In this document: positions 1 through 64,000 of the stretch, in pieces | Layout of the letters: every line of letters begins with the position of its first letter | Position numbering within the stretch: the first letter of the stretch is position 1 | Source of the DNA: Novipirellula aureliae | Lineage (GTDB): Bacteria > Planctomycetota > Planctomycetia > Pirellulales > Pirellulaceae | DNA: 64,000 nucleotides | NCBI RefSeq assembly: GCF_007860185.1 | Contig: NZ_SJPY01000003.1 | Location: 620,001 to 684,000 of the forward strand | Direction of reading: 5' to 3' | Notes under the pieces: model-generated | Seen by the model: the letters and a program-made list of their open reading frames with translations, nothing else | The model's database searches: none | What the model was told of the DNA's origin: nothing | Position numbers and translations under genes: made by a program

Positions 1-629
1 TAAGAGGCAATCGCCAAACCTCGTATGATTTCGACGATGTCCATCGAGCGAATGTTGAACTCTTCAATCACACCACCCTGAGCAAGCGCTTGCTCCGTCA
101 GGTGTTGGCCCGACCCGATCTGCAACCGATCAGCGACCGGAATTCGCTTGATCGCCGCCGCTTCGGGCCAAAGCCCTCGCGTGGGTGACAGCTGAACCCC
201 TTGGCGGACCGCAGAGTCCCAGTCGACACGATTCTGCCATCCTCGATACCGGATCGCGATCTGCATCGCCGCATCGACATTTTCACGCACCTTCGGCAAC
301 ATGCCCAAATGCCAATAACATTCCCCCAACATCGCATAGACCGGAATCGCATCGATCCAGCGACCGTTGATGTCCTTGCGTGTTCGGTGTAGAGCATTTT
401 CGAATGCATCGGTCGCATTCTCCAAGTCGCCACTACGATAGATCCGCAGAGCCACAAAGTATTCCTGCGGCGGGTAGGTTGTCGAATTGGGCTCGACACC
501 TCCGAGGGTCCCGAAATTCCCCAATCCACCCGCCTGCGAAAAAGCGGAATCAGCGAAACATGCAAAGACCATCGCCAAGAAGCAAAAGTGCAGAACCAAG
601 CGGCAGACGCCGGACAATTTGTGTGTCAA
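1..629 (-). CDS. Secreted TPR-like protein, N-terminal part (cut by window start)
   Basis: The reading frame is open from the window edge up to a stop just above 630, and the gene continues beyond position 1. A TTG at 629 gives a good signal peptide (THKLSGVCRLVLHFCFLAM, then a hydrophobic run ending near ADSAFSQA). An internal ATG at 572 is the only ATG nearby but would leave a shortened signal. The mature part begins Gly-rich, then contains YFVALRIYRSGDLENATDAF followed by a second helix pair (YAMLGECYWHLGMLPKVREN), which looks like tetratricopeptide repeats. This suggests an exported scaffold protein. The family cannot be named from this fragment. Confidence 0.6.
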   Translation of the reverse strand, partial: MTHKLSGVCRLVLHFCFLAMVFACFADSAFSQAGGLGNFGTLGGVEPNSTTYPPQEYFVALRIYRSGDLENATDAFENALHRTRKDINGRWIDAIPVYAMLGECYWHLGMLPKVRENVDAAMQIAIRYRGWQNRVDWDSAVRQGVQLSPTRGLWPEAAAIKRIPVADRLQIGSGQHLTEQALAQGGVIEEFNIRSMDIVEIIRGLAIAS

Positions 630-940
630 AGTAAACCCAAACCATTGGAGTCAAGCGGAACGAAAAGCTGCGATAACTCGCACCCTCTATGTTACGAGCA
701 AACCAGGCCAACGTCGAACATTTTCGCAGGTCGGGACGCTGCGTTGACGCATATTCCTCGATCGAGGTCCCATTGTAAGGAAAAGTCGATTTTCGTGGGG
801 GGGACCACCGCAGCCAAATTTCCTCAATTTCGTCCCCATACAACGCACCGATCCAATCTCTGGCGAGATCGGCTACCGCAAAATCAGATCAGGTTGAACC
901 GCTTGTACTTTGTCAGCGCTTGATGAGAGGCTCGGCCGAA

Positions 941-997
941 GAGTGGCAGGGGCATCTTGCCCCAGTAAGCTGCGGCTGGAAGCCACCGCCACGAAAG
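941..997. repeat. 57-bp dispersed element, copy 1
   Basis: Nearly identical to 6099-6155: GAGTGGC(A/C)GGGGCATCTTGCCCC, then GTAAGCTGCGGCTGGA, a GCCACnGCCACGAAAG end and few mismatches. GGGGCATCTTGCCCC can fold as a hairpin. It lies 34 bp past the mutY stop, on the 3' side of that minus-strand operon. The rest of 630-1030 shows no gene. Confidence 0.75.
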
Positions 998-1030
998 ATC
1001 CAACCCTTCCTTCTTCGTCGTGACAAAGGA

Positions 1031-2200
1031 CTAGGCTATCCCGTCCGCAATCTTGCGGCCCGTCGCACTCATCGGCAGATCTCGAAGTTCGTCGGCGGTG
1101 ACAAACGACCAGGGGTGATCGGCTTTCCAACGCCCTTTCGCCTTGCACGATAGCGTTGCTGAAAACACCTCGAGACGTATACGATACTTGGTCACGGCGT
1201 GCTTAATGGTTGCAACCGAAGTCGCTGGAGTGACGACACCCGACAATTCCTGACCTAGAAAATCGGCCGCAGCGGCCACGGATTCGAATTTCCCGTTCGT
1301 CACTCTTGGAAAATCCCACAATCCAGCCCAACGTTCTGGTTTTGGAATCGGGCGGACGAGGTAGCGATCCCCTGTCTCATTGGCAATGACAAAGGCGAAC
1401 TCGAGGCGATCTTCGTACTTGATATTTTTCACCTTACCAGGAATTTGCTCTTGCAACCCAAGCTTGTAGGCGCTGCATAAAGTTTGCACTGGACACTCAT
1501 CACAGTTTGGATTTCGGGGCGTGCAAACCAATGCTCCTAGTTCCATTGCCGCTTGGTTGAAGACCGCTGGACCAGTGGCTAATTGCTGCTGTCGACTAGG
1601 CGGCAACATCGCTTCAGCAATATCCCAAAGCAAACGGGTGGTTCCTTTTTCACCGAGCCGGCCACGAACGGCCGCCCAACGGCTAAAGACGCGTTGAGTA
1701 TTGCCTTCGAGAATTGGGACTTTTTGGTTTTGCGAGATCGATAGAATCGCGCCTGCGGTGTAACGTCCGATCCCTGGGAGGTTGATGACGTCTTCGTAGG
1801 TCGTTGGAAACACACCACCATGCTTTTCACAGATTTGTTTTGCCGCGGCGTGCATCGATCGAGCGCGGCGGTAATAGCCAAGCCCTTCCCACTGGCTCAT
1901 CAATGCCGTTTCCTCTGCCGCCGCCAACTGTTCCACCTTCGGATAGAACTTCATGAACTTTTTGTAGTACGCCGTGACCGTTGCCACCTGCGTTTGTTGG
2001 AGCATGATTTCGCTAATCCAAACCCGGTAAGGGTCGTTCAGCGGTTCGCCAACGGGAGTTCGCCAAGGCAAGGCGCGAGCATGCATGGTAAACCATTTGA
2101 TTAGCCGCACTCGCAGGCGGCTGCGCCATCGAGCATCGTTCCATCGGGGATCATGCAAAACGGGTTCGTTTGAAACCGCAGCGTGTTTCGGCTCGCTCAC
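1031..2200 (-). CDS. mutY: A/G-specific adenine glycosylase MutY
   Basis: Removes adenine mispaired with 8-oxoguanine (base-excision repair). The 389 residues show the HhH-GPD fold: LPWRT at 44-48, WISEIMLQQTQV at 61-72 with the catalytic Glu64, and the hairpin LPGIGRYTAG at 141-150. The iron-sulfur loop has C226-x6-C233-x2-C236-x5-C242. The C-terminal 150 residues fit the NUDIX-like domain that reads 8-oxoG. The position of the catalytic Asp (LDGN in Escherichia coli) reads LEGN, with Glu165. The start is GTG at 2200 and overlaps the stop of the upstream PDZ gene by 4 nt (GTGA), so the two are probably translationally coupled. Confidence 0.93.
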   Translation of the reverse strand: MSEPKHAAVSNEPVLHDPRWNDARWRSRLRVRLIKWFTMHARALPWRTPVGEPLNDPYRVWISEIMLQQTQVATVTAYYKKFMKFYPKVEQLAAAEETALMSQWEGLGYYRRARSMHAAAKQICEKHGGVFPTTYEDVINLPGIGRYTAGAILSISQNQKVPILEGNTQRVFSRWAAVRGRLGEKGTTRLLWDIAEAMLPPSRQQQLATGPAVFNQAAMELGALVCTPRNPNCDECPVQTLCSAYKLGLQEQIPGKVKNIKYEDRLEFAFVIANETGDRYLVRPIPKPERWAGLWDFPRVTNGKFESVAAAADFLGQELSGVVTPATSVATIKHAVTKYRIRLEVFSATLSCKAKGRWKADHPWSFVTADELRDLPMSATGRKIADGIA

Positions 2201-3384
2201 TCGATATCGTACTTTCCAAGACTGAGTTTGACGGATTTCCGTTTCCCATTTCGAAGATACTGAACTTCGACTTGGTCGCCGGGAACTTTTTGATTGATTG
2301 CCGCTTGTAGATCCTCGAAGCTATCAATTTTCACGTCATCGATTCCGACGATTTCATCGCCCGACTCGATGCCTGCGAGTTGAGCGGGTTTCCCGATCGT
2401 GACCTCATTGACTCTGCACGTGTTCATCCCTGTTAAACAACTGACTCCCAAAAAACCACCTTGGCGAAGGTCGATGTGCAATCCCGGTAAATTGATTCGC
2501 ATTTCATCCACTTTTTCTGCTGGGATTCCGGTCCCCATAAGACTGAGCGAGATGCGCACGGGGATTTTTGCGATTTCGTCCGCCAATTCGTTGTCGAGGT
2601 GGACATAGCGAAATTCTAAGGCATCGACTCGCGTCATTGCTTGTAGTGGGCGAAGGGTTGCGACCGTGACATCGCCATCGACAATAGCCACTGTTTTTAA
2701 ATCGGGCATTTCGACGAGCCGAGCGATCACGTCGGGCCTAATCGCCGGACCTTTGACGCGAGCGAATTCAATATTCTTGACCCATCGCAGCCAACCGAGC
2801 GAGTCGATTTCCCCCGACCAATTTTCATCGATTTGGACGATGACGGCGGGGGTTGAAACGGCTCGCACCATGAAGTCATCGATCCCAATTCGAACTCCCG
2901 CGCGAGTCAATGCCTCGCCTGCTTGTGATTCACGAACCGTCCGTACCTCTTCGACGGATGCCTTCGCCAATGCCGCGCGACTGGCGGTATTCGCTTCGCT
3001 CATCCTCTTTAGCTCGCCCCAAGCGCCATCCTCTTTCTCAGGAGGCCCCGCCAATGCAATTTCCGTCAAACAGTGCATTGCACGGTCGATCGTTTCCAAA
3101 TCACCCCGCTCCATCACGTTGACGAGTGCCGGGACCGCAGCCGATCCGACATCGATCAATTTTCGAGTCGCTGCCTTCCGCCGATGAAATTGATCGTCAC
3201 CAAGGTCGGCAACCCACTGGGCGAGTTGCGTTTCGCTCACACCATCTTCCGTCACCCGATTCCCTGCGGCGGGTAAGTTTGCCGTTTCGACCTGAGCCAA
3301 CGATACCGATGGACTCACTGCAGCCAATAGCAAGCTACCCAACAACAATCGATGCGAGAGATCGGCAAAAAAAAGACGATTCAT
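2197..3384 (-). CDS. Secreted PDZ-domain protein
   Basis: From ATG 3384 the protein begins MNRLFFADLSHRLLLGSLLL and has a clean signal peptide ending near SLAQ; an upstream ATG at 3432 would add 16 residues before it. After the signal comes a HEAT-like helical stretch (DDQFHRRKAATRKLIDVGSA), then a beta/leucine-rich middle. The last 85 residues are a PDZ domain, with a GFLGVSC start and GIESGDEIVGIDD. There is no Ser-protease domain, so it is probably a periplasmic or surface binding protein and not an HtrA. It overlaps mutY by 4 nt, a link with no obvious functional meaning. Confidence 0.75.
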   Translation of the reverse strand: MNRLFFADLSHRLLLGSLLLAAVSPSVSLAQVETANLPAAGNRVTEDGVSETQLAQWVADLGDDQFHRRKAATRKLIDVGSAAVPALVNVMERGDLETIDRAMHCLTEIALAGPPEKEDGAWGELKRMSEANTASRAALAKASVEEVRTVRESQAGEALTRAGVRIGIDDFMVRAVSTPAVIVQIDENWSGEIDSLGWLRWVKNIEFARVKGPAIRPDVIARLVEMPDLKTVAIVDGDVTVATLRPLQAMTRVDALEFRYVHLDNELADEIAKIPVRISLSLMGTGIPAEKVDEMRINLPGLHIDLRQGGFLGVSCLTGMNTCRVNEVTIGKPAQLAGIESGDEIVGIDDVKIDSFEDLQAAINQKVPGDQVEVQYLRNGKRKSVKLSLGKYDIE

Positions 3385-3432
3385 ACAAAATCTGCTTAAA
3401 AAAGGGCACTTCTCAGTCAACGATAACACCAT

Positions 3433-3839
3433 CCAGTATTAAAAAACACTCCCGCCATGATTCCTGTCACGACATTGTATGGTAGCGAGAAGCGGGCGTT
3501 TGGTCTAATCGGGTCGGCGCCAGGTGACTTCACCCTCCCCGTCCGTTGCTTCCACTGGACGGTGTTGCTCTTCACGTCAAGCGGAAATCATTTTCGGAGT
3601 GAAGACGGAAAGTGGGCCCGAGCCGATCCGCGGACGCTTTCCGCTCGCTGAGCAGCGTGACGTTGCGGCGAAGCCAAGCTGCGACAATCGTCACGAATCG
3701 AATAATCGTTACGAAGGATAGCGTCTTCTTGTTCCGAATGGTTCACCCGAGCCAATTGAAAGCAGATTTTGGGACGGACATAGTACAGAATGAATAGAGT
3801 GATGTTCCTACTCTTTGCCTCACACTTCGGTGAGAGAAC
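3433..3839. other. Intergenic, no gene seen
   Basis: Divergent region between the PDZ gene and the diguanylate cyclase. It has no convincing coding frame. An 18-bp-spaced direct repeat AATCGTCACGAA / AATCGTTACGAA occurs near 3685-3715 and could be a regulator site. This is weak evidence. Confidence 0.4.
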
Positions 3840-5135
3840 GTGCTGAAGCTCTACTTATCTTCTCTTCGACTGGCAGTGGCTCTCGTCCTATTCGGCGTGA
3901 GTTTCGTTATCGCTGTGAAGCATTTGGGCTTTCTTCCCGAATCCATTCAGGGCAACGGACGACTTTTGATTCGTTTCGTAGCACTCAGCATTCTTGGCGG
4001 GATCGGTGCCTATGCGATGGTCGCTTCGCAAATCATGAATTCGTTCAAAGTCACCGAGGTCGTCGCGGCTCGGGTCCGACGCTCGCTTGACGCATTCGCG
4101 GAGGGTTTGATCATTCTTGATGAAAACGAACGAATCGTTTTAGCCAATCGATCCGCTGCAGAAACTTTCAACAAAAAGCAAGACGACCTGATCGGACTCC
4201 GTGCCAGTTCACTCAGTTGGATCGCAGCATCCAAGACGAATCCCTGGATTCAAGCCGCAGAAACGTTCGCGCCGCAAGTCGATCAGCGAATGCGCTTCAA
4301 CCATCCCGATGGTCGAGAAAGTTCCTTCTCCGTCAACGCTTCTCCGATTGAAGCATCGGACTCGATCCCTAGCGGTGTGTTGGTGACGTTTCGTGACGTG
4401 ACCGACGAAGAGGCACAGCGAGCAGAGATAGAGGAAACGCTCAACTCGCTTCGACATACACATGACGAAATTCGTATCCGTAATCACGAACTGCAAATTC
4501 TGGCCAGCCACGATGCGTTAACCGGATGCCTCAATCGACGAGCCTTGTTTGAATTCTTCGACGAAGCCTGGGCTCGTCGCCACCAACACCCCGGATCGTT
4601 GGCTTGTTTGATGTTCGACAACGATCATTTTAAACAGGTTAACGACACTTACGGACACCAAGTAGGTGATACCGTATTGACGCGAGTCGCTGACGTATTG
4701 AAAGAGGCTTTCGTCTCGCCGGCAGTGGTGTGCCGCTACGGCGGTGAGGAATTCTGCGTGCTCATGGAAAATGTGATGTTGCCCGAAGTGCTAGCAGCGG
4801 CTGAATCCGCACGCCAGCAAATCGAGGCTTTAAGGTTCGAACATCCCGCCGAACTTCGAATAACGATTAGCATCGGTATCTCGCTTAGCGACTTCGGCTC
4901 GGCCGACATTCAAGAACTCATTCACCAATCCGACCAATGTCTCTACGTCGCAAAAGAACACGGACGAAATCAAGTCGTTGTGTTTGATGAACGTGTCAAG
5001 ATGGAAGAAGCCCCCGGAAGTTGTCGCGCTGCCGATTCTCCGAGAGCGGAACCTCGTTGCGAAACCGTTCGAGGAATCGTGGCGCTACTCGAAACCCTCG
5101 ACCAAGACGCCGAATCACCGCTCCATCAAGCCTAG
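3840..5135 (+). CDS. Membrane PAS-GGDEF diguanylate cyclase
   Basis: Probably makes cyclic di-GMP from GTP at the membrane. The 431 residues contain two N-terminal membrane helices (about 6-27 and 43-62), a PAS-like domain (about 85-200; GLIILDENERIVLANRSA), a short coiled linker and a C-terminal GGDEF domain. HDALTGCLNRRALF, FDNDHFKQVNDTYGHQVGD and the active-site GGEEF (301-305) are all intact, so activity is likely. The RxxD inhibitory I-site expected before RYGGEEF is absent (VSPA instead), so product inhibition at that site is unlikely. The start is GTG 3840 with GGTGAG a few bases upstream. Confidence 0.85.
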   Translation: MLKLYLSSLRLAVALVLFGVSFVIAVKHLGFLPESIQGNGRLLIRFVALSILGGIGAYAMVASQIMNSFKVTEVVAARVRRSLDAFAEGLIILDENERIVLANRSAAETFNKKQDDLIGLRASSLSWIAASKTNPWIQAAETFAPQVDQRMRFNHPDGRESSFSVNASPIEASDSIPSGVLVTFRDVTDEEAQRAEIEETLNSLRHTHDEIRIRNHELQILASHDALTGCLNRRALFEFFDEAWARRHQHPGSLACLMFDNDHFKQVNDTYGHQVGDTVLTRVADVLKEAFVSPAVVCRYGGEEFCVLMENVMLPEVLAAAESARQQIEALRFEHPAELRITISIGISLSDFGSADIQELIHQSDQCLYVAKEHGRNQVVVFDERVKMEEAPGSCRAADSPRAEPRCETVRGIVALLETLDQDAESPLHQA

Positions 5136-5400
5136 TGCTGCGTCCAAATCAAAAATCAGGGTTGGTCGTCGTGGACGAGACCTTGAAGCACGAGTGCTTT
5201 GTCCATATTGAAAATCAGGCTCGACCGAAAAATCCGTGGATTGATTCATCCATCCCAAGTACCGAAGGGTAGGTTTTTCAGGCACCGCAGGGCAAAAAGG
5301 ATGTTTTCGGTGTATCGGCAATCTGACGTTCAAGAATAATCCTTGGCAAAACAAGCCGTTTTATCAAGGCCAAGCGAGACATTCTTCCCTCCCTGACCCC

Positions 5401-5460
5401 GTTGTCCCTAAGTAAGTTGTCCCTAAGTAAGTTGTCCCTAAGTAAGTTGTCCCTCAGCAG
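5401..5460. repeat. 15-bp tandem repeat, four units
   Basis: GTTGTCCCTAAGTAA occurs three times exactly (5401-5445) and once in diverged form (5446-5460). It is followed by several GGCCGGAGGCC motifs in both orientations (5466-5476, 5544-5554, 5735-5745, and a near copy at 5488-5498). No gene is seen in 5136-5772. Confidence 0.85.
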
Positions 5461-5591
5461 AACTAGGCCGGAGGCCAAAACATCCACTGCCGGAGGCCGA
5501 AACGATCCACAGGCCAGAGGGCGACACATTACGATGATGTATCGGCCTCCGGCCTTGCGACGCCCTAAACACCTTCGATTCGGTGGCTTAC

Positions 5592-5709
5592 CGGGCTGTC
5601 GATTTAATCGGTTTGACTCGACTTATTGTTTAACGCCAAGCCATAGGCGACCGATTATGAAGAAGCTGACGCCTTCGGCTAAGCGTTAAACGATTAAATC
5701 GACAGCCCG
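5592..5709. repeat. Long inverted repeat, 118 bp
   Basis: The 19-bp arms at 5592-5610 (CGGGCTGTCGATTTAATCG) and 5691-5709 are perfect complements. A second nested pair, GTTTAACGC (5628-5636) and GCGTTAAAC (5683-5691), also matches. It could fold into a long cruciform or be a small non-autonomous mobile element. It lies just before a transposase remnant. Confidence 0.75.
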
Positions 5710-5772
5710 TTACACCACCGACAAGGATGTAGTCGGCCTCCGGCCTGAAAACAATGCGACGTCGGTCGAGAA

Positions 5773-6054
5773 GTGATGAATGACATTCACAAATCGGCTC
5801 GTCGTCGGCACCGAGCAAAGACGCCGAAGGAGGAGTCCAAGATCGCATACCGTCGCCGCCGTCACTTCGGCGAAACACCGTTCGCGGTCATCGCCATCAA
5901 CGTGATGTTCGATCTGCCTCGCTTCTTGCTCCGAGGTATCGAGGGAGTCGAGCAAGAGTGGCAATGGGTATCGCGACTGCCATGCCCCAAAAAAACTTCC
6001 GCAACTTCCTTTTCACCCACAATTTCTGCTGAAGAGCCTAAAATGAAAGATTGA
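5773..6054 (+). pseudogene. Transposase C-terminal remnant (IS1182-like)
   Basis: The frame reads RRRHRAKTPKEESKIAYRRRR, then PFAVIAINVMFDLPRFLLRG and IEGVEQEWQWV. This follows the end of planctomycete IS1182-type DDE transposases, where an RRR..VEPVFG..K segment is followed by FRRFLLRGLEKV..EW. After WQWV the homology continues one frame over (ATAMPQKNFRNFLFTHNF, then a stop), where the family has ..TA.NLKKL. Only the last ~80 residues survive and the frame is shifted, so it is a dead fragment. The assignment is from memory of the family pattern. Confidence 0.55.
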
Positions 6055-6098
6055 CAGAGCACTCGTGCTATGCCACAGCTAAATTAAGGCTTGCAACC

Positions 6099-6155
6099 GA
6101 GTGGCCGGGGCATCTTGCCCCCGTAAGCTGCGGCTGGAGGCCACGGCCACGAAAG
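6099..6155. repeat. 57-bp dispersed element, copy 2
   Basis: Second copy of the element at 941-997, in the same orientation and again just beyond the 3' end of a minus-strand operon (59 bp past the RND pump stop). The shared position suggests a role at transcript ends. Confidence 0.75.
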
Positions 6156-6214
6156 ACACTTACCCATTGGTGTGATTCGTGGATAAAAGAATCTTGAGAA
6201 TCGAGAGGCACTTG

Positions 6215-9200
6215 CTAGACCACCGGTTTGACCCCAAATGTTTCGACCAACACCGCGTAGAACGCGGGGATGACAAACAGTGTTAGCGTGGTTGTGAACA
6301 ATAAACCGACAATCATGCACCACGCCAATCCAATCCATAGTGGTCCGCCACTCAGAGCTAACGGCAACAATCCTCCGACGGTGGTTGCCGTCGTTAAAAA
6401 GATCGGCAACATTCGCTGCTTACCTGCTTCGACCAAACAGCGACGAAACTCCTGTTTCGTTATACCGCAGATTGGACCATGGCCGTCGGAAACGGATATT
6501 CTTTCTCGAATCAGAATATCAGCGAACTCGACAAAAATGATCGCGGTGTTAAGCACGATTCCAAACAATGCTAAGATTCCGATCTGAGGCATGAAGCCAA
6601 GGGTGTTGTCGGTGACCGATAGACCAAGCCATGCGCCAACGAGTGCCAGCGGTAACGTCGCAAGGATCATGAACGGTTTGAACCATCCGTTGTACTGAAA
6701 AATCAAGCATAGAACGATCAAGATGAAAGAGATCAAGAATGAAACCCCCATCTGGGCTCCCGATTCTTGGCTCTCTTGGAAAGCCCCGCCCGGTTCGATC
6801 CAAAACCCAGACGGTAGTGACGCTTCAAGTTGTTTTAGTTCATCCGATTTGAGAACTCGCGATACGACATCGTTCCCAGTCACACCCGGTTCCATTTGCG
6901 AGGAGACTTCAATGACGCGGTTCATGTTACGACGCTGGATCTTGGCTGGCTCCCATGAAAACTCAAACCGAGCAAGTGACTCGAGCGGAATCTTTCCGTT
7001 GTCGCCTTCGACAAACGCTTCTTTCAAACTGCGAATCGACATCTCCGATTCCGGTTTCCGGCGGAGCCGAAAGTAAATCGGGACCTGATGATCGCCCTCG
7101 CGAAAGGTCGTTAACTTCAGTCCTGAATAGTAGGAATTGAGTGTTCTGGCGACTTGAGCGTTCGTGACTCCTGACAATGTGGCTCGATCCTTGTCCACGT
7201 CGACTCGCACTTGGTATCCATTGACGCCCCATGAATCGTGGACATTCCAAGTTTCGGCCTGAGCATTGACGATCGTCAACACTTGATCGGAAACCCGATG
7301 AAGCTCGGTCGTATCGGCAAATCCGGTACCAATGATGCGAAAGACAAGCGGATCCGCAGGAGGACCGAGAGCCAACTTCACAGGCACCACACGAGCGTTA
7401 ACGATCGGCTTGAGGTTCAACTCGGCATCACCGCGCTCACAAACGTTCCGCAACCGCTGTGCAAACTCGGCCGTAAAACGAGGATCGGTTGTCCGCACCA
7501 GGATTTCGGCATAGTTTCGTGTCGGTGGCTCAGGGTTCCACGCCAAAGCCCATCGCGACCCACCGCCGCCAACCATTGTTCGCATCGCTCGAAGCCGCTC
7601 CCTGTGTCCGTTTGCATTTGGATCATTAGGATCGATAGGACTGAGCAACTGAATGCGTTGCTCGACCTGTTTCGCAATTTCGTCAGTTTGCCAAATCGTC
7701 GCCGTTTCGGGCAGCCAGACTTTCACCGCAAATTGATCGCTCGACGCATCGGGGAAGAACTCGGAGCTAACGGGCAATTGCATGATAAATACACACACGG
7801 CTAAGGTCGCAGCCAACGTCAACCACTTGAATCGAATCGCCAACATGCCAATCCATCCATAGATCCGAAACAAGATATTCTTGTCGCCACGACGGTAGAC
7901 CGGAGCTTCCATTTTGATTGGATCGGGTTCGGGACGAACGGGGGCCTTTCGGCGTTGTGAAGCGAGCGGTCGAATCAGGCGACTGAGGGCGTTTACCATT
8001 TTCATGAATAGCGCAACGACAGGCGACGCAAGTTCATGATCTTTCGGCCCGCGAATGAATATACCTGCCAACACGACGCATAGCGTCATCGCCAATACCC
8101 AGCTAAGCGCTAATGTCGTTGACACGGTTACGGGCAAGCTGTAGATGTACTCTTTCGCGCCCCCTTCAAGTGCGTACATCATCGGAATGAAAGCAGCCAT
8201 GGTTGTTAAGGTGCCAACCAGCATCGGTATTGCCAGCGTGTTCGCTCCTTCGATCGCCGCTTGGTACGGCTTCATTCCTGCGATCTGGTTCGTACGCGCT
8301 TGGTCACAAACTTGGACCGCATTGTCGACCAGCAAGCCCAGCGAGATAATGATCGCTGCCATCGAAACTTGTTCTAATTGGACATCGAACAGCGTGATGA
8401 CACCGAGCGAAGCGATCACGACAACCGGGATATTGGTGGCCATGACAAACGAAGTGCGAAAGCCGACGACGAGATAGACGACAACGATCACAATCACAAT
8501 TGCTTCGACAAAGTTGATGATAACATCGTTGACTTTCACTGCCACATTTTCAGATTGGTCCGAAACGGCCGTAACCGCAACATCGGGCGGCAAACGACGC
8601 TCGACCTCCACCAATTCATGTACCTTCCGTTTCGCTGCTGCGCAAACATCGATGATGTTGGCACCCGATTGCATCGTGACCCCAATCGATACCGCTGGCT
8701 CCGAATGTTCGCAGTCCCCAAACCGACAAATCGTTCTTGGTGGATCCTCGTAGTCGCGAATGACCGTAAGGCCCAAGTTGGACAAGTAAACGCTGTTATC
8801 ATCGTCGCTCGATTTCAAATCATTCGATTTTACCGTACTGGCGATACTCTTGATTTCATCGATCGCATTGAATTCGCCTCCTGGTTTCACATTGTAGTGC
8901 CCCGCCCGCGTCGATATTTCACCGCCCGGTTCAATGATGTTTCGTTCTGCTGCCAACCGTTCTAATTGGTTGCTGGTCAATGCAAGTTGCGACCAATTCC
9001 CTAGCTCCGATTCGATATAGACAGCCTCATCGCGGACCCCAAACTTTTCCACTTTTGCAACGCCAGGCAATAACCGTAGCGCATCTTCGATCGTTTCCGA
9101 AAAGACTTCCAACTGGCGATGGCTATAACGATCTTGCTCGCGAACTTCGCTGCGACCATGAACCGGAATTTGATGAACCGCCAAAACCAATACCGCCGTG

Positions 9201-9604
9201 TCCCCAAACTCATCGTTCACGACGGGGTGAATCGAAGGGTCTGGCATCGCCGCAAGCGAGACTTTTGCTCGGACTTTGTCCCAAACGTTTTGGATCTTTT
9301 CAGGTTTGACTCGGTCATCAAGCTCAACAAAAATTGTCGATCGGCCAACCAGTGTTGTGGAACGAACCGTGTCGACTTCTTCAATGCTAACAATCTCTTG
9401 CTCCAGCTTATCGGTTACCAACTCTTCCACCTTCTCCGCTGGTGCTCCTGGCCAAACGGTGGAAACGACGCAGACGCGAATCGTAAACTCAGGATCTTCT
9501 CGCCGTGGCATGGTGAAGAATGACATCGTTCCCCAAGCCATCAGCATGGCAACAATCGACACGACGATCGGTTTGTATTTGACGGACCAACTTGGCAAAC
9601 TCAT
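6215..9604 (-). CDS. RND efflux pump, inner-membrane permease (AcrB/MMPL-type)
   Basis: Proton-driven export of small molecules through a tripartite pump. The 1129 residues have the RND layout: one N-terminal helix (about 10-30), a large periplasmic loop (PGAPAEKVEELVTDKLEQEI), six helices, a cytoplasmic link, then a second copy of the same plan. The proton-relay helix reads SLGLLVDNAVQVCDQA, so the first Asp of the usual VDD pair is kept and the second is Asn. It is preceded by its adaptor gene, which it overlaps by 4 nt (ATGA, 9601-9604). No outer-membrane TolC-like gene is nearby. Substrate unknown. Confidence 0.92.
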   Translation of the reverse strand: MSLPSWSVKYKPIVVSIVAMLMAWGTMSFFTMPRREDPEFTIRVCVVSTVWPGAPAEKVEELVTDKLEQEIVSIEEVDTVRSTTLVGRSTIFVELDDRVKPEKIQNVWDKVRAKVSLAAMPDPSIHPVVNDEFGDTAVLVLAVHQIPVHGRSEVREQDRYSHRQLEVFSETIEDALRLLPGVAKVEKFGVRDEAVYIESELGNWSQLALTSNQLERLAAERNIIEPGGEISTRAGHYNVKPGGEFNAIDEIKSIASTVKSNDLKSSDDDNSVYLSNLGLTVIRDYEDPPRTICRFGDCEHSEPAVSIGVTMQSGANIIDVCAAAKRKVHELVEVERRLPPDVAVTAVSDQSENVAVKVNDVIINFVEAIVIVIVVVYLVVGFRTSFVMATNIPVVVIASLGVITLFDVQLEQVSMAAIIISLGLLVDNAVQVCDQARTNQIAGMKPYQAAIEGANTLAIPMLVGTLTTMAAFIPMMYALEGGAKEYIYSLPVTVSTTLALSWVLAMTLCVVLAGIFIRGPKDHELASPVVALFMKMVNALSRLIRPLASQRRKAPVRPEPDPIKMEAPVYRRGDKNILFRIYGWIGMLAIRFKWLTLAATLAVCVFIMQLPVSSEFFPDASSDQFAVKVWLPETATIWQTDEIAKQVEQRIQLLSPIDPNDPNANGHRERLRAMRTMVGGGGSRWALAWNPEPPTRNYAEILVRTTDPRFTAEFAQRLRNVCERGDAELNLKPIVNARVVPVKLALGPPADPLVFRIIGTGFADTTELHRVSDQVLTIVNAQAETWNVHDSWGVNGYQVRVDVDKDRATLSGVTNAQVARTLNSYYSGLKLTTFREGDHQVPIYFRLRRKPESEMSIRSLKEAFVEGDNGKIPLESLARFEFSWEPAKIQRRNMNRVIEVSSQMEPGVTGNDVVSRVLKSDELKQLEASLPSGFWIEPGGAFQESQESGAQMGVSFLISFILIVLCLIFQYNGWFKPFMILATLPLALVGAWLGLSVTDNTLGFMPQIGILALFGIVLNTAIIFVEFADILIRERISVSDGHGPICGITKQEFRRCLVEAGKQRMLPIFLTTATTVGGLLPLALSGGPLWIGLAWCMIVGLLFTTTLTLFVIPAFYAVLVETFGVKPVV

Positions 9605-11280
9605 GATGCATCCTCCGAGACCCGATCGGTCACACTCACCGGATCGTCATCTTGCAAGAAATGAACGCCGCCAACAACGATCTGAGTGCCTGCGGGGAAA
9701 TCATCGCTGCCGATTGGGGAGACACGAAGCAACGATTCGGTATCAAGTTTTTGCGTCGGTTTGATTTCGATACGCGTTTTATGTGCCTTGCCATCTTCGA
9801 TGACGAAGAGATAGGTTTCGTCCGATTGCTCGTAGATCGCTTCGACCGGCACATAATAACCCGACTCGCTTTGGTCGTCGCCCAAATTGACGTCAACCAA
9901 ATCACCAGGCCGCAGCATCCAATGTTTTCCAGAATCGAAAACGATCGACTCACCATCCCAATTGGATTCTTGGCCGCATGGATACTCGAGCTCCCCTGCA
10001 ATCAGTGTTCGCGGGGTGATACGGTCGTTGTCCCCGAGAAAGGTCACCGGTTGAAAAACCCAATTGCCCAGAAACGGAATTCTCAGACCACTTGATTGGA
10101 TGTAGTGCTTTCGCACCTTCATCACATCCGGCATCCTTTGCATCAGCTCAAACCCGTCGAGCACCCACACAAAAGAGCCATGCTCATCGCTATCGATTGC
10201 GTCTTCTTCGACTAAGTAAATGCCGTTTTCGGAACCGACGATCTCGTTGACATTCAATGGCCAAATGTCAACCGTCCGGGCGACCGAGATGCCATCGACA
10301 CCTTTCGGCAGTTCACTGCGAAACTGCTTGTTGAGAAGCAGTAGCGTCACGGTAAACGTCCGCGTCGATGGATCCGCACTAGGGTCGACCATGTAGACCA
10401 TCGCATTTTGTATTTCGCTGGAACCATTAGGCATTGTGACAAGGACGGGAACTTGCCGACGCCGTTGGATCGATCGCGATTGTTCCGCCGAGACTTCAAT
10501 CGCCACTTTGATCGGGTCCATCATTTGCAAAGTCAACACAGGCGAACCAGCACTGACAACACTGCCTGGAACGACATGAACCTTCGAAATCTGGCCTCGA
10601 TAGGAGCCATACAAAACGGTGTGACTCAAATCTCGCTGAGCATCCTGTAGGTTCTGCTCGGCTACTGTGATTTTTGCGTCGGCAGACTTCAGTTCCGCGG
10701 CGGTTTGCTTCAATTGCGATCGCAAACCTGACAAGCGCAGCTTCTGTGTTTGCAGCCGGTTCGAACTTTGATCGTACTCGGCCTGCGAAACCGCGTTTTG
10801 AGCCTGGAGTGTTCGTATCCGTTCAAAGTCATCCTCCGCCAACCGCACATCCGCCTCCGCGGAACCGATATCGGCAGGCAGGGTGTCGTTTAAGCGAATT
10901 TCAACGATCTGCCGCTCCATTATCGCAACGTCAAGCGCAGCCCGCGCGGACTCGACGGCGACCTCGTAGCGTGCAGGATCAATCTTCGCCAACGGCGTTC
11001 CTTGAGTGATCAGTTTCTGGTCGACGTCCGTGATTTGACCGTCAACGTTCCTACCTGGCTCAAGCACCCATTGGATTCGCCCGGGAACTTCAAAACCGAT
11101 CTCTTCCACTTTCCAAGACTGAACCGTTCCCGATACCTGAAAAGAGGTTGGCGGGCTTGTTCTGCGCAGCTCCATCGCTGTCACCGGGTGCGCCGCTTTG
11201 GGCGCAAGTTTGAGCGGGGCCTTTTCACAGCCCAACGAGAGAAGAACCAGTGAAACGAGTAGCGTGATTTTGCGTTTCAT
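9601..11280 (-). CDS. RND pump periplasmic adaptor (membrane fusion protein)
   Basis: Links the inner-membrane pump to an outer channel. The N-terminus is a lipoprotein signal with Cys18 (LLSLGC), so the protein is probably lipid-anchored. It contains a biotinyl-lipoyl-like half, a long coiled-coil hairpin (about 130-230, rich in Ala, Glu and Gln), the second lipoyl half (YGSYRGQISKVHVVPGSVV) and a beta-barrel. At 559 residues it is longer than usual adaptors (~380); the extra part sits in the C-terminal half (about 320-440). First gene of the pump operon, divergent from the TetR gene. Confidence 0.88.
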   Translation of the reverse strand: MKRKITLLVSLVLLSLGCEKAPLKLAPKAAHPVTAMELRRTSPPTSFQVSGTVQSWKVEEIGFEVPGRIQWVLEPGRNVDGQITDVDQKLITQGTPLAKIDPARYEVAVESARAALDVAIMERQIVEIRLNDTLPADIGSAEADVRLAEDDFERIRTLQAQNAVSQAEYDQSSNRLQTQKLRLSGLRSQLKQTAAELKSADAKITVAEQNLQDAQRDLSHTVLYGSYRGQISKVHVVPGSVVSAGSPVLTLQMMDPIKVAIEVSAEQSRSIQRRRQVPVLVTMPNGSSEIQNAMVYMVDPSADPSTRTFTVTLLLLNKQFRSELPKGVDGISVARTVDIWPLNVNEIVGSENGIYLVEEDAIDSDEHGSFVWVLDGFELMQRMPDVMKVRKHYIQSSGLRIPFLGNWVFQPVTFLGDNDRITPRTLIAGELEYPCGQESNWDGESIVFDSGKHWMLRPGDLVDVNLGDDQSESGYYVPVEAIYEQSDETYLFVIEDGKAHKTRIEIKPTQKLDTESLLRVSPIGSDDFPAGTQIVVGGVHFLQDDDPVSVTDRVSEDAS

Positions 11281-11343
11281 TAACGAAATTGTTCATGAGA
11301 ATAGGGTCGGAAGCTTGCGCCACGACTGGCTTGCCGTCCCGCA

Positions 11344-11360
11344 AAGTATACTGTATAGTT
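11344..11360. promoter_or_regulatory. Candidate TetR operator
   Basis: AAGTATACTGTATAGTT is a near-perfect palindrome (TATAC-T-GTATA core with AA/TT outside). It lies between the divergent tetR and pump genes and on top of the pump -10 box, the standard arrangement for repression by the neighbouring TetR protein. Confidence 0.5.
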
Positions 11361-11372
11361 TACCTTTGGCAA
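11345..11372 (-). promoter_or_regulatory. Promoter of the efflux operon
   Basis: On the minus strand TTGCCA (11367-11372) and TATACT (11345-11350) are separated by 16 bp and point at the adaptor gene. The spacing and both boxes are close to the sigma-70 consensus. The palindrome at 11344-11360 covers the -10 box and part of the spacer. Confidence 0.5.
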
Positions 11373-11410
11373 TTGCACAAAATGTCGCACAGCTTTCTGG
11401 ACAACCGACG

Positions 11411-12010
11411 ATGCGAATGACGGACCGAAAACGAAAAGCAATTCTCGACGCCGCCGTCGATGAGTTCGTCGCTAGCGGGTACGACGGGACGAGCATGGAC
11501 CAAATTGCGACTTCCGCGGACGTTTCCAAGCGGACGGTGTACAAGCATTTTGCCAGCAAGGAGGAGCTGTTTGCGGAGATCATCCACAATCTGGTTGGCC
11601 AGATCGAATCGGTACCCGAGTTCACCTATGACTCAAAAAGATCGCTGGCGAACCAGCTGGAGGCAATCGCCTTAGAGATCGTCCAAGCGGTCAGTGATCC
11701 TGGTTTTCTAAGCTTGGCGAGAGTGATCGTTTCGCGGCTGATTGTTGCACCGGAGTTCAGCCAATTCATGTCGGAGCAAACCGCTCGAATTGATGCTCGC
11801 TTGGCAGACTGGCTTCAGCTCGCCCATAGCGATGGCCGAGTACAGATCCCTCAGGCGGATGTTGCAGCGGAGCAATTGATGGGGCTGCTTTTATCGTATG
11901 CGTTTTGGCCTGCTCTGCTGGGGATTCGCAGACAATCTCGCGGCCAACCACAACAAGCGTACGTAAAGCAATGTGTCAAAATGTTCTTGAGTGCCTACAT
12001 GCAATCGTAG
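11411..12010 (+). CDS. TetR/AcrR-family transcriptional regulator
   Basis: Probable local repressor of the divergent RND pump. The 199 residues start with the DNA-binding domain: KRKAILDAAVDEFVASGYDG, TSMDQIATSADVSKRTVYKH, FASKEELF (about 7-56). The C-terminal helical ligand domain resembles TetR proteins with an AefR-like C-terminal domain (LSLARVIVSRLIVAPEFSQF). The frame is open further upstream, but ATG 11411 gives the normal family start. Its stop lies inside an 18-bp hairpin. By family logic, pump substrates or related compounds would release it from DNA. Confidence 0.9.
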   Translation: MRMTDRKRKAILDAAVDEFVASGYDGTSMDQIATSADVSKRTVYKHFASKEELFAEIIHNLVGQIESVPEFTYDSKRSLANQLEAIALEIVQAVSDPGFLSLARVIVSRLIVAPEFSQFMSEQTARIDARLADWLQLAHSDGRVQIPQADVAAEQLMGLLLSYAFWPALLGIRRQSRGQPQQAYVKQCVKMFLSAYMQS

Positions 12011-12062
12011 TGGATCTTGTTAAAGATTCTTTCGAGCAAGGATTTTTAACAAGATCCACTAC
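12007..12062. terminator. 18-bp perfect hairpin at the end of the TetR gene
   Basis: The arms GTAGTGGATCTTGTTAAA (12007-12024) and 12045-12062 are perfectly complementary with a 20-nt loop. The left arm includes the TetR stop codon. There is no clear T-run on either side, so it is a strong hairpin that may end or stabilise transcripts, not a classical intrinsic terminator. Confidence 0.55.
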
Positions 12063-12086
12063 CACAAGACGGACGAGGCGAAGCAA

Positions 12087-12128
12087 ACAAAAAAAAAGCA
12101 CCAAACGTCGTGAATGACGCTTGGTGCT
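12087..12128 (-). terminator. Rho-independent terminator of the cold-shock gene
   Basis: On the minus strand AGCACCAA...TTGGTGCT (12121-12128 pairing with 12097-12104, extended by a GACG/CGTC pair) is followed by a run of T (12088-12097 on the opposite strand). It lies about 60 bp past the stop of the cold-shock gene. Confidence 0.8.
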
Positions 12129-12185
12129 TCGCAGCTTTATCTTTTAAGAAATCAAATCAATCAGCAGCTAGGCCGATTCGCTCGA

Positions 12186-12389
12186 TTACTCGCCGGCAAG
12201 TTGAACATTTTCGGCGCGTGGGCCCTTAGGACCTTTGCCGATGTTGTAAGTCACGAGTTGGCCTTCGCGAAGATCGTCATAGCTGACGCCTTCGAGAGCT
12301 GAACTGTGAAAAAACATGTCGGTACCAGTATCGGTTTCGATGAAACCAAAACCTTTGTCAGTAACCCGCTTGATCTTACCTTCTGCCAT
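12186..12389 (-). CDS. Cold-shock protein, CspA family
   Basis: A 67-residue single-domain nucleic-acid-binding beta-barrel, an RNA chaperone in the cytoplasm. RNP1 reads KGFGFIE and RNP2 reads DMFFHSS (usual form VFVHFS). The length is exactly that of the family. A long AT-rich leader upstream (12390-12690) fits the long 5' UTR typical of csp genes, and a terminator follows. The next gene upstream on the same strand is a DEAD-box RNA helicase, a common cold-response partner. Confidence 0.93.
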   Translation of the reverse strand: MAEGKIKRVTDKGFGFIETDTGTDMFFHSSALEGVSYDDLREGQLVTYNIGKGPKGPRAENVQLAGE

Positions 12390-12691
12390 CTTCTTCTACC
12401 TAATCTTCTCTAAACAAGTATGCAGTCAATGCCGAATGAAACGCTCATTTGATCTGACTACATTTGGAATTTACAAGTTGCAAATCCCGTAACAAAAATG
12501 CCCTGTCGAAACCGCCCTTTTCAAAATACAGAAGTATGAAAAACACTTCTCATTCTTAAATCGGGATGACCTCTCGGGGGTAACTTCTCGGAGGTAGTAT
12601 ACCCTAACGAAAGCCCGCGTGGGTATCCGTTTGGATATTTAATTAAAACCTTTTTATTAATAATCGTTCCCCGGTCCCAATGACCAAGCAA
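12390..12691 (-). other. Leader region of the cold-shock gene, no gene
   Basis: About 300 bp without a coding frame between the helicase stop and the cold-shock start. It holds a small repeat (CTCTCGGGGGTAA / TTCTCGGAGGTAG, about 12571-12598) and an AT-rich run (about 12640-12662). By analogy with other csp genes it may be a structured 5' UTR. This is inference. Confidence 0.4.
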
Positions 12692-14038
12692 CTATGCTTT
12701 GACGGTCGCCCGTTTGCGTTGACCAAACGACTTCTTCGGTCCGCGTTTTCCATTACCGGATCCGCGTGGGTCGGTCGAGCCGTTGGAAGCGGTCCGTTTG
12801 GGGCGCGCCGAGTTTGAGCCGTAGCGACTCCGGCTGTTTCCAAACCGCCGACGACCTCCCGACTTTTGGCCACCGCCGCCGCCCGACGACTTATCCCACT
12901 GAAAATCGGTGGATTGGCAATTCGGGTCGAGTGGTATTTTTTGTCCAATCAATCTTTCAATTGCGCTAAGCTCATCTCGCTCGGTCGGTGTACAGAACGA
13001 AACCGCGATCCCGTCCGCACCGGCGCGTCCCGTTCGCCCAATTCGATGCACGTAACTTTCAGCCTCCACAGGCATGTCATAATTGACGACATGGCTAATC
13101 CCATCGATATCAATTCCGCGTGCAGCCACGTCGGTGGCCACCAAGACTTGGACCTGCTTGCGTTTGAACGCGTCAAGCGCACGCTGGCGAGCATTCTGCG
13201 ACTTATTGCCATGAATGGCGACCGCTTTGAATTTGCCTTTGGACAACTTCTCCGCCAGCACGTTCGCCCCCCGCTTGGTGCGTGTAAACACGATCACGCG
13301 TTCGACATCGTCACCCAACAGTAGCTTCTCTAAATGTGGCAACTTGGAATTTCTCTCCAAGAAGGCAACACGTTGTTCGATCCGCTCGACGCTAGTCGTC
13401 TTCGGCGTCACATTCACGGTCACCGGTTCAAACAAAAGTGACTGAGCGAGATCGACGATCTTAGGCGGCATGGTTGCCGAAAAGAACAACGATTGACGCT
13501 GCTCAGGCAATTCCCTGATGATCCGTTTCAGGTCGGGTAAAAAACCCATGTCGAGCATTCGGTCGGCTTCGTCGAGAACGAAAACTTCCAATTGGTCCAA
13601 ACGAACGAAACCCTGGTTCATCAGGTCGAGCAGTCGTCCTGGGGTTGCGACCAGAACATGAGCCCCACGATTGAGGGCACGCACCTGGCCAGCCTGATTC
13701 ACGCCACCGTAGACCAGCACATGGCGAAGCCGTAGGTGTTTTCCATAAGTCGCAAAGCTTTCGCCAATTTGAATAGCTAGCTCACGCGTCGGTGCCAAGA
13801 CCAATGCTAGTGGTTGGTTTGGACGTGCTTTCCGAGCTTCTTTGCCGAGATAGTTGAGGATCGGCAACGCGAAAGCAGCGGTTTTTCCAGTACCCGTTTG
13901 GGCACAGCCGAGAACATCGTACTCATCAAGAGCGGCTGGAATCGTTTGGGCTTGAATTGGCGTTGGTGTCGTATAATTTTGTTCTTTTAGCGATCGTTTT
14001 AGTGGCTCGATCAGTTCCAGTTCATCAAAAGTCTTCAA
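12692..14038 (-). CDS. DEAD-box ATP-dependent RNA helicase (RhlE-like)
   Basis: Unwinds RNA in the cytoplasm, probably in ribosome assembly or cold-stress RNA handling. The 448 residues carry the full motif set: Q motif (PTPIQAQ), AQTGTGKT (46-53), PTRELA (83-88), TPGR (132-135), DEAD (156-159), SAT (187-189), VIVFTRTK and HRIGRTGRAG. The tail from about 385 is Gly/Arg/Lys-rich and disordered, as in RhlE-type proteins. The start is TTG at 14038 with AAGGA upstream; no ATG fits the family start. Confidence 0.93.
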   Translation of the reverse strand: MKTFDELELIEPLKRSLKEQNYTTPTPIQAQTIPAALDEYDVLGCAQTGTGKTAAFALPILNYLGKEARKARPNQPLALVLAPTRELAIQIGESFATYGKHLRLRHVLVYGGVNQAGQVRALNRGAHVLVATPGRLLDLMNQGFVRLDQLEVFVLDEADRMLDMGFLPDLKRIIRELPEQRQSLFFSATMPPKIVDLAQSLLFEPVTVNVTPKTTSVERIEQRVAFLERNSKLPHLEKLLLGDDVERVIVFTRTKRGANVLAEKLSKGKFKAVAIHGNKSQNARQRALDAFKRKQVQVLVATDVAARGIDIDGISHVVNYDMPVEAESYVHRIGRTGRAGADGIAVSFCTPTERDELSAIERLIGQKIPLDPNCQSTDFQWDKSSGGGGGQKSGGRRRFGNSRSRYGSNSARPKRTASNGSTDPRGSGNGKRGPKKSFGQRKRATVKA

Positions 14039-14622
14039 AGGGTTTTCCTTGGTTGTCTAAACTATTCTAGTAATGCAAAATGTTGGTATTTCCGCACGCT
14101 GAGCATCCCGCAAGTGAAGCGACTGAGATCACAGATCTCGCGTCAACACCACGGCTACTCGACCAGAGCTTGGGATCACGACTCGTGATCACCCTATGTG
14201 CGGCGACTGATTGATTTTGCAAACCAAGACAGTCGTCTGGATCGTTCGTTTCGATTCTGGACAAACAAGAAAGTCTCAGAATGGGGGTGCGTCCTTGAAT
14301 GACGCTGGTTGGAACCCAGTGCGATCAACACAACCGTTAGGAACCAACTAATTTGCAGCAAATCAAGTCTGCTGCGATTGAACTAAGGTGCAAGAGGATC
14401 CAGATACTCTGTTAGAAACCCTAGTTTCGCCGGAAAACGTCACTCCGGTGAGTCAACGTTACTCGCTTCTTTCCGACCTTCTTTTTTAGCCTTCTTTTTG
14501 CCAATCCACCCCTTCGGAAGGACGTGGCCTACGAAGGAAGTGTACCCGCAAGGCAAGGAATTGCCAATAGCTAACCTCAATAAAGTTTGCTTTTGATTCT
14601 TTTTGTGCCGATTTGCATGGCG
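14039..14622. other. Intergenic with two short palindromes
   Basis: No gene seen in 584 bp. GAGATC-aca-GATCTC (14125-14139) and GATCACG-act-CGTGATC (14174-14190) are perfect inverted repeats upstream of the helicase. They may be regulator sites or short hairpins. Confidence 0.45.
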
Positions 14623-16785
14623 TTAACGTCGCGATCCAGCTTGGCGACTTGCCATTGCTGGCGTCTGCCACGCCGGACCAACCTTGTAGACTCGCTCATA
14701 GAACATGGCAAGAGATCTCAGAGCATGTCCTTTGGGACCAATCTCCCAGTCGTGATCTCGTTCGTTCCACATCGCCGATAGCAGAAAGCGAACGCCGTTG
14801 ACGAGACGAGGATCTTGCAGTTCGGAATCAGGCGTATGCGTCAACAACCATTCGATGATATGGCCTGTGGTTTGGATCTTACGATCCAAATCACCATTGT
14901 CTTGACGGCCTGCAAACCAGTTCGTGCTCATCGAGCCATCGCGGTTCTGCAGCGTGTAGGCATACTTCACAAAGTCATCCGTGAAAGCTGCTGCTCGTGA
15001 CCATTGGCCGGTGATCGGTTTACCCTCGATGCGTCGTTTTCGTAACGCATGATCGTAGGCCATCAAGCGGTGCGTTCCCCCGCAGGTTTGACCAACGATG
15101 GGTTGCGACAACTCTTCGCGAATCAATCGCTCGAAATCCCATTCGCGTCGGTCGGCCCCGATCCAAGTTTGATCGGTGTCCAAGTAGTGTGCCAGACCGA
15201 TGAGATTGAAAGTAAGCTCATCCCCACTTTCGCAATCTGCCATTTCGGCTTTGACCACATCGAGAACACTAAATCGCGTTCGCCCGACATAAAGCGGGTA
15301 GTCGATCGGCACTTTCGCCAATGCACAAACGGTCAAGAACTGAGCTTGATGGCCTTGCAGCCCAATCCCACTCTTGACTTCGATGCCACCTTGAGGGTTG
15401 AGCCCTAGCAATTTTTGACCGCGGCACGCATTGTTCCCGGCGATCCAAGCAATCGCACTGTAGTCGCGACGATTGGCGATAATCTTTGTATCGATCCCCC
15501 ACACCATCATGGCGTGCATCATGCCCCAATTGCTTCGCCCGTTGGCAACTTCGGTTTGCTTGTAGTAGTACTGCAAACAATTCTGAATGGAGCCCTGCAT
15601 ACGCTGGACCGTCGGCGTCAAGCGGATCGCTTCCGCTGGACGTCCCGTGTAATCCAACCGGATAACCGGTGCCGGTTTGGCGTCCGCCCGTGGGCTAGCC
15701 GATTGCGGGCCGTTCGGCTCGATTATGACCTCTTCGAACTGGTCGCCAACGCGAAATTGGTCACCGACCGATTGGCGTGGCACGGATCGAGCAGCACTCT
15801 CGCTCGGCTTCGTAACTTTTTTTCGTGGAACCGCTCGCACCTCTTTGGACTCAACACTCACTTCACGATCGGCGCGGCTCAGACTTCGAATTTCAATTGC
15901 GTCCTCTGCGAGTCCGTCTTCAATACGCTGCAAGGACGGCGACGGGCTACGGTTGCCATTGAGAGAACGTGGCGTTCCGTCACGATCAATGCGAAGTCGG
16001 CGAATCGCAACAGGCGACTCCTCTACCGATGGCTCATCCGACAAGGACTCCTCCGTCTCAGGCGTTACCTGCGGTTCCTCACCGACCGCCACATCCCTCA
16101 TTCGCTCCGCTTGCGTGGGCCTAGCAGGAACCGATACCACGGGTTCGAACAACTCGAGTTGTTCGCTCGATTCTCGCCGAGGTGGATTGATCTTGGTGTT
16201 GGCTTTTTGTTCAGGCAACGCTTGCTCTTCGGGACGAACCGCTTGCCGCTCCCTAGCAACGGGCTGAGCGAGCTGAATCGGCCGTGGATCGCTTAGCGGT
16301 TGCTTACTGCCGATCGCATCACGAGCAACCCAGCCGTCATTGATAGCATTCGCGGTCGTTCGCGAAGAACCAATCGGGGCTGCCTGTGAGGGAGGAAGTT
16401 GCGGCAGGACCTGTTGCATCCGAGGTGGTAGCGACGGCGGGTCAGCTGGCTTCGGTCGACGTTCAAAACCTCGTGCCTTGTCGACCGCCTCAACAGACGA
16501 CGCTTCGGGCGTTTTAGCCAAGCGATTTAGCTCTTCTGGAGATTTGATCAAAATATCGACCAGCTTGGGTCGGCGAGCAACCCGCACCTCTTCCACGGCA
16601 TCTTCCGAAGCGGGCGTCAGCTTTAGCTCGAGCGCGGAACTTACCGTCGACGCCTCCTCTGCCCACCCGGATGGTACAGCGGTAAATGAAGAACACGAAA
16701 GGGCTAGCAGTAAGGTCAGGTAAGATCGCTTGCCGAAGCGATTAGTATTGTAGATCACGTTTGACTCCGAGAGACGAAGGGGCAT
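14623..16785 (-). CDS. Large secreted protein of unknown function
   Basis: From ATG 16785 the protein has 720 residues, a signal peptide (KRSYLTLLLALSCSSFTAVP then SGWAEE), about 330 residues of low-complexity Pro/Glu/Arg-rich sequence and a folded C-terminal domain of roughly 330 residues. That domain starts near RMQGSIQNCLQYYYKQTEVA and includes MMHAMMVWGIDTKI, GQTCGGTHRLMAYDHALRKR and RDGSMSTNWFAGRQD. The helical pattern recalls alpha/alpha-toroid (terpenoid-cyclase-like) folds, but no catalytic motif is recognised. I know similar proteins only from planctomycetes. An upstream start at 16881 would bury the signal peptide. Confidence 0.65.
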   Translation of the reverse strand: MPLRLSESNVIYNTNRFGKRSYLTLLLALSCSSFTAVPSGWAEEASTVSSALELKLTPASEDAVEEVRVARRPKLVDILIKSPEELNRLAKTPEASSVEAVDKARGFERRPKPADPPSLPPRMQQVLPQLPPSQAAPIGSSRTTANAINDGWVARDAIGSKQPLSDPRPIQLAQPVARERQAVRPEEQALPEQKANTKINPPRRESSEQLELFEPVVSVPARPTQAERMRDVAVGEEPQVTPETEESLSDEPSVEESPVAIRRLRIDRDGTPRSLNGNRSPSPSLQRIEDGLAEDAIEIRSLSRADREVSVESKEVRAVPRKKVTKPSESAARSVPRQSVGDQFRVGDQFEEVIIEPNGPQSASPRADAKPAPVIRLDYTGRPAEAIRLTPTVQRMQGSIQNCLQYYYKQTEVANGRSNWGMMHAMMVWGIDTKIIANRRDYSAIAWIAGNNACRGQKLLGLNPQGGIEVKSGIGLQGHQAQFLTVCALAKVPIDYPLYVGRTRFSVLDVVKAEMADCESGDELTFNLIGLAHYLDTDQTWIGADRREWDFERLIREELSQPIVGQTCGGTHRLMAYDHALRKRRIEGKPITGQWSRAAAFTDDFVKYAYTLQNRDGSMSTNWFAGRQDNGDLDRKIQTTGHIIEWLLTHTPDSELQDPRLVNGVRFLLSAMWNERDHDWEIGPKGHALRSLAMFYERVYKVGPAWQTPAMASRQAGSRR

Positions 16786-17052
16786 ACGTGAAGCTATCGG
16801 ACAATTCAGTCTTCGAATTAACTCGGAAATTCGCTTCAATCGCGGTACCAAGACTTTCGTGACAAAACGGCACAACTGCACTCAATTTGTGACAATTTAG
16901 AAAAACTTGGTAGGGCTCGATACGAATAATTAAAGTGACGGGGCGCCAATTTCTTGACGACACGCGTTGGCCGAATGCCGCCAAAACACGGGGGGAAAGC
17001 GCCGTATCACCCAGGCTGGACTGCAACCACACCGCGTTTTGGATGATGTAGA

Positions 17053-20000
17053 ATGGCCGCTATGAACGCACCCTGTTTCACCGAGCTGCCGAACCTACCA
17101 CGCAAGTGGTTCTTCCTATTGGCCGTCGCCTTAGCGATGCCAGGAATCCAATTAGCGGGATACCGAACAAACGACTGCTGGGCCGAATTCCCCGCCCTGT
17201 TCAATACTGAAAAGCAAGCCGACAAACCAGTCATGTCCGCAACGGTCGCGGCGGCGTCCATCGAACTTCCGGAGCGGTTTCACGCGTCGGCCTTTGCGGC
17301 GGAACCCGAGGTGATGAATCCAATCGCAATGGCATGGGATGGACGCGGACGACTTTGGGTTGCCGAGAACTTCACCTATGCCGAGCGCAGCCAACGATTT
17401 CAATTGGATCTGCGCGATCGTGTTCTCATCTTCGATAATACATCGGCTGACCACTTTGCAACTCGCCGCGTCTTCACCGATGACATTCAAATGCTGACGG
17501 GATTGGAAATCGGTTATGGTGGCGTTTGGCTAATGTGTCCTCCGAGGTTGTTGTTCCTAGCCGACAAAGATCAAGACGATACGCCGGATGGGCCCGCCAC
17601 CGTCGTTTTGGATGGGTTTACCGTGGCCCAACAAAACTATCACAACTTTGCCAATGGACTACGATTCGGTCCCGATGGCTGGCTGTACGGTCGATGTGGT
17701 GGATCATGCCCAGGCAAAATCGGCACCCCTGAGACCCCGGACTCGAATCGACCTGCGCTGACCGGCGGCGTATGGCGATACCACCCGCTAAGCAAAGCGG
17801 TGGAGGTTTTGAACGCAGGAACGACGAACCCTTGGGGGCATGACTGGAACGATGTCGGCGAGATGTTCTTTTGCAATACCGTCAACGGACACCTTTGGCA
17901 CACGATCGCGGGTGCTCATCATCCACGCCCCTTCACACTCGATCCCAATCGGCGTACTTACGAACCAATCGATTTCCATGCCGATCATTGGCACTTTGAT
18001 ACAGGAAAAAAGTGGATGGAATCACGCGATGGATCCGCTAACGATTACGGCGGCGGCCACGCCCATTCGGGAACACTCGTCTATCAAGGTGGACGATGGC
18101 CCAAACAATATGATGGCGCATTGTTCACATTGAACTTTCATGGAAGACGTGCAAATCGTGAACGGATCGAAGCGGACGGCAGCGGGTACACGATTAAACA
18201 TGGCAGCGACTTTTTTTTAGCGGCTGACCCTTGGTTTCGTGGTATCGACTTGTCTACGGGTCCAGACGGAAATGTGTTTGTCTTGGATTGGTCCGATACA
18301 GGAGAATGCCATGAACACACCGGCGTTCACCGTGAAAGTGGTCGGATCTACAAAATCAGCTATGATCCACAGCAAAGTGAATCCAATGTGCCGAGTCGCA
18401 AAATCGCGGAGGTCGATTTCGCAGCAGGCAAAAGCAATGATTTGCATGATTGGCCGGCGAGCGAATTGGTGCTGGCTCATCGTGCCAGCAATCGCTGGTA
18501 TCTGCGTCAAGCACGACTCGAACTCATCCGTCGGACACGACTCAACGTCGAACATGACGATCCACAAACGATGGACGCAGCGATCGCAGAACTGCGGAAA
18601 AACCTACTGGTGGACAAAAGCAATTCGCCAGCCGTTACCGTTCAATCCCTGTTGACACTTCACGCTTGCAGCAAGTTGGATCAAGATGAAGTTGTCCGCC
18701 TGATGACGACCCATCCGTACCCATCCGTCAGACGTACAGCGGTTCGGATTGCCACCGAGGCGTGGCCGATCGATGACGTGATGGGACCTTCTTGGAAAGC
18801 AAACTTTTCGGCAACGGTAAACCAAGACAATTCGCTCGACAAGCTTGTGGAGACCTTCGCTAACATGGCAAGGAACGAGTCGAACGCCAGTGTTCGTTTG
18901 GCCCTAGCATCGACGCTGCAAAGATTGCCGATCGACCGCCGAAAAACGTTGGCGATTGAGTTGGTCGCTCATGCCGAAGATGCTGGCGACCATAATATTC
19001 CGCTAATGATTTGGTATGGATTGATACCGCTAGGCAGCCGGGATGCAGGCGAGCTAGTCGAGATTGCTGGTAGGTGCCGGATTCCCACAACTCTAAAATG
19101 GATCGCGCGTTGTGTTGCCGAAGAGATGCGTCGACAACCGCAAGCGTTCGACGCATTACTGGTCGAGATTTGCAATCGGTCATCCATCGGGGAACAGGAG
19201 ACAATGATGAGTGGAATCTGTGACGGGCTGCGTGGATGGAAGCGAGCCGACCGACCCGAAGCATGGAATCAAATTGCGGCGCTCCGTGCAAAGCCGCTGG
19301 AACGCTATGTTCGAGAACTTGGCGTGTTGTTTGGTGATGGCCGAGCTTTGCAAGAACTAAAACAAACAGCCCTTGGGAAGAATAGCGAGTCCGTGTCCTA
19401 CGAATCGCGTCTATCCGCTTTGGAAACATTGATCCAAGTTGGCGACGATGATTTGCGAGCCATTTGCGAAAGCTTGCTTCCAGATGCTCGGATGAATGTT
19501 CTTGCGGCGGAGGGCTTGGCGAAATTCGACGATCCGTCGATCGCCCGCCAGTTGATTCGCCGCTACTTCGCGTTTCGTAGCCCCGATCGACCAAAAATTA
19601 TCTCCTTGTTGGTTAGCCGGAAATCGTTTGCGAATGAATTATTGAAGGCAATCCAAGAGGAAAAAATCCATCGATCCGATTTATCTGCGTTTCAAGCGAG
19701 ACAAATCCAAAGTCATCACGATCAATCGCTCAACCGTACCCTTGCCAACGTGTGGGGCCAAGTTCACGACACCCCTGCGGCAAGACTAGAACAAATCGAC
19801 AAGCTCAAGCAAGCATTGTCGACGGAAACCATCGCAGCGTCAGATAAATCAAACGGGCGAACTTTGTTTAACAAACACTGCAGCACATGTCACCGCCTTT
19901 ATGGCGAAGGGGCAACGTTTGGCCCCGACCTTTCTGGTGCAAACCGGAGTGATCTCGATTATTTACTCTCGAACATCGTCGACCCTAGCGGCGTGGTCGA

Positions 20001-20250
20001 CAAGGACTACCAAATGACGGTCGTGCTGCTCGACGACGGACGCATTGTCAATGGATTGGTTGTCGACCAATCGGACGAAACAATGACCCTGAAAACGAGC
20101 ACGGAGACGATCGTTATTCGCACCGAAGAGATCGAAGATCAAAAACGGACGAACCAATCGTCGATGCCCGAAGGTCTGCTCGAGACTCTATCGGATCAAG
20201 AAACCCAAGATTTAATCGGCTACCTGATGCACCCCAGTCAGGTGGATTAG
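17053..20250 (+). CDS. PVC-type protein: beta-propeller, HEAT repeats and CxxCH haem domain
   Basis: An exported protein of 1065 residues with the layout of the planctomycete/verrucomicrobial membrane-bound dehydrogenase-like family. It has an N-terminal signal or anchor helix (about 19-35), a propeller domain (PIAMAWDGRGRLWVAENFTY and FVLDWSDTGECHEH), a long HEAT-like helical region (about 450-900) and a C-terminal c-type cytochrome domain with CSTCH at 943-947 (GRTLFNKHCSTCHRLYGEG). One covalent haem is expected. A role in periplasmic oxidation of sugars or other polymers is often proposed; the substrate is not known. It is divergent from the preceding gene. Confidence 0.88.
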   Translation: MAAMNAPCFTELPNLPRKWFFLLAVALAMPGIQLAGYRTNDCWAEFPALFNTEKQADKPVMSATVAAASIELPERFHASAFAAEPEVMNPIAMAWDGRGRLWVAENFTYAERSQRFQLDLRDRVLIFDNTSADHFATRRVFTDDIQMLTGLEIGYGGVWLMCPPRLLFLADKDQDDTPDGPATVVLDGFTVAQQNYHNFANGLRFGPDGWLYGRCGGSCPGKIGTPETPDSNRPALTGGVWRYHPLSKAVEVLNAGTTNPWGHDWNDVGEMFFCNTVNGHLWHTIAGAHHPRPFTLDPNRRTYEPIDFHADHWHFDTGKKWMESRDGSANDYGGGHAHSGTLVYQGGRWPKQYDGALFTLNFHGRRANRERIEADGSGYTIKHGSDFFLAADPWFRGIDLSTGPDGNVFVLDWSDTGECHEHTGVHRESGRIYKISYDPQQSESNVPSRKIAEVDFAAGKSNDLHDWPASELVLAHRASNRWYLRQARLELIRRTRLNVEHDDPQTMDAAIAELRKNLLVDKSNSPAVTVQSLLTLHACSKLDQDEVVRLMTTHPYPSVRRTAVRIATEAWPIDDVMGPSWKANFSATVNQDNSLDKLVETFANMARNESNASVRLALASTLQRLPIDRRKTLAIELVAHAEDAGDHNIPLMIWYGLIPLGSRDAGELVEIAGRCRIPTTLKWIARCVAEEMRRQPQAFDALLVEICNRSSIGEQETMMSGICDGLRGWKRADRPEAWNQIAALRAKPLERYVRELGVLFGDGRALQELKQTALGKNSESVSYESRLSALETLIQVGDDDLRAICESLLPDARMNVLAAEGLAKFDDPSIARQLIRRYFAFRSPDRPKIISLLVSRKSFANELLKAIQEEKIHRSDLSAFQARQIQSHHDQSLNRTLANVWGQVHDTPAARLEQIDKLKQALSTETIAASDKSNGRTLFNKHCSTCHRLYGEGATFGPDLSGANRSDLDYLLSNIVDPSGVVDKDYQMTVVLLDDGRIVNGLVVDQSDETMTLKTSTETIVIRTEEIEDQKRTNQSSMPEGLLETLSDQETQDLIGYLMHPSQVD

Positions 20251-20316
20251 GCTGTTGCACGTAATTCACGCTCCTGCGAAGTCAGGGAGGTACACCAAGC
20301 ACCCATCGGAAATCCG

Positions 20317-21192
20317 CTAGCGGCGACGGCGGAAAAACCATACTGCCGTTCCACCTAGACTCAGGATTGCAAAGCTCGATGGCTCGGGGACCGCTTGGAT
20401 CGTCAAATTGTCGATCGCAAAATAACTGGGCGTGTTCATCCCCCAGTTGCCATTGTCGTTCGAAGCAAGGTTGAAATGCAAACTCGATGCGCCCGCGAGG
20501 GGTGTTAAATCCAACAGGGTCCATGCATCGATGATGTAGTCATCTTCAGAGCGGTAATCGGCTAAATGGAATTCAATTTCGTTCGACAAAACTTCATCAT
20601 TCGCATCGATGCCGTATACGGAAAGCTTGAAGAAGTCCGTATCGCCAAATGCCCTTGCTCCTTCGCCACCGTTTGCCATCGTCAATGCGGCATACGTCGT
20701 ATTGGTGACAAACGCAGAAATCGCTTCTGTGTCTTGTGGCAAGTAGATGCTGGGCAAACCGCGAAGGTGCGCCAAATTGTTGCGATCAAAAGCCTCGTTG
20801 CCGGTGAAGTTGCCAACCAGGTCATGGTAGCCAGAAGCCACGCCGTAATTAGACGATTCGTTTGCGCCCGAACCGGGGAACGCGCTGAATTGATTGTTGA
20901 AATCTCCGGTCGTCGTATCGGTTCGATTGGAAACCGCGAATCCTCCCCAACTATTGTAGAAATTCTCATAGCTGTTTGAGAAACCGACTCCTTGAATGTC
21001 AAGGTTGCCTGTGAACCTTGTACCTCCATACGGCCCGGGACTTTCATCGGCGCCCGGAACCGGCCCCTGAAAGAAGTCCTCAACTCCAAGGGGATGGCTT
21101 TCGAAATCGATGACCGTCGCGGCGTTAACAGTTGACAGTCGTGTCGACAACATGGTTGAGACGACAACGAGGCAGCACAAGATGCGAATCAT
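20317..21192 (-). CDS. DUF4465-like surface protein with PEP-CTERM anchor
   Basis: From ATG 21192 the protein has 291 residues: a signal peptide (MIRILCCLVVVSTMLSTRL), a beta-rich domain and a C-terminal PEP-CTERM sorting signal (VPEPSSFAILSLGGTAVWFF, then RRRR). The domain matches the DUF4465 pattern as I know it: an SWGGFAVSN start, SNYGVA, TNTTYAALTMANG, IEFHLADYR and WGMNTPSYFAIDNL near the end. From memory, the vitamin-B12-binding BtuH proteins of Bacteroidetes belong to this family. It lies 40 bp after the DUF1559 gene, downstream of a cobalamin riboswitch. A surface corrinoid-binding role is therefore a reasonable inference. An exosortase must exist elsewhere. Confidence 0.8.
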   Translation of the reverse strand: MIRILCCLVVVSTMLSTRLSTVNAATVIDFESHPLGVEDFFQGPVPGADESPGPYGGTRFTGNLDIQGVGFSNSYENFYNSWGGFAVSNRTDTTTGDFNNQFSAFPGSGANESSNYGVASGYHDLVGNFTGNEAFDRNNLAHLRGLPSIYLPQDTEAISAFVTNTTYAALTMANGGEGARAFGDTDFFKLSVYGIDANDEVLSNEIEFHLADYRSEDDYIIDAWTLLDLTPLAGASSLHFNLASNDNGNWGMNTPSYFAIDNLTIQAVPEPSSFAILSLGGTAVWFFRRRR

Positions 21193-21232
21193 GGTTGGTC
21201 TTTCTTTGTGGTAAGGTGAAACGATTTTAAAG

Positions 21233-22201
21233 TTAAAAGTCGGCAACAATTTCGCCGCCGCGCCGCGACAACAATGCCGCGAAGGTTTTGAGATCAATGT
21301 CATCCGTGACCGTGCGGACCGATCCATCGACCATCAAGAACAGCGAACCACCAACGTGATAGCTATGGAATTCTTGCCCAAGGTCACAAAAGTTCCCTTC
21401 GCGACTGTTGAGACCTGGCGAACACGAAACCCAATCGGTTCCTGGAAGGACGTGAGCACTGATGGGAGCACTTTGGTCGAACAGGTTTTTGTGACCGATC
21501 CAGATGGAATGTAGCCCCTCGGGTGCTTCGCCGACGATGATCGTGTGGGACGTACCGTCAAGGATGGCATTGATTCCAAGTTGGCCATCCTTCCCAAACA
21601 ACAAAACACCTCGACCAACGCCATCGGTAATGCCGATATCGGAATAGTTGTTCGGGCAATTTTTCAGCGGAGCACAGCGTAGCCCCCGCTCGCCATAGTT
21701 GCCGCCGTAATCGGTTCGCCCAAAAAGAACCGTCGAACTGAGGTTGTCACCGTTGGGGCGAAGTAACGTCGACTTTGGTGCCGAGGGGCAAAGGTAAGTG
21801 GGGACAATTTCGGCCCCTGCATCGTGGTTGGCGGGGTCGAGATAAGACACATCCATATCGAGCTTTTCATAGATCCCTGGTTGCTCGATGAAAGGCAATA
21901 AAGACGTTCCCCAGCTTGGCCTCCAAAGTTTTTTAATGAAGGCGTTCGTGGCACTCGCCGCGCCCGCACCGCCAACCGGGAATTTCCGATAGGCTGCATG
22001 GTAGTTGTGAAACCCAAGCCCCATCTGCTTCAAATTATTAGAGCACTGGATTCGACGTGCCGCTTCACGTGCCGCTTGGACCGCTGGTAGCAGCAGTCCC
22101 ACCAAAACGCCAATGATCGCAATCACGACGAGCAACTCAACAAGCGTGAATGCCTGCTTCCGTCTGAGATTTTTGTGGTCGGAGTTCTGAGATAGGTTCA
22201 T
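21233..22201 (-). CDS. DUF1559 protein with type IV pilin-like N-terminus
   Basis: From ATG 22201 (or 22204) the protein has about 322 residues and starts with a prepilin peptidase motif: RRKQAFTLVELLVVIAII, then GVLVGLLLPAVQAAREAARR. Next comes CSNNLKQMGLGFHNYHAAY, the DUF1559 hallmark, and the C-terminal H-rich/LMVDGSV part (FHSYHVGGSLFLMVDGSVRT). DUF1559 proteins are very numerous in planctomycetes and are thought to form pseudopilus or surface structures. GGA lies 6 bp upstream of ATG 22201. The gene stands 130 bp downstream of a cobalamin riboswitch and 40 bp before a DUF4465-like PEP-CTERM gene, so it is probably switched by B12. Confidence 0.9.
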   Translation of the reverse strand: MNLSQNSDHKNLRRKQAFTLVELLVVIAIIGVLVGLLLPAVQAAREAARRIQCSNNLKQMGLGFHNYHAAYRKFPVGGAGAASATNAFIKKLWRPSWGTSLLPFIEQPGIYEKLDMDVSYLDPANHDAGAEIVPTYLCPSAPKSTLLRPNGDNLSSTVLFGRTDYGGNYGERGLRCAPLKNCPNNYSDIGITDGVGRGVLLFGKDGQLGINAILDGTSHTIIVGEAPEGLHSIWIGHKNLFDQSAPISAHVLPGTDWVSCSPGLNSREGNFCDLGQEFHSYHVGGSLFLMVDGSVRTVTDDIDLKTFAALLSRRGGEIVADF

Positions 22202-22337
22202 CATCGTTCCGGCTCGTGAAAAGCCGCGACCATTCAGCCACAACTTGCGGTGGTATCCGTGAAGAAACATGCGCCGAAAACACAACGGTTTTCGCAATAT
22301 CCGCCCCAATCCGAGAGGGCACAAAGACATCTGTTTC

Positions 22338-22549
22338 GTGGTAGGTCTTCTGACTTACTGCCAATCTACGCTCACAGCCTTCTCGCTCGGTTGCCCAAGC
22401 AATGGCTCTTCATTTAAGAAGGAAAGTAGACCTGATTGTTTTGGAGGCTTTCCAAACAAACACGGCAGTTCACAGCGGCTGGACCGTCCCGGAATTTCAC
22501 CGGATGTTCCCTGTTCACTCGCTTCGAAGCATCGAAACGGGTCACCACG
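22338..22549 (-). promoter_or_regulatory. Cobalamin (B12) riboswitch
   Basis: Read on the minus strand, the segment has the conserved cobalamin aptamer parts in order. The P1 arm is CGTGGT (22544-22549). Next comes GGTGACCC, then GAACAGGGAACATCCGGTGA followed by AATTCC, GGGACGGTCCAGCCGCTGTG, and an AGAAGGCTG segment. The 3' end is AAGTCAGAAGACCTACCACG, whose ACCACG (22338-22343) closes P1. The total of 212 nt is the usual aptamer size. The expression platform (22205-22337) leads straight to the DUF1559 gene, whose ribosome site could be masked on B12 binding. No gene of B12 synthesis or a BtuB transporter is adjacent. Confidence 0.88.
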
Positions 22550-22684
22550 AACACGTCCAAGTCTATCCGCAGGATGATGGCCGTCAAGGGCCGGGATTCC
22601 CTAAAATTCGACCCTCTCCCCCCGTTGGTCGATCGCGAAGCGGCTACATTGCCAAAAGCAAACCGATCAGCGAACATAACCCGA

Positions 22685-23614
22685 ATGCAATCGCAACGAT
22701 CACATCGCCACTCGCATCCCCCGTTCGAATTCGACGATCGCCGCTCCTGCATGGAAGCAAGACTTGTCCTCGAATCGGCCGGGATCGGCTCGCACGCTTA
22801 CCAACAACACCACCGTTGGTGGCTGGCGGTCGCGGACGAAAACGAATCGGCCGCGGCGGCGGAACTCAATGCTTATGAGCTCGAGAAAGCTGAATCGCCG
22901 GCGGTAAATAAGCCGAAACGAACCGAGTTGTTCGGCGGCGCGATGGCGGGCGTCTTTGCCTACGCTGTGATCCTCATTTCGTTTTTCCTGCTCGCAGACG
23001 TTTCTGCCTATCAGATCAATTGGTCTCTTCTCGGACAAATGCAAGCAGACAAGGTGACCGGCGGCCAATGGTGGCGATGCGTGACCGCTTTGACGCTGCA
23101 TGTCGATGGCTCTCACCTGATATCGAACTTGGGGTTCGGAGCCGTGTTCGGACTGTTGGCAGGGCGAATTCTCGGCGGTGGTGTCGCTTGGCTGACGATC
23201 GTGTTGGCGGGTACGCTCGGCAATGCGATCAACGCGTTTGTGCGAGACCCCGAGCATGTCTCGATCGGAGCCTCCACCGCCGTCTTTGCCGCATTGGGAA
23301 TCATGGTCGCCCATGCGCTTCGGCCCCCGGCGTTGGATGCATCCTCAGCAGCTGCCGAGAAGTGGCAAAAGCGCTGGAGCCCGTTGATCGGAGGTGTTCT
23401 CTTGTTGGCGATGCTAGGAATCGGTGGCGAGCGAACCGACGTGGTCGCTCATGTGACCGGGTTCCTATCAGGCGTTTTGATCGGATGGTTCGGTTGCCGA
23501 TTGCCGACCCGAGTTCTGGCGAGTTCAACCATCCAGTGCTGTGCTGCAATGGCGGCAATGGCGTTGATTGCTTTTGCATGGAGCCTGAGTATCACTTCGC
23601 CAGTGGATCGGTAG
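22685..23614 (+). CDS. Rhomboid-family intramembrane serine protease
   Basis: Cleaves membrane proteins inside the bilayer. From ATG 22685 the protein has 309 residues. The first ~70 form a small soluble domain (MEARLVLESAGIGSHAYQQH) resembling DUF2007-type domains. Six or seven helices follow. The catalytic parts are present: HVDGSHLISN in the second core helix, GAST with the nucleophile Ser197 and VVAHVTGFLSG with His256. The frame is open to 22436, but that would cross the antisense of the cobalamin riboswitch and its promoter; the exact start is uncertain. Substrates are unknown. Confidence 0.85.
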   Translation: MQSQRSHRHSHPPFEFDDRRSCMEARLVLESAGIGSHAYQQHHRWWLAVADENESAAAAELNAYELEKAESPAVNKPKRTELFGGAMAGVFAYAVILISFFLLADVSAYQINWSLLGQMQADKVTGGQWWRCVTALTLHVDGSHLISNLGFGAVFGLLAGRILGGGVAWLTIVLAGTLGNAINAFVRDPEHVSIGASTAVFAALGIMVAHALRPPALDASSAAAEKWQKRWSPLIGGVLLLAMLGIGGERTDVVAHVTGFLSGVLIGWFGCRLPTRVLASSTIQCCAAMAAMALIAFAWSLSITSPVDR

Positions 23615-23638
23615 ACTCTAGCCCGGATCGATCGAACG

Positions 23639-24835
23639 TCAGACTTTTCGCGATCCGATGGATGAGATCGCTTGCCGTAGGTCCGCTTGACGAGTTCGCT
23701 GCCAATCAACGATCAAACTGACGACTGGCTCGCCTTCTTCAATATTGGATCCTTGTGCAGGAATGTCACGAATTCGCATCGCGGCCGTCAGGTACTGACG
23801 GGTTCGGTTTGTGCAAAACGCCACTCGGCGCGATGCATAGACGATCTTCTTGAGCCTGGGCCGAAAACGGGATTTGGACTTCGTTGCTTCCGCGATTCGT
23901 TGCTGCATCGCTCCAAAGCCAGGGGATGCCGTCACCCAGCCCAACGAAGTGTGAAGTGCTGTAGCGAACAGCGATTCACCTGTCCGCAGAATCCCTTGGT
24001 CGATCATCGCGGCTTCAACCAATTCACTCGAAGCCGTCCAACGCAGATTGATTTCGAGGAGCCATACTCCGTTATCGCGATCCACGATGACATCGGCGTT
24101 AAACAGACCTGCATACGCGCTCTGCTGCACGAACGCTTGCCCCAAGTCGTTGGCAATTTGAAGCTGGGATGGCAAAAGGTCGATGGGCCCGAATGAACCG
24201 CCATAGACAAACGGTAATCCTGCTTTGCGAGTGTGCAGCGACCGGCATACCCCAAGGCAGACCGCAGCGACTCCATCAGATAGATAGGTAATCCCCCAAC
24301 GGCGTCCGGCAATCCAACGTTGCCGTATTGTTTTGCTTGCGTTTGGTTTCGAGCTTGGCGAGGCTGAAGGACCTGACGTTTGCCGATCGAACCATCGAAC
24401 CCCCAGTCCTCCGGTACGGATGAGCGATTTTTCCAGCCATCGTCCATTCGAAACAAGAGCTGTTGAGGACGTTGTTTCAGGAAACCGGATATTGGCCTTG
24501 TCAGCGACGAGACGAAGCACTTCGGGTTGGCGACAATCAACGTGGCGGCCGCTGCCCAATACTTGTGAGAGAAAATTGTCGTCTTGAAAGCCACCCACCA
24601 AAATGAAGGGGCTATTGGGAAACCGGCGGCTAAGTGTTGCAATGAGTTCTTGTCGGGAAACGCCTGATTTAGGCAGTGCATGAAATTCTTCGGCTGCGCT
24701 ACGGCAATCGACATCTCCGAATGAATCGACGCCGATGACTCGTAGGCCGCCACGAATCGCCGACTCGGCTGCCGAGCGGACACTCGCACCGATGAGAATT
24801 ATGGGTTGCTGCAATGCGTTTTCTTCGAAGTGCAA
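23639..24835 (-). CDS. ATP-grasp family protein
   Basis: ATP-grasp enzymes join a carboxylate to an amine or thiol through an acyl-phosphate. The 398 residues have an N-terminal Rossmann-like part (IILIGASVRSAAESAIRGG), the lysine/Gly loop (KSLIRTGGLGVRWFD), YGGSFGPIDLLP and the metal-binding block VWLLEINLRWTASSELVE. It resembles the group of ATP-grasp proteins seen near methanopterin-linked C1 genes in planctomycetes, but no such gene is in view. Last gene of a three-gene run with an SDR (13 bp gap) and a GH88-like hydrolase. The start is TTG at 24835, the least certain point. Confidence 0.75.
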   Translation of the reverse strand: MHFEENALQQPIILIGASVRSAAESAIRGGLRVIGVDSFGDVDCRSAAEEFHALPKSGVSRQELIATLSRRFPNSPFILVGGFQDDNFLSQVLGSGRHVDCRQPEVLRLVADKANIRFPETTSSTALVSNGRWLEKSLIRTGGLGVRWFDRQTSGPSASPSSKPNASKTIRQRWIAGRRWGITYLSDGVAAVCLGVCRSLHTRKAGLPFVYGGSFGPIDLLPSQLQIANDLGQAFVQQSAYAGLFNADVIVDRDNGVWLLEINLRWTASSELVEAAMIDQGILRTGESLFATALHTSLGWVTASPGFGAMQQRIAEATKSKSRFRPRLKKIVYASRRVAFCTNRTRQYLTAAMRIRDIPAQGSNIEEGEPVVSLIVDWQRTRQADLRQAISSIGSRKV

Positions 24836-24848
24836 GGGTGAGATTCAC

Positions 24849-25658
24849 TTACAACCGTGGAATGGTCATTCCGCCGTCGACCATGACGACCTGTCCGGTC
24901 GAGTAACCAAAATCGCCGCAGGCCATTGCCGCGACGATCTTTCCTGTATCTTCGGGTTGTCCCCACCGTGATTGTGGAATCAATCCTTCCGCGATCAGTC
25001 GATCATACTTTTCTTTGACGGCCGAGGTCATATCGGTTGCCGTGATTCCAGGTCGCACTTCGAATACAGGAATCCCGTATTCGGCTAAGCGGACGGCCCA
25101 TAAACGGGTCGCCATACTGACGCCTGCTTTCGAGATGCAGTACTCCCCGCGGCTTGGCGAAGCCACCGTCGCCGAGATCGACGAAACGTTGATGATCGTT
25201 CGCGTCTGCGAGGGAACGCCGTTATCCGACTCGGATTTGCCTTGCCTGACAAACCAATTGGAAACTTGCTGAGTCAGGAAATAGGGTCCTTGCAAATTTG
25301 TTTTGAGAACCCATTCAAAATCCTCTTCGGTCGCTTCCATCATATCAAGTCGCCTCTTCGGGGCGACACCCGCGTTATTGACGAGAACGTCAAGACGGCC
25401 GAAGTGAGATTCGATTTGATCAAGCATCGCCTGGCGGGCTTCGGTTACTGCGACATCACATCGGCAATAGAGAACATCGACACCAAGCTTTTTGATTGCT
25501 TCAATACTCTCGCCGACTTGATCGGCTTCGCGAACACCGCAGACCACCAAGTCGAACGATTCGCGGTTCGATGCGGGGTCGCCCGCTAGGCATTTGGCGA
25601 TTCCAAGTCCGATACCTCGTGTGCCGCCGGTCACCAAGGCCACTCGTCGCTTTTTCAT
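24849..25658 (-). CDS. Short-chain dehydrogenase/reductase (FabG/KduD-like)
   Basis: An NAD(P)-dependent oxidoreductase of 269 residues from ATG 25658. It has the cofactor loop TGGTRGIG (10-17), VLVNNAGVAPKR, the catalytic Ser in INVSSISATVASPSRGEY and the Tyr-x3-Lys pair in YCISK, plus the C-terminal GQVVMVDGG. All catalytic residues are present. The substrate cannot be read from sequence. It follows a GH88-like hydrolase by 100 bp, so a uronate or keto-sugar substrate is possible. A TTG start at 25667 would add three residues. Confidence 0.85.
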   Translation of the reverse strand: MKKRRVALVTGGTRGIGLGIAKCLAGDPASNRESFDLVVCGVREADQVGESIEAIKKLGVDVLYCRCDVAVTEARQAMLDQIESHFGRLDVLVNNAGVAPKRRLDMMEATEEDFEWVLKTNLQGPYFLTQQVSNWFVRQGKSESDNGVPSQTRTIINVSSISATVASPSRGEYCISKAGVSMATRLWAVRLAEYGIPVFEVRPGITATDMTSAVKEKYDRLIAEGLIPQSRWGQPEDTGKIVAAMACGDFGYSTGQVVMVDGGMTIPRL

Positions 25659-25758
25659 GATCAACAACTCTGTTAGTGAAATGGGGCGTGCCTAAGTTTC
25701 CAGGTTACGGTTTTCTCTTTGACGGCAAGCTACAAGCTTACCCCCTTCTTTGCCACCC

Positions 25759-27135
25759 TTACGACAGATAAAACTTGTAGTATGGCTTCCCCGTCGCCAT
25801 GCGTAGAACATACAAAGCAACTTCACGGGCATGGTAATCGCCCCACATCGAACTTTCACCACAAGGCACACTTTGTCCTTCGGGAATATGATCCCATCCA
25901 TTAGGACGATGGTAGACCGAATGCAAAATCAGACCTTGATGAGAAGGGCTCGTGCTCAGATAGGGCTCGTGCAATAGCGTCCTCAAGACGGTCAAACCAG
26001 CTTGGCGATAGCGAGTGGCTGCATCCGAGTCCCCTTTCGCCTCCAAATAATGTCCAAGCCGAATCAGGCCTTGCGAAGCGATCGCAGCAGCAGAGCTATC
26101 AACGGGCTCAAATTGGTTGAAGGGATCCGCAGGACGACTTAGATAGTCGTCTCCGAGTTTGTACAACTCGGGTGCCCCGGTATCCCAATAGGGGATGCCA
26201 TCGGCAGCCGAGTTCTCGATGTAGAATTCACAACTCGCACGAGCGGCCTTGAGCATAAACGTCTCTACCGATTCACGACCTCCAAATACTTCGAACTCCT
26301 CATCGGGTCGGGTAGCAAGGAATTCCAATTGTTCAGGATAGCCTGCGATAATCCAGGCCAATCCCCGAGTCCAAGTGGTAAACGGCGAAAAGCCTTGTTG
26401 TGAATTGGGACAGCGATAATTTCCATCGTTAAGATTGAAGAGACTCTCATGGGCCGTTCGTCCGCGAACGTCGTAGGCATCGCGTCCTTCACCGTAATAC
26501 ACCGCATAGTCGGCTGTCGTTTTCGCGTGCTCGACCAATCGCCCTAGCAGACTTATGGATCGATCGTTTTCATCCATCAAAGCGTGCCCGAGTTGGTGCG
26601 ATACTGCCAAAGCCCGAAGCGAGCGAATGGTATCGGCAAACAATGAATGCGGACCATTAAATGAGTAGATGTATCCGCCGACTGGTAACGATGTCCAACG
26701 CTTCGCCTGGACTGCCCCCGATGCCATTAAAGCGAGTTCGTAATAGTTTTTCTCCCAATGGTTGGCTTCGATCACGCCTTCTTGCATTAACCGCAGCAGG
26801 TTTCCATAGGTACTGACGTTATTAAACCCGTGGTCATGAACCCCAAAGTGGGTGATGTGGGGAGCCATTCTTGCAAGTGTGTTTTGGCGGCCCAGTTCTA
26901 ACATTGAGCCGTCACCAGAGGCATCAAACTGCAGGATTTCGCTACCGTACTGAAAGCCTTGCGTCCACTCGGTCCAACCTCGCGTCGTGTAGAGTCCGCC
27001 GATGGTGAAGACCGGCGACCCTTGGCTGGAGTCATAGTCACGGTTTATCGAGGTAATCTTCTGCCCCGAAATCTCCCAGAATACTTGCAGGCTTGGAAGC
27101 AAACTTTCAGGAGTGATTGACGTATCAATTATCAT
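25759..27135 (-). CDS. GH88-like unsaturated glucuronyl hydrolase
   Basis: Probably removes the unsaturated uronic acid from oligosaccharides made by polysaccharide lyases. The 458 residues fit an alpha/alpha-barrel: THFGVHDHGFNNVSTYGNLL with Asp101, WTRGLAWIIAGYPEQLEFL, a PVDSSAAAIASQGLIRLGHY block and SSMWGDYHAREVALYVLRM near the end, all of which recall GH88. No signal peptide is seen, so it is likely cytoplasmic. First gene of a run with an SDR and an ATP-grasp gene. GH105 is an alternative family. Confidence 0.8.
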   Translation of the reverse strand: MIIDTSITPESLLPSLQVFWEISGQKITSINRDYDSSQGSPVFTIGGLYTTRGWTEWTQGFQYGSEILQFDASGDGSMLELGRQNTLARMAPHITHFGVHDHGFNNVSTYGNLLRLMQEGVIEANHWEKNYYELALMASGAVQAKRWTSLPVGGYIYSFNGPHSLFADTIRSLRALAVSHQLGHALMDENDRSISLLGRLVEHAKTTADYAVYYGEGRDAYDVRGRTAHESLFNLNDGNYRCPNSQQGFSPFTTWTRGLAWIIAGYPEQLEFLATRPDEEFEVFGGRESVETFMLKAARASCEFYIENSAADGIPYWDTGAPELYKLGDDYLSRPADPFNQFEPVDSSAAAIASQGLIRLGHYLEAKGDSDAATRYRQAGLTVLRTLLHEPYLSTSPSHQGLILHSVYHRPNGWDHIPEGQSVPCGESSMWGDYHAREVALYVLRMATGKPYYKFYLS

Positions 27136-27254
27136 GTTAGGTTTTTGTTAGTATCCTTCGGTGGTGTCAGCACCGCTAAGCCTACCCGTTGGGCGTTTGT
27201 TTGTTGAGACGGGGCCCACGCAGCGGCGTCTCTCGGAACAAGCAATCATGGGTG

Positions 27255-27565
27255 GCACAGGCTTCTAGCCTGTGGTCGGGCCATCACAGGTTGGAAGCCT
27301 GTGGCCAGGCCATCACAGGCTAGAAGCCTGTGCCACTTGGTTGGGCGATCACAGGTTGGAAGCCTGCGGTCGGGCCATCACAAGCTAGAAGCCTGTGCCA
27401 CTTGGTCGGGCCATCACAGGCTAGAAGCCTGTGCCACTTGGTTGGGCGATCACAGGTTGGAAGCCTGTGGTCGGGCCATCACAGGCTAGAAGCCTGTGCC
27501 ACTTGGTTGGGCGATCACAGGCTGGAAGCCTGCGGTCGGGCCATCACAGGCTAGAAGCCTGTGCC
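27255..27565. repeat. Array of ten hairpin repeats, core AGGCTAGAAGCCT
   Basis: Ten copies of a short palindrome of the type CACAGGCTAGAAGCCTGTG. The first copy is inverted (AGGCTTCTAGCCT). The later copies partly alternate between AGGCTAGAAGCCT and AGGTTGGAAGCCT, with two spacer types (CCACTTGGTTGGGCGAT and GTCGGGCCAT), giving a 64-65 bp higher-order unit in part of the array. It is read through in all frames without a credible protein. A related array is at 56480-56713. Confidence 0.9.
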
Positions 27566-27681
27566 ACTTGGTTGGGATGCGGCCCAATTCGTTGCCTTGG
27601 CTCAGCTGCTGTCTGACGGGTTGGGACAATTTTTGCGGGCCGTTGCTTGAAAATCGGGGAGTCCCCGTCCCCCACCAATTG

Positions 27682-27710
27682 GCTGGCGTTATCGCCAGCG
27701 TTTTGGGTTT
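27682..27710 (+). terminator. Possible short terminator hairpin
   Basis: GCTGGCG-TTAT-CGCCAGC followed by GTTTTGGGTTT. Stem and loop are good but the T-run is broken. There is no plus-strand gene just before it. The rest of 27136-27911 outside the array shows no gene. Confidence 0.3.
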
Positions 27711-27911
27711 GCTGGTGACGGGGCGATCGCGGGTGCAGTCGGCCATCGTCCCGATTGGCATTCGGCTGAGGAGCCAAGTGAATGGGTTCCGGCGGTGGCG
27801 ATTGCTAACGAACCTGCGATTATGCCATGACCGCGCCCCTGACGTGAGTCGGTTTGGGCCTTAGGATAGGTGTTAGCTGCACTACTACTTAGAGCCCAAA
27901 AGGATCAATTT

Positions 27912-28904
27912 GTGAGTCAAAAGAACGCCAAACTGTTATGGATTGCCGTTCATACAGCTCCCGTGATGTTCTGGCTTGCGCTAATCTTTCTGGTTTGCCA
28001 AGCCGTCTTGATCGTGATCTGGGTTGACGTTCCAAATTTGCGAGAGAATCTTTCCGCAAACGTTAGTGAGCCGGTGATCTCGAGCGGTGCGGGCATGGTG
28101 ACAATCGAGTCATTCGCGATTCGCTTGATGCAATTGATTTGGCCAATCGTGATCGCCGAATCGATTTTCCACTGGCTCACCCGGCCTTGGAACCGCCAAA
28201 CGCGGTCGTTCCATTTCTTCAGTCTTCTGATTGCGATTTGCCCCTCGCTGCGAATGTGCGCAAAAAGTCTGCAGATGGGCGAACGCATTTGGCTTCCGAG
28301 CTTGGGATGGCGAAAAGCAGACGCGAGAATGCGCCGCCGCTTGGAACGGCGATTTAGTATGCCAATGATTGGCATTGCCTTGCTAATCATGCCAGTACTG
28401 ATCGTCGAATGGTTCATGAAAACGCAGGTTGCGGATTACCGCTGGCTACGTTTCGCGTTGCATTTTTCCACCGGAATGATCTGGTTCTGTTTTGCGGCCG
28501 AGTTCATTTTGATGGTGTCGTTAGCAGAAAAGAAATTTCAGTATTGCCGAAAGCACTGGATCGATTTGGCAATCATCATCTTGCCGCTATTTTCTTTTTT
28601 GCGGTCGTTGAGGCTATTGCGGGCAACGGGTATCACCAAATTGGTTCGCCTCTCGCAACTGAATCAAGTCGCACGTATGTATCGACTGCGAGGCACGGCG
28701 ATGCGAGTTGCCCGGGCGATGGTTCTGCTCGATCTGATCGAACGAATGCTCCATACATCACCAGAAAAGTCTCTGATTAAACTGCGGAGACAACATGATG
28801 AGCTAGAGAATCAAGTGAAATTGATTCGACGCAAGATCCGTCGTCTCGAACGGGAAATTGAATTGAGCCAGTTGACAGCGAGCGAAGAAGCGGAGAACGC
28901 CTGA
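27912..28904 (+). CDS. Voltage-sensor-like membrane protein without a pore domain
   Basis: From GTG 27912 (AAAGGA upstream) the protein has 330 residues. Two N-terminal helices (about 9-38 and 62-90) are followed by a basic loop and four helices that look like an S1-S4 voltage sensor. S1 is around 150-170. S2 contains WFCFAAEFILMVSLA with Glu197, and S3 is WIDLAIIILPLF with Asp218. S4 begins RSLRLLRATGITKLVRLSQ, with Arg/Lys every third or fourth residue. After S4 comes a Lys/Arg/Glu-rich coiled coil (about 285-318), not a pore helix or selectivity filter. A proton channel or voltage-dependent regulator is possible. Confidence is high for the topology and moderate for the role. Confidence 0.65.
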   Translation: MSQKNAKLLWIAVHTAPVMFWLALIFLVCQAVLIVIWVDVPNLRENLSANVSEPVISSGAGMVTIESFAIRLMQLIWPIVIAESIFHWLTRPWNRQTRSFHFFSLLIAICPSLRMCAKSLQMGERIWLPSLGWRKADARMRRRLERRFSMPMIGIALLIMPVLIVEWFMKTQVADYRWLRFALHFSTGMIWFCFAAEFILMVSLAEKKFQYCRKHWIDLAIIILPLFSFLRSLRLLRATGITKLVRLSQLNQVARMYRLRGTAMRVARAMVLLDLIERMLHTSPEKSLIKLRRQHDELENQVKLIRRKIRRLEREIELSQLTASEEAENA

Positions 28905-29047
28905 AGACGTTACCAGGTACGTTTCATTTGTTGCCCGCAACGAAAAGGGCTGATTGCAGCATTCGCGGCCAGCGATCATACTTTTGGCATCGGAGGTTCG
29001 CGAACGGTCCCGGATCGATACCATTTCTATAGTCGGAACATCAAGCA

Positions 29048-30955
29048 ATGTGTGGGATTACCGGAGCGGTTTGGACGGAGCCTCGCCAAGCGATCTCACC
29101 TTCGGTCTTGATGCAAATGACCGATGCGGTCGCTCACCGCGGCCCAGATGACTCGCAAACCTGGATCGACCATGATCATCACGATGCGTACGGAAACCGC
29201 TTGGGGATAGGTTTAGGTTTTCGCCGGCTTAGCATCATCGACGTCGAGGGGGCCCGCCAACCGATGGCGAATGAAGACGGTAAGATCCGCATGGTCTTTA
29301 ATGGTGAAATCTACAATTTTAAAACGCTACGCCGAAGACTTGAAGCATCCGGCCACTCGTTTGCAACCGCTGGCGATGGCGAAGCGATTTTGCATCTCTA
29401 CGAAGACTTGGGCACCGATTGTTTTTCACAACTCAACGGCATGTTCGCCATCGCTATCTGGGACGCAAACCGAAACCGCCTCGTACTCGCTCGCGATCGA
29501 ATCGGCCAAAAGCCACTCTACTACGCTGTCAAAGATAACCGCTTGGTATTCGGTAGCGAACTGAAATGCTTAGCAGTCGTTGAAGGCGTTTGTGAAGAGG
29601 TCGACCCGGCGGCAATCGATGAGTTCCTGACATACCAATACATCCCGCCACCGGGAACAATCTGGAAAGGTGTCCACAAGTTAGCTCCAGGCCATTTTGC
29701 CATTTTTGAAAATGGCAAAATACGAGTCGAAAGGTATTGGGATTATGACCCTAGTGTCGAGATTCCAATGCGGCGAGAGGACGCCGTGGAGAAACTTCGC
29801 GAATTGCTTACCGATTCGGTACGACTGAGGATGCAATCCGATGTTCCGCTTGGAACTTTCTTGTCCGGTGGAATCGATTCGTCATTGATCACTGCCATCG
29901 CGCAATCATTGTCGACCGATCCGGTGCAAACATTTAGCATCGGTTTTCCAATATCCGATTTCGACGAAACCGTTTATGCCGCTCAAGTCGCCGAGCATTT
30001 GGGGACGCAGCACCAACGCTTTGAGGTCTCACCAAGCGGCGTCGAGATTATCGACAAGTTGGTATGGCACTACGATGAACCGTTCGGCGATTCCTCGGCA
30101 GTGCCGACTTGGTACTTATCCGAACTAACGCGCCGCCAGGTCACCGTTGCACTCTCGGGCGATGGCGGTGACGAATTGTTCGCGGGCTATGAACGCTACC
30201 GAGCTTTATGGCTAAGCAATAAACTACAAAAATTGTTTCCCATTCACCGCATCCCAGGAATCGGATTGATCCAGCGCTTGCCGGATTCGCAAAAACAGCG
30301 ATCGTTGCTGCGGAGAATCAAGCGGTTTACCGAAGCGCTCGGGCGTCCTGCCGCTCGGCGCTACCTGGAATGGCTACAGATTTTCCCTGAGTCGATGCGA
30401 GCGAGTTTGTACACGGACGACTTCGTCGCCCAGTTACCTGGTGACGATCCCTTCGAGTTTTTGGCGTCTGCCTGGAATCGGTCGAAGGGACGGGATGTCG
30501 TTAGCTGTGCATCGGCCGCTGATGTGCTGACCTATTTGCCTTGCGATTTGTGTACGAAAGTTGACATCGCTTCGATGGGTAACAGCCTGGAGGTGCGACA
30601 ACCGCTACTCGATTATCGCTTGGTCGAGTTTGCAGCATCGCTGAAAGTCGATCTAAAATTTCGAGGTCGACGAGGTAAGCTAATTTTGCAAGACGCATTT
30701 GGATCGATGATCCCGCCACAGATTTTCACTCGCAAGAAGATGGGGTTTGGCATCCCGATCGCCAATTGGTTCCGAGACGAACTGAAGCCAATGGTCCACG
30801 ACACGTTGCTGGCAAGCGATTCGAAATTGTCTACCATGATGCGACCACAAGCGATTGCCGAACTGGTCCGATCGCACGAACAGAATGAGCACAACCACGG
30901 TTACCGGCTATGGAATTTGCTCATCTTAGAAAAATGGCTCCGGCGCTGGACTTGA
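29048..30955 (+). CDS. asnB: Asparagine synthase (glutamine-hydrolysing)
   Basis: Transfers the amide of glutamine to aspartate (or, in some paralogues, to another carboxylate). The 635 residues start MCGITGAVW with the nucleophile Cys2 of the class II glutaminase. The ATP-pyrophosphatase loop LSGGIDSSL is at about 272-280, followed by SGDGGDELFAGYERY and EVRQPLLDYRLVEFA. Length and order match the AsnB family. The next plus-strand gene is a FemAB/GNAT-like transferase. This pair is often seen in exopolysaccharide or surface-modification loci, so a role other than plain asparagine supply is possible. Confidence 0.93.
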   Translation: MCGITGAVWTEPRQAISPSVLMQMTDAVAHRGPDDSQTWIDHDHHDAYGNRLGIGLGFRRLSIIDVEGARQPMANEDGKIRMVFNGEIYNFKTLRRRLEASGHSFATAGDGEAILHLYEDLGTDCFSQLNGMFAIAIWDANRNRLVLARDRIGQKPLYYAVKDNRLVFGSELKCLAVVEGVCEEVDPAAIDEFLTYQYIPPPGTIWKGVHKLAPGHFAIFENGKIRVERYWDYDPSVEIPMRREDAVEKLRELLTDSVRLRMQSDVPLGTFLSGGIDSSLITAIAQSLSTDPVQTFSIGFPISDFDETVYAAQVAEHLGTQHQRFEVSPSGVEIIDKLVWHYDEPFGDSSAVPTWYLSELTRRQVTVALSGDGGDELFAGYERYRALWLSNKLQKLFPIHRIPGIGLIQRLPDSQKQRSLLRRIKRFTEALGRPAARRYLEWLQIFPESMRASLYTDDFVAQLPGDDPFEFLASAWNRSKGRDVVSCASAADVLTYLPCDLCTKVDIASMGNSLEVRQPLLDYRLVEFAASLKVDLKFRGRRGKLILQDAFGSMIPPQIFTRKKMGFGIPIANWFRDELKPMVHDTLLASDSKLSTMMRPQAIAELVRSHEQNEHNHGYRLWNLLILEKWLRRWT

Positions 30956-31381
30956 TTCCGTTGTCGGACACGCTTTTTTGCTGGGAAGCCGGGGATCCGG
31001 GGTGTCGCGTCTGGCGTCAAGCCAACGAGCCCATCGATTTGAACGAGCCCATCGATTGAAACGTAGCCGATCTCGCCAAATCAAATCTGGTTGAAGCACT
31101 CGAAGCTCCGGAACTTTTTCGATACACAAAATCAACAACCGCTAGCCCGGCTAATACGCAGACTGTTTTTCGAGCAATGAACGTAAACGCTTTAAGGCGT
31201 AGACGTTAGCAAAACAATTTGCAAGCCCATGAATCATCCGGGCTAGCGATGGGCATACGAAGAGGGTTCGAAGAAAGCGAATTTTTCACCTTTTGGAGAA
31301 TCCTCCGCTTTCAGACACAAATGATAACCTAGGTTTACGATAGTTCCCTGTCCGAACCTTCGTAAACTATTTGTTCTCTCT
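30956..31381. other. Intergenic with an 18-bp direct repeat
   Basis: No gene seen. AACGAGCCCATCGATT occurs twice in tandem (31024-31059). GTTTACG (31333-31339) and CGTAAAC (31361-31367) form an inverted repeat close to the next start and may be a regulator site. Both are weak. Confidence 0.45.
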
Positions 31382-32611
31382 ATGGAAACCCTCGCCCCAG
31401 CGACGCAGAACCTCCCCCTGGTATTGCCTGCTGTCGAATCGGATCGGCCGCACGCTACCGAAAAACCGGCACATTCCGAAAAACCGGCTTATCGCGCTCG
31501 CTGGATTTCTGAAACAAGCGAACTTGAATCGCTCAGCGAAGCGTGGGACGACTTGGTGAACAACTCGCTGCAGACCAACTTGTTCTTTGACCACCGCTTC
31601 TTGGTTCCGCTACTGAACCACATCGTGCCCGAGAAGGTCGATATTTTAGTCGTCGAATCGGATTGTGTTCGAACCAACGGCCCCCCCACGCTGTATGCCA
31701 TTTTGCCGCTCGTTCGAAAACGATTGCTGGGAATACCGATGGATATCGCGTCCATCCTACAAAGTGACTATCTGCCTGATAGCACTCCGCTAGTACGAAA
31801 CAGCTTTGCCGCCGAAACATTCGATTTTCTGTTTCAAGCTTTGTCAGAACAACGAATTGCGTTTTTGAATCTTAATACAATTACTTCGAACACCAAGTTT
31901 GAAGAAGTGCTTAACGATGCGATCACTCGCGGTGGCTTTGCAAGGTTCCGAAAAGATCACTTTGAGCGTGCAGCTCTAACAACAGAGGCCTCATTCGAAG
32001 TTTATCAAGGCAACCATTTCTCGAAGAACCTGAGAAAACGACTTCGTCGCTGCAAACGACAATTGGCCGAAAAGGATGGCGAAACCAACATCACCACATC
32101 CAATGCATCAAGTGACTTCAGGCAGTTAGCAGAAGACTTCCTGAGACTCGAAGCATGTGGTTGGAAAGGCCGCAGCGGAACCGCCATGAAGTGCAATTCA
32201 AACACCCGTGAATTCTTCTGTGAGATGATTCGACGTCAATCGAGCGGCGAACCAAGAGTGGTCTTCTCTGAATTGAAGCTCGGCGGCAAACCGATCGCCA
32301 TGCTTTGTGATATTTTTGGTGATGACTACGCAGTTGCCTACAAAACGGCATTCGATGAAGATTATGCAAAACAATCACCTGGACTGTTGCTTGAGGTCCA
32401 CAACATCGAAAATGCACATCAGAGAAACGTTCGAAGCATTGATTCGTGTACCGCTCCAGGAAGCTCGGCGGTCAGTCGGATTTGGAACGACAAGGTTCAA
32501 CTGCAAAGCACGGTAATTGGTTTAGGAGGCCTGCCGACGAGGATGATCATTCGGTCATTGCCGCTGCTGCAAACACTCTATCGGACCCTCCGTAAACGGA
32601 ACGTGGCGTAG
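31382..32611 (+). CDS. GNAT/FemAB-like acyltransferase (BcsL-type)
   Basis: Probably transfers an acyl or aminoacyl group to a polymer or small molecule. The 409 residues show the duplicated GNAT fold of the Acetyltransf_6 group: FSKNLRKRLRRCKRQLAEKD, FLRLEACGWKGRSGTAMK and AYKTAFDEDYAKQSPGLLLE. These are the usual signature blocks. No signal peptide or membrane helix is seen. It follows asnB on the same strand with a 426-bp gap that may carry its own promoter. Confidence 0.85.
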   Translation: METLAPATQNLPLVLPAVESDRPHATEKPAHSEKPAYRARWISETSELESLSEAWDDLVNNSLQTNLFFDHRFLVPLLNHIVPEKVDILVVESDCVRTNGPPTLYAILPLVRKRLLGIPMDIASILQSDYLPDSTPLVRNSFAAETFDFLFQALSEQRIAFLNLNTITSNTKFEEVLNDAITRGGFARFRKDHFERAALTTEASFEVYQGNHFSKNLRKRLRRCKRQLAEKDGETNITTSNASSDFRQLAEDFLRLEACGWKGRSGTAMKCNSNTREFFCEMIRRQSSGEPRVVFSELKLGGKPIAMLCDIFGDDYAVAYKTAFDEDYAKQSPGLLLEVHNIENAHQRNVRSIDSCTAPGSSAVSRIWNDKVQLQSTVIGLGGLPTRMIIRSLPLLQTLYRTLRKRNVA

Positions 32612-32680
32612 TTGCAGTAGGCTCGGTCAAGTCGCTTTCTTTACAAACGACACAATCCCAGCCTGCTTTGCCACCAAGCG

Positions 32681-33721
32681 TTATTCGGTTCGTAGCGAAA
32701 ACGTGGCGATCACAGGGCGATGGTCGCCACCGAGATTCGGCCCCACCTCGCATGTCAGAATCTGCCAATGTTGATCAGCCAATAGGTGGTCGATGCGAAT
32801 CCCGTGAAAGCGAGTGAACTTGGTGTGGCCAAATCCAGAACCAACGCTGGAAAACGCGTTCTGGTAGCTACCCCAAAACCTCTGGAAATGATCGCTTTCG
32901 ACAGGCATGTTGAAATCGCCTGCCACGATCACCGACTCTTCCGATTCCGCAATCGATCGGTGCACTTGTCCGACGACTTCACGATAAGCTTCCCCCATTT
33001 GATCGAGAGCAATGGGGCCGTTCCCAAAGTCGAAGCGTTGCAGCTTTTCAAGGGCAGGACGGAATGTCGGAAAATGGGCCGAAACAAGCCGAATGCGGAC
33101 ATTCCCACGATCATGACTCTCTAACGTGTCATGGGGCCAATGCTCGTCTGGCAACCGAATCGTGCAAGTGACCGCAGCAGCCGAATTGGCATGGGATTCC
33201 GGTTTCCGAGCCAACAACACCGCATCACTTAGTTGCATCGGACTAGCAATCGCGATCTCATCCTCTTGCCGGGTATTCCAGTCAAGCTTTTTGAACACGG
33301 TCTCGGCGAGACGATGCTTGCACTCTTGAAAGAGGACAACGTCGATTTGTTCGTCTTCGATCAACTGAATCAATCGATCGAAATCAATATCACCGCCTCC
33401 CAAATTGCTGGTCAAGACGCGAAGCACTGGGGTGTTCGGTGGAACACTTGCCGATTTCGAAAACGGTAAACCACCAACATGGAAATCCAGAATCGGAAAT
33501 AGCAAAATCCAACCATGAACCAGATAAATCAGGGCCAGTTTTTTGCGGTACCCTAACGTCAGCGGCACGAGGACCAAAAGCGGTAGCGCCAACACCCAAC
33601 GTGGCGAAAACAATAACAATGTGATCGTCCAATGAGAGTTCATGCCCGTCCACATCAATGCCCAAACGAGAATCAGCAGGACAAGATAAGCGATCGCCAA
33701 GATCAAAAGCGTTCGTTTCAT
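32681..33721 (-). CDS. Endonuclease/exonuclease/phosphatase family membrane protein
   Basis: 346 residues. Two or three N-terminal helices (about 5-80) anchor a catalytic domain of the DNase I-like EEP fold. VLTSNLGGGDIDF, VVLFQECKH, VIVAGDFNMP, RIDHLLAD and GGDHRPVIATF supply the expected metal and catalytic residues. Substrates in this group range from DNA to phospholipids and sugar phosphates; the membrane anchor points to an extracytoplasmic target. It starts 4 bp after the hisS stop, so the two are in one operon. Confidence 0.88.
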   Translation of the reverse strand: MKRTLLILAIAYLVLLILVWALMWTGMNSHWTITLLLFSPRWVLALPLLVLVPLTLGYRKKLALIYLVHGWILLFPILDFHVGGLPFSKSASVPPNTPVLRVLTSNLGGGDIDFDRLIQLIEDEQIDVVLFQECKHRLAETVFKKLDWNTRQEDEIAIASPMQLSDAVLLARKPESHANSAAAVTCTIRLPDEHWPHDTLESHDRGNVRIRLVSAHFPTFRPALEKLQRFDFGNGPIALDQMGEAYREVVGQVHRSIAESEESVIVAGDFNMPVESDHFQRFWGSYQNAFSSVGSGFGHTKFTRFHGIRIDHLLADQHWQILTCEVGPNLGGDHRPVIATFSLRTE

Positions 33722-33725
33722 TCTG

Positions 33726-35060
33726 TCATCCCAGAACCTGCTTGACCCGATCGATTAGCTTGTCGCTATTGTCGTGATCGTATGCAACCGTCTCGCTTTG
33801 CTTGGTCGATAGCTGCTTCAACTGAACCTCTCCGTTTGACCATTCATTGCCGCCAGCGATGATAGCCAGGGTGAAACCGTGCGAATCAGCGTACTTTAAT
33901 TGTGCTCCTAATCTTCTAGCGTCGGGATAGACCTCGACGCCCAATCCAGCACTTCGCAGCCGATTGGCCATTCTTAGGTAATCATCGCGGTGGTCTTCGT
34001 CAAAGTAGGCGATGAAGACAGGAGCGGGTGTGGACGCGGTCGGCAAGAGTTTCAGGTGCTCCATCGCAGCGATCAATCGATCGAGTCCCAGCGAAGCACC
34101 GATGCCCGGTAAATGCTGTTTGGTGTAGAGTCCAGCTAAGTTATCATAGCGGCCACCGCTACAAACACTGCCGATCGATGGCAAGTCGTCCAAAGTGGTT
34201 TCAAAGATCACACCGGTGTAATAATCCAATCCACGAGCGATCGCAACGTCGAGCTTGATTCGCCGCATCGGGACACCTGAGGCTAAGGCGCCTTGGTAAA
34301 TTTGCCTTAAACGCTCGATCCCTGAGGCCGCCTTGTCGTTCCCGCCCGTAATCGATTGTAGATTCGCAAACACCGAATCGGAGTCGCCACTACAATCAGC
34401 CAATCGCAGCACCGCGTCGGCTTGATCGGGCTTGATATCGGCCGCGGTACACATTTCGGCTGCCGTCTTCTCGCGGCCAATCTTTCCGAGTTTGTCGAGA
34501 CTTCGTAGGACCGCAACCGTCTTGTCCGCCAAGCCGAGGTGTTCTAAAAGTCCTGTCAAAATTGCCCGATTGTTGATGCTGATCGTAAAACGGTCGAAAC
34601 CAATTGCCTCCAGTAGCCGATGGATGACAGCCACCGCTTCGATATCGGCCAAAACCGATTCGGTTCCAATCGTATCGAAATCACACTGGACAAACTCACG
34701 GTAACGACCATCTTGCGGTTTCTCACCGCGCCATACCGGAGCGATTTGATAGCGTTTAAATGGCGTGCCTAGCGTGCCGATATGCTGGGCCGCAAAACGC
34801 GCAAGCGGTACCGTCAAATCAAAACGCATCCCGACGTCTCGACCACCGTTGTCGGCAAAACGATAGATTTGGCGATCGGTTTCCTCGCTCCCTTTTCCCG
34901 TCAGAATCTCGAGGTGTTCGAGAGTTGGCGTGTCGATCGGTGCAAAACCGTACGAGCGAAATACCTCGCGCGCGGTCTGCATCAATTGTTCGCGTGGTAT
35001 CATCACCGCTGGTAAATAGTCGCGGAAACCTTTAAGCGTTCGAGGCTGGATGAGTGTCAT
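33726..35060 (-). CDS. hisS: Histidyl-tRNA synthetase
   Basis: Charges tRNA-His with histidine. The 444 residues show the class II layout. Motif 1 is near the N-terminus (RDYLPAVMIPREQLMQTARE), motif 2 is WRGEKPQDGRYREFVQCDFD, and the histidine A signature is GLDYYTGVIFE. The GGRYDN block and the C-terminal anticodon-binding domain (from about 345) are also present. ATG 35060 is a clear start. It is followed immediately by the EEP gene. Confidence 0.96.
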   Translation of the reverse strand: MTLIQPRTLKGFRDYLPAVMIPREQLMQTAREVFRSYGFAPIDTPTLEHLEILTGKGSEETDRQIYRFADNGGRDVGMRFDLTVPLARFAAQHIGTLGTPFKRYQIAPVWRGEKPQDGRYREFVQCDFDTIGTESVLADIEAVAVIHRLLEAIGFDRFTISINNRAILTGLLEHLGLADKTVAVLRSLDKLGKIGREKTAAEMCTAADIKPDQADAVLRLADCSGDSDSVFANLQSITGGNDKAASGIERLRQIYQGALASGVPMRRIKLDVAIARGLDYYTGVIFETTLDDLPSIGSVCSGGRYDNLAGLYTKQHLPGIGASLGLDRLIAAMEHLKLLPTASTPAPVFIAYFDEDHRDDYLRMANRLRSAGLGVEVYPDARRLGAQLKYADSHGFTLAIIAGGNEWSNGEVQLKQLSTKQSETVAYDHDNSDKLIDRVKQVLG

Positions 35061-35166
35061 GGGTCAGTAATGTGCTTGATGGAAAGAGGAATGCTGGAAT
35101 TGAAGCGTTCGCCAACTTGCTCGCGGCGGAAAAACGTCAAGAATTGCGATCCGCATCGGAAATCAC

Positions 35167-35191
35167 CGAAAGTCTTGGCGACTTTCGCTAC
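35167..35191. repeat. Dispersed hairpin CGAAAGTC..GACTTTCG, copy 1
   Basis: CGAAAGTCTTGGCGACTTTC, then GCTAC. Full or partial copies also occur at 42439-42457, 45811-45835 and 58106-58130. This copy overlaps the stop codon of the YkgJ-family gene on the minus strand. Confidence 0.7.
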
Positions 35192-35667
35192 AAGCCGAAT
35201 GAGGCAATGGGTAGCGATGTTGGACGTTGACTTCGCAGCGATTGCCGCTCGGACACGTTCGGGTCAACAAATTGGCGACCAAACAACGCATCGGCATACT
35301 CGTCAAGTTGCTCGGGGGTCTCGAAGTATTTTTCATAGCACCAATCGTCTTCGAATTCGCAGTCATCGGTCGTGTATTCGCGGCATATTTGTGGCCGCGT
35401 CTCATAGATTCCGCAGCGATAATCACTCTGTAAATGTTTACACGTCGTATGAACTAACAAATACCAACTCTGATCTTCCACGAAAACGGTTGCGTGTTCG
35501 TGTAGCAAATACCAGCGGATATAATCGAAGTCACGGCGATTAACAGGTTCATCAATTTGTAACGCAAAATAGTGACAACATTTCGCCGTGCAATGATCGC
35601 AAAGGTTCGTTCCTTCGGGATAATCGCTGCGGCGACGAATCGAAGTGGGCAAGCTAGGACGGGACAC
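35188..35667 (-). CDS. YkgJ-family cysteine-cluster protein
   Basis: 159 residues with the family's Cys pattern: LCDHCTAKCCHYF near the N-terminus, then HTTCKHLQSDYRCGIYETRP and QICREYTTDDCEFEDDWCY. The cysteines probably bind a metal or iron-sulfur cluster. The biochemical role is not known. The start is GTG at 35667. No operon partner. Confidence 0.85.
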   Translation of the reverse strand: MSRPSLPTSIRRRSDYPEGTNLCDHCTAKCCHYFALQIDEPVNRRDFDYIRWYLLHEHATVFVEDQSWYLLVHTTCKHLQSDYRCGIYETRPQICREYTTDDCEFEDDWCYEKYFETPEQLDEYADALFGRQFVDPNVSERQSLRSQRPTSLPIASFGL

Positions 35668-35813
35668 GGGAATCGTTTCCTCGGCGGTTCAGGTGGTTCA
35701 ATCTTTGTCTCGAATCGAGTAGAAACTTGTCGAAAGCTAGTTAATTTAGTGTGTTGCGGCAATGAGAATCGCCGTTCGGTACGAAGAGTAACATTATTCG
35801 GAGTCGGGTATCA

Positions 35814-36671
35814 GTGGAAGTCGTAATTACAGCACTTGGGCCAGATAATTCGGGATTGGCTGACCCGATTATTCACCATGTGACCGGCCAGGGCGCTCGG
35901 ATATCCGAGATCCAGATGTATGACCATGACGAAGAGCAATTATTTGCCATGTTATGCCGAATCGATGTTCCCGCTTCGGAATTTGAGAAATTGGTCGAGG
36001 CAATGCGGCAAATCGGTGAAGTCACGAAATTGGCTATCCGCGTGTGGAGCAGTGAGTATCGACGGACGAAGCCCCGATTGGCGGTCTGCTGTACCTATCT
36101 AGAACCGACTCCGCGAGCCATTTTGGAAGCCGTTCGCGATGGCGTGATCAACGCGGAAGTCCCCGTTTTGATCTCAAATCGCAAGAAACTGAAATATTTG
36201 GCCGACGAATTTGACGTTCCATTCGAGATGATCGGCGACTCCGCTGGAGCCGTCGACGATGCGACGATGATCCAATCGCTTGATCGCTACGATGTCGACT
36301 ATGTTATCTTGGCCCGCTACATGCGAATTTTACCGCCGTCGATTTGTTGGCAATTCGCAGGCGGACGAATCATCAACTTGCACCATGGTCTGCTGCCAGG
36401 GTTTCCTGGATTTCGGCCGTACCACGACGCCTACGCCGCTCGGATGCTGACGTTTGGTGCAACATGTCACTTCATTATTCCTGAACTCGATGCTGGCAAT
36501 CAAACGATTAACCAGCGTACGTTTTCCGTCGCTCCCGGAACCAAGCTCGAGGAAATTATCGATCGAGGTGAATCGCAAAACGAGCCCGCCTGCTTAGTCG
36601 AAGGGGTCCGTCGCGTGGTCGACCGTGAAGTTTACCTGCATTTTCACCGCGTCGCCGCCCGAGTGAGCTGA
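35814..36671 (+). CDS. purU: Formyltetrahydrofolate deformylase (PurU)
   Basis: Hydrolyses 10-formyl-THF to THF and formate, balancing the one-carbon pool. The 285 residues have an N-terminal ACT domain (1 to about 85; GPDNSGLADPIIHHVTGQGA) and a formyltransferase domain with INLHHGLLPGFPGFRPYHDA, then GATCHFIIPELDAGNQTINQ. The Asn, His and Asp of the active site are present. The family's PGA.PY reads PGFRPY here. The start is GTG 35814. Confidence 0.88.
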   Translation: MEVVITALGPDNSGLADPIIHHVTGQGARISEIQMYDHDEEQLFAMLCRIDVPASEFEKLVEAMRQIGEVTKLAIRVWSSEYRRTKPRLAVCCTYLEPTPRAILEAVRDGVINAEVPVLISNRKKLKYLADEFDVPFEMIGDSAGAVDDATMIQSLDRYDVDYVILARYMRILPPSICWQFAGGRIINLHHGLLPGFPGFRPYHDAYAARMLTFGATCHFIIPELDAGNQTINQRTFSVAPGTKLEEIIDRGESQNEPACLVEGVRRVVDREVYLHFHRVAARVS

Positions 36672-36723
36672 TGTCGCGTCCAATCACACGCCCCCCCGCG
36701 AGCGCGGGATAGGCAAGCGAACC

Positions 36724-36774
36724 CTTCATCCGCAGCTGCCCTTCATCCGCGGCTGCGCATCATCCGCGGCTGCG
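36724..36774. repeat. 17-bp tandem repeat, three units
   Basis: CTTCATCCGC(A/G)GCTGC(C/G) occurs at 36724-36740 and 36741-36757, and a near copy (CATCATCC...) at 36758-36774. It lies in the gap between convergent purU and the vWA gene. Confidence 0.8.
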
Positions 36775-36802
36775 CTGGCACCTCCCGTGACATCTCCTGC
36801 TT

Positions 36803-38815
36803 TTACAATTTCGGTACAGGGCGTTTCTCTTTGCGGTCAAGCATTCTCAATTGGTCATCTCTGGGCACGTTGTTGTTATTGTTGCCGCCCATGTTTTGCC
36901 GCGGTGGGTCGAGTTCGGTAAACTCCTCTTTCCACTTCCACCCAATCGGCACTTTCAATTCTTCGCCAGCCAATAACGCCCACGGGGTGCCGACATGTTT
37001 TTCGGTCACACCTTGAAGCAGCTCTCGAGCGGTTTGGGCTTCGCGTTGCCATTTGCTACCGACCGATACCTCATCACTGGCGACCAAAACCCAGGTGTTA
37101 TTTTTGGGATCCTCAAACGGCATTCCCTGTTTCGCTCGGGCCAGCATCGCGTTGTAGGTTTCGGTGCGTACTTTTTGAGCCAAGACGCGGCCCATCGCCA
37201 AGTCGAAACCTGCCTGCCACCGTAAACTCGCTTCGTCTTTCCTTCCCCTCATGCCTGGTTCTAGAAGAGCCGCCATTTGAACCAAGGTCGGTTCCAAGCG
37301 GGCAGCGTCTTGTTGTGCCCGGGTCAAATCGCCGACCAATTGTGCGTCACTGAGTTTGACAAACCGCGTTTTTGGACGAGCCAAACCGGTCGCTGGACGC
37401 ATTTGGGCAGCGTTAATCAATGCTTGGCGTAGCGGACTTTGCCTGACTTTGGAAACGTAGTCGCTTGGTGACAGGTAATCGGGGCGATAGGGGCTCATCG
37501 CGATGGGATCAAAAAAGTACTCGATATCCGAGGCATACGGATCAATCTCGCGACGATAAACCCGACGATCGGTTTTGCGATTTGGATGCACGGAAAAATA
37601 GATACCGCCCGTCTCGTAGCATAGCCGCGTCAGCGCATAGGGTCCGAACCCGCTGTCAATCGTTGGCTCTTCCTGGAAATCACCCGTAAATCCAACTTGA
37701 ACACGCTCTGGGAAAAGCGTCTCCGGCCCTTGATCGACTTGAGCCCATTGAGCCGATTGGTCGTACTGCGGATCGGGATCGACGTACTTCACCAGCGTCG
37801 TTTCGCGTCCAAATGGCGCCGGCACACCGATCACGTACACTGGAATTCCGAATTTCCGACACTCGTCAATCGAGGTTTCGAGCAAATGGAAGTCATCGCC
37901 CCGTTCATCGCTTACGACAACGAACAAAACGTTTCTCTGAGGGCCTAAACTACCACGCGACCGGCGAAGCGACTTGTACTCGTCAACGGCCGAATGAATG
38001 GCCGCAAACACTCTCTCCGATCCTGTCTGATCAACAGGAAGTTCGTCGACGATTCTTTTGATCTCCCCTAAGTCGCTTGTCGGCTGCTCCGTGAACAGCG
38101 TCACTTCACTGCCGAAACCGACGACCGACGTCAGCAGGGGGGACTCATTTTGGTTCGCATTGAATCCCTTCGTTCCGCTTTGTTTCAAGATCCCCAGCTC
38201 TTCGTAGATACGATCAAAGCGTGCGCGGATCTCTTGTCTTTGACGCAGCAGCGATCCGCTTTGGTCGAACAGCCATACCACCAAGGTGGGGCGATCCTCC
38301 ATGGCATGCATGATTTCGAAGGTTATTCGGTCCACGGCGCCCGTCGCTCCTTCGGCGCCTTGCCCGACGCTGCCCTTTTGCATTTTCAATTTGTCGAGCG
38401 GAGCGACAGCAGGCGAAAAAATCTTGTTCACCATGATTTGGCCTACCGGCGACGGCTCGATCTCGACCGGACTCGGAATCTCGGCCACTTCCGCAAACGA
38501 CTCGGCGGACGCTTCAGCCATCTCCGTTTCGTCACTGGTGCTGGCACCTATTTCATCCTGCAGCAAGTCACTGTAGTTTATCTCCTCGATCAACTTGACC
38601 TCGTCGATCGGCTCTTCCCGTTTTGGAGAAACGAGAACGACGGCGTCTTGTTCGACCGACATTGCCAAAGGAACCAACGCCAGCGACAAAATGACGATCA
38701 AATGGATCAACATGCTGCCAATAAATGCGGTCGTTTCCGTTGAGGCGAAGAACGAATCGTCCTCGAACTCAACGTCCTCATTGCCCTGGTGGTTCATGGT
38801 TCCCAATTTTGTCAT
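36803..38815 (-). CDS. vWA-domain protein, membrane-anchored
   Basis: 670 residues. One membrane helix near the N-terminus (about 31-53; FIGSMLIHLIVILSLALVPL) leads into an acidic linker and a von Willebrand A domain. The MIDAS site reads LFDQSGSL (Asp184, Ser186, Ser188), so metal-dependent ligand binding is plausible. The C-terminal third (from about 480) is a helical domain of unknown role, ending in an Asn/basic tail. The helix is followed by periplasmic sequence, as in TonB- or BatA-like proteins. The start is ATG 38815 or ATG 38797. Confidence 0.8.
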   Translation of the reverse strand: MTKLGTMNHQGNEDVEFEDDSFFASTETTAFIGSMLIHLIVILSLALVPLAMSVEQDAVVLVSPKREEPIDEVKLIEEINYSDLLQDEIGASTSDETEMAEASAESFAEVAEIPSPVEIEPSPVGQIMVNKIFSPAVAPLDKLKMQKGSVGQGAEGATGAVDRITFEIMHAMEDRPTLVVWLFDQSGSLLRQRQEIRARFDRIYEELGILKQSGTKGFNANQNESPLLTSVVGFGSEVTLFTEQPTSDLGEIKRIVDELPVDQTGSERVFAAIHSAVDEYKSLRRSRGSLGPQRNVLFVVVSDERGDDFHLLETSIDECRKFGIPVYVIGVPAPFGRETTLVKYVDPDPQYDQSAQWAQVDQGPETLFPERVQVGFTGDFQEEPTIDSGFGPYALTRLCYETGGIYFSVHPNRKTDRRVYRREIDPYASDIEYFFDPIAMSPYRPDYLSPSDYVSKVRQSPLRQALINAAQMRPATGLARPKTRFVKLSDAQLVGDLTRAQQDAARLEPTLVQMAALLEPGMRGRKDEASLRWQAGFDLAMGRVLAQKVRTETYNAMLARAKQGMPFEDPKNNTWVLVASDEVSVGSKWQREAQTARELLQGVTEKHVGTPWALLAGEELKVPIGWKWKEEFTELDPPRQNMGGNNNNNVPRDDQLRMLDRKEKRPVPKL

Positions 38816-38986
38816 TCCTTCTGGTCAAGTTGCCACTCGCTCAAAAAGTCCCCGTGTCGTATTATACCAGAAAAACACTGCGTCTTTTTGCCGCACTCGA
38901 TTCCCGATGGCATTAACAAGAGATTTCTGTACGGTGAAGAGATAAAAAAGCTCACCAGACCGACTAAGCATAAGGAAAATGTAAAA

Positions 38987-39643
38987 TTGTCAGGACGTTT
39001 GATCGCCATTGGAGACATTCATGGATGCCGAGTCGCACTGGAAAAATTGATTGAAATGATTGCCCCAACGGCAGAAGATATTTTGGTCACATTGGGCGAT
39101 TACGTCGACCGAGGCCCCGATTCACGTGGCGTCGTCGACGTATTGATCGAACTTCGCAAACAGACCCAGTTCGTTGGCTTGCTCGGCAATCACGAAGAAA
39201 TGATGCTAGAGGTCGTGCGTGATCGCATGCCGCCCCATAGCTGGCTCAAATATGGCGGCGTCGAAACGCTCGAAAGCTATGGCTTTGACGGTAACCTGAA
39301 CTTTTTGCCCGCATCACATAGCGAATTTTACGACTCGCTTGGCGACTATTTCGAATACGAAGATTATTTTTTTACGCACGCCGCCTACGACCCCGATATC
39401 CCACTCACGCATCAACCGCCACAACTACTAAGATGGCATTCACTAAACGATGGTGTCCCAGCACCCCATATGAGTGGGAAAACCGCTGTTGTCGGCCATA
39501 CCGCGATGCATGACGGAGAAATCTTGAATCTCAATCATCTGTTGTGTATCGATACCTACTGCTACGGAGGCAAATGGTTGTCGGCGATCGATATGTACAG
39601 CCGCCGAGTTTGGCAAGTCACCGCAGAAGGACAGGTCCGATAG
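38987..39643 (+). CDS. PP2A-like serine/threonine metallophosphatase
   Basis: Removes phosphate from proteins or nucleotides with two metal ions. The motifs are GDIHG (residues 9-13), GDYVDRGPDSRG, GNHEEMM and the later HAAYDP and VVGHTAMHDG histidines, so the active site is complete. The frame extends to 38789, into the antisense of the vWA gene. TTG 38987 with AAGGAAAA upstream gives the usual short N-terminus before GDIHG, so I choose it. The result is 218 residues, close to bacterial PrpA/PrpB phosphatases. Confidence 0.88.
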   Translation: MSGRLIAIGDIHGCRVALEKLIEMIAPTAEDILVTLGDYVDRGPDSRGVVDVLIELRKQTQFVGLLGNHEEMMLEVVRDRMPPHSWLKYGGVETLESYGFDGNLNFLPASHSEFYDSLGDYFEYEDYFFTHAAYDPDIPLTHQPPQLLRWHSLNDGVPAPHMSGKTAVVGHTAMHDGEILNLNHLLCIDTYCYGGKWLSAIDMYSRRVWQVTAEGQVR

Positions 39644-39764
39644 AGGATTTTTCTCGATACCTGACATTGCGAGGCCTCCAGAATTTGCTAAAATCCGCCC
39701 CAGTGCTGACAGGATGGTTCGCAACCATCCTCACAGCCAATTTGTCGGGTACCACCGACGCACC

Positions 39765-39837
39765 GCCCCTATAGCTCAGTTGGTAGAGCAACGGACTCTT
39801 AATCCGTGTGTCCAAGGTTCGAGCCCTTGTGGGGGTA
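39765..39837 (+). tRNA. tRNA-Lys (anticodon CTT)
   Basis: A full cloverleaf can be drawn: acceptor GCCCCTA/TGGGGGT with a G1-U72 wobble, D-arm GCTC...GAGC, anticodon stem ACGGA/TCCGT with loop CTCTTAA (anticodon at 39798-39800), a 5-nt variable loop and T-arm CAAGG-TTCGAGC-CCTTG. The discriminator base is A. CCA is not encoded. An intrinsic terminator follows. Confidence 0.95.
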
Positions 39838-39847
39838 CTGCTCTTTT

Positions 39848-39886
39848 GCCTGTTTCCGACGATTCGACGGAAATGGGCTCTTTTTT
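39848..39886 (+). terminator. Rho-independent terminator of the tRNA gene
   Basis: GCCTGTTTCCG pairs with CGGAAATGGGC over 11 bp (two G-U pairs) around a 9-nt loop and is followed by TCTTTTTT. It starts 11 bp after the tRNA. Between here and 40224 no gene is seen. Confidence 0.85.
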
Positions 39887-40224
39887 GGCCGGGAGAATCG
39901 GGGCCGACATTTATCCGAAGTGCTTCGAAGCGTTCAATCGCGATCTTCTTGGTGACTTACACCGCCTAACCCCTTGGCCCATCTGCCCGGAAACTCTGAT
40001 GCTCTCCCGTGGTGGAGAAAGCGTCTGTTAGGGTTGTGTCTCCGCGATCCGGGTAGGGAATGACAATCGTGGTGCGCAAGTACCGTTATTGGCTACAAAT
40101 ATTTTTCTTGCATTCTCGACCCGTAAGCCTTAGGATTACGCCCGCACTCTCCGGTGGGGGGGGTCTACTTTCGTTTATTTTAAACTTGCTAAACAAAACC
40201 AGAACACTTTTCTCGGAGAGATCC

Positions 40225-40755
40225 ATGGGCATGCTGGACGATTTTTATGCGTTGTGTCGTCGTGGAGAAACGGTCGACAGTTACAAAAAAACGAAATGGA
40301 CATTGGAACAATCACAAAAACTGCTGAAGAAGGCCAGGGACTATGGGTTGGCCATGAATCCTGAGGCTGAAAAGGTCTTTCGCGACCAAACGAAAGGTTT
40401 GGATGCGAAATTAACCAAGATCACCAATAGCATCTCGAAGGGGGAGAAAATTTATATGGCTTATCGAGATGCCGATAAAATCTACAGAGCATTGCGAGTG
40501 CTCAACGCAAAAGAAAATAACGTCATGCGATACGATCCCGAATCAGCAGTGACGGCCTTTGGCGTCCTCTTTCACGGACTGGGCGGTTTCGTCAAGCATT
40601 TCCCAGCTCCCGCAAACGCATACGGCACTGTTTTACAAGCGGTCGGAACAAAACTTGTCGGCGTCTACAAAATGATGGACCCGACCTTGCGTAAAGGATG
40701 GGGTGGTCCACAACTGAAACAATTGGAAGAGGAAGGGTTGAAAATCGGAGTATAA
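40225..40755 (+). CDS. Hypothetical helical protein
   Basis: Not recognised. From ATG 40225 (GGAGAG a few bases upstream) it is 176 residues, soluble, Lys-rich and mainly helical in the first half (YKKTKWTLEQSQKLLKKARD). A more hydrophobic, Gly/Phe-containing segment follows (VTAFGVLFHGLGGFVKHF). No signal peptide. The good ribosome site and codon use suggest it is a real gene. It stands alone after the tRNA and is convergent with the next gene. Confidence 0.6.
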   Translation: MGMLDDFYALCRRGETVDSYKKTKWTLEQSQKLLKKARDYGLAMNPEAEKVFRDQTKGLDAKLTKITNSISKGEKIYMAYRDADKIYRALRVLNAKENNVMRYDPESAVTAFGVLFHGLGGFVKHFPAPANAYGTVLQAVGTKLVGVYKMMDPTLRKGWGGPQLKQLEEEGLKIGV

Positions 40756-40869
40756 AAATGGAATCCGGTGGTATTGGGAACCTGGTCACAGCGGAAGTTT
40801 TCAAGACTATCCGCGTTCCACCTGGTTTCCAAAACGGATCCTCTCGCCCGTTGTTCGACGATATCTAAG

Positions 40870-42291
40870 CTATCGGCAAACCGCTTGGTCACCGACTCGG
40901 ACTCGGCGGATCGCTTCGGCGTCGATTACTTTTGCCGTCGCCGCTTTTTGACCAACGTGCTCGAGGACCAAATCCGCAATTTTCTCGACGCCCGTGCTTG
41001 AGCGGCGGAAGATGCAAACGCGAGTTCCTTCCGAGACGCTCGAGAAATCCTCGCTCTTTAGCATCAACTTCCCTGAGGCCGGATGAACGAACGCGACTTC
41101 CGAGATCACGAGATTGGCGGGCGTTTCGGTTGGTTGCACTCGGCTTTCGCTTGGCTCCGCAACCACAACCGGAACCGACTCCACTTCGGCTACTTCCGTC
41201 TTTTCAGAAATCGATTCAAATTGGTAGCTCGATGGTTGAATTTCCTGTGCCAACAAGATCGGCTCGGCATCGACTTCAATCAAACCGGAGAGGGAGTCCG
41301 AGGTGGAGCCAGCGTTCAAATGAAGCTCTCGTTGGCGAGGATTTTCAGATCGGTTTTGGTGTTGATACAAACTTTGGGTGCCACCGAATGAATCCTTGAA
41401 GGGATTTGGCAACTCCTCTCGGCTGGCTTCATGCGCTTCACCCATGATGTGTCTTTCGTCTTCATCATCGCTCCGCCCATCCGATTCGCCTTGGATTGCC
41501 TCATCATCCTCGGATTCACCTTGCACAGGATCATCCACTTCTACCTCAGGCTGAACGTTTTCAGGTGCTGGCGCGGGAACGAGAGCAGGCATCTCCTCTT
41601 CAATGGGTCCGGTCGGTGGCCCACCAGGGCAGCACTTACAGAGCACACGCTTGGCAGCACGGCGAATCTTCTCTACCGGTTCAACGCAGCATCCATCGTT
41701 GTCACGCTCGTAAGCCATCTCGCTCAAACGTTTCGTAATCTTTTCGTTGCAGCATGAATTGCATCCGCACTTGCCGCAACAGCCTTCGTTCACGGCGTCT
41801 TCAATCGCTTCGATTGTGGCGAGCCGAACGTCAGGCGTACAATCATCGGTAGCGGCCAGAAGGGCGTCGGTGATCTGTCCATCTTTGTCATAGCAACCGC
41901 AGCCGATCGTAGCCAAGTATTTGATTGCCTTGATCTTTTGAGCCTTCATATCCTCGGCTTGTTTGATCTCCGCAGCCGTTTTGATCGCCGGATTTGGCGA
42001 CTCTAAGTTGGCGGGGTCCGCAATCGATTTGAGCGGCGGTTTCCGTTCGAGCCCCGGATGGTTACCCCGTCGATTGATGATGCGATCACGGAAGTTTTGA
42101 AACCCTTCGGGAATACCGAGAAATCGCCACAGCGTTGTTTCGGGCGCTGCCACGGCTGCCACGGCAGAGGGTGCGGATGCAGGAACCGCCGCTGGCTGCT
42201 GGCTCTTCGCTTCGTTTGCATGCATGGTTACAAGCAATGTGATTGAAGCGACAGCTAGAAGTTTTGATCGAAACATATCAAACCAGTCCAT
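40870..42291 (-). CDS. Secreted Cys-rich protein with HEAT-like repeat
   Basis: From ATG 42291 the protein has 473 residues with a signal peptide ending near ANEAKS. After it comes a Cys-rich helical domain (IKYLATIGCGCYDKDG, TDDCTPDVRLATIEAIEDAV, EGCCGKCGCNSCCNEKI, KRVLCKCCPGG) that looks like a HEAT repeat pair with metal-binding or disulfide Cys. A long acidic, Pro-rich linker follows, and a C-terminal beta domain of about 90 residues. I know this pattern from planctomycete secreted proteins without a function. ATG 42276 is another possible start. Confidence 0.7.
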   Translation of the reverse strand: MDWFDMFRSKLLAVASITLLVTMHANEAKSQQPAAVPASAPSAVAAVAAPETTLWRFLGIPEGFQNFRDRIINRRGNHPGLERKPPLKSIADPANLESPNPAIKTAAEIKQAEDMKAQKIKAIKYLATIGCGCYDKDGQITDALLAATDDCTPDVRLATIEAIEDAVNEGCCGKCGCNSCCNEKITKRLSEMAYERDNDGCCVEPVEKIRRAAKRVLCKCCPGGPPTGPIEEEMPALVPAPAPENVQPEVEVDDPVQGESEDDEAIQGESDGRSDDEDERHIMGEAHEASREELPNPFKDSFGGTQSLYQHQNRSENPRQRELHLNAGSTSDSLSGLIEVDAEPILLAQEIQPSSYQFESISEKTEVAEVESVPVVVAEPSESRVQPTETPANLVISEVAFVHPASGKLMLKSEDFSSVSEGTRVCIFRRSSTGVEKIADLVLEHVGQKAATAKVIDAEAIRRVRVGDQAVCR

Positions 42292-42438
42292 TACAATAGC
42301 ATCGGTGTAAAATGGCGACCCTTGGGGGGTGGCGGTTGTCCTAATGGTACTGGATCGACGGGTTTTAGCGAAAACTCCGATCATTTAGTTGCAACCCCTA
42401 CATTTTAACATCGGGGGGGTGCAACCCAAAAGAGAACA

Positions 42439-42457
42439 TCTTGGCGACTTTCGCTAC
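42439..42457. repeat. Dispersed hairpin motif, partial copy 2
   Basis: TCTTGGCGACTTTCGCTAC, the right part of the element at 35167-35191. It lies just upstream of the acyltransferase/synthetase gene. The 5' arm is missing, so it could not fold here. Confidence 0.5.
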
Positions 42458-42477
42458 CGTTTTCGCTGGTTTATGCT

Positions 42478-44832
42478 GTGGTGCGAGCATCCCCCTACCT
42501 CGTCCCGAAAGTACAAAATCGCGTGAGTGGATTACAAATTGGACTTCTTATTGCCGTTGCACTTTTCATCTTGATCGTGCTCACCGCGATATTCTCGCCA
42601 CGGCGTTTTATTCGCGGCGTTTTTCAACTGATTCTGCACCCGCTTTATCGAAAACGCATCGTTGGACTCGAAAATCTGCCTGCCGAGGGTGGTTATGTAG
42701 TCGCCAGCAACCATGTCTCGTGGATTGATGGCATTTTGATCTTATGGATGCTGCCCAAAAACGTCCGTTTTGTTGTCGAAGGCGAAAACTTTGAGAATCC
42801 GATTACCAAGTATCTCGGTGCTGGATTTGATACCATTATGATGAAGGTCACCAATCCGAAATCGATCGGACGAGCCTTCAAAACCGCGCGAGAAGGCCTA
42901 CTCAAGGGTGATACGATTGGAATTTTCCCGGAGGGCACGATTTCACGCAATGGACAATTGCAGGCCTTTCGAGGGGGTGTCCAGAAAATCCTCAAGGGCA
43001 CCGATGCACCGATTGTCCCCGTTTGGCTCGATGGCATGTGGGGCAGCCTTTTCAGCTATTCCGGGGGTAAGCTCTTTTGGAAATGGCCCACCCAAATTCG
43101 CCGGAGCTTGACACTTTACATCGGGAAACCGCTTCCCAACGACACTTCTTTAGAACTCGTGCGCTCACAGGTCCAGCAACTCGGAGCCAAGGCGACCTTC
43201 GATCATCGGCACGAGTTCCCCATTTTGGCTCGGCGTATCATCCGCGTTTGGCGAAAAACGGGCAGCCGGCTGCAATGTGCCGATTCCCTCGGCACCGAAG
43301 TGAACGCTCGCGACATGCTTGTGCGCGTCTTCGTGCTCAGACGATTGCTGCGCCGCGAAGTCTTTTCGGCTGGTGAGACGCACGTCGGCATCCTCTTGCC
43401 ACCGAGCGTCGCAGGCGTTGCAGTAAACGTTGCGATCGCACTCGATCGGCGTATCTCGGCAAACCTGAATTATACCGTCAGTAGTAAAGTGATGAATCAC
43501 TGTATTGCCGAGACCGGTATCCAACATGTCTTGTCGAGCAAGAAATTCCTCAGCAAACTCGACTTGCAACTCGATGCCAATGTGATCGCATTGGACGATC
43601 TTCGCGAGAAGATTACGACGATGGATAAACTGGTCGGTTTCGTCCAAGGTCGATTGCTGCCCGCATCTCTACTCGACCGACTATTAGGTCTGCACCGCAT
43701 CGACAAAGACGATTTGTTGACAATCATTTTCACCAGCGGTTCGACGGGTATGCCCAAAGGCGTCATGCTAAGTCAAGCCAACATCAGCCATAATGTCGAT
43801 GCGATTGAACGAACCATCCGACTCGACCGGCAAGATGTGGTGCTGGGGATATTGCCCTTCTTTCATTCGTTCGGATATAGCGTGACGTTGTGGGCTGCCA
43901 ATGTGCTCGGACCTGCCTGCGTTTATCACTTCAACCCTCTCGATGCTCGCCAAGTTGGAAAGTTAGCTCAGCGTTATCGGGCAACCGTACTACTCGGTAC
44001 GCCGACCTTCCTAAGAAGTTATCTGCGAAGGATCCAACCGGAACAGTTCGCGACGTTAGACGTGGTCGTCGCAGGAGCCGAAAAGATGCCGCTCGATCTG
44101 TTCGATCTGTTCGAACAACGCTTTGGAGTTCGGCCCGTGGAAGGTTACGGAACGACCGAACTCAGTCCTCTCGTCTCGGTCAATATCCCTCCCTCACGCT
44201 CCTCGGCTAAGTACCAAGCCGATCGCTGTGAAGGCAGCGTTGGGCGGCCTTTCCCAGGCGTTTGCGCAAAGGTCATCCCGCTCGAAGGCGACGGCGAATT
44301 GAACGCTGACGAGGATGGTATGCTTCTAATTGGTGGCGCGAACGTTATGCAAGGTTACGCCAACCAAGCGGAACTAACGAGCAAGGCCATTCAAGACGGA
44401 TGGTACAACACAGGCGACATCGCCCATGTCGATAAAGAAGGATTCCTTCACATCACTGGGCGGATTAGCCGTTTTTCAAAAATCGGTGGCGAAATGGTGC
44501 CGCACGGACGGATCGAAGAAGAATTGGCAAAACTGTTCAGCCACTCGGGTGAGGATTCCAGCGAGGAGAAAGAGGAAACCGATTGCCTACGAATCTGCGT
44601 GACCGCAATCCCCGATGAGAAGAAGGGAGAACGGTTGGTGGTTTTGTATAAGTCTCCGTCGGTCGAATACGACCAAGTCCGGACAGCACTCTGTGAAGCC
44701 GGACTGCCCAACCTGTTCATTCCCTCCGCCGATAGCTTTATCGAAGTCGACCAAATCCCATTACTGGGAACAGGCAAACTGGACATCAAAGGGGCCAAAA
44801 CCGTAGCGATGCAGCGATTCGGCAAAGCCTAG
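42478..44832 (+). CDS. Acyltransferase/acyl-ACP synthetase fusion (Aas-like)
   Basis: The 784-residue protein has an N-terminal PlsC-type domain after one membrane helix (about 20-39): NHVSWID gives the HxxxxD catalytic pair (His79, Asp84) and FPEGT is at 150-154. The second part (about 260-784) is an adenylate-forming enzyme: TIIFTSGSTGMPKGV near 415-429, VEGYGTTELSPL and WYNTGDIAHVDKEG. The layout is that of bifunctional 2-acyl-glycerophosphoethanolamine acyltransferase/acyl-ACP synthetase, which repairs lysophospholipids with free fatty acids. The start may be GTG 42478, GTG 42481 or a later GTG 42523. Confidence 0.9.
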   Translation: MVRASPYLVPKVQNRVSGLQIGLLIAVALFILIVLTAIFSPRRFIRGVFQLILHPLYRKRIVGLENLPAEGGYVVASNHVSWIDGILILWMLPKNVRFVVEGENFENPITKYLGAGFDTIMMKVTNPKSIGRAFKTAREGLLKGDTIGIFPEGTISRNGQLQAFRGGVQKILKGTDAPIVPVWLDGMWGSLFSYSGGKLFWKWPTQIRRSLTLYIGKPLPNDTSLELVRSQVQQLGAKATFDHRHEFPILARRIIRVWRKTGSRLQCADSLGTEVNARDMLVRVFVLRRLLRREVFSAGETHVGILLPPSVAGVAVNVAIALDRRISANLNYTVSSKVMNHCIAETGIQHVLSSKKFLSKLDLQLDANVIALDDLREKITTMDKLVGFVQGRLLPASLLDRLLGLHRIDKDDLLTIIFTSGSTGMPKGVMLSQANISHNVDAIERTIRLDRQDVVLGILPFFHSFGYSVTLWAANVLGPACVYHFNPLDARQVGKLAQRYRATVLLGTPTFLRSYLRRIQPEQFATLDVVVAGAEKMPLDLFDLFEQRFGVRPVEGYGTTELSPLVSVNIPPSRSSAKYQADRCEGSVGRPFPGVCAKVIPLEGDGELNADEDGMLLIGGANVMQGYANQAELTSKAIQDGWYNTGDIAHVDKEGFLHITGRISRFSKIGGEMVPHGRIEEELAKLFSHSGEDSSEEKEETDCLRICVTAIPDEKKGERLVVLYKSPSVEYDQVRTALCEAGLPNLFIPSADSFIEVDQIPLLGTGKLDIKGAKTVAMQRFGKA

Positions 44833-45023
44833 AGGAGCCGTTTGTAGGTTGAAGAAACAGACTCTTCAGAAGAATTTGTGGGTAAAAAGTAAGTTGCGGA
44901 CGTTTTTTTGAGGCATGGCTGTGAAGGTAGGCCACTTTCCCCAAAACAACAAAGCGGTACGGAGGATCACACGGGCTTTCTCCTCGAACGGTTGCCATTG
45001 AAACATTCTTTTCAAGCTTTAGG

Positions 45024-45488
45024 TCAACCGGTCTGGGTTCGGCCTTCTCGTGGTCGCACTGAGAACGCCGTCGGGTTCCCATCATCGGCAAAACGCTTGG
45101 GAAGACATGCTAAGAAGGCCAGTACGAACATGACGGCAGGCGAGAACGCCAGCCATGAGCGATTGTGATCGACGATCCAGTGCGAGCCTTCAATGGCAAA
45201 TGAAAGGAGCCCAATGAGAGAGAGAACGACGCCCAAAAGGCCCACGACCGGGTGCCTACTCTTCAATGCGACCAAGAACCCAACAACACCTAGGGTGTAT
45301 GCAAGAAGGTAGGTCACGATCTCAGCAGCACTGTAGTCTGATACATACTTGACGCCCCAACCGTTACTTGAGGCGTATTTGACGTAGCACCAATGCAGTG
45401 ACGCGTTGCCAAGAAATGCAGTGACAATCGTAAAACCTGTCGAAGCAAGTAGCAGCAGGGTCGCGTGCAACGCAAGCAGAATACGCAT
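45024..45488 (-). CDS. Small four-helix membrane protein
   Basis: Not recognised. From ATG 45488 it has 154 residues with four hydrophobic segments (MRILLALHATLLLLASTGF, EIVTYLLAYTLGVVGFLVAL, VVGLLGVVLSLIGLLSFAI, PAVMFVLAFLACL) and a short polar tail. The frame is open to 45545, but the later ATG gives a normal membrane start. It is isolated between convergent and divergent neighbours. Confidence 0.55.
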   Translation of the reverse strand: MRILLALHATLLLLASTGFTIVTAFLGNASLHWCYVKYASSNGWGVKYVSDYSAAEIVTYLLAYTLGVVGFLVALKSRHPVVGLLGVVLSLIGLLSFAIEGSHWIVDHNRSWLAFSPAVMFVLAFLACLPKRFADDGNPTAFSVRPREGRTQTG

Positions 45489-46254
45489 GTCAAAATCCTC
45501 AATCGAACGAAAAAATATCAGGGGCGAGACCGGAACAGCATCCATTTGTTCGCCGGAACGACTCCGATCTTGGATTCAAGATCAGTCGATTCAAGATTTT
45601 GGACCGTTTCGTAGCGACGAACTGCCTATTTTAGCGTAATTTCTCGGCACCAGCCCTGCTAACGATTACCCCACTCACGATCGAAGAACTGACAAAGTTC
45701 TTCCTAATCGCTCTGAGCGTTGAGTACGAGGCGTCCCCGAAATCCAATCGGGTTGAAAGATTCGATTTCGATATTATCGATCGGTTTATTGAAGTCGCGC
45801 TGCTCGAGCCCGAAAGTCTTGGCGACATTCGCGACGTGGATTGAGGAGAAGGAATCGACAGAATTACTGGCGGCATAATGTCGCGGATTTGGAAGAAATA
45901 GGTAGTACGAAACGACGCATCCCCTCAGCGATTGTAGTCGTCAAAACGTCGGAATTGTTCGGGTCTGACTTTCGTTTCGTCCGCTATCTACGTGCTTTTC
46001 CGATAGGTTCTCCATACCGACATGCTTGATATTGTCGTCGGCGGTCGCTCTCCACGTTTGAGCATTCCTACCTCTAGTTGGCGGTTCCCGTTTTTCAATC
46101 GATCCTTCGCGACACTTTTGTCCAATTGATTGAGATGGAAAGATACGCCACGATACGTGCTGGTAGAGAGGATCGTGTTCGAAACGTGCTGTCCCGCATC
46201 CGTTGGAAGCATCCGAGGCGATTCGAACGCGATACGGATAGACCTGAGGTGATC
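45489..46254. other. Intergenic with a start-less coding-like stretch and hairpin copy 3
   Basis: At about 45640-45843 a plus frame reads TITPLTIEELTKFFLIALS, then EYEASPKSNRVERFDFDIID, RFIEVALLEPESLGDIRDVD and a stop. It has protein-like composition but no start codon before the preceding stop, so it may be a gene remnant. The hairpin motif CGAAAGTCTTGGCGAC (45811-45835) falls inside it. Nothing else is recognised ahead of the rnf operon. Confidence 0.4.
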
Positions 46255-47118
46255 ATGCTAATTATCAATGCGATTGCGACGATAGGCGGGCTGACGTTTG
46301 TCTTAGCCTCGTTACTCGTCGTGGCGAATCGCTATTTGCACGTGACCGAAGACGTTCGCATCGAACAGGTCGAGGACATGTTGCCGCACACAAATTGTGG
46401 TGCCTGTGGGTACCCCGGATGCCGTGCGTTCGCTGAAGCTTTGGTCCGTGGTGAAGCTCCGCCGGCAAAGTGTTCGGTCAGCGGCCCCGCGGACCATGCT
46501 CGCATTGCAGCGTTCTTGGGTGTCGATGTTGGCTCGCAAGAGAAGCGGGTCGCTCGTTTGGCTTGCGCGGGCGGCAACAACGTCGCTCGCAATCGCGCGA
46601 TCTACCAAGGGCAAGCATCGTGTGCTGCCGCCGCATTGGTCGCGGGTGGTGGGAAAGCTTGTTTCTGGGGCTGCCTCGGCATCGGTGACTGCGAGGTCGC
46701 GTGCGACTTCGATGCGATCACAATGAACCCCAATGAATTGCCTGTCGTCAATGAAGACCTCTGTACCGCTTGCGGCGATTGCGTCGAGGCATGCCCCAAG
46801 GATCTGTTTTCGATCCACCCGGTCAGCCATCGACTGTGGGTTGCTTGCTCTTCCTTGGAGGCAGGCGACGGAGTGCTTGAGGAATGTGAAGTCGCATGTA
46901 CCGCTTGCACTCGATGTGCCATGGATGCTCCCGAACAAATCACGATGATCAACAACTTACCGGTTGTCGATTACCGCAAAGGGCCGCAAAATCGCGAGCC
47001 GACGCAGCGTTGTCCGACCGGAGCCATTGTTTGGCTCGACGAAAAGCTTGGCGTCGTCAAAGGCGAAGCGGCTCGAAAAGTCATCCGCAAGGGTGAAATT
47101 CACAATACAACGACTTAA
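46255..47118 (+). CDS. rnfB: Ion-translocating complex subunit RnfB
   Basis: Ferredoxin-facing subunit of the Rnf complex, which couples electron flow from ferredoxin to NAD with Na+ or H+ export. From ATG 46255 (GAGGTG upstream) it has 287 residues: one N-terminal helix (3-24), the RnfB cluster domain with HTNCGACGYPGC, then GCLGIGDCEVACDFDAI and CTACGDCVEACPKDL. The last ferredoxin pair is altered: CTACTRCAMDAP lacks the fourth Cys, and the final motif keeps only QRCPTGA. First gene of the operon, unlike the common rnfCDGEAB order. The gap to the PFOR gene is 51 bp. Confidence 0.93.
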   Translation: MLIINAIATIGGLTFVLASLLVVANRYLHVTEDVRIEQVEDMLPHTNCGACGYPGCRAFAEALVRGEAPPAKCSVSGPADHARIAAFLGVDVGSQEKRVARLACAGGNNVARNRAIYQGQASCAAAALVAGGGKACFWGCLGIGDCEVACDFDAITMNPNELPVVNEDLCTACGDCVEACPKDLFSIHPVSHRLWVACSSLEAGDGVLEECEVACTACTRCAMDAPEQITMINNLPVVDYRKGPQNREPTQRCPTGAIVWLDEKLGVVKGEAARKVIRKGEIHNTTT

Positions 47119-47169
47119 ACGTTGAACTCCATCGATACCTTTTAACCATAACTCTATTTGACTCGAATC

Positions 47170-50100
47170 ATGGCAAAACCAGTACCTTCATTCAAATTCC
47201 CTGGAACTCGTGGCGCAGTCGATGGTAACACGGCGGTCATTTTATGTGAACGTGAAGGAACCGACGCTGCCGGTGCCTATCCAATCACCCCGTCGACGCA
47301 GATGGGCGAATACTGGGCCGACGCAGCGGCTCAGGGTTACGTCAACACGTCGGGCCGTCCGCTGATTTTTATCGAGCCGGAAGGCGAACATGCTGCTGCC
47401 GCTGTGACCGCTGGTTTGTCGATGACGGGCCTACGAGCGAGTAATTTTTCATCGGGTCAAGGGATCGCCTACATGCACGAATCGTTGTATGCCGCGGTCG
47501 GCAAACGATTGACTTACGTGCTAAATGTCGGTGCCCGCGCGATGACCAAATCGACGTTGAACGTGCATGCCGGTCATGATGATTATCACTGCATGGACGA
47601 CACCGGCTTCTTCCAAATGTTCGCCAAAGACGCCCAGGCCGCAGCGGATCTGAACATCATCTCCCACCGTATTGCTGAGCTGGCTTTGACTCCGGGTGCG
47701 ATCGCTCAAGACGGTTTCTTGACCACGCACTTGATCGAGTCGATTCAAATTCCTGAACGGGAATTGATCCAGCAATTTCTTGGTCGGCCTGACGATATTA
47801 TCGACACCCCGACGCCTGCCCAGCAGATTCTTTACGGTGACACGCGTCGCCGCATCCCAGAGATTTGGACGGTCGACGATCCGATCATGACGGGTACAGT
47901 CCAGAACCAAGATTCTTACATGCAAAGCGTCGCGGCGCAGCGTCCCTACTTCTTTGACCACATTGAGGAATTAGCGGACAAATCGTATGAAGAGTTCTAT
48001 CAACTGACTGGCCGCCGTTACGATCGTGTGATGACGTACAAAGCCGACGATGCCGATTACTTGATTTTCGGTCAAGGCAGCATGGTTCCGACGGCAGAAG
48101 TCGTAGCCGACTATCTGCGAGAATCTCGCGGTATCAAAGTTGGCGTGGTCAACTTGGTGATGTTCCGCCCCTTCCCCGCCGATTTAGTTGGCAAGATCTT
48201 GCAAGGTAAAAAGGGCGTGGCCGTCCTCGAACGGCTCGACCAACCCTTGGCCGTCGACTTGCCACTGATGCGTGAAGTCCGGGCGACGATGAGTCGTTGT
48301 CTGGAAAACGGACGCGACAAGAAAGAACAACCGTTCAAGCATCTGCCCGCCTACACCTCGCTGACCGATGCACCGTCTCTCTATTCCGGGTCGTTCGGGA
48401 TGGGCAGCCGTGACCTGCAACCGGAAGGTATCATCGCGGCGATCGAAAACATGTTGCCCGAAGGTGGACGACGCAAATTCTTCTATTTGTCGATCGACTT
48501 TTTACGCGAAAATCCGGTCAGCCCCAAACAGCGAATCCATCAAGAAAACATTTCGGATAAGTATCCGAATATCCGCGACCTAGCGATTCGTGGCAGCGAA
48601 AATCCGAACTTGATGCCCGACAGCAGTATTACCGTGCGAATGCACTCGGTCGGCGGTTGGGGAGCGATCACGACGGGCAAAAACTTGGCGATGACGCTCT
48701 ACGATTTGCTCGACTATCACATCAAGGCAAACCCGAAATACGGCAGTGAAAAGAAGGGGCAACCGACGACCTATTACTTGTCGGCATCGCCGGAACCGAT
48801 CCGCGTCAACAGCGAATACTTTTACGTCGACGTCGTTTTGTCACCCGACCCCAACGTCTTCAATCACACCAACGCGTTGGCGGGATTGAAGGAAGGCGGT
48901 TGTTTCATCATTCAAAGCGACCTCCAATCACCCGAAGAGGTTTGGCGAAGCATCCCTGAACCGTATCGGCGCATCATTTCCGACAAAAAGATCAAACTGT
49001 TCTACCTCGATGCTTTCCAAATCGCTCGCGAAGTCGCCAGTGATTCGGATCTACAATTGCGAATGCAAGGAATCGCATTCCAAGGAGCGTTCTTTGCCGC
49101 TTCACCGGTCGCTGAGAAAGCAGGATTGTCCGAGCAACGATTACTCGAAGCAATTCACGATCAACTGAAAGCAAAATTCGGCGGCAAAGGTGCTCGTATC
49201 GTCGATGAAAACATGCAGGTGGTCAAACGTGGCTACGACGAAATCAAACCGGTGCCACATGGAGATGTGACACAGGAAGAAGCGAGCAACAATGGTGCTT
49301 CGAAGGAACCCGCATTGCCGGTCCTGTTGAACAGACAACCGAAGAGCCAATCGGCATTGACCGACATTCATCGGTTCTGGGAGCAAACCGGTTCATTTTA
49401 TGCTCGCGGCATGGGCACCGATACAATCACCGACCCCTTTATCGGTTTGGGAACCATTCCCGCCGTCACGACATTGTTCCGCGACATGAGCGGCATTCGC
49501 TTCGAGCATCCCCAATGGATCGCAGAGAATTGCACCGCTTGTGGCAAGTGCTACACGGTATGTCCCGACACAGCGATCCCTGGTTTGGTAAGTGAGGTTG
49601 GTGAGATCTTCGATACGATGATCGAGCGGGTTCGCAAACAGAAACCTGACTTAAAACACCTACCACGTCAATCGCGAAAAGTGGCCCAGCGTTTACGGGA
49701 CATCTTCAACGATGCAAAAGAAACCGACAACGTTGCTGGCATGATCGACGGTGCGATCGCGCAAACGATTCGCGAATGTAAAGACGCACCAGAGACGGTG
49801 GAAGAGATCAAATCGGAACTAAAATTGTTCCGCGATGAAATTGGCGACTTCCAATTCGCCCTGTCGCGGCCCTACTACACCAACAAGGAAAAAGAAGCCG
49901 CAGGCGAAGGTGGATTGCTGAGCATCACCGTCAATCCCTACACCTGTAAAGGATGTATGGAATGCGTCGAGGTTTGTGATGACGATGCCCTGCGGGTTGT
50001 TAAACAAACCGAGGAATCCGTTAAGTCACTACAACGAAATTGGTCGGTTTGGCAGGACTTGCCAACCACACCGCAAAAGTACATCCGTGTCCAGGATATG

Positions 50101-52098
50101 GAACAAGGCATCGGTGCTCTCGAAACGATGCTGCTCGACAAACGAAACTACTCGGCAATGGCTAGTGGTGATGGGGCTTGTCTCGGTTGTGGTGAAAAGA
50201 GCATCGTGCATATCTTTACGGCAACGGTCGAAGCTCTGATGCAACCTCGTGTCAGCAAGCATATCGATTATCTGACGGGACTCATCGAAAAGATGGAAAG
50301 TCATATCCATCGCAAGCTGATCCAAGACATTGACGTCAGTGATCCGGCCGCGTTGTCAAAAACCATCGAAGAGATCGGGTCGGGCGATGTTACCCTAGGC
50401 AGTATCGCGAAGTTGATCGAGGAAAAAACGGGCGGCCAACCCATCGACCAAGAATGGCTCAATCGAATCACTCGTCTGTTGGAAAAACTGAAAAAGCTGA
50501 AGTGGAATTACACCGCTGGGACCAGCGGTCGTGGGCGTGCAAATGCCGGCATGATCAACTCGACCGGATGCTCCTCGGTTTGGGGAAGCACGTTCCCGTT
50601 CAACCCGTATCCGTTCCCATGGGCGAACCACTTGTTCCAAGATTCGACATCGGTTGCACTCGGTCTCTTCGAGGGGCACATGAGCAAGATGGCTGATGGT
50701 TTCCGTGTCATTCGCATGGTCGAAAGCGAATTAAACGACCAACGTCCAATCGACGAAAAATCGATGACCCATTTCAATTGGGAGCATTTCACGGATGAAG
50801 AATGGGAACTCTGCCCACCCGTGATTGCCATGGGTGGCGACGGAGCGATGTACGACATCGGTTTCCAAAACTTGTCTCGCGCGATGATGTCGGGCAAACC
50901 GATCAAGGTCGTCGTGCTCGATACACAGGTCTATTCGAACACGGGCGGACAAGCGTGCACCTCGGGCTTCTTTGGCCAGATCTCCGACATGGCCCAATAT
51001 GGCAAAGCGACCAAGGGCAAACCCGAGGTTCGTAAGGAAATCGGCTTGATTGGAATGGCACACCGCACGACTTACGTCATGCAAAGTGCGATTTCGAATC
51101 CGAATCACTTGATCGAAGGGTTCATTGAGGGGCTCAAAACGCGGCGGCCTGCCCTGTTCAATCTCTACACCTCATGCCAGCCCGAGCACGGTATCGGTGA
51201 CAACATGAGTGCGAACCAAGCGAAATTGGCCGTCGAGTCACGGGCTTACCCGTTGTTCCGCTACAACCCGGATCATGGCCATCTGCCCGAAGATTGCTTC
51301 GACCTCGACGGCAACCCGTCGATCGATGAAACGTGGCCGACTTATGAGCTGAATTATATCGACAGCGGGCGCAAAAAATCGATGGAGATCCCGATGACGT
51401 TCGCTGACTTTGCGGCGACGGAACATCGTTTCCGCAAACATTTCCGCGTCGCGCCGATTGAGACTTGGAACGACAAGATGGTCCCAGTGGCCGAATTTCT
51501 GGAGATGTCCGACGAAGATCGCGAGGGCATGTTCCCTTACATTTGGAGCGTCAACCGCGACTCGGAATTGATGCGGTTGTTGGTCGCCGAGCCGATCATT
51601 CGTTCCTGTGAAGATCGTCGTGATTTCTGGGGCATGCTACGTTCGATCGCTCGCGTCGGAGAAAAAACGATCGACCGAAGTGAAGTCGAAAACGAAGTTC
51701 GTCAAGAGATGACTCAGCGAATTGCGATGGGCCTTGCCAACATGATGTCAGGCGGCGGTGTCGCAGCGATGGTGTCAGGATCAAACGGCAGCTCGTCAGC
51801 AATCATCGATGCGGTTCCGAAAACCGATGCTCCCTCATCCGGCGACAATTACCTGGCTCCTTGGATCGATACACCCGAGTGCACATCGTGCGACGAGTGT
51901 GTGAATTTGAACAAGAAGATTTTCGCCTACAACGACAAGAAGAAAGCGGTCATCAAGGATCCCAATGGCGGTCCGTATTCGGACCTCGTCAAAGCGGCCG
52001 AAAAGTGTACTGCTGGGATCATTCATCCAGGGTTGCCGAAGGACCGCAGCGGCAAGGATATCGAAAAATGGATCGCACGAGGTGAGAAGTTTAACTAA
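47170..52098 (+). CDS. Pyruvate:ferredoxin oxidoreductase, expanded single-chain form
   Basis: Oxidises pyruvate (or another 2-oxoacid) to acyl-CoA and CO2 with low-potential electrons, or works in reverse. The chain has 1642 residues; usual NifJ types have about 1170-1200. Order: alpha domain (REGTDAAGAYPITPSTQMGE), domain II, gamma domain (RMHSVGGWGAITTGKN near 490), ferredoxin motif A (CTACGKCYTVCP from 788), an insert of about 110 residues, motif B (CKGCMECVEVC from 926), TPP domain (GDGACLGCGEKS near 1000; GGDGAMYDIG near 1222 with the later NTGGQ), then a C-terminal extension with another cluster motif, CTSCDEC at 1571-1577. A helical insert lies around 1030-1110. Starts at ATG 47170 (a TTG lies 12 bp upstream). 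Its stop overlaps the rnfC start. Confidence 0.93.
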   Translation: MAKPVPSFKFPGTRGAVDGNTAVILCEREGTDAAGAYPITPSTQMGEYWADAAAQGYVNTSGRPLIFIEPEGEHAAAAVTAGLSMTGLRASNFSSGQGIAYMHESLYAAVGKRLTYVLNVGARAMTKSTLNVHAGHDDYHCMDDTGFFQMFAKDAQAAADLNIISHRIAELALTPGAIAQDGFLTTHLIESIQIPERELIQQFLGRPDDIIDTPTPAQQILYGDTRRRIPEIWTVDDPIMTGTVQNQDSYMQSVAAQRPYFFDHIEELADKSYEEFYQLTGRRYDRVMTYKADDADYLIFGQGSMVPTAEVVADYLRESRGIKVGVVNLVMFRPFPADLVGKILQGKKGVAVLERLDQPLAVDLPLMREVRATMSRCLENGRDKKEQPFKHLPAYTSLTDAPSLYSGSFGMGSRDLQPEGIIAAIENMLPEGGRRKFFYLSIDFLRENPVSPKQRIHQENISDKYPNIRDLAIRGSENPNLMPDSSITVRMHSVGGWGAITTGKNLAMTLYDLLDYHIKANPKYGSEKKGQPTTYYLSASPEPIRVNSEYFYVDVVLSPDPNVFNHTNALAGLKEGGCFIIQSDLQSPEEVWRSIPEPYRRIISDKKIKLFYLDAFQIAREVASDSDLQLRMQGIAFQGAFFAASPVAEKAGLSEQRLLEAIHDQLKAKFGGKGARIVDENMQVVKRGYDEIKPVPHGDVTQEEASNNGASKEPALPVLLNRQPKSQSALTDIHRFWEQTGSFYARGMGTDTITDPFIGLGTIPAVTTLFRDMSGIRFEHPQWIAENCTACGKCYTVCPDTAIPGLVSEVGEIFDTMIERVRKQKPDLKHLPRQSRKVAQRLRDIFNDAKETDNVAGMIDGAIAQTIRECKDAPETVEEIKSELKLFRDEIGDFQFALSRPYYTNKEKEAAGEGGLLSITVNPYTCKGCMECVEVCDDDALRVVKQTEESVKSLQRNWSVWQDLPTTPQKYIRVQDMEQGIGALETMLLDKRNYSAMASGDGACLGCGEKSIVHIFTATVEALMQPRVSKHIDYLTGLIEKMESHIHRKLIQDIDVSDPAALSKTIEEIGSGDVTLGSIAKLIEEKTGGQPIDQEWLNRITRLLEKLKKLKWNYTAGTSGRGRANAGMINSTGCSSVWGSTFPFNPYPFPWANHLFQDSTSVALGLFEGHMSKMADGFRVIRMVESELNDQRPIDEKSMTHFNWEHFTDEEWELCPPVIAMGGDGAMYDIGFQNLSRAMMSGKPIKVVVLDTQVYSNTGGQACTSGFFGQISDMAQYGKATKGKPEVRKEIGLIGMAHRTTYVMQSAISNPNHLIEGFIEGLKTRRPALFNLYTSCQPEHGIGDNMSANQAKLAVESRAYPLFRYNPDHGHLPEDCFDLDGNPSIDETWPTYELNYIDSGRKKSMEIPMTFADFAATEHRFRKHFRVAPIETWNDKMVPVAEFLEMSDEDREGMFPYIWSVNRDSELMRLLVAEPIIRSCEDRRDFWGMLRSIARVGEKTIDRSEVENEVRQEMTQRIAMGLANMMSGGGVAAMVSGSNGSSSAIIDAVPKTDAPSSGDNYLAPWIDTPECTSCDECVNLNKKIFAYNDKKKAVIKDPNGGPYSDLVKAAEKCTAGIIHPGLPKDRSGKDIEKWIARGEKFN

Positions 52099-53471
52099 TG
52101 TTTGACGCTGTAAAACATCTCTTTGGCGTCAAAACGTTCGCCCATGGGATCCACCCGCCCGACTCGAAAAACGACACGAAAGAATTGGCGATTCACCAAT
52201 TCCCGTTTGCCGAGTTGTTGATCGTACCATTTTCGCAGCATATCGGTAAACCGGCGATCCCAATCGTCGGTGAAGGCGCAGAGGTGACGCGTGGGCAAAT
52301 GATCGCCAAGCCCGATGGTTTTATGTCGGTCGCAATTCATGCACCCGCAACGGGTGTGATTCGAAGCATCAGCTTGACACCTGCGATCAACGGCAAGATG
52401 ACGCCAGGGTTCTTTTTGGAACCCTACACGGCATCGACCCAAGAGGTCATGGAAGGTCCGCCGGTGATGCCGGATACGGCAAGCAGCGAAGAGATTTTGT
52501 CCGCGATTCAGAACGCTGGTGTGGTTGGTCTCGGAGGCGCCGGGTTTCCAACCCATGCCAAATTGAAGGTTCCTGAAGGCAAATCGGTCGACGCTTTGAT
52601 TATCAACGGAGCGGAATGTGAACCTTATTTGACGACCGATCATCGCGTCATGCTCGAACATGCCGAAGACGTGATGAAAGGAATCCCCTATCTGCTTCGC
52701 GCGACCGGGGCAAAGACCGTCGTGATTGCGGTCGAGTCAAACAAACCGGATGCCGCCGCAGCCCTTCGAAAAGCGCTGCCCGCAGACTTGCCGATCACGG
52801 TCGAAGTCTTGCCAGTGAAATACCCGCAAGGGGCTGAGAAGATGTTGGTCTCGGCACTACTCGGACGCGAAATCCCGTCGGGCGGCTTGCCGCTTGATGT
52901 CGGCGTCATCTGTACCAATGTCGGAACCACTGCTGAAATCGGGCACCTCTTGCCTCGCGGCATGGGGCTTTACGAACGTGTCATCACGGTCGGAGGGCCT
53001 GCGGTCAAAAAGAAGGGGAACTACCGAATCCCGATCGGCACACCGCTTCGCTATATCCTCGATACCGTTGGCACCGAAGACGACATCACCACCGTTGTCA
53101 TGGGTGGGCCGATGATGGGGGCGGCGGCATCGAGTTTGGACATCTCGATTACCAAGGGGTCGACCGGCGTGATTGCGTTCACGCACCGAGAAACCGGCCG
53201 AGTCAACGAGATTCACGAATACCCGTGCATCAAGTGCGGAGCTTGTGTCGATGCCTGTCCGATTTTCTTAAACCCATCACAACTTGGGATATTGGCGTCA
53301 AAGGAACAGTACGAAACGATGGTTGACGAGTTTCATTTGCGAGATTGTTTTGAGTGCGGTTGTTGTACGTTCGTCTGTCCATCGCACATTCCGCTTGTGC
53401 AAAAGTTCCGCGTCGCCAAAGCCGCGTCGCGTAAAGCACAAGCGAAGGCCGCAGCGGAGGCAGCGAAATGA
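52098..53471 (+). CDS. rnfC: Ion-translocating complex subunit RnfC
   Basis: The NADH-side subunit, soluble and bound to the membrane part. The 457 residues have a flavin/NADH domain with GLGGAGFPTHAKL and INGAECEPYLTTDHRV, then two [4Fe-4S] motifs, CIKCGACVDACP and CFECGCCTFVCP, and a short Ala/Lys-rich tail. Its ATG overlaps the stop of the oxidoreductase by one base (TAATG), so the two are translationally coupled. Complete relative to the family, but with a shorter tail than the gammaproteobacterial form. Confidence 0.95.
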   Translation: MFDAVKHLFGVKTFAHGIHPPDSKNDTKELAIHQFPFAELLIVPFSQHIGKPAIPIVGEGAEVTRGQMIAKPDGFMSVAIHAPATGVIRSISLTPAINGKMTPGFFLEPYTASTQEVMEGPPVMPDTASSEEILSAIQNAGVVGLGGAGFPTHAKLKVPEGKSVDALIINGAECEPYLTTDHRVMLEHAEDVMKGIPYLLRATGAKTVVIAVESNKPDAAAALRKALPADLPITVEVLPVKYPQGAEKMLVSALLGREIPSGGLPLDVGVICTNVGTTAEIGHLLPRGMGLYERVITVGGPAVKKKGNYRIPIGTPLRYILDTVGTEDDITTVVMGGPMMGAAASSLDISITKGSTGVIAFTHRETGRVNEIHEYPCIKCGACVDACPIFLNPSQLGILASKEQYETMVDEFHLRDCFECGCCTFVCPSHIPLVQKFRVAKAASRKAQAKAAAEAAK

Positions 53472-54490
53472 CTCGGTTAGCAAAAACACTTACCATTCGA
53501 AGTTCACCTCATATCCGGGCGACGTCGGGTGTCGATTCGATCATGTTCAATGTCGTCTTGGCGATGTTGCCGGTCTGCTTCTACGCCGTTTACATCTTTG
53601 GGATGGCAGCGTTCCTCGTGCTCGCCACGTCCGTCGTCACCTGCGTCTTGACCGAACACCTGCTGTGCCGCATCAATGGCAAAGCAACGACAATTGGCGA
53701 TTGGTCCGTCGTGATTACAGGTGTCCTATACGGATTGACTTTGCCACCTTCGTTGCCTCTTTGGATGGTCGTCGCGGGAGGTGTGATCGCGGTCGGTGTC
53801 GGAAAATACCTGTTCGGCGGCTTGGGATACAACACGTTCAACGTCGCCTTGGTTGGGCGAGCGATCCTGCAGGCTGCATTTCCTGCGGCAATGACGACTT
53901 GGCCGGACGCGCCAGTGAACCGATTCGGATCACTGCCGTCATCGACGTTGGCCTTGCCGTTGACCAAACCGATATACGACGGAGTTTCATCGGCGACACC
54001 GCTTGCCGATTGGAAATTCAATCAAGTCGCTGCCGAAACCGGCGATTTGTTTATGGGCACGATCAGCGGCTCAACGGGCGAAACATGTGCCCTACTGATT
54101 CTGATCGGGGGCATTTATTTGGTGGCGCGGCGGATGATGAATTGGCGGATTCCGGTCGTCATCTTGGCGACGGTCGCCATTGCGACTGGGATTTTGCATT
54201 TGGTCGATCCTGAGCGTTACGCCAGCCCCACGTTTATGTTGTTTTCAGGTGGATTGATGCTTGGCGCCGTCTTCATGGCCAGCGACATGGTCGGTTCTCC
54301 GATCACGCATTGGGGGACCGTGATCTATTCGGTCCTGATTGGGCTGCTCGTTGTGCTGATTCGCGTTTGGGGTGGTATGCCCGAGGGAGTGATGTACGCG
54401 ATCCTTATCGGTAACGCGGCCACACCGCAAATTGATAGTTGGATCCAACCGAAGGTTTACGGGACGTCGACGCGGAGGGCAGCAACATGA
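53468..54490 (+). CDS. rnfD: Ion-translocating complex subunit RnfD
   Basis: Membrane subunit of about ten helices with a covalently bound FMN. 340 residues. The FMN site, usually S/T-G-A-T, reads DGVSSATPL with Thr177, so the Thr is kept but the Gly before it is Ser. GGLGYNTFNVALVGRA and the last helix (GVMYAILIGNAATPQIDSW) are typical. It starts four bases inside rnfC (ATGA overlap). The flavin transferase ApbE needed for attachment is not in this window. Confidence 0.95.
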   Translation: MTRLAKTLTIRSSPHIRATSGVDSIMFNVVLAMLPVCFYAVYIFGMAAFLVLATSVVTCVLTEHLLCRINGKATTIGDWSVVITGVLYGLTLPPSLPLWMVVAGGVIAVGVGKYLFGGLGYNTFNVALVGRAILQAAFPAAMTTWPDAPVNRFGSLPSSTLALPLTKPIYDGVSSATPLADWKFNQVAAETGDLFMGTISGSTGETCALLILIGGIYLVARRMMNWRIPVVILATVAIATGILHLVDPERYASPTFMLFSGGLMLGAVFMASDMVGSPITHWGTVIYSVLIGLLVVLIRVWGGMPEGVMYAILIGNAATPQIDSWIQPKVYGTSTRRAAT

Positions 54491-55239
54491 GCGAGACCGG
54501 ACTAAAAGAGGGGACACCCGAGACAAAGAATCCACCGGCACCCCAAACCGCATCAGCGGCCAAAATTTACAGCGTCGTGCTCGGCGTCGGTGTTGTATGC
54601 AGCTTGCTAATCGTCACGACCTACGAAGTGACGCGGCCGATCATCAAAGCAAACAAATTGGCGATGCGAGAACAAGCAATCCTGGACGTGATCCCCGGCG
54701 CCGTGACAAGTAAATCGTACCAGTTCGATGAGACGGATGCCCATTTCCACCCGGCCACCGCGGATGCCGAGGAATCTGAACTGATCTTTGCTGGCTACGA
54801 TGAAAAAGACAACTTGGTTGGATTGGCTATCGAAGCAAACGCGATGGGTTACCAGGATACGATTCGGTTGTTGTATGGCTATTCACCGGAAAAACAAGCG
54901 ATCGTAGGGATGAGTGTATTGGAAAGCCGAGAAACGCCCGGTTTAGGTGACCGCATCCAAACCGATCCCAATTTCCGTGCAAATTTTGAAGCGTTGGATG
55001 TCTCGGTCAACCCCAGCGGCGATGAGTTGGCTCACCCGATCGAGTTTGTAAAGGAAGGTGAAAAGCAAGAGCCTTGGCAGATCGACGGAATCACCGGAGC
55101 GACCATTTCTTCAAAGGCGACGGCGGACATGTTGAGGGCGAGCACGAGTGAGAAAATACCCTTGGTAAAAGCAAAAAGCGATGATTTTCGATCGGTTCCC
55201 AAACCTGAACTTGTCCCCGACACCGAGGGAGAGGAATAA
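54487..55239 (+). CDS. rnfG: Ion-translocating complex subunit RnfG
   Basis: Membrane-anchored periplasmic subunit with covalent FMN. From ATG 54487 (4-nt overlap with rnfD) it has 250 residues: one helix (about 25-45; SVVLGVGVVCSLLIVTTYEV) and the FMN-binding domain ending in DGITGATISSKA, with the flavin-carrying Thr206 intact. ESRETPGLGDRI is the other family block. It is followed by rnfE after a 3-bp gap. Confidence 0.95.
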   Translation: MSETGLKEGTPETKNPPAPQTASAAKIYSVVLGVGVVCSLLIVTTYEVTRPIIKANKLAMREQAILDVIPGAVTSKSYQFDETDAHFHPATADAEESELIFAGYDEKDNLVGLAIEANAMGYQDTIRLLYGYSPEKQAIVGMSVLESRETPGLGDRIQTDPNFRANFEALDVSVNPSGDELAHPIEFVKEGEKQEPWQIDGITGATISSKATADMLRASTSEKIPLVKAKSDDFRSVPKPELVPDTEGEE

Positions 55240-55242
55240 ACG

Positions 55243-55893
55243 ATGGCCATTGGTTTAGAAAAAGAGACGATGAACGACACGAACGACTTCCTCGATGGCA
55301 TCTTTAAACGCAATCCCGTTTTCGTACAAGTTCTTGGCATGTGCCCCACGTTGGCGGTGACCAATACCGGAGTCAATGCCTTGGCGATGGGGTTGGCAAC
55401 AGCGTTTGTGTTGCTGATGTCAAACATTGCCGTATCACTGCTGAGAAAGATTGTGCCCGCGCAGGTTCGCATCGTCACCTTCATTTTGGTGATTGCAACC
55501 TTTGTGACGATCGTCGACTATTTGATCCAAGCGATTAGTTTGGATTTGCATCGAGCATTGGGGGCATTCATTTCGCTGATCGTGGTCAACTGTTTGATTC
55601 TCGGCCGAGCGGAATCGTTTGCGTCCAAGCATGGGGTGATCCGTTCGATCAAGGATGGGCTTGGCATGGGGCTTGGGTTTCTGATCGGGTTACTTTGCTT
55701 AGGAATTGTCCGCGAAGTGATGGGCAATGGAACATTGTTCGGACTCCATTTGTTCGGCGAATCGTTCCAACCATGGACGGTGATGATGTTACCGCCCGGC
55801 GGCTTTTTCACGTTGGCAGCATGGCTATTGTTTTTCAATTGGCTCTCAAAGCGTCGAGCCGACAAGGCAATGCAACAAGAGGTGGTAAAATGA
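55243..55893 (+). CDS. rnfE: Ion-translocating complex subunit RnfE
   Basis: One of two homologous six-helix subunits that share a membrane-embedded [2Fe-2S] centre. The 216 residues have FKRNPVFVQVLGMCPTLAVT and ISLIVVNCLILGRAESFASK, each with the conserved half-site Cys. The C-terminus is hydrophobic (MLPPGGFFTLAAWLLFFNW) with a basic tail. ATG 55243 is used; ATG 55270 is possible. It overlaps rnfA by 4 nt. Confidence 0.95.
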   Translation: MAIGLEKETMNDTNDFLDGIFKRNPVFVQVLGMCPTLAVTNTGVNALAMGLATAFVLLMSNIAVSLLRKIVPAQVRIVTFILVIATFVTIVDYLIQAISLDLHRALGAFISLIVVNCLILGRAESFASKHGVIRSIKDGLGMGLGFLIGLLCLGIVREVMGNGTLFGLHLFGESFQPWTVMMLPPGGFFTLAAWLLFFNWLSKRRADKAMQQEVVK

Positions 55894-56471
55894 ATGATGC
55901 ATCGCTGTGGTCGATTTTCATCAACGCGTGTTTGGTCAACAATTTTGTCCTGGCGTACTTCCTCGGAATTTGCCCGTTCTTGGGCGTTTCGAATAAGCGA
56001 GACACCTCGCTGCGAATGGGGATGGCGGTAACGTTCGTGATGCTGGTCAGCTCGATGGCCGCGTACGGGATCCACTTATTGCTTTTGTGGGTTGACGCTC
56101 CCTACTTGGAGCTAATTTCCTTCATTGCCGTGATCGCTTCCACCGTCCAATTGGTCGAGATGTTCATCAAGAAGATGAGCCCAACTTTGTTCAAGGCATT
56201 AGGCATTTTCTTGCCGTTGATCACTACCAATTGCGCGATTTTGGCAGTTGCGCTTTTTCAAACCAATCGCAGTTATAGCTTCTTGCAATCGATCGTCTTC
56301 GCCCTGGGAGCCGGAGCCGGCTTCACCTTGGCGCTTGTGTTGATGGCAGGATTGAGAGAAAAATTAGAGTTGGCAAATTTACCCGAAATCGTGAAAGGGA
56401 CTGCAATCACCTTGACGCTCGCCGGATTGTTATCGGTATGCTTCATGGGTTTCGCAGGCTTGTTCAATTAG
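55890..56471 (+). CDS. rnfA: Ion-translocating complex subunit RnfA
   Basis: Partner of RnfE in the membrane ion channel. From ATG 55890 it has 193 residues and six helices, with CLVNNFVLAYFLGICPFLGV and LPLITTNCAILAVALF giving the two Cys of the shared cluster. Length and motifs match the family exactly. Last Rnf gene; its stop is followed within 20 bp by a hairpin array that may end the transcript. Confidence 0.96.
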   Translation: MNDASLWSIFINACLVNNFVLAYFLGICPFLGVSNKRDTSLRMGMAVTFVMLVSSMAAYGIHLLLLWVDAPYLELISFIAVIASTVQLVEMFIKKMSPTLFKALGIFLPLITTNCAILAVALFQTNRSYSFLQSIVFALGAGAGFTLALVLMAGLREKLELANLPEIVKGTAITLTLAGLLSVCFMGFAGLFN

Positions 56472-56479
56472 AAAAGCGT

Positions 56480-56713
56480 AGCCTAGGCTTCTAGCCTGGG
56501 ATTACACTGGCCACCCCAGGCTAGAAGCCTAGGCCACATACATATTGACCCCAGGCTAAGAAGCCTGGGCTACGTAACATTGATCCAAGGCTAGAAGCCT
56601 GGGCTACGTAATATTGATCCCAGGCTAGAAGCCTGGGCCACGTAACATTGATCCCAGGCTAGAAGCCTGGGCCACGTACATATTGATCCCAGGCTAAGAA
56701 GCCTGGGCCACGT
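56480..56713. repeat. Second hairpin array, core AGGCTAGAAGCCT
   Basis: Seven copies of CCCAGGCTAGAAGCCTGGG or close forms (two with CTAAGAAG), spaced about 35-42 bp and joined by CCACGTAACATTGAT-like spacers. The first copy is inverted (AGGCTTCTAGCCT), as in the 27.2-kb array, which has the same core but different flanks. It lies between rnfA and the Cys-rich protein gene. Confidence 0.9.
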
Positions 56714-56748
56714 GAGCGACTTGAGCACTAAACCGAAAATGAGTCACC

Positions 56749-56937
56749 ATGTTTGAGCAAATTCTAAAAGCCGCTATCGGAATGATCTGCGTGATGGGCG
56801 TTTGGTTATTGGTTCAATCACTGTGGCGACTCTTGTCGGGTGCCATGCCGAATCAAGACGCACTCGGCGGACGAGTCGGCTGCCATAGCTGTGATTGCAA
56901 AACGCCATGCGAGAACTCAAAAACAAACGCCCAATAG
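56749..56937 (+). CDS. Small Cys-rich membrane protein (NqrM- or FeoB-associated-like)
   Basis: 62 residues: one membrane helix (about 6-28; AAIGMICVMGVWLLVQSLWR) and a cytoplasmic tail with CHSCDCKTPC (Cys45, 48, 50, 54). The C-x2-C-x-C-x3-PC pattern recalls NqrM (DUF539), needed to put iron into the membrane cluster of Na+-NQR, whose subunits are relatives of RnfA and RnfE. FeoB-associated Cys-rich proteins are an alternative. The position right after rnfA supports a maturation role for the Rnf cluster. Function is inferred. Confidence 0.65.
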   Translation: MFEQILKAAIGMICVMGVWLLVQSLWRLLSGAMPNQDALGGRVGCHSCDCKTPCENSKTNAQ

Positions 56938-56985
56938 CAACATAGGCCTAACCGACTCCATCAGAATTTTGTTACACTATGCTTC

Positions 56986-57038
56986 GTCCGAAAAGGGGTC
57001 TGACCGACCTCTTGAAAGGGTCAGACCCCTTTTCGGAC
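56986..57038. repeat. 20-bp perfect inverted repeat
   Basis: GTCCGAAAAGGGGTCTGACC (56986-57005) and its exact complement (57019-57038) around a 13-nt loop. The right arm contains CCCCTTTT. It lies between the Cys-rich protein and the reductase and may be a terminator or a dispersed repeat. Confidence 0.8.
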
Positions 57039-57112
57039 AAAGCCCTACAGGGCTTCCCCTGAAGTCATAAAACGGACTCACCAACTAGCACTCAGCCGAA
57101 TGGGACGAATCG

Positions 57113-57973
57113 ATGCGATTATTAGATTTTGACGTAAAGACACGCTATAAAGCAGTCGTTCTCCGTAGCGAACGACTGACTCCGGAGGATTCGAAGGAGG
57201 ACGTTCGCGACATATCGATTGAGGTCGAGAGCCACGAATTCGATGCAGTCGTGGGCCAGAACATTGGCGTGTTAGCGCCGGGGCAAGCCGAACTTGGGCA
57301 AGAGTTTCATCTGCGTTTGTACGGTATCGCCGATCTACCGAAGACTTCGTCGGATGGCCGCAAACAGATTACGATTTGCGTTCGCCGCTGTAGCTACATT
57401 GATCAATATAGCGGCGAAGAGTATCCAGGCGTGGCTTCGAATTACCTTTGCGATCTTCGCCCTGGCGATTCGCTAACCATCACGGGTCCCTATGGGCAAC
57501 CGTTCAAGGTTCCCGAAGAACTCGATGCCAACTTGATCCTTATTTGTGCCGGTACTGGCATCGCTCCGTTCCGAGCGTTTGTCAAGTATTTGTACAAAGA
57601 ACGACCTGATTTCCGAGGCCGCATCAAACTGTTCCATGGCGGACAAACCGGTCTCGATCTGTTGTACCGCAACGACGAGAAAGATGATTTCGTGTTGTAT
57701 TATGACCGCGATACCTTTGAAGCCATTGACGCATTGAGCAAGCGACCTGGTTGGACAGGCGCAAGCGGATGGGGAACAGCGATGCAAGAGCGTGCGGGCC
57801 AAATTGCCGACATGTTGTCCGACCCGAAAACGTACGTTTATGTCGCGGGCGTCGAGCGAATCCGCCACGAGTTAGACGAGGTCTTTTGGGCCGTCACCGG
57901 CCTGACCGAGGATTGGAGCCGAAAGAAAGAAAAACTCGTAGAAGAAGGACGCTGGGTCGAACTGCTCTATTAG
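57113..57973 (+). CDS. Ferredoxin-NADP reductase
   Basis: Moves electrons between ferredoxin and NADP(H). The 286 residues have an FAD domain with RLYGIADLPKTS (usual RxYS; the Ser is Gly here), KQITICVRRCSYID and GVASNYLCDLRPGDSLTITG. The NADP domain has ICAGTGIAPFRAFVKYL, LFHGGQTGLDLLYR, YVAGVERIRHELDEVF and an aromatic C-terminus (RWVELLY) as in plant-type FNR. It is downstream of the Rnf operon and shares its substrate, reduced ferredoxin, so together they could balance NADH, NADPH and ferredoxin pools. Confidence 0.9.
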   Translation: MRLLDFDVKTRYKAVVLRSERLTPEDSKEDVRDISIEVESHEFDAVVGQNIGVLAPGQAELGQEFHLRLYGIADLPKTSSDGRKQITICVRRCSYIDQYSGEEYPGVASNYLCDLRPGDSLTITGPYGQPFKVPEELDANLILICAGTGIAPFRAFVKYLYKERPDFRGRIKLFHGGQTGLDLLYRNDEKDDFVLYYDRDTFEAIDALSKRPGWTGASGWGTAMQERAGQIADMLSDPKTYVYVAGVERIRHELDEVFWAVTGLTEDWSRKKEKLVEEGRWVELLY

Positions 57974-57981
57974 TGGTCGAT

Positions 57982-58049
57982 CCATGATTCTTTTCAGGCC
58001 ATGATTCTTTTCAGGCCATGATTCATTTCCGGCCACGATTCTTTTCCGG
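57982..58049. repeat. 17-bp tandem repeat, four units
   Basis: CCATGATTCTTTTCAGG twice exactly, then two diverged units ending TTCCGG. A smaller repeat (CCGGATAGCGAAAAA, two copies) follows at 58046-58076. Confidence 0.85.
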
Positions 58050-58105
58050 ATAGCGAAAAAGCCGGATAGCGAAAAATCGTCAAGGGTTTCGTCCACCCTG
58101 GAAAA

Positions 58106-58130
58106 CGAAAGTCTTGACGACTTCCCCTAC
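58106..58130. repeat. Dispersed hairpin motif, diverged copy 4
   Basis: CGAAAGTCTTGACGACTTCC, then CCTAC. Same element as at 35167-35191, with three differences that weaken the right arm. Confidence 0.55.
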
Positions 58131-58222
58131 GACGAGAGGCGTCAGTAGGTAAATCGACGCCCCACAACCTGCCTTCAGGAAATCTTCACCAACGTGGTCG
58201 CTTTACAGTCAATCTTCTGGAG

Positions 58223-58420
58223 ATGATTTTGTGGCCTTCGCGATGCGATGTCACCGAGCTTGACAGAATGTGGGACCATTCCATCCCTCACGATCGCAAT
58301 CGATATATCAACTTGGGTTACTGGATGGACGCTGAGGATTTGGATCAAGCATCCAGTGCACTATTACCAACAGGCACCTTTGGGCCAATCGTGAGTCAAT
58401 TTGGTCAAACCTCTTTGTGA
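58223..58420 (+). pseudogene. Possible methyltransferase N-terminal fragment
   Basis: A 65-codon frame contains LDRMWDHSIPHDRNRYINLG, then YWMDAEDLDQASSALL. This recalls the start of SAM-dependent methyltransferases of the YINLGYW type, in which the substrate lid precedes the SAM-binding motif. The SAM-binding part is absent, so only a remnant would be left. Assignment is by pattern memory. Confidence 0.35.
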
Positions 58421-58555
58421 AGTCCTGATAAGGAATGCGATGGATCCGAAAATAATATCGGCTCCGGCACCTTTCCTGCACATCACCCTCACATTAGGGT
58501 ATGACCAGACTCCCCGTAACTTGTACTATAGCATTCATATTGATCCTGGCCAGGT

Positions 58556-58861
58556 ATGCAAGAGACGCGCAATCTATCGAAGCGATATTTGCATTGCTGG
58601 AAAAACGCACGAAAACCAGATTTGTTTGCTTTTCTACACGAGAACCGCATCAGCGATCCGGCTGTCTTTTGGCGGCTAGTTCGGATTGATTTGAGTTGTC
58701 GCTGGCGACTGCCAACCACCAAGCCCAGCTTCGAAATTCCTGCTAGACCGACAATCGAAGACTATCAAAACCGGGTTTCACAAGCTCCTGCGGACTTGCG
58801 TGGCAACATGCCACTCCGTTTCAAGCCCGCCTTGTTGCCGAAGAAAAGAACCCACGTTTGA
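58556..58861 (+). pseudogene. Kinase N-terminal region, out of frame
   Basis: The frame reads KRYLHCWKNARKPDLFAFL, AVFWRLVRIDLSCRW and PARPTIEDYQNRVSQAPADL. This is the pattern that normally precedes the kinase domain in planctomycete kinases (LL.iDL..R, then P...dY). The kinase frame itself extends upstream as ATPFQARLVAEEKNPRLILG without a start, which points to a frameshift near 58795-58815. Confidence 0.55.
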
Positions 58862-60159
58862 TTCTTGGTAACTACGTCATCGAAGACATACTTGGTGAAG
58901 GTGGGATGGGGCAAGTGTATCGAGCGGTCCATCGCAAAATGAAACGCGAGGTCGCTTTGAAAGTCATCTCGCCCGCCCTGCTCAAAGACGCTCATGCGAT
59001 CGATCGGTTCAACCGCGAAGTCGAAGCGGCAGCGAAACTCTCACACCCCAACATTGTCACTGCGTTTGACGCTGGCGAAGTCGACGGAGTTCATTTCTTG
59101 GTGATGGAGTACATCGCCGGTACCGATTTGAGCACCTACGTCCGTCGACACGGCATGCGATCGCTGCCTCAAGCAATCGAGTTGACGCTGCAAGCCGCGC
59201 AGGGATTGGCGTATGCACACTCTCAAAGCATTATTCATCGTGATATCAAGCCATCAAACCTGTTGCTGGGTCACGACGACTCGGTTCGCGTTTTGGATTT
59301 GGGATTAGCCCGAATCGTTCCCACCGATGACCGCTCCATTACCGACGGTTTGACCAGCACGGGGGTCGTGATGGGGACGGTTGACTTTATGGCGCCCGAG
59401 CAGGCCTTGGACTCGAAAGCAGCGGACGCCCGCAGCGATATTTATTCTCTGGGATGTACCATGTATTACTTGATTTGCGGACAGAGTGTGTACGACGGCG
59501 ACACCGTGATGAAGCGGATTCTAGCCCATCGCGAACAGCCGATTCCTGATTTGTCTGAGATCAGCCCGAACGCTACACCTCGCCTACAATCCGTATTCGC
59601 AAAGATGTTGGCAAAAGAACCTGTGAACCGTTTCGAATCGATGAACGATGTGATTCAGGAATTGGAAGCGGTTTTGCCAGAGCTAAGCCGCGAAACGGAT
59701 AACAGACCGAGAGGACACGGGGCAGTCTCGCTCGCTCCGACGACCCCAGCAACCTTCGATCCGATCGACGAGAGTGCTAAAGTGACGATGGCATCGGCAA
59801 CCTTTGACGATACCGTTCGGCCTGCGGAGCCGGGGCCGCAAGTGTCGTTGCCGCACATCACCGCCGCGATGAAGCCCAAACGGCGCACCAGCGCCGGTCG
59901 GGGGCGAATTGGCAGTAAAGCACTCGCGTTGGCCAGCGGCGGTTTCTTTGCGATGTTTCTGTTGGGGGCGATCGTGTTCAATTTCACCAGTCCAGACGGC
60001 ACGGTGATGGTCGAACTTGACGGTCCCATCGAAGTGGCGTCGGTGAAGGTCGACGGCAATGAAGTCATCTGCTGGTGCAGAGGATCGGCTGAAACCGGAA
60101 TACCGACGAAACGACTCGACAGAGACGATTGCGTCCGCGTTTCCACGGCCCAAGTATGA
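58858..60159 (+). CDS. Serine/threonine protein kinase (PknB-type), probably broken at both ends
   Basis: The kinase domain is complete: GEGGMGQVYRA (P-loop), VALKVIS with the ATP-binding Lys, IIHRDIKPSNLLL (catalytic loop), VLDLGLARI (DLG in place of DFG) and GTVDFMAPEQAL. It is followed by a linker and one membrane helix (GSKALALASGGFFAMFLLGA), then PDGTVMVELDGPIEVASVKV, the usual start of the outer domain. The open frame starts at TTG 58858 only because of an apparent frameshift upstream, and it ends early in CRGSAETGIPTK, a shifted tail. The domain may still fold, but the gene looks decayed. Confidence 0.8.
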   Translation: MILGNYVIEDILGEGGMGQVYRAVHRKMKREVALKVISPALLKDAHAIDRFNREVEAAAKLSHPNIVTAFDAGEVDGVHFLVMEYIAGTDLSTYVRRHGMRSLPQAIELTLQAAQGLAYAHSQSIIHRDIKPSNLLLGHDDSVRVLDLGLARIVPTDDRSITDGLTSTGVVMGTVDFMAPEQALDSKAADARSDIYSLGCTMYYLICGQSVYDGDTVMKRILAHREQPIPDLSEISPNATPRLQSVFAKMLAKEPVNRFESMNDVIQELEAVLPELSRETDNRPRGHGAVSLAPTTPATFDPIDESAKVTMASATFDDTVRPAEPGPQVSLPHITAAMKPKRRTSAGRGRIGSKALALASGGFFAMFLLGAIVFNFTSPDGTVMVELDGPIEVASVKVDGNEVICWCRGSAETGIPTKRLDRDDCVRVSTAQV

Positions 60160-60623
60160 CCCGTCGCCGTTGCCAGAATTAGGCACATGGCGGCCGGCCC
60201 ATGCGGCGGATGTGAAGTTGTTTGATGCCGGGATGAAGGAAGCTCCGCTACTGCCCGGCTTGGCTCTACGTCCAGCCAAGCTTGCCGGAATCAAACGCTG
60301 GAACGTCGAGACCGTGCTACCACGAGGAACAATGAATGTAGCCAAGTACAGTCCGGACGGTCGTTGGTTGGCGATTGGAAGTGCCGATGGATTTGTGCGA
60401 GTTCTTGATGGAACCATTTTCGTTGGATCGTTTTCGTCTGCTTTCCTCGCTAAGCCCATTCTGAATGCGAAAAGCGAAGCAAACCCTACGACTGATGTCA
60501 TGCCGCAATCTGTATTCCCTGCGATGAGTGCGAAATGGTCACCTGATCTACTACATCGAAACCGACGATGGTGGTTTGGAAATCCTCAAACCGAGCGAGT
60601 TCCTACAACGCATCAAACTGTAA
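60059..60623 (+). pseudogene. Kinase C-terminal region in two further frames
   Basis: One frame reads PLPELGTWRPAHAADVKLFD and VAKYSPDGRWLAIGSADGFV, a WD40-like blade. A third frame carries the typical protein end: NGHLIYYIETDDGGLEILKP, SEFLQRIKL, stop at 60621-60623. So the parent gene ran from about 58.5 to 60.6 kb and now crosses at least three frames with missing sequence. Confidence 0.55.
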
Positions 60624-60869
60624 AGAGCGTCGATGGCCAACTGCCTATTTCATCGTAGCCTGAGGCAACGCCCCAGGACATTGTGCGATAAAATGAACAC
60701 TTTGGCCAAAGCCATATTCAACCTCCGACTGATGGTCCAACCACCGGAGAACAAACCATGCCGCAATCTCTTTCGAAACTCGATGCCCATTCGATCTTAA
60801 GCACCAAAAAAACACCTCCCATTCCATCGTGGCGGAGCGAACCTTGCGCAACCTCGTCGCTGAACCAAA

Positions 60870-60999
60870 ACCCACGGTATACAATGCTCGCTCGCGCCAT
60901 GCGGTTGGTGCAAAGCGAGTTCGATCCAAAGACGTGCAAGCATTTTGGATGTCCAAAATCAACATCACCGGAAAATGAATATTCGGGTCTTGCATGCTG
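60870..60999 (+). pseudogene. ECF sigma-factor remnant
   Basis: LARAMRLVQSEFDPKT is followed, one base out of frame, by QAFWMSKINITGK and a stop. The junction reads ACGTGCAAGCATTTTGG, where ACGTGGCAAGCATTTTGG would restore the family motif TWQAFW, so one G appears to have been lost. ECF sigma genes often sit beside such kinases in planctomycetes. The flanks (60624-60869, 61000-61198) show no clear gene. Confidence 0.4.
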
Positions 61000-61198
61000 C
61001 GGAGTTTTTCAAGCTTGCTGGCAATGTCCTGCTTCGGACGTGCGACCGGCTCGGCTCCCATGCCAACCTTGACCATCGTCTCGGCATCCAAAATTGCGTT
61101 TCGGTCGTCCTTGCCCAACTGTTTCGTGCATCGCTTTACCGACGCCGCATCGCTAGAGTGTCAAAATGATTTACCTTTTGAAGGATCGCACGCCCGGC

Positions 61199-62878
61199 CT
61201 ATGGAGTGGAATGAATAGCCGCTAGGTTTCGAAGCGTCGCTCCCCCAGTAAGGTTTTCGACTTGAAAACCATTTTGCCTCAGTATGCAACATGCGACGTG
61301 CCCTCGAACTCCGACGCCACAGGCGACAACGGTTTCCTTCGCCAAATCCAATTCAGAAATTCGAATACGCAATTCATCGACAGGAATCGAAATTGGATTT
61401 TCAACCCCTGCGAGTGGAGCTTTCGAAATTTCGTCGCAGGTGCGAACGTCGACCACTTGCTTGCTCGACAGATCGGCATCGAACTCACTAAAATCGCCGA
61501 CCCCGTCCATTTGGTTGCACGCCGCAAACGCGGCCATGTGAACGGGGTCTTTGGCCGACCCGAATGGCGGTGCATAGCACAAATCGACTCCCGTCAATTG
61601 ACGAACGGTGCCGCCAAACTGCATCGCCGTGGCGATCACATCGATCCGCTTATCCACGCCCTCGCCACCTACGGCTTGAGCGCCCAAGATTTTTTCTGTC
61701 TGCGGATCATAAACCAACTTGAGCGTCATCGTTTCCGCGCCGGGATAGTACCCTGCGTGGCTCTTCGCGATTACCGTCACACTCTTCGCATTGATATCGA
61801 ACCGTTTTGCAAAGCTACGTGTCATCCCCGTACTGGCGGCACTGCACCCAAACACGCGTACCACCGAGGTACCTTGAACGGCCGGCATCGGATCGGATTT
61901 ACCGGTAGCAGCATGTTGACCGGCCAGTCGACCGGCTCGATTTGCGGGGCCAGCCAACGCGATTCGCATTCTCTTTCCTGTCGGCCCGTAGACGTACTCT
62001 GCGGCATCGCCGACGGCATAGATATCAGGATCAGCGGTTTGCATGTAGTCGTTCGTCAAAATACCTCCCGTCGCTCCAAGTTCTAAGCCTGCGTCGACAG
62101 CTAACGACACGTTCGGTCGAACACCGATCCCCAGAACCACCAAGTCGGTTTCGATTTGCGTCCCATCGCCAAGAATCACCGCGGTTGCTCGGTTGTCATC
62201 GTCCGTAATGATTTCGGTAATCCCGCGACCGAGAAACAGTGACACTCCTTTACTCAACGCTTCGCTTGCGATCGGTGCAGCCATCTCAGCATCAAGCAAT
62301 GGCAAAACCTGCGGTTGCAATTCAACAAGCGATGTTTCGATGCTCCGATGAATCAATTGTTCGACCATTTCAAGGCCGATGTAACCAGCACCGACGACGA
62401 CTGCTTTCCTAGTCGCTTGGGCATCGACGATCGCCTTGATGCGGTCCATATCGTCCAGATTCCGCAGCGTTAAGACATTCGATGCATCGGCACCAGTGAT
62501 GGGTGGATGAATAGGCGAGGCACCTGGAGCCAGGATCAACTTATCATAATCGATCCAAATCCTTTCCCCGGAATCACGGCGGAGCACTTCAACACGCTTC
62601 TTTTGACGATCGATCGAGACCGCTTCATGACGTGTGCGAACATCGATCCGAAATCGTTTGGCCAGAAATTCGGCGGATGCGACCACAAGTTCGGAGCGAT
62701 CTTCGATCTCGCCACCGATATGATAGGGCAGGCCACAATTGGCAAACGAAACATCGCTGTCTTTTTCCAAAAGAATGATATCAGCGTGCTCGTTCATTCG
62801 CCGTGCTCGCGTTGCCGCAGAGGCTCCGCCTGCAACGCCACCAACGATCACAATTTTGCAGCCATCGTTCTTTGTCAT
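61199..62878 (-). CDS. CoA-disulfide reductase/NADH-dependent persulfide reductase with rhodanese domain
   Basis: A flavin enzyme that reduces CoA disulfide, CoA persulfide or polysulfide with NAD(P)H. The 559 residues start with the FAD loop IVGGVAGGASAATRARR, then the active-site block SFANCGLPYHIGG with Cys48, the NAD loop VVVGAGYIGLEMVEQL and PDIYAVGDAAE. From about 455 a rhodanese domain follows, with VACGVGVRGHVA carrying its active Cys. The fusion is known for thiol and sulfane-sulfur handling. It is divergent from folK and has a palindrome in its upstream region. Confidence 0.92.
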   Translation of the reverse strand: MTKNDGCKIVIVGGVAGGASAATRARRMNEHADIILLEKDSDVSFANCGLPYHIGGEIEDRSELVVASAEFLAKRFRIDVRTRHEAVSIDRQKKRVEVLRRDSGERIWIDYDKLILAPGASPIHPPITGADASNVLTLRNLDDMDRIKAIVDAQATRKAVVVGAGYIGLEMVEQLIHRSIETSLVELQPQVLPLLDAEMAAPIASEALSKGVSLFLGRGITEIITDDDNRATAVILGDGTQIETDLVVLGIGVRPNVSLAVDAGLELGATGGILTNDYMQTADPDIYAVGDAAEYVYGPTGKRMRIALAGPANRAGRLAGQHAATGKSDPMPAVQGTSVVRVFGCSAASTGMTRSFAKRFDINAKSVTVIAKSHAGYYPGAETMTLKLVYDPQTEKILGAQAVGGEGVDKRIDVIATAMQFGGTVRQLTGVDLCYAPPFGSAKDPVHMAAFAACNQMDGVGDFSEFDADLSSKQVVDVRTCDEISKAPLAGVENPISIPVDELRIRISELDLAKETVVACGVGVRGHVACCILRQNGFQVENLTGGATLRNLAAIHSTP

Positions 62879-63319
62879 CTGAATGTTCCCTATTCTTCTT
62901 TTAAGTTTTTCGTAATCGCGATTGTCGCTCGGCTCTCCGTGCGGAAAGCGGCGTCGCCTGGGGAGCGAAAATTGGACCGGAAACCACCGGTAAACGCCGC
63001 CAGCCCACCGAGCCGAACGACATTGTGGCGTTCGCCGCCTTGCGAATCACCGATTGGGTTTTCCCAAGAGATCGCATCGCTGTCAATATATCGTCACCTG
63101 GTGACATGTTGATATAATTGTTTTTTGTTTTTTTGTTCCGCCACATGAACCAATAAAGTTCGGAGAGGCCGCGTCATGCGTCTCGTCACTAGGCTGGCGT
63201 CTTGCCATGGAATGCTGGCAGGCAACCGCCTTTTCACGCTGCAAGAGACGGGGGGGCAAGCTCTCTTCCAAGCGGACGATCAGCTAGCCGTTTTTCATTT
63301 GGGCCGCTAAATTGGAAGG
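62879..63319. other. Divergent intergenic region between CoA-disulfide reductase and folK
   Basis: No gene seen in 441 bp. It holds the palindrome at 63093-63105 and a T/G-rich tract (63119-63137). Confidence 0.5.
63093..63105. promoter_or_regulatory. Palindrome GTCACC-T-GGTGAC, candidate operator
   Basis: A perfect 6-1-6 inverted repeat with AT-rich flanks (AATATATC left, GATATAAT right) in the divergent region between the reductase-rhodanese gene and folK. A TATAAT at 63113-63118 faces folK. It looks like a dimeric regulator site; the regulator is unknown. Confidence 0.4.
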
Positions 63320-64000
63320 ATGGACGTCCCCTCCCATACATGCCGATCAGAAAGACCGACGGAAAGACCGGTAGCCCAGTGCTTGGTTAGCTTTGGCAGC
63401 AACCTGGGTCACCGGAAAACCGTCATCGCCGAAGCAGCCCGTCAGATCGCCGATTCACCATTTGCACAGTCCTTTGCGGCGAGTCGGTTGTTTGAAACGC
63501 CACCCATCGGTGGCCCCGATGGGCAGGAGCCGTTTCTGAATGCGGCAGCCGCTTTTGAAACGACCGCCAGTGCTCGAGAAATATTGACGCTGCTACAATC
63601 GGTGGAAGAGCAACTAGGTCGCCAGAGGCTCCAGCGGTGGAGTGCTCGATCGATCGACCTCGACGTGATTTTACATGGACAATTGATCGGCTTTCAATCG
63701 GCTTTGATTGTTCCGCACCCTCGCTACACCGCTCGCCAATTTGTTTTGCAACCCGCCTGCGATGTGGCAGAGCATTACTGCGATCCTCGGTTTGGTTGGA
63801 CCATCGGCCAACTGGCGCGGCACTTGTCGGCAGGTCACCCTTCCATTTCGCTCGTCGGATCCGACCACGCAACGCGTCGACTGTTGTGCAAACGACTTGC
63901 CGTGGAGCACGGGATTCCCACATTCGGAGTTTCCGACAAAATCGACGGACCTAGAACCCCCCCAAGTGGGTCGTGGGTCAGCGAGAGCCCTCCCCCGCTA
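63320..64000 (+). CDS. folK: HPPK, 2-amino-4-hydroxy-6-hydroxymethyldihydropteridine pyrophosphokinase (cut by window end)
   Basis: Adds pyrophosphate from ATP to the pterin precursor of folate. The frame from ATG 63320 stays open to the window edge (227 codons, no stop). It has CLVSFGSNLGHRKT, RLFETPPIGGPDGQEPFLNA, WSARSIDLDVILHG (the HPPK signature) and VPHPRYTARQFVLQPACDVA. The first ~22 residues are not family-like, so a TTG at 63383 is an alternative start. After the HPPK domain (about 175) the protein continues with HPSISLVGSDHATRRLLCKR and beyond, which suggests an extra C-terminal domain of unknown kind. A GGAAGG lies directly against the ATG. Confidence 0.85.
   Translation, partial: MDVPSHTCRSERPTERPVAQCLVSFGSNLGHRKTVIAEAARQIADSPFAQSFAASRLFETPPIGGPDGQEPFLNAAAAFETTASAREILTLLQSVEEQLGRQRLQRWSARSIDLDVILHGQLIGFQSALIVPHPRYTARQFVLQPACDVAEHYCDPRFGWTIGQLARHLSAGHPSISLVGSDHATRRLLCKRLAVEHGIPTFGVSDKIDGPRTPPSGSWVSESPPPL

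Follow-up and report, generated by a model that had tools for sequence, protein, structure and literature searches.

In the present study, a PFOR-like gene (pyruvate:ferredoxin oxidoreductase) encoding an enzyme with a ferredoxin fused to its C-terminus was found within an rnf operon in the window, a stretch of 64,000 nucleotides of Novipirellula aureliae DNA. The operon also carries a gene for a ferredoxin--NADP(+) reductase-like flavoprotein (FNR). The gene content, gene order and domain fusion are conserved across phyla, and the encoded proteins diverged in parallel. We consider that the cassette probably constitutes one energy-converting pathway, in which electrons from pyruvate would pass through PFOR and the tethered ferredoxin to Rnf, with FNR as an NADP branch.

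Gene content and layout of the cassette

The features of the cassette are as follows.

46255..47118, +, rnfB, 287 aa (Pfam FeS and Fer4; TIGR01944 93 bits, cut-off 68.7)
47170..52098, +, 2-oxoacid:ferredoxin oxidoreductase of PFOR-like type, 1,642 aa, substrate probably pyruvate, ferredoxin fused at the C-terminus (POR_N, PFOR_II, POR, Fer4, TPP_enzyme_C)
51751..51843, +, flexible linker ahead of the ferredoxin domain (pLDDT <50; Ala/Pro-rich)
51856..52098, +, single-[4Fe-4S] ferredoxin domain at the PFOR C-terminus, residues 1562-1641 (Fer4_13, E 8e-7)
52098..53471, +, rnfC, NADH-binding subunit (TIGR01945 494 bits, cut-off 246)
53468..54490, +, rnfD (TIGR01946 325 bits, cut-off 207)
54484..55239, +, rnfG (FMN_bind domain; TIGR01947 90.7 bits, slightly below the cut-off of 102)
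55243..55893, +, rnfE, start at 55243 or 55264 (TIGR01948 235 bits, cut-off 213)
55890..56471, +, rnfA (TIGR01943 235 bits, cut-off 229)
56749..56937, +, small Cys-rich membrane protein of 62 aa with a single helix, in the nqrM position (a homologue or analogue lies directly 3' of rnfA in most cassettes)
57113..57973, +, plant-type FNR, 286 aa (PDB 2b5o, E 1.4e-39)

The original prediction of the order rnfB-PFOR-rnfC-D-G-E-A with stop/start overlaps was borne out by sequence re-reading and Pfam/NCBIfam searches. The PFOR gene (ATG at 47170, stop at 52098) starts 51 bp after rnfB and overlaps the rnfC ATG (52098) by 1 nt; rnfD (start 53468) overlaps rnfC by 4 nt, rnfG (start 54484) overlaps rnfD by 7 nt, and rnfA (start 55890) overlaps rnfE by 4 nt. 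All six Rnf subunits (A, B, C, D, E, and G) are encoded together, with RnfG alone slightly under its NCBIfam subfamily cut-off. RnfB has a membrane anchor at the N-terminus and 20 cysteines, a count sufficient for five [4Fe-4S] clusters. RnfG contains a TGAT motif, as in flavinylated subunits, and an SSATP motif in RnfD is a possible flavinylation site; both are putative covalent-FMN motifs. The genome has three ApbE flavin transferase genes, which may serve Rnf maturation. The signals obtained in promoter and terminator scans were no better than those in shuffled sequence. Although the genes listed by the original prediction hold, its end point at rnfA (56471) does not, and the unit runs to at least 57973.

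A palindromic array of about 200 bp with 34-bp units (56515-56713) lies between rnfA and the gene for the small Cys-rich protein. Near-identical palindromic repeats (CCCAGGCTAGAAGCCTGGG / CACAGGCTAGAAGCCTGTG) form two arrays in the window, at 56482-56713 and 27256-27563 (10 matches versus 0 expected).

The small protein carries a CxC..PC motif and is NqrM-like in motif and position. However, it scored 14.8 bits against PF04400 (NqrM), for which the gathering threshold is 22, and one of the 15 homologues matched this family at all. Its assignment as a true NqrM was therefore rejected, and we regard its likeness to NqrM as an analogy limited to position and Cys content. NqrM is required for the intramembrane [2Fe-2S] cluster of NQR (PMC12174285). 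Since NqrM serves that cluster, it is reasonable to propose by analogy that the small protein is probably a maturation factor for the iron-sulphur site of RnfA/RnfE. The FNR exhibits FAD/NAD(P) two-domain homology, a GTGIAPFR motif, and a C-terminal Tyr, and its 2'-phosphate-binding region, which bears on NADP rather than NAD specificity, aligns weakly. A role as NqrF in an Nqr-like complex was rejected: the NqrF score was 45 bits versus approximately 150 bits for PetH-type FNR, and no 2Fe-2S domain was reported.

The PFOR core and its fused ferredoxin

The PFOR is homologous to single-chain PFORs along its whole length, and the best PDB match was the M. thermoacetica enzyme (6cin, E 2e-88). 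The originally predicted identity holds for the PFOR-type domains, but not for a canonical enzyme: the protein is divergent, reaching 421 bits against the equivalog TIGR02176 (cut-off 911), and carries an additional C-terminal ferredoxin. Long insertions separate the cluster motifs and precede the TPP domain. In numbering without the initiator Met, T39, E72, and R122 align with the Thr, Glu, and Arg that bind pyruvate/TPP, T39 and R122 being the counterparts of the Thr and Arg that bind pyruvate in 6cin. These residues and the YSNTGGQ motif with N1256 are conserved among this PFOR, its relatives, and the canonical PFOR of the host. The twelve core cysteines of three [4Fe-4S] clusters (C787/790/793/797, C925/928/931/935, and C1003/1006/1133/1335) are invariant. 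Because the catalytic residues and cluster ligands are conserved, pyruvate is the likely substrate; the divergence of the core from TIGR02176 makes this assignment less than certain.

The C-x2-C-x2-C...C pattern of the ferredoxin domain is invariant. A profile constructed from 35 homologues had Desulfovibrio africanus ferredoxin I as its top match (E 5e-8), and the AlphaFold model of the domain (pLDDT 94) had 1fxr as its top Foldseek match (rmsd 0.9 A). Neither canonical PFOR nor the long PFORs of a sister clade possess the domain. It is preceded by an Ala/Pro-rich linker (residues 1527-1557, corresponding to fragment residues 783-813 in a model of residues 745-1641), which is predicted to be flexible with a pLDDT <50 and varies in length among homologues. 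Foldseek matches to the 897-aa PFOR fragment were PFORs, but superposition was poor, and we therefore make no docking claim. The earlier view that PFOR makes reduced ferredoxin for Rnf needs to be revised, as the enzyme carries the ferredoxin within its own chain and the cassette includes an FNR.

Distribution of the cassette and linkage of PFOR to Rnf

The PFOR-Rnf cassette was detected in Planctomycetota, Bacteroidota, Gammaproteobacteria, Myxococcota, Acidobacteriota, Calditrichota, and Gemmatimonadota. Gene order was compared beyond this genome, as had originally been proposed, and the same order was found across phyla. At the level of genomes, a cassette unique to N. aureliae was thus rejected, and the recurrence of the order places it beyond chance. 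In the planctomycete sample, rnfB-PFOR-rnfC occurs in several families, and the cassette is patchy within the window's own family. Among the best 80 loci of a GTDB genome scan, nearly all carry the cassette where the contig permits, and many of these loci are from MAGs, in which binning can be wrong.

Two arrangements were observed, with rnfB first, as in the window, or last, 3' of FNR. The latter was found in Bacteroidota and a Methylomicrobium. Since the Methylomicrobium PFOR nests within Bacteroidota on the PFOR tree (in which the short paralogue L114 was disregarded), the whole cassette may have been moved by transfer. In the isolate Gemmatirosa kalamazoonensis (plasmid collection), the order is rnfB-PFOR-rnfC-D-G...E-A and the PFOR bears the ferredoxin domain; on plasmid 1 (L197), approximately 1.1 kb between rnfG and rnfE (17091-18242) contains no cassette genes. 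FNR is present in 59 of the 71 loci showing PFOR, rnfC, and rnfA. Eight of the 12 loci without it belong to a deep planctomycete subclade or to Gemmatirosa, and three of the others (L045, L084, and L112) stop within or shortly past rnfA.

Other arrangements were also encountered. A Calditrichales MAG (L050) has two adjoining rnf operons, of which only the second is linked to PFOR. A third planctomycete PFOR-type lineage (L126, L137-L148) is split into genes of approximately 690 and 530 aa, with no ferredoxin domain or nearby Rnf at the examined locus L126.

In counting the linkage between the ferredoxin domain and Rnf, each place contributed a single locus, for which an intact C-terminus and sufficient flanking sequence were required; nine loci were unscorable. 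PFORs with the domain were adjacent to Rnf at 91 loci and unlinked at one, whereas those lacking it were adjacent at none and unlinked at seven. The ferredoxin-bearing PFORs form one group on the tree, and the 91 linked cases are therefore not independent, nor is the Fisher value for these counts independent evidence; the co-occurrence represents essentially about one origin, since kept together. The sole unlinked PFOR with the domain (L102, a gammaproteobacterial MAG) is flanked by transposase-like genes and nests in Bacteroidota. NuoE/NuoF were considered as partners of the Rnf-unlinked long PFORs and rejected, as the neighbours checked were a haem-binding protein, an ABC transporter, and unassigned proteins.

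PFOR distances correlated with those of RnfC (Mantel r 0.97), RnfE (0.93), RnfA (0.93), FNR (0.91), RnfB (0.90), and RnfD (0.88), and none of 1000 permutations reached the observed values. In the planctomycete sample, the RnfC proteins of PFOR-linked operons form one clade with one clear loss (L188). Planctomycete RnfC proteins at least 46% identical to that of the window were PFOR-linked, except in G121 and at a contig start (L172, left out of the linkage scoring); the operons with a more distant RnfC, among those examined, were not PFOR-linked. Conservation of the order across phyla, parallel divergence, and the extra ferredoxin in the Rnf-adjacent clade strongly support, from sequence comparison, the view that PFOR and Rnf are a functional unit, which bears out part of the original interpretation.

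The loss in L188 (G121:C4, from the window's family) is a natural deletion: rnfB-rnfC-D-G-E-A and the small Cys-rich protein are kept, and neither PFOR nor FNR was found across a 19-kb stretch. In L054, FNR lies directly 3' of PFOR without Rnf in between, and the contig ends there. Together, these two loci point to PFOR, and not Rnf, as the partner of FNR.

Proposed function and comparison with known systems

From the features described above, we infer the following electron route and direction. The substrate of PFOR, a 2-oxoacid that is most probably pyruvate, would be oxidised with CoA, and the electrons would cross the three [4Fe-4S] clusters inside the enzyme to the tethered C-terminal ferredoxin. 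The co-occurrence of this domain with Rnf and the presence of the linker suggest electron passage through it. The tethered ferredoxin would stand in for a diffusible ferredoxin, RnfB would accept the electrons, RnfC would reduce NAD+, and Rnf would export the pumped ion. Where present, FNR would pass electrons from the ferredoxin domain to NADP+. The net reaction would be pyruvate + CoA + NAD+ -> acetyl-CoA + CO2 + NADH + ion-motive force. The pyruvate couple lies at a much lower potential than NAD+/NADH, and the Rnf step would therefore be exergonic forwards. The cassette would thus act as an "energy-conserving pyruvate dehydrogenase" that is reversible in principle; when the ion-motive force is high and electrons come from NADH, or from NADPH by way of FNR, it may function as a pyruvate synthase.

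Host genome content was probed by family searches. We found two PDH E1 genes and one partial match, at least four heme-copper oxidase genes, an acetate kinase, and a separate canonical PFOR with a DHODH-like gene after it; isocitrate lyase was not detected at the search threshold. PDH E1 copies lie near a cytochrome oxidase fragment (G000:C5:316411-325821), and one E1 is apparently partial. A second Rnf/Nqr-type membrane subunit pair (G000:C1:1157642-1158869; L128, L130), with ApbE approximately 1.4 kb downstream, is probably an Na+-NQR. Because of PDH, the canonical PFOR, and this second pair, the cassette is neither the sole route from pyruvate to acetyl-CoA nor the sole pump of this type. 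PDH, the oxidases, and the usual oxygen sensitivity of PFORs count against the main reading, as do the lack of FNR in the deep planctomycete subclade and Gemmatirosa and the ferredoxin domain of L102 without nearby Rnf.

The cassette may also operate mainly in reverse, with ion-motive force and NADH (through Rnf) or NADPH (through FNR) reducing the tethered ferredoxin, and PFOR carboxylating acetyl-CoA for anaplerosis in a respiring cell. The fully aerobic setting of the host, in which PDH covers the oxidative direction, is consistent with this role, and FNR would provide a second electron input. With no detectable isocitrate lyase, growth on acetyl-CoA would need another anaplerotic route. 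Rnf is known to work in the reverse, ferredoxin-reducing direction (PMC12174285). However, the sequence does not fix the direction, a separate canonical PFOR is present, and acetate kinase suggests that fermentative pyruvate oxidation is also possible. We regard a mainly reverse role as unlikely. A different 2-oxoacid may instead be the substrate, with the same coupling to Rnf. The score far under the PFOR equivalog cut-off, the long insertions, and the presence of a canonical PFOR in the host point in this direction, but the Thr and Arg aligned with the pyruvate-binding residues of the M. thermoacetica enzyme are conserved and the top structure and sequence matches were PFORs, not 2-oxoglutarate or oxalate oxidoreductases, which leaves a non-pyruvate substrate very unlikely.

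Genes are often grouped in operons without physical contact, and the cassette may reflect mere co-regulation of redox genes, with a soluble ferredoxin pool common to PFOR and Rnf and an intramolecular or structural role for the C-terminal domain. L102, which retains this domain without Rnf nearby, fits such an arrangement. However, it is the only one of the scorable Rnf-unlinked relatives to have the domain, the domain sits on a linker predicted to be disordered, and none of the gaps between the listed cassette genes in the window showed a gene for a free ferredoxin; we consider mere co-regulation to be quite unlikely. The forward, energy-conserving pathway is the reading that we prefer. Its stronger form, a widespread supercomplex acting as an ion-pumping pyruvate dehydrogenase, in which PFOR is physically wired to Rnf through the tethered ferredoxin and connected with NADP through an FNR of its own, and which aerobic and facultative bacteria use reversibly, is possible, and we propose it tentatively.

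The potential drop from pyruvate to NAD+ is lost as heat by PDH. The cassette would capture this drop as an ion gradient and would be a case of an enzyme wired to a redox pump through a ferredoxin fused to it. It would also give aerobic hosts a pyruvate synthase that is reversible and driven by ions. Rnf and PFOR are both usually assigned to anaerobes. The carriers of the cassette include Gemmatirosa, Algoriphagus, Polaribacter, and a Methylomicrobium, and several carriers are usually regarded as aerobes, which would change views on where Rnf and PFOR are used. The cassette also offers testable genes in cultivated strains, with Rubripirellula obstinata, Algoriphagus kandeliae, Marivirga sericea, and Gemmatirosa kalamazoonensis among the carriers.

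Rnf, PFOR, FNR, and their common ferredoxin pool are already known. What appears to be new is the ferredoxin-fused PFOR within a conserved Rnf-FNR cassette, for which no description was found in the open-access literature, subscription papers being mostly outside the scope. A 2025 review on RNF/NQR gave no hit for PFOR, nifJ, or Planctomycetes (PMC12174285).

In comparison with classical Rnf (A. woodii, C. tetanomorphum, and T. maritima), RnfABCDGE are recognisable and flavinylation-type motifs are present in RnfD and RnfG; however, the operon described here adds a ferredoxin-fused PFOR, FNR, and a small Cys-rich protein, and its RnfC forms its own clade in the planctomycete sample. The PFOR shares its domain set, catalytic residues, and cluster ligands with canonical single-chain PFORs (D. 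africanus and M. thermoacetica), but is approximately 450 aa longer, with insertions in the ferredoxin-like and TPP regions and an extra C-terminal ferredoxin, and is linked to Rnf. Eukaryotic pyruvate:NADP+ oxidoreductase (PNO, Euglena) is a PFOR with a built-in electron carrier and an NADP route; in the cassette, in contrast, a ferredoxin serves as the fused carrier, FNR is a reductase with its own gene, and Rnf comes in addition. The NQR-QFR of Prevotella bryantii, an Na+-translocating NADH:fumarate supercomplex shown biochemically (PMC8516057), sets a precedent, as a pump of the Rnf/Nqr type is physically attached there to its redox partner, although both pump and partner differ from those of the cassette.
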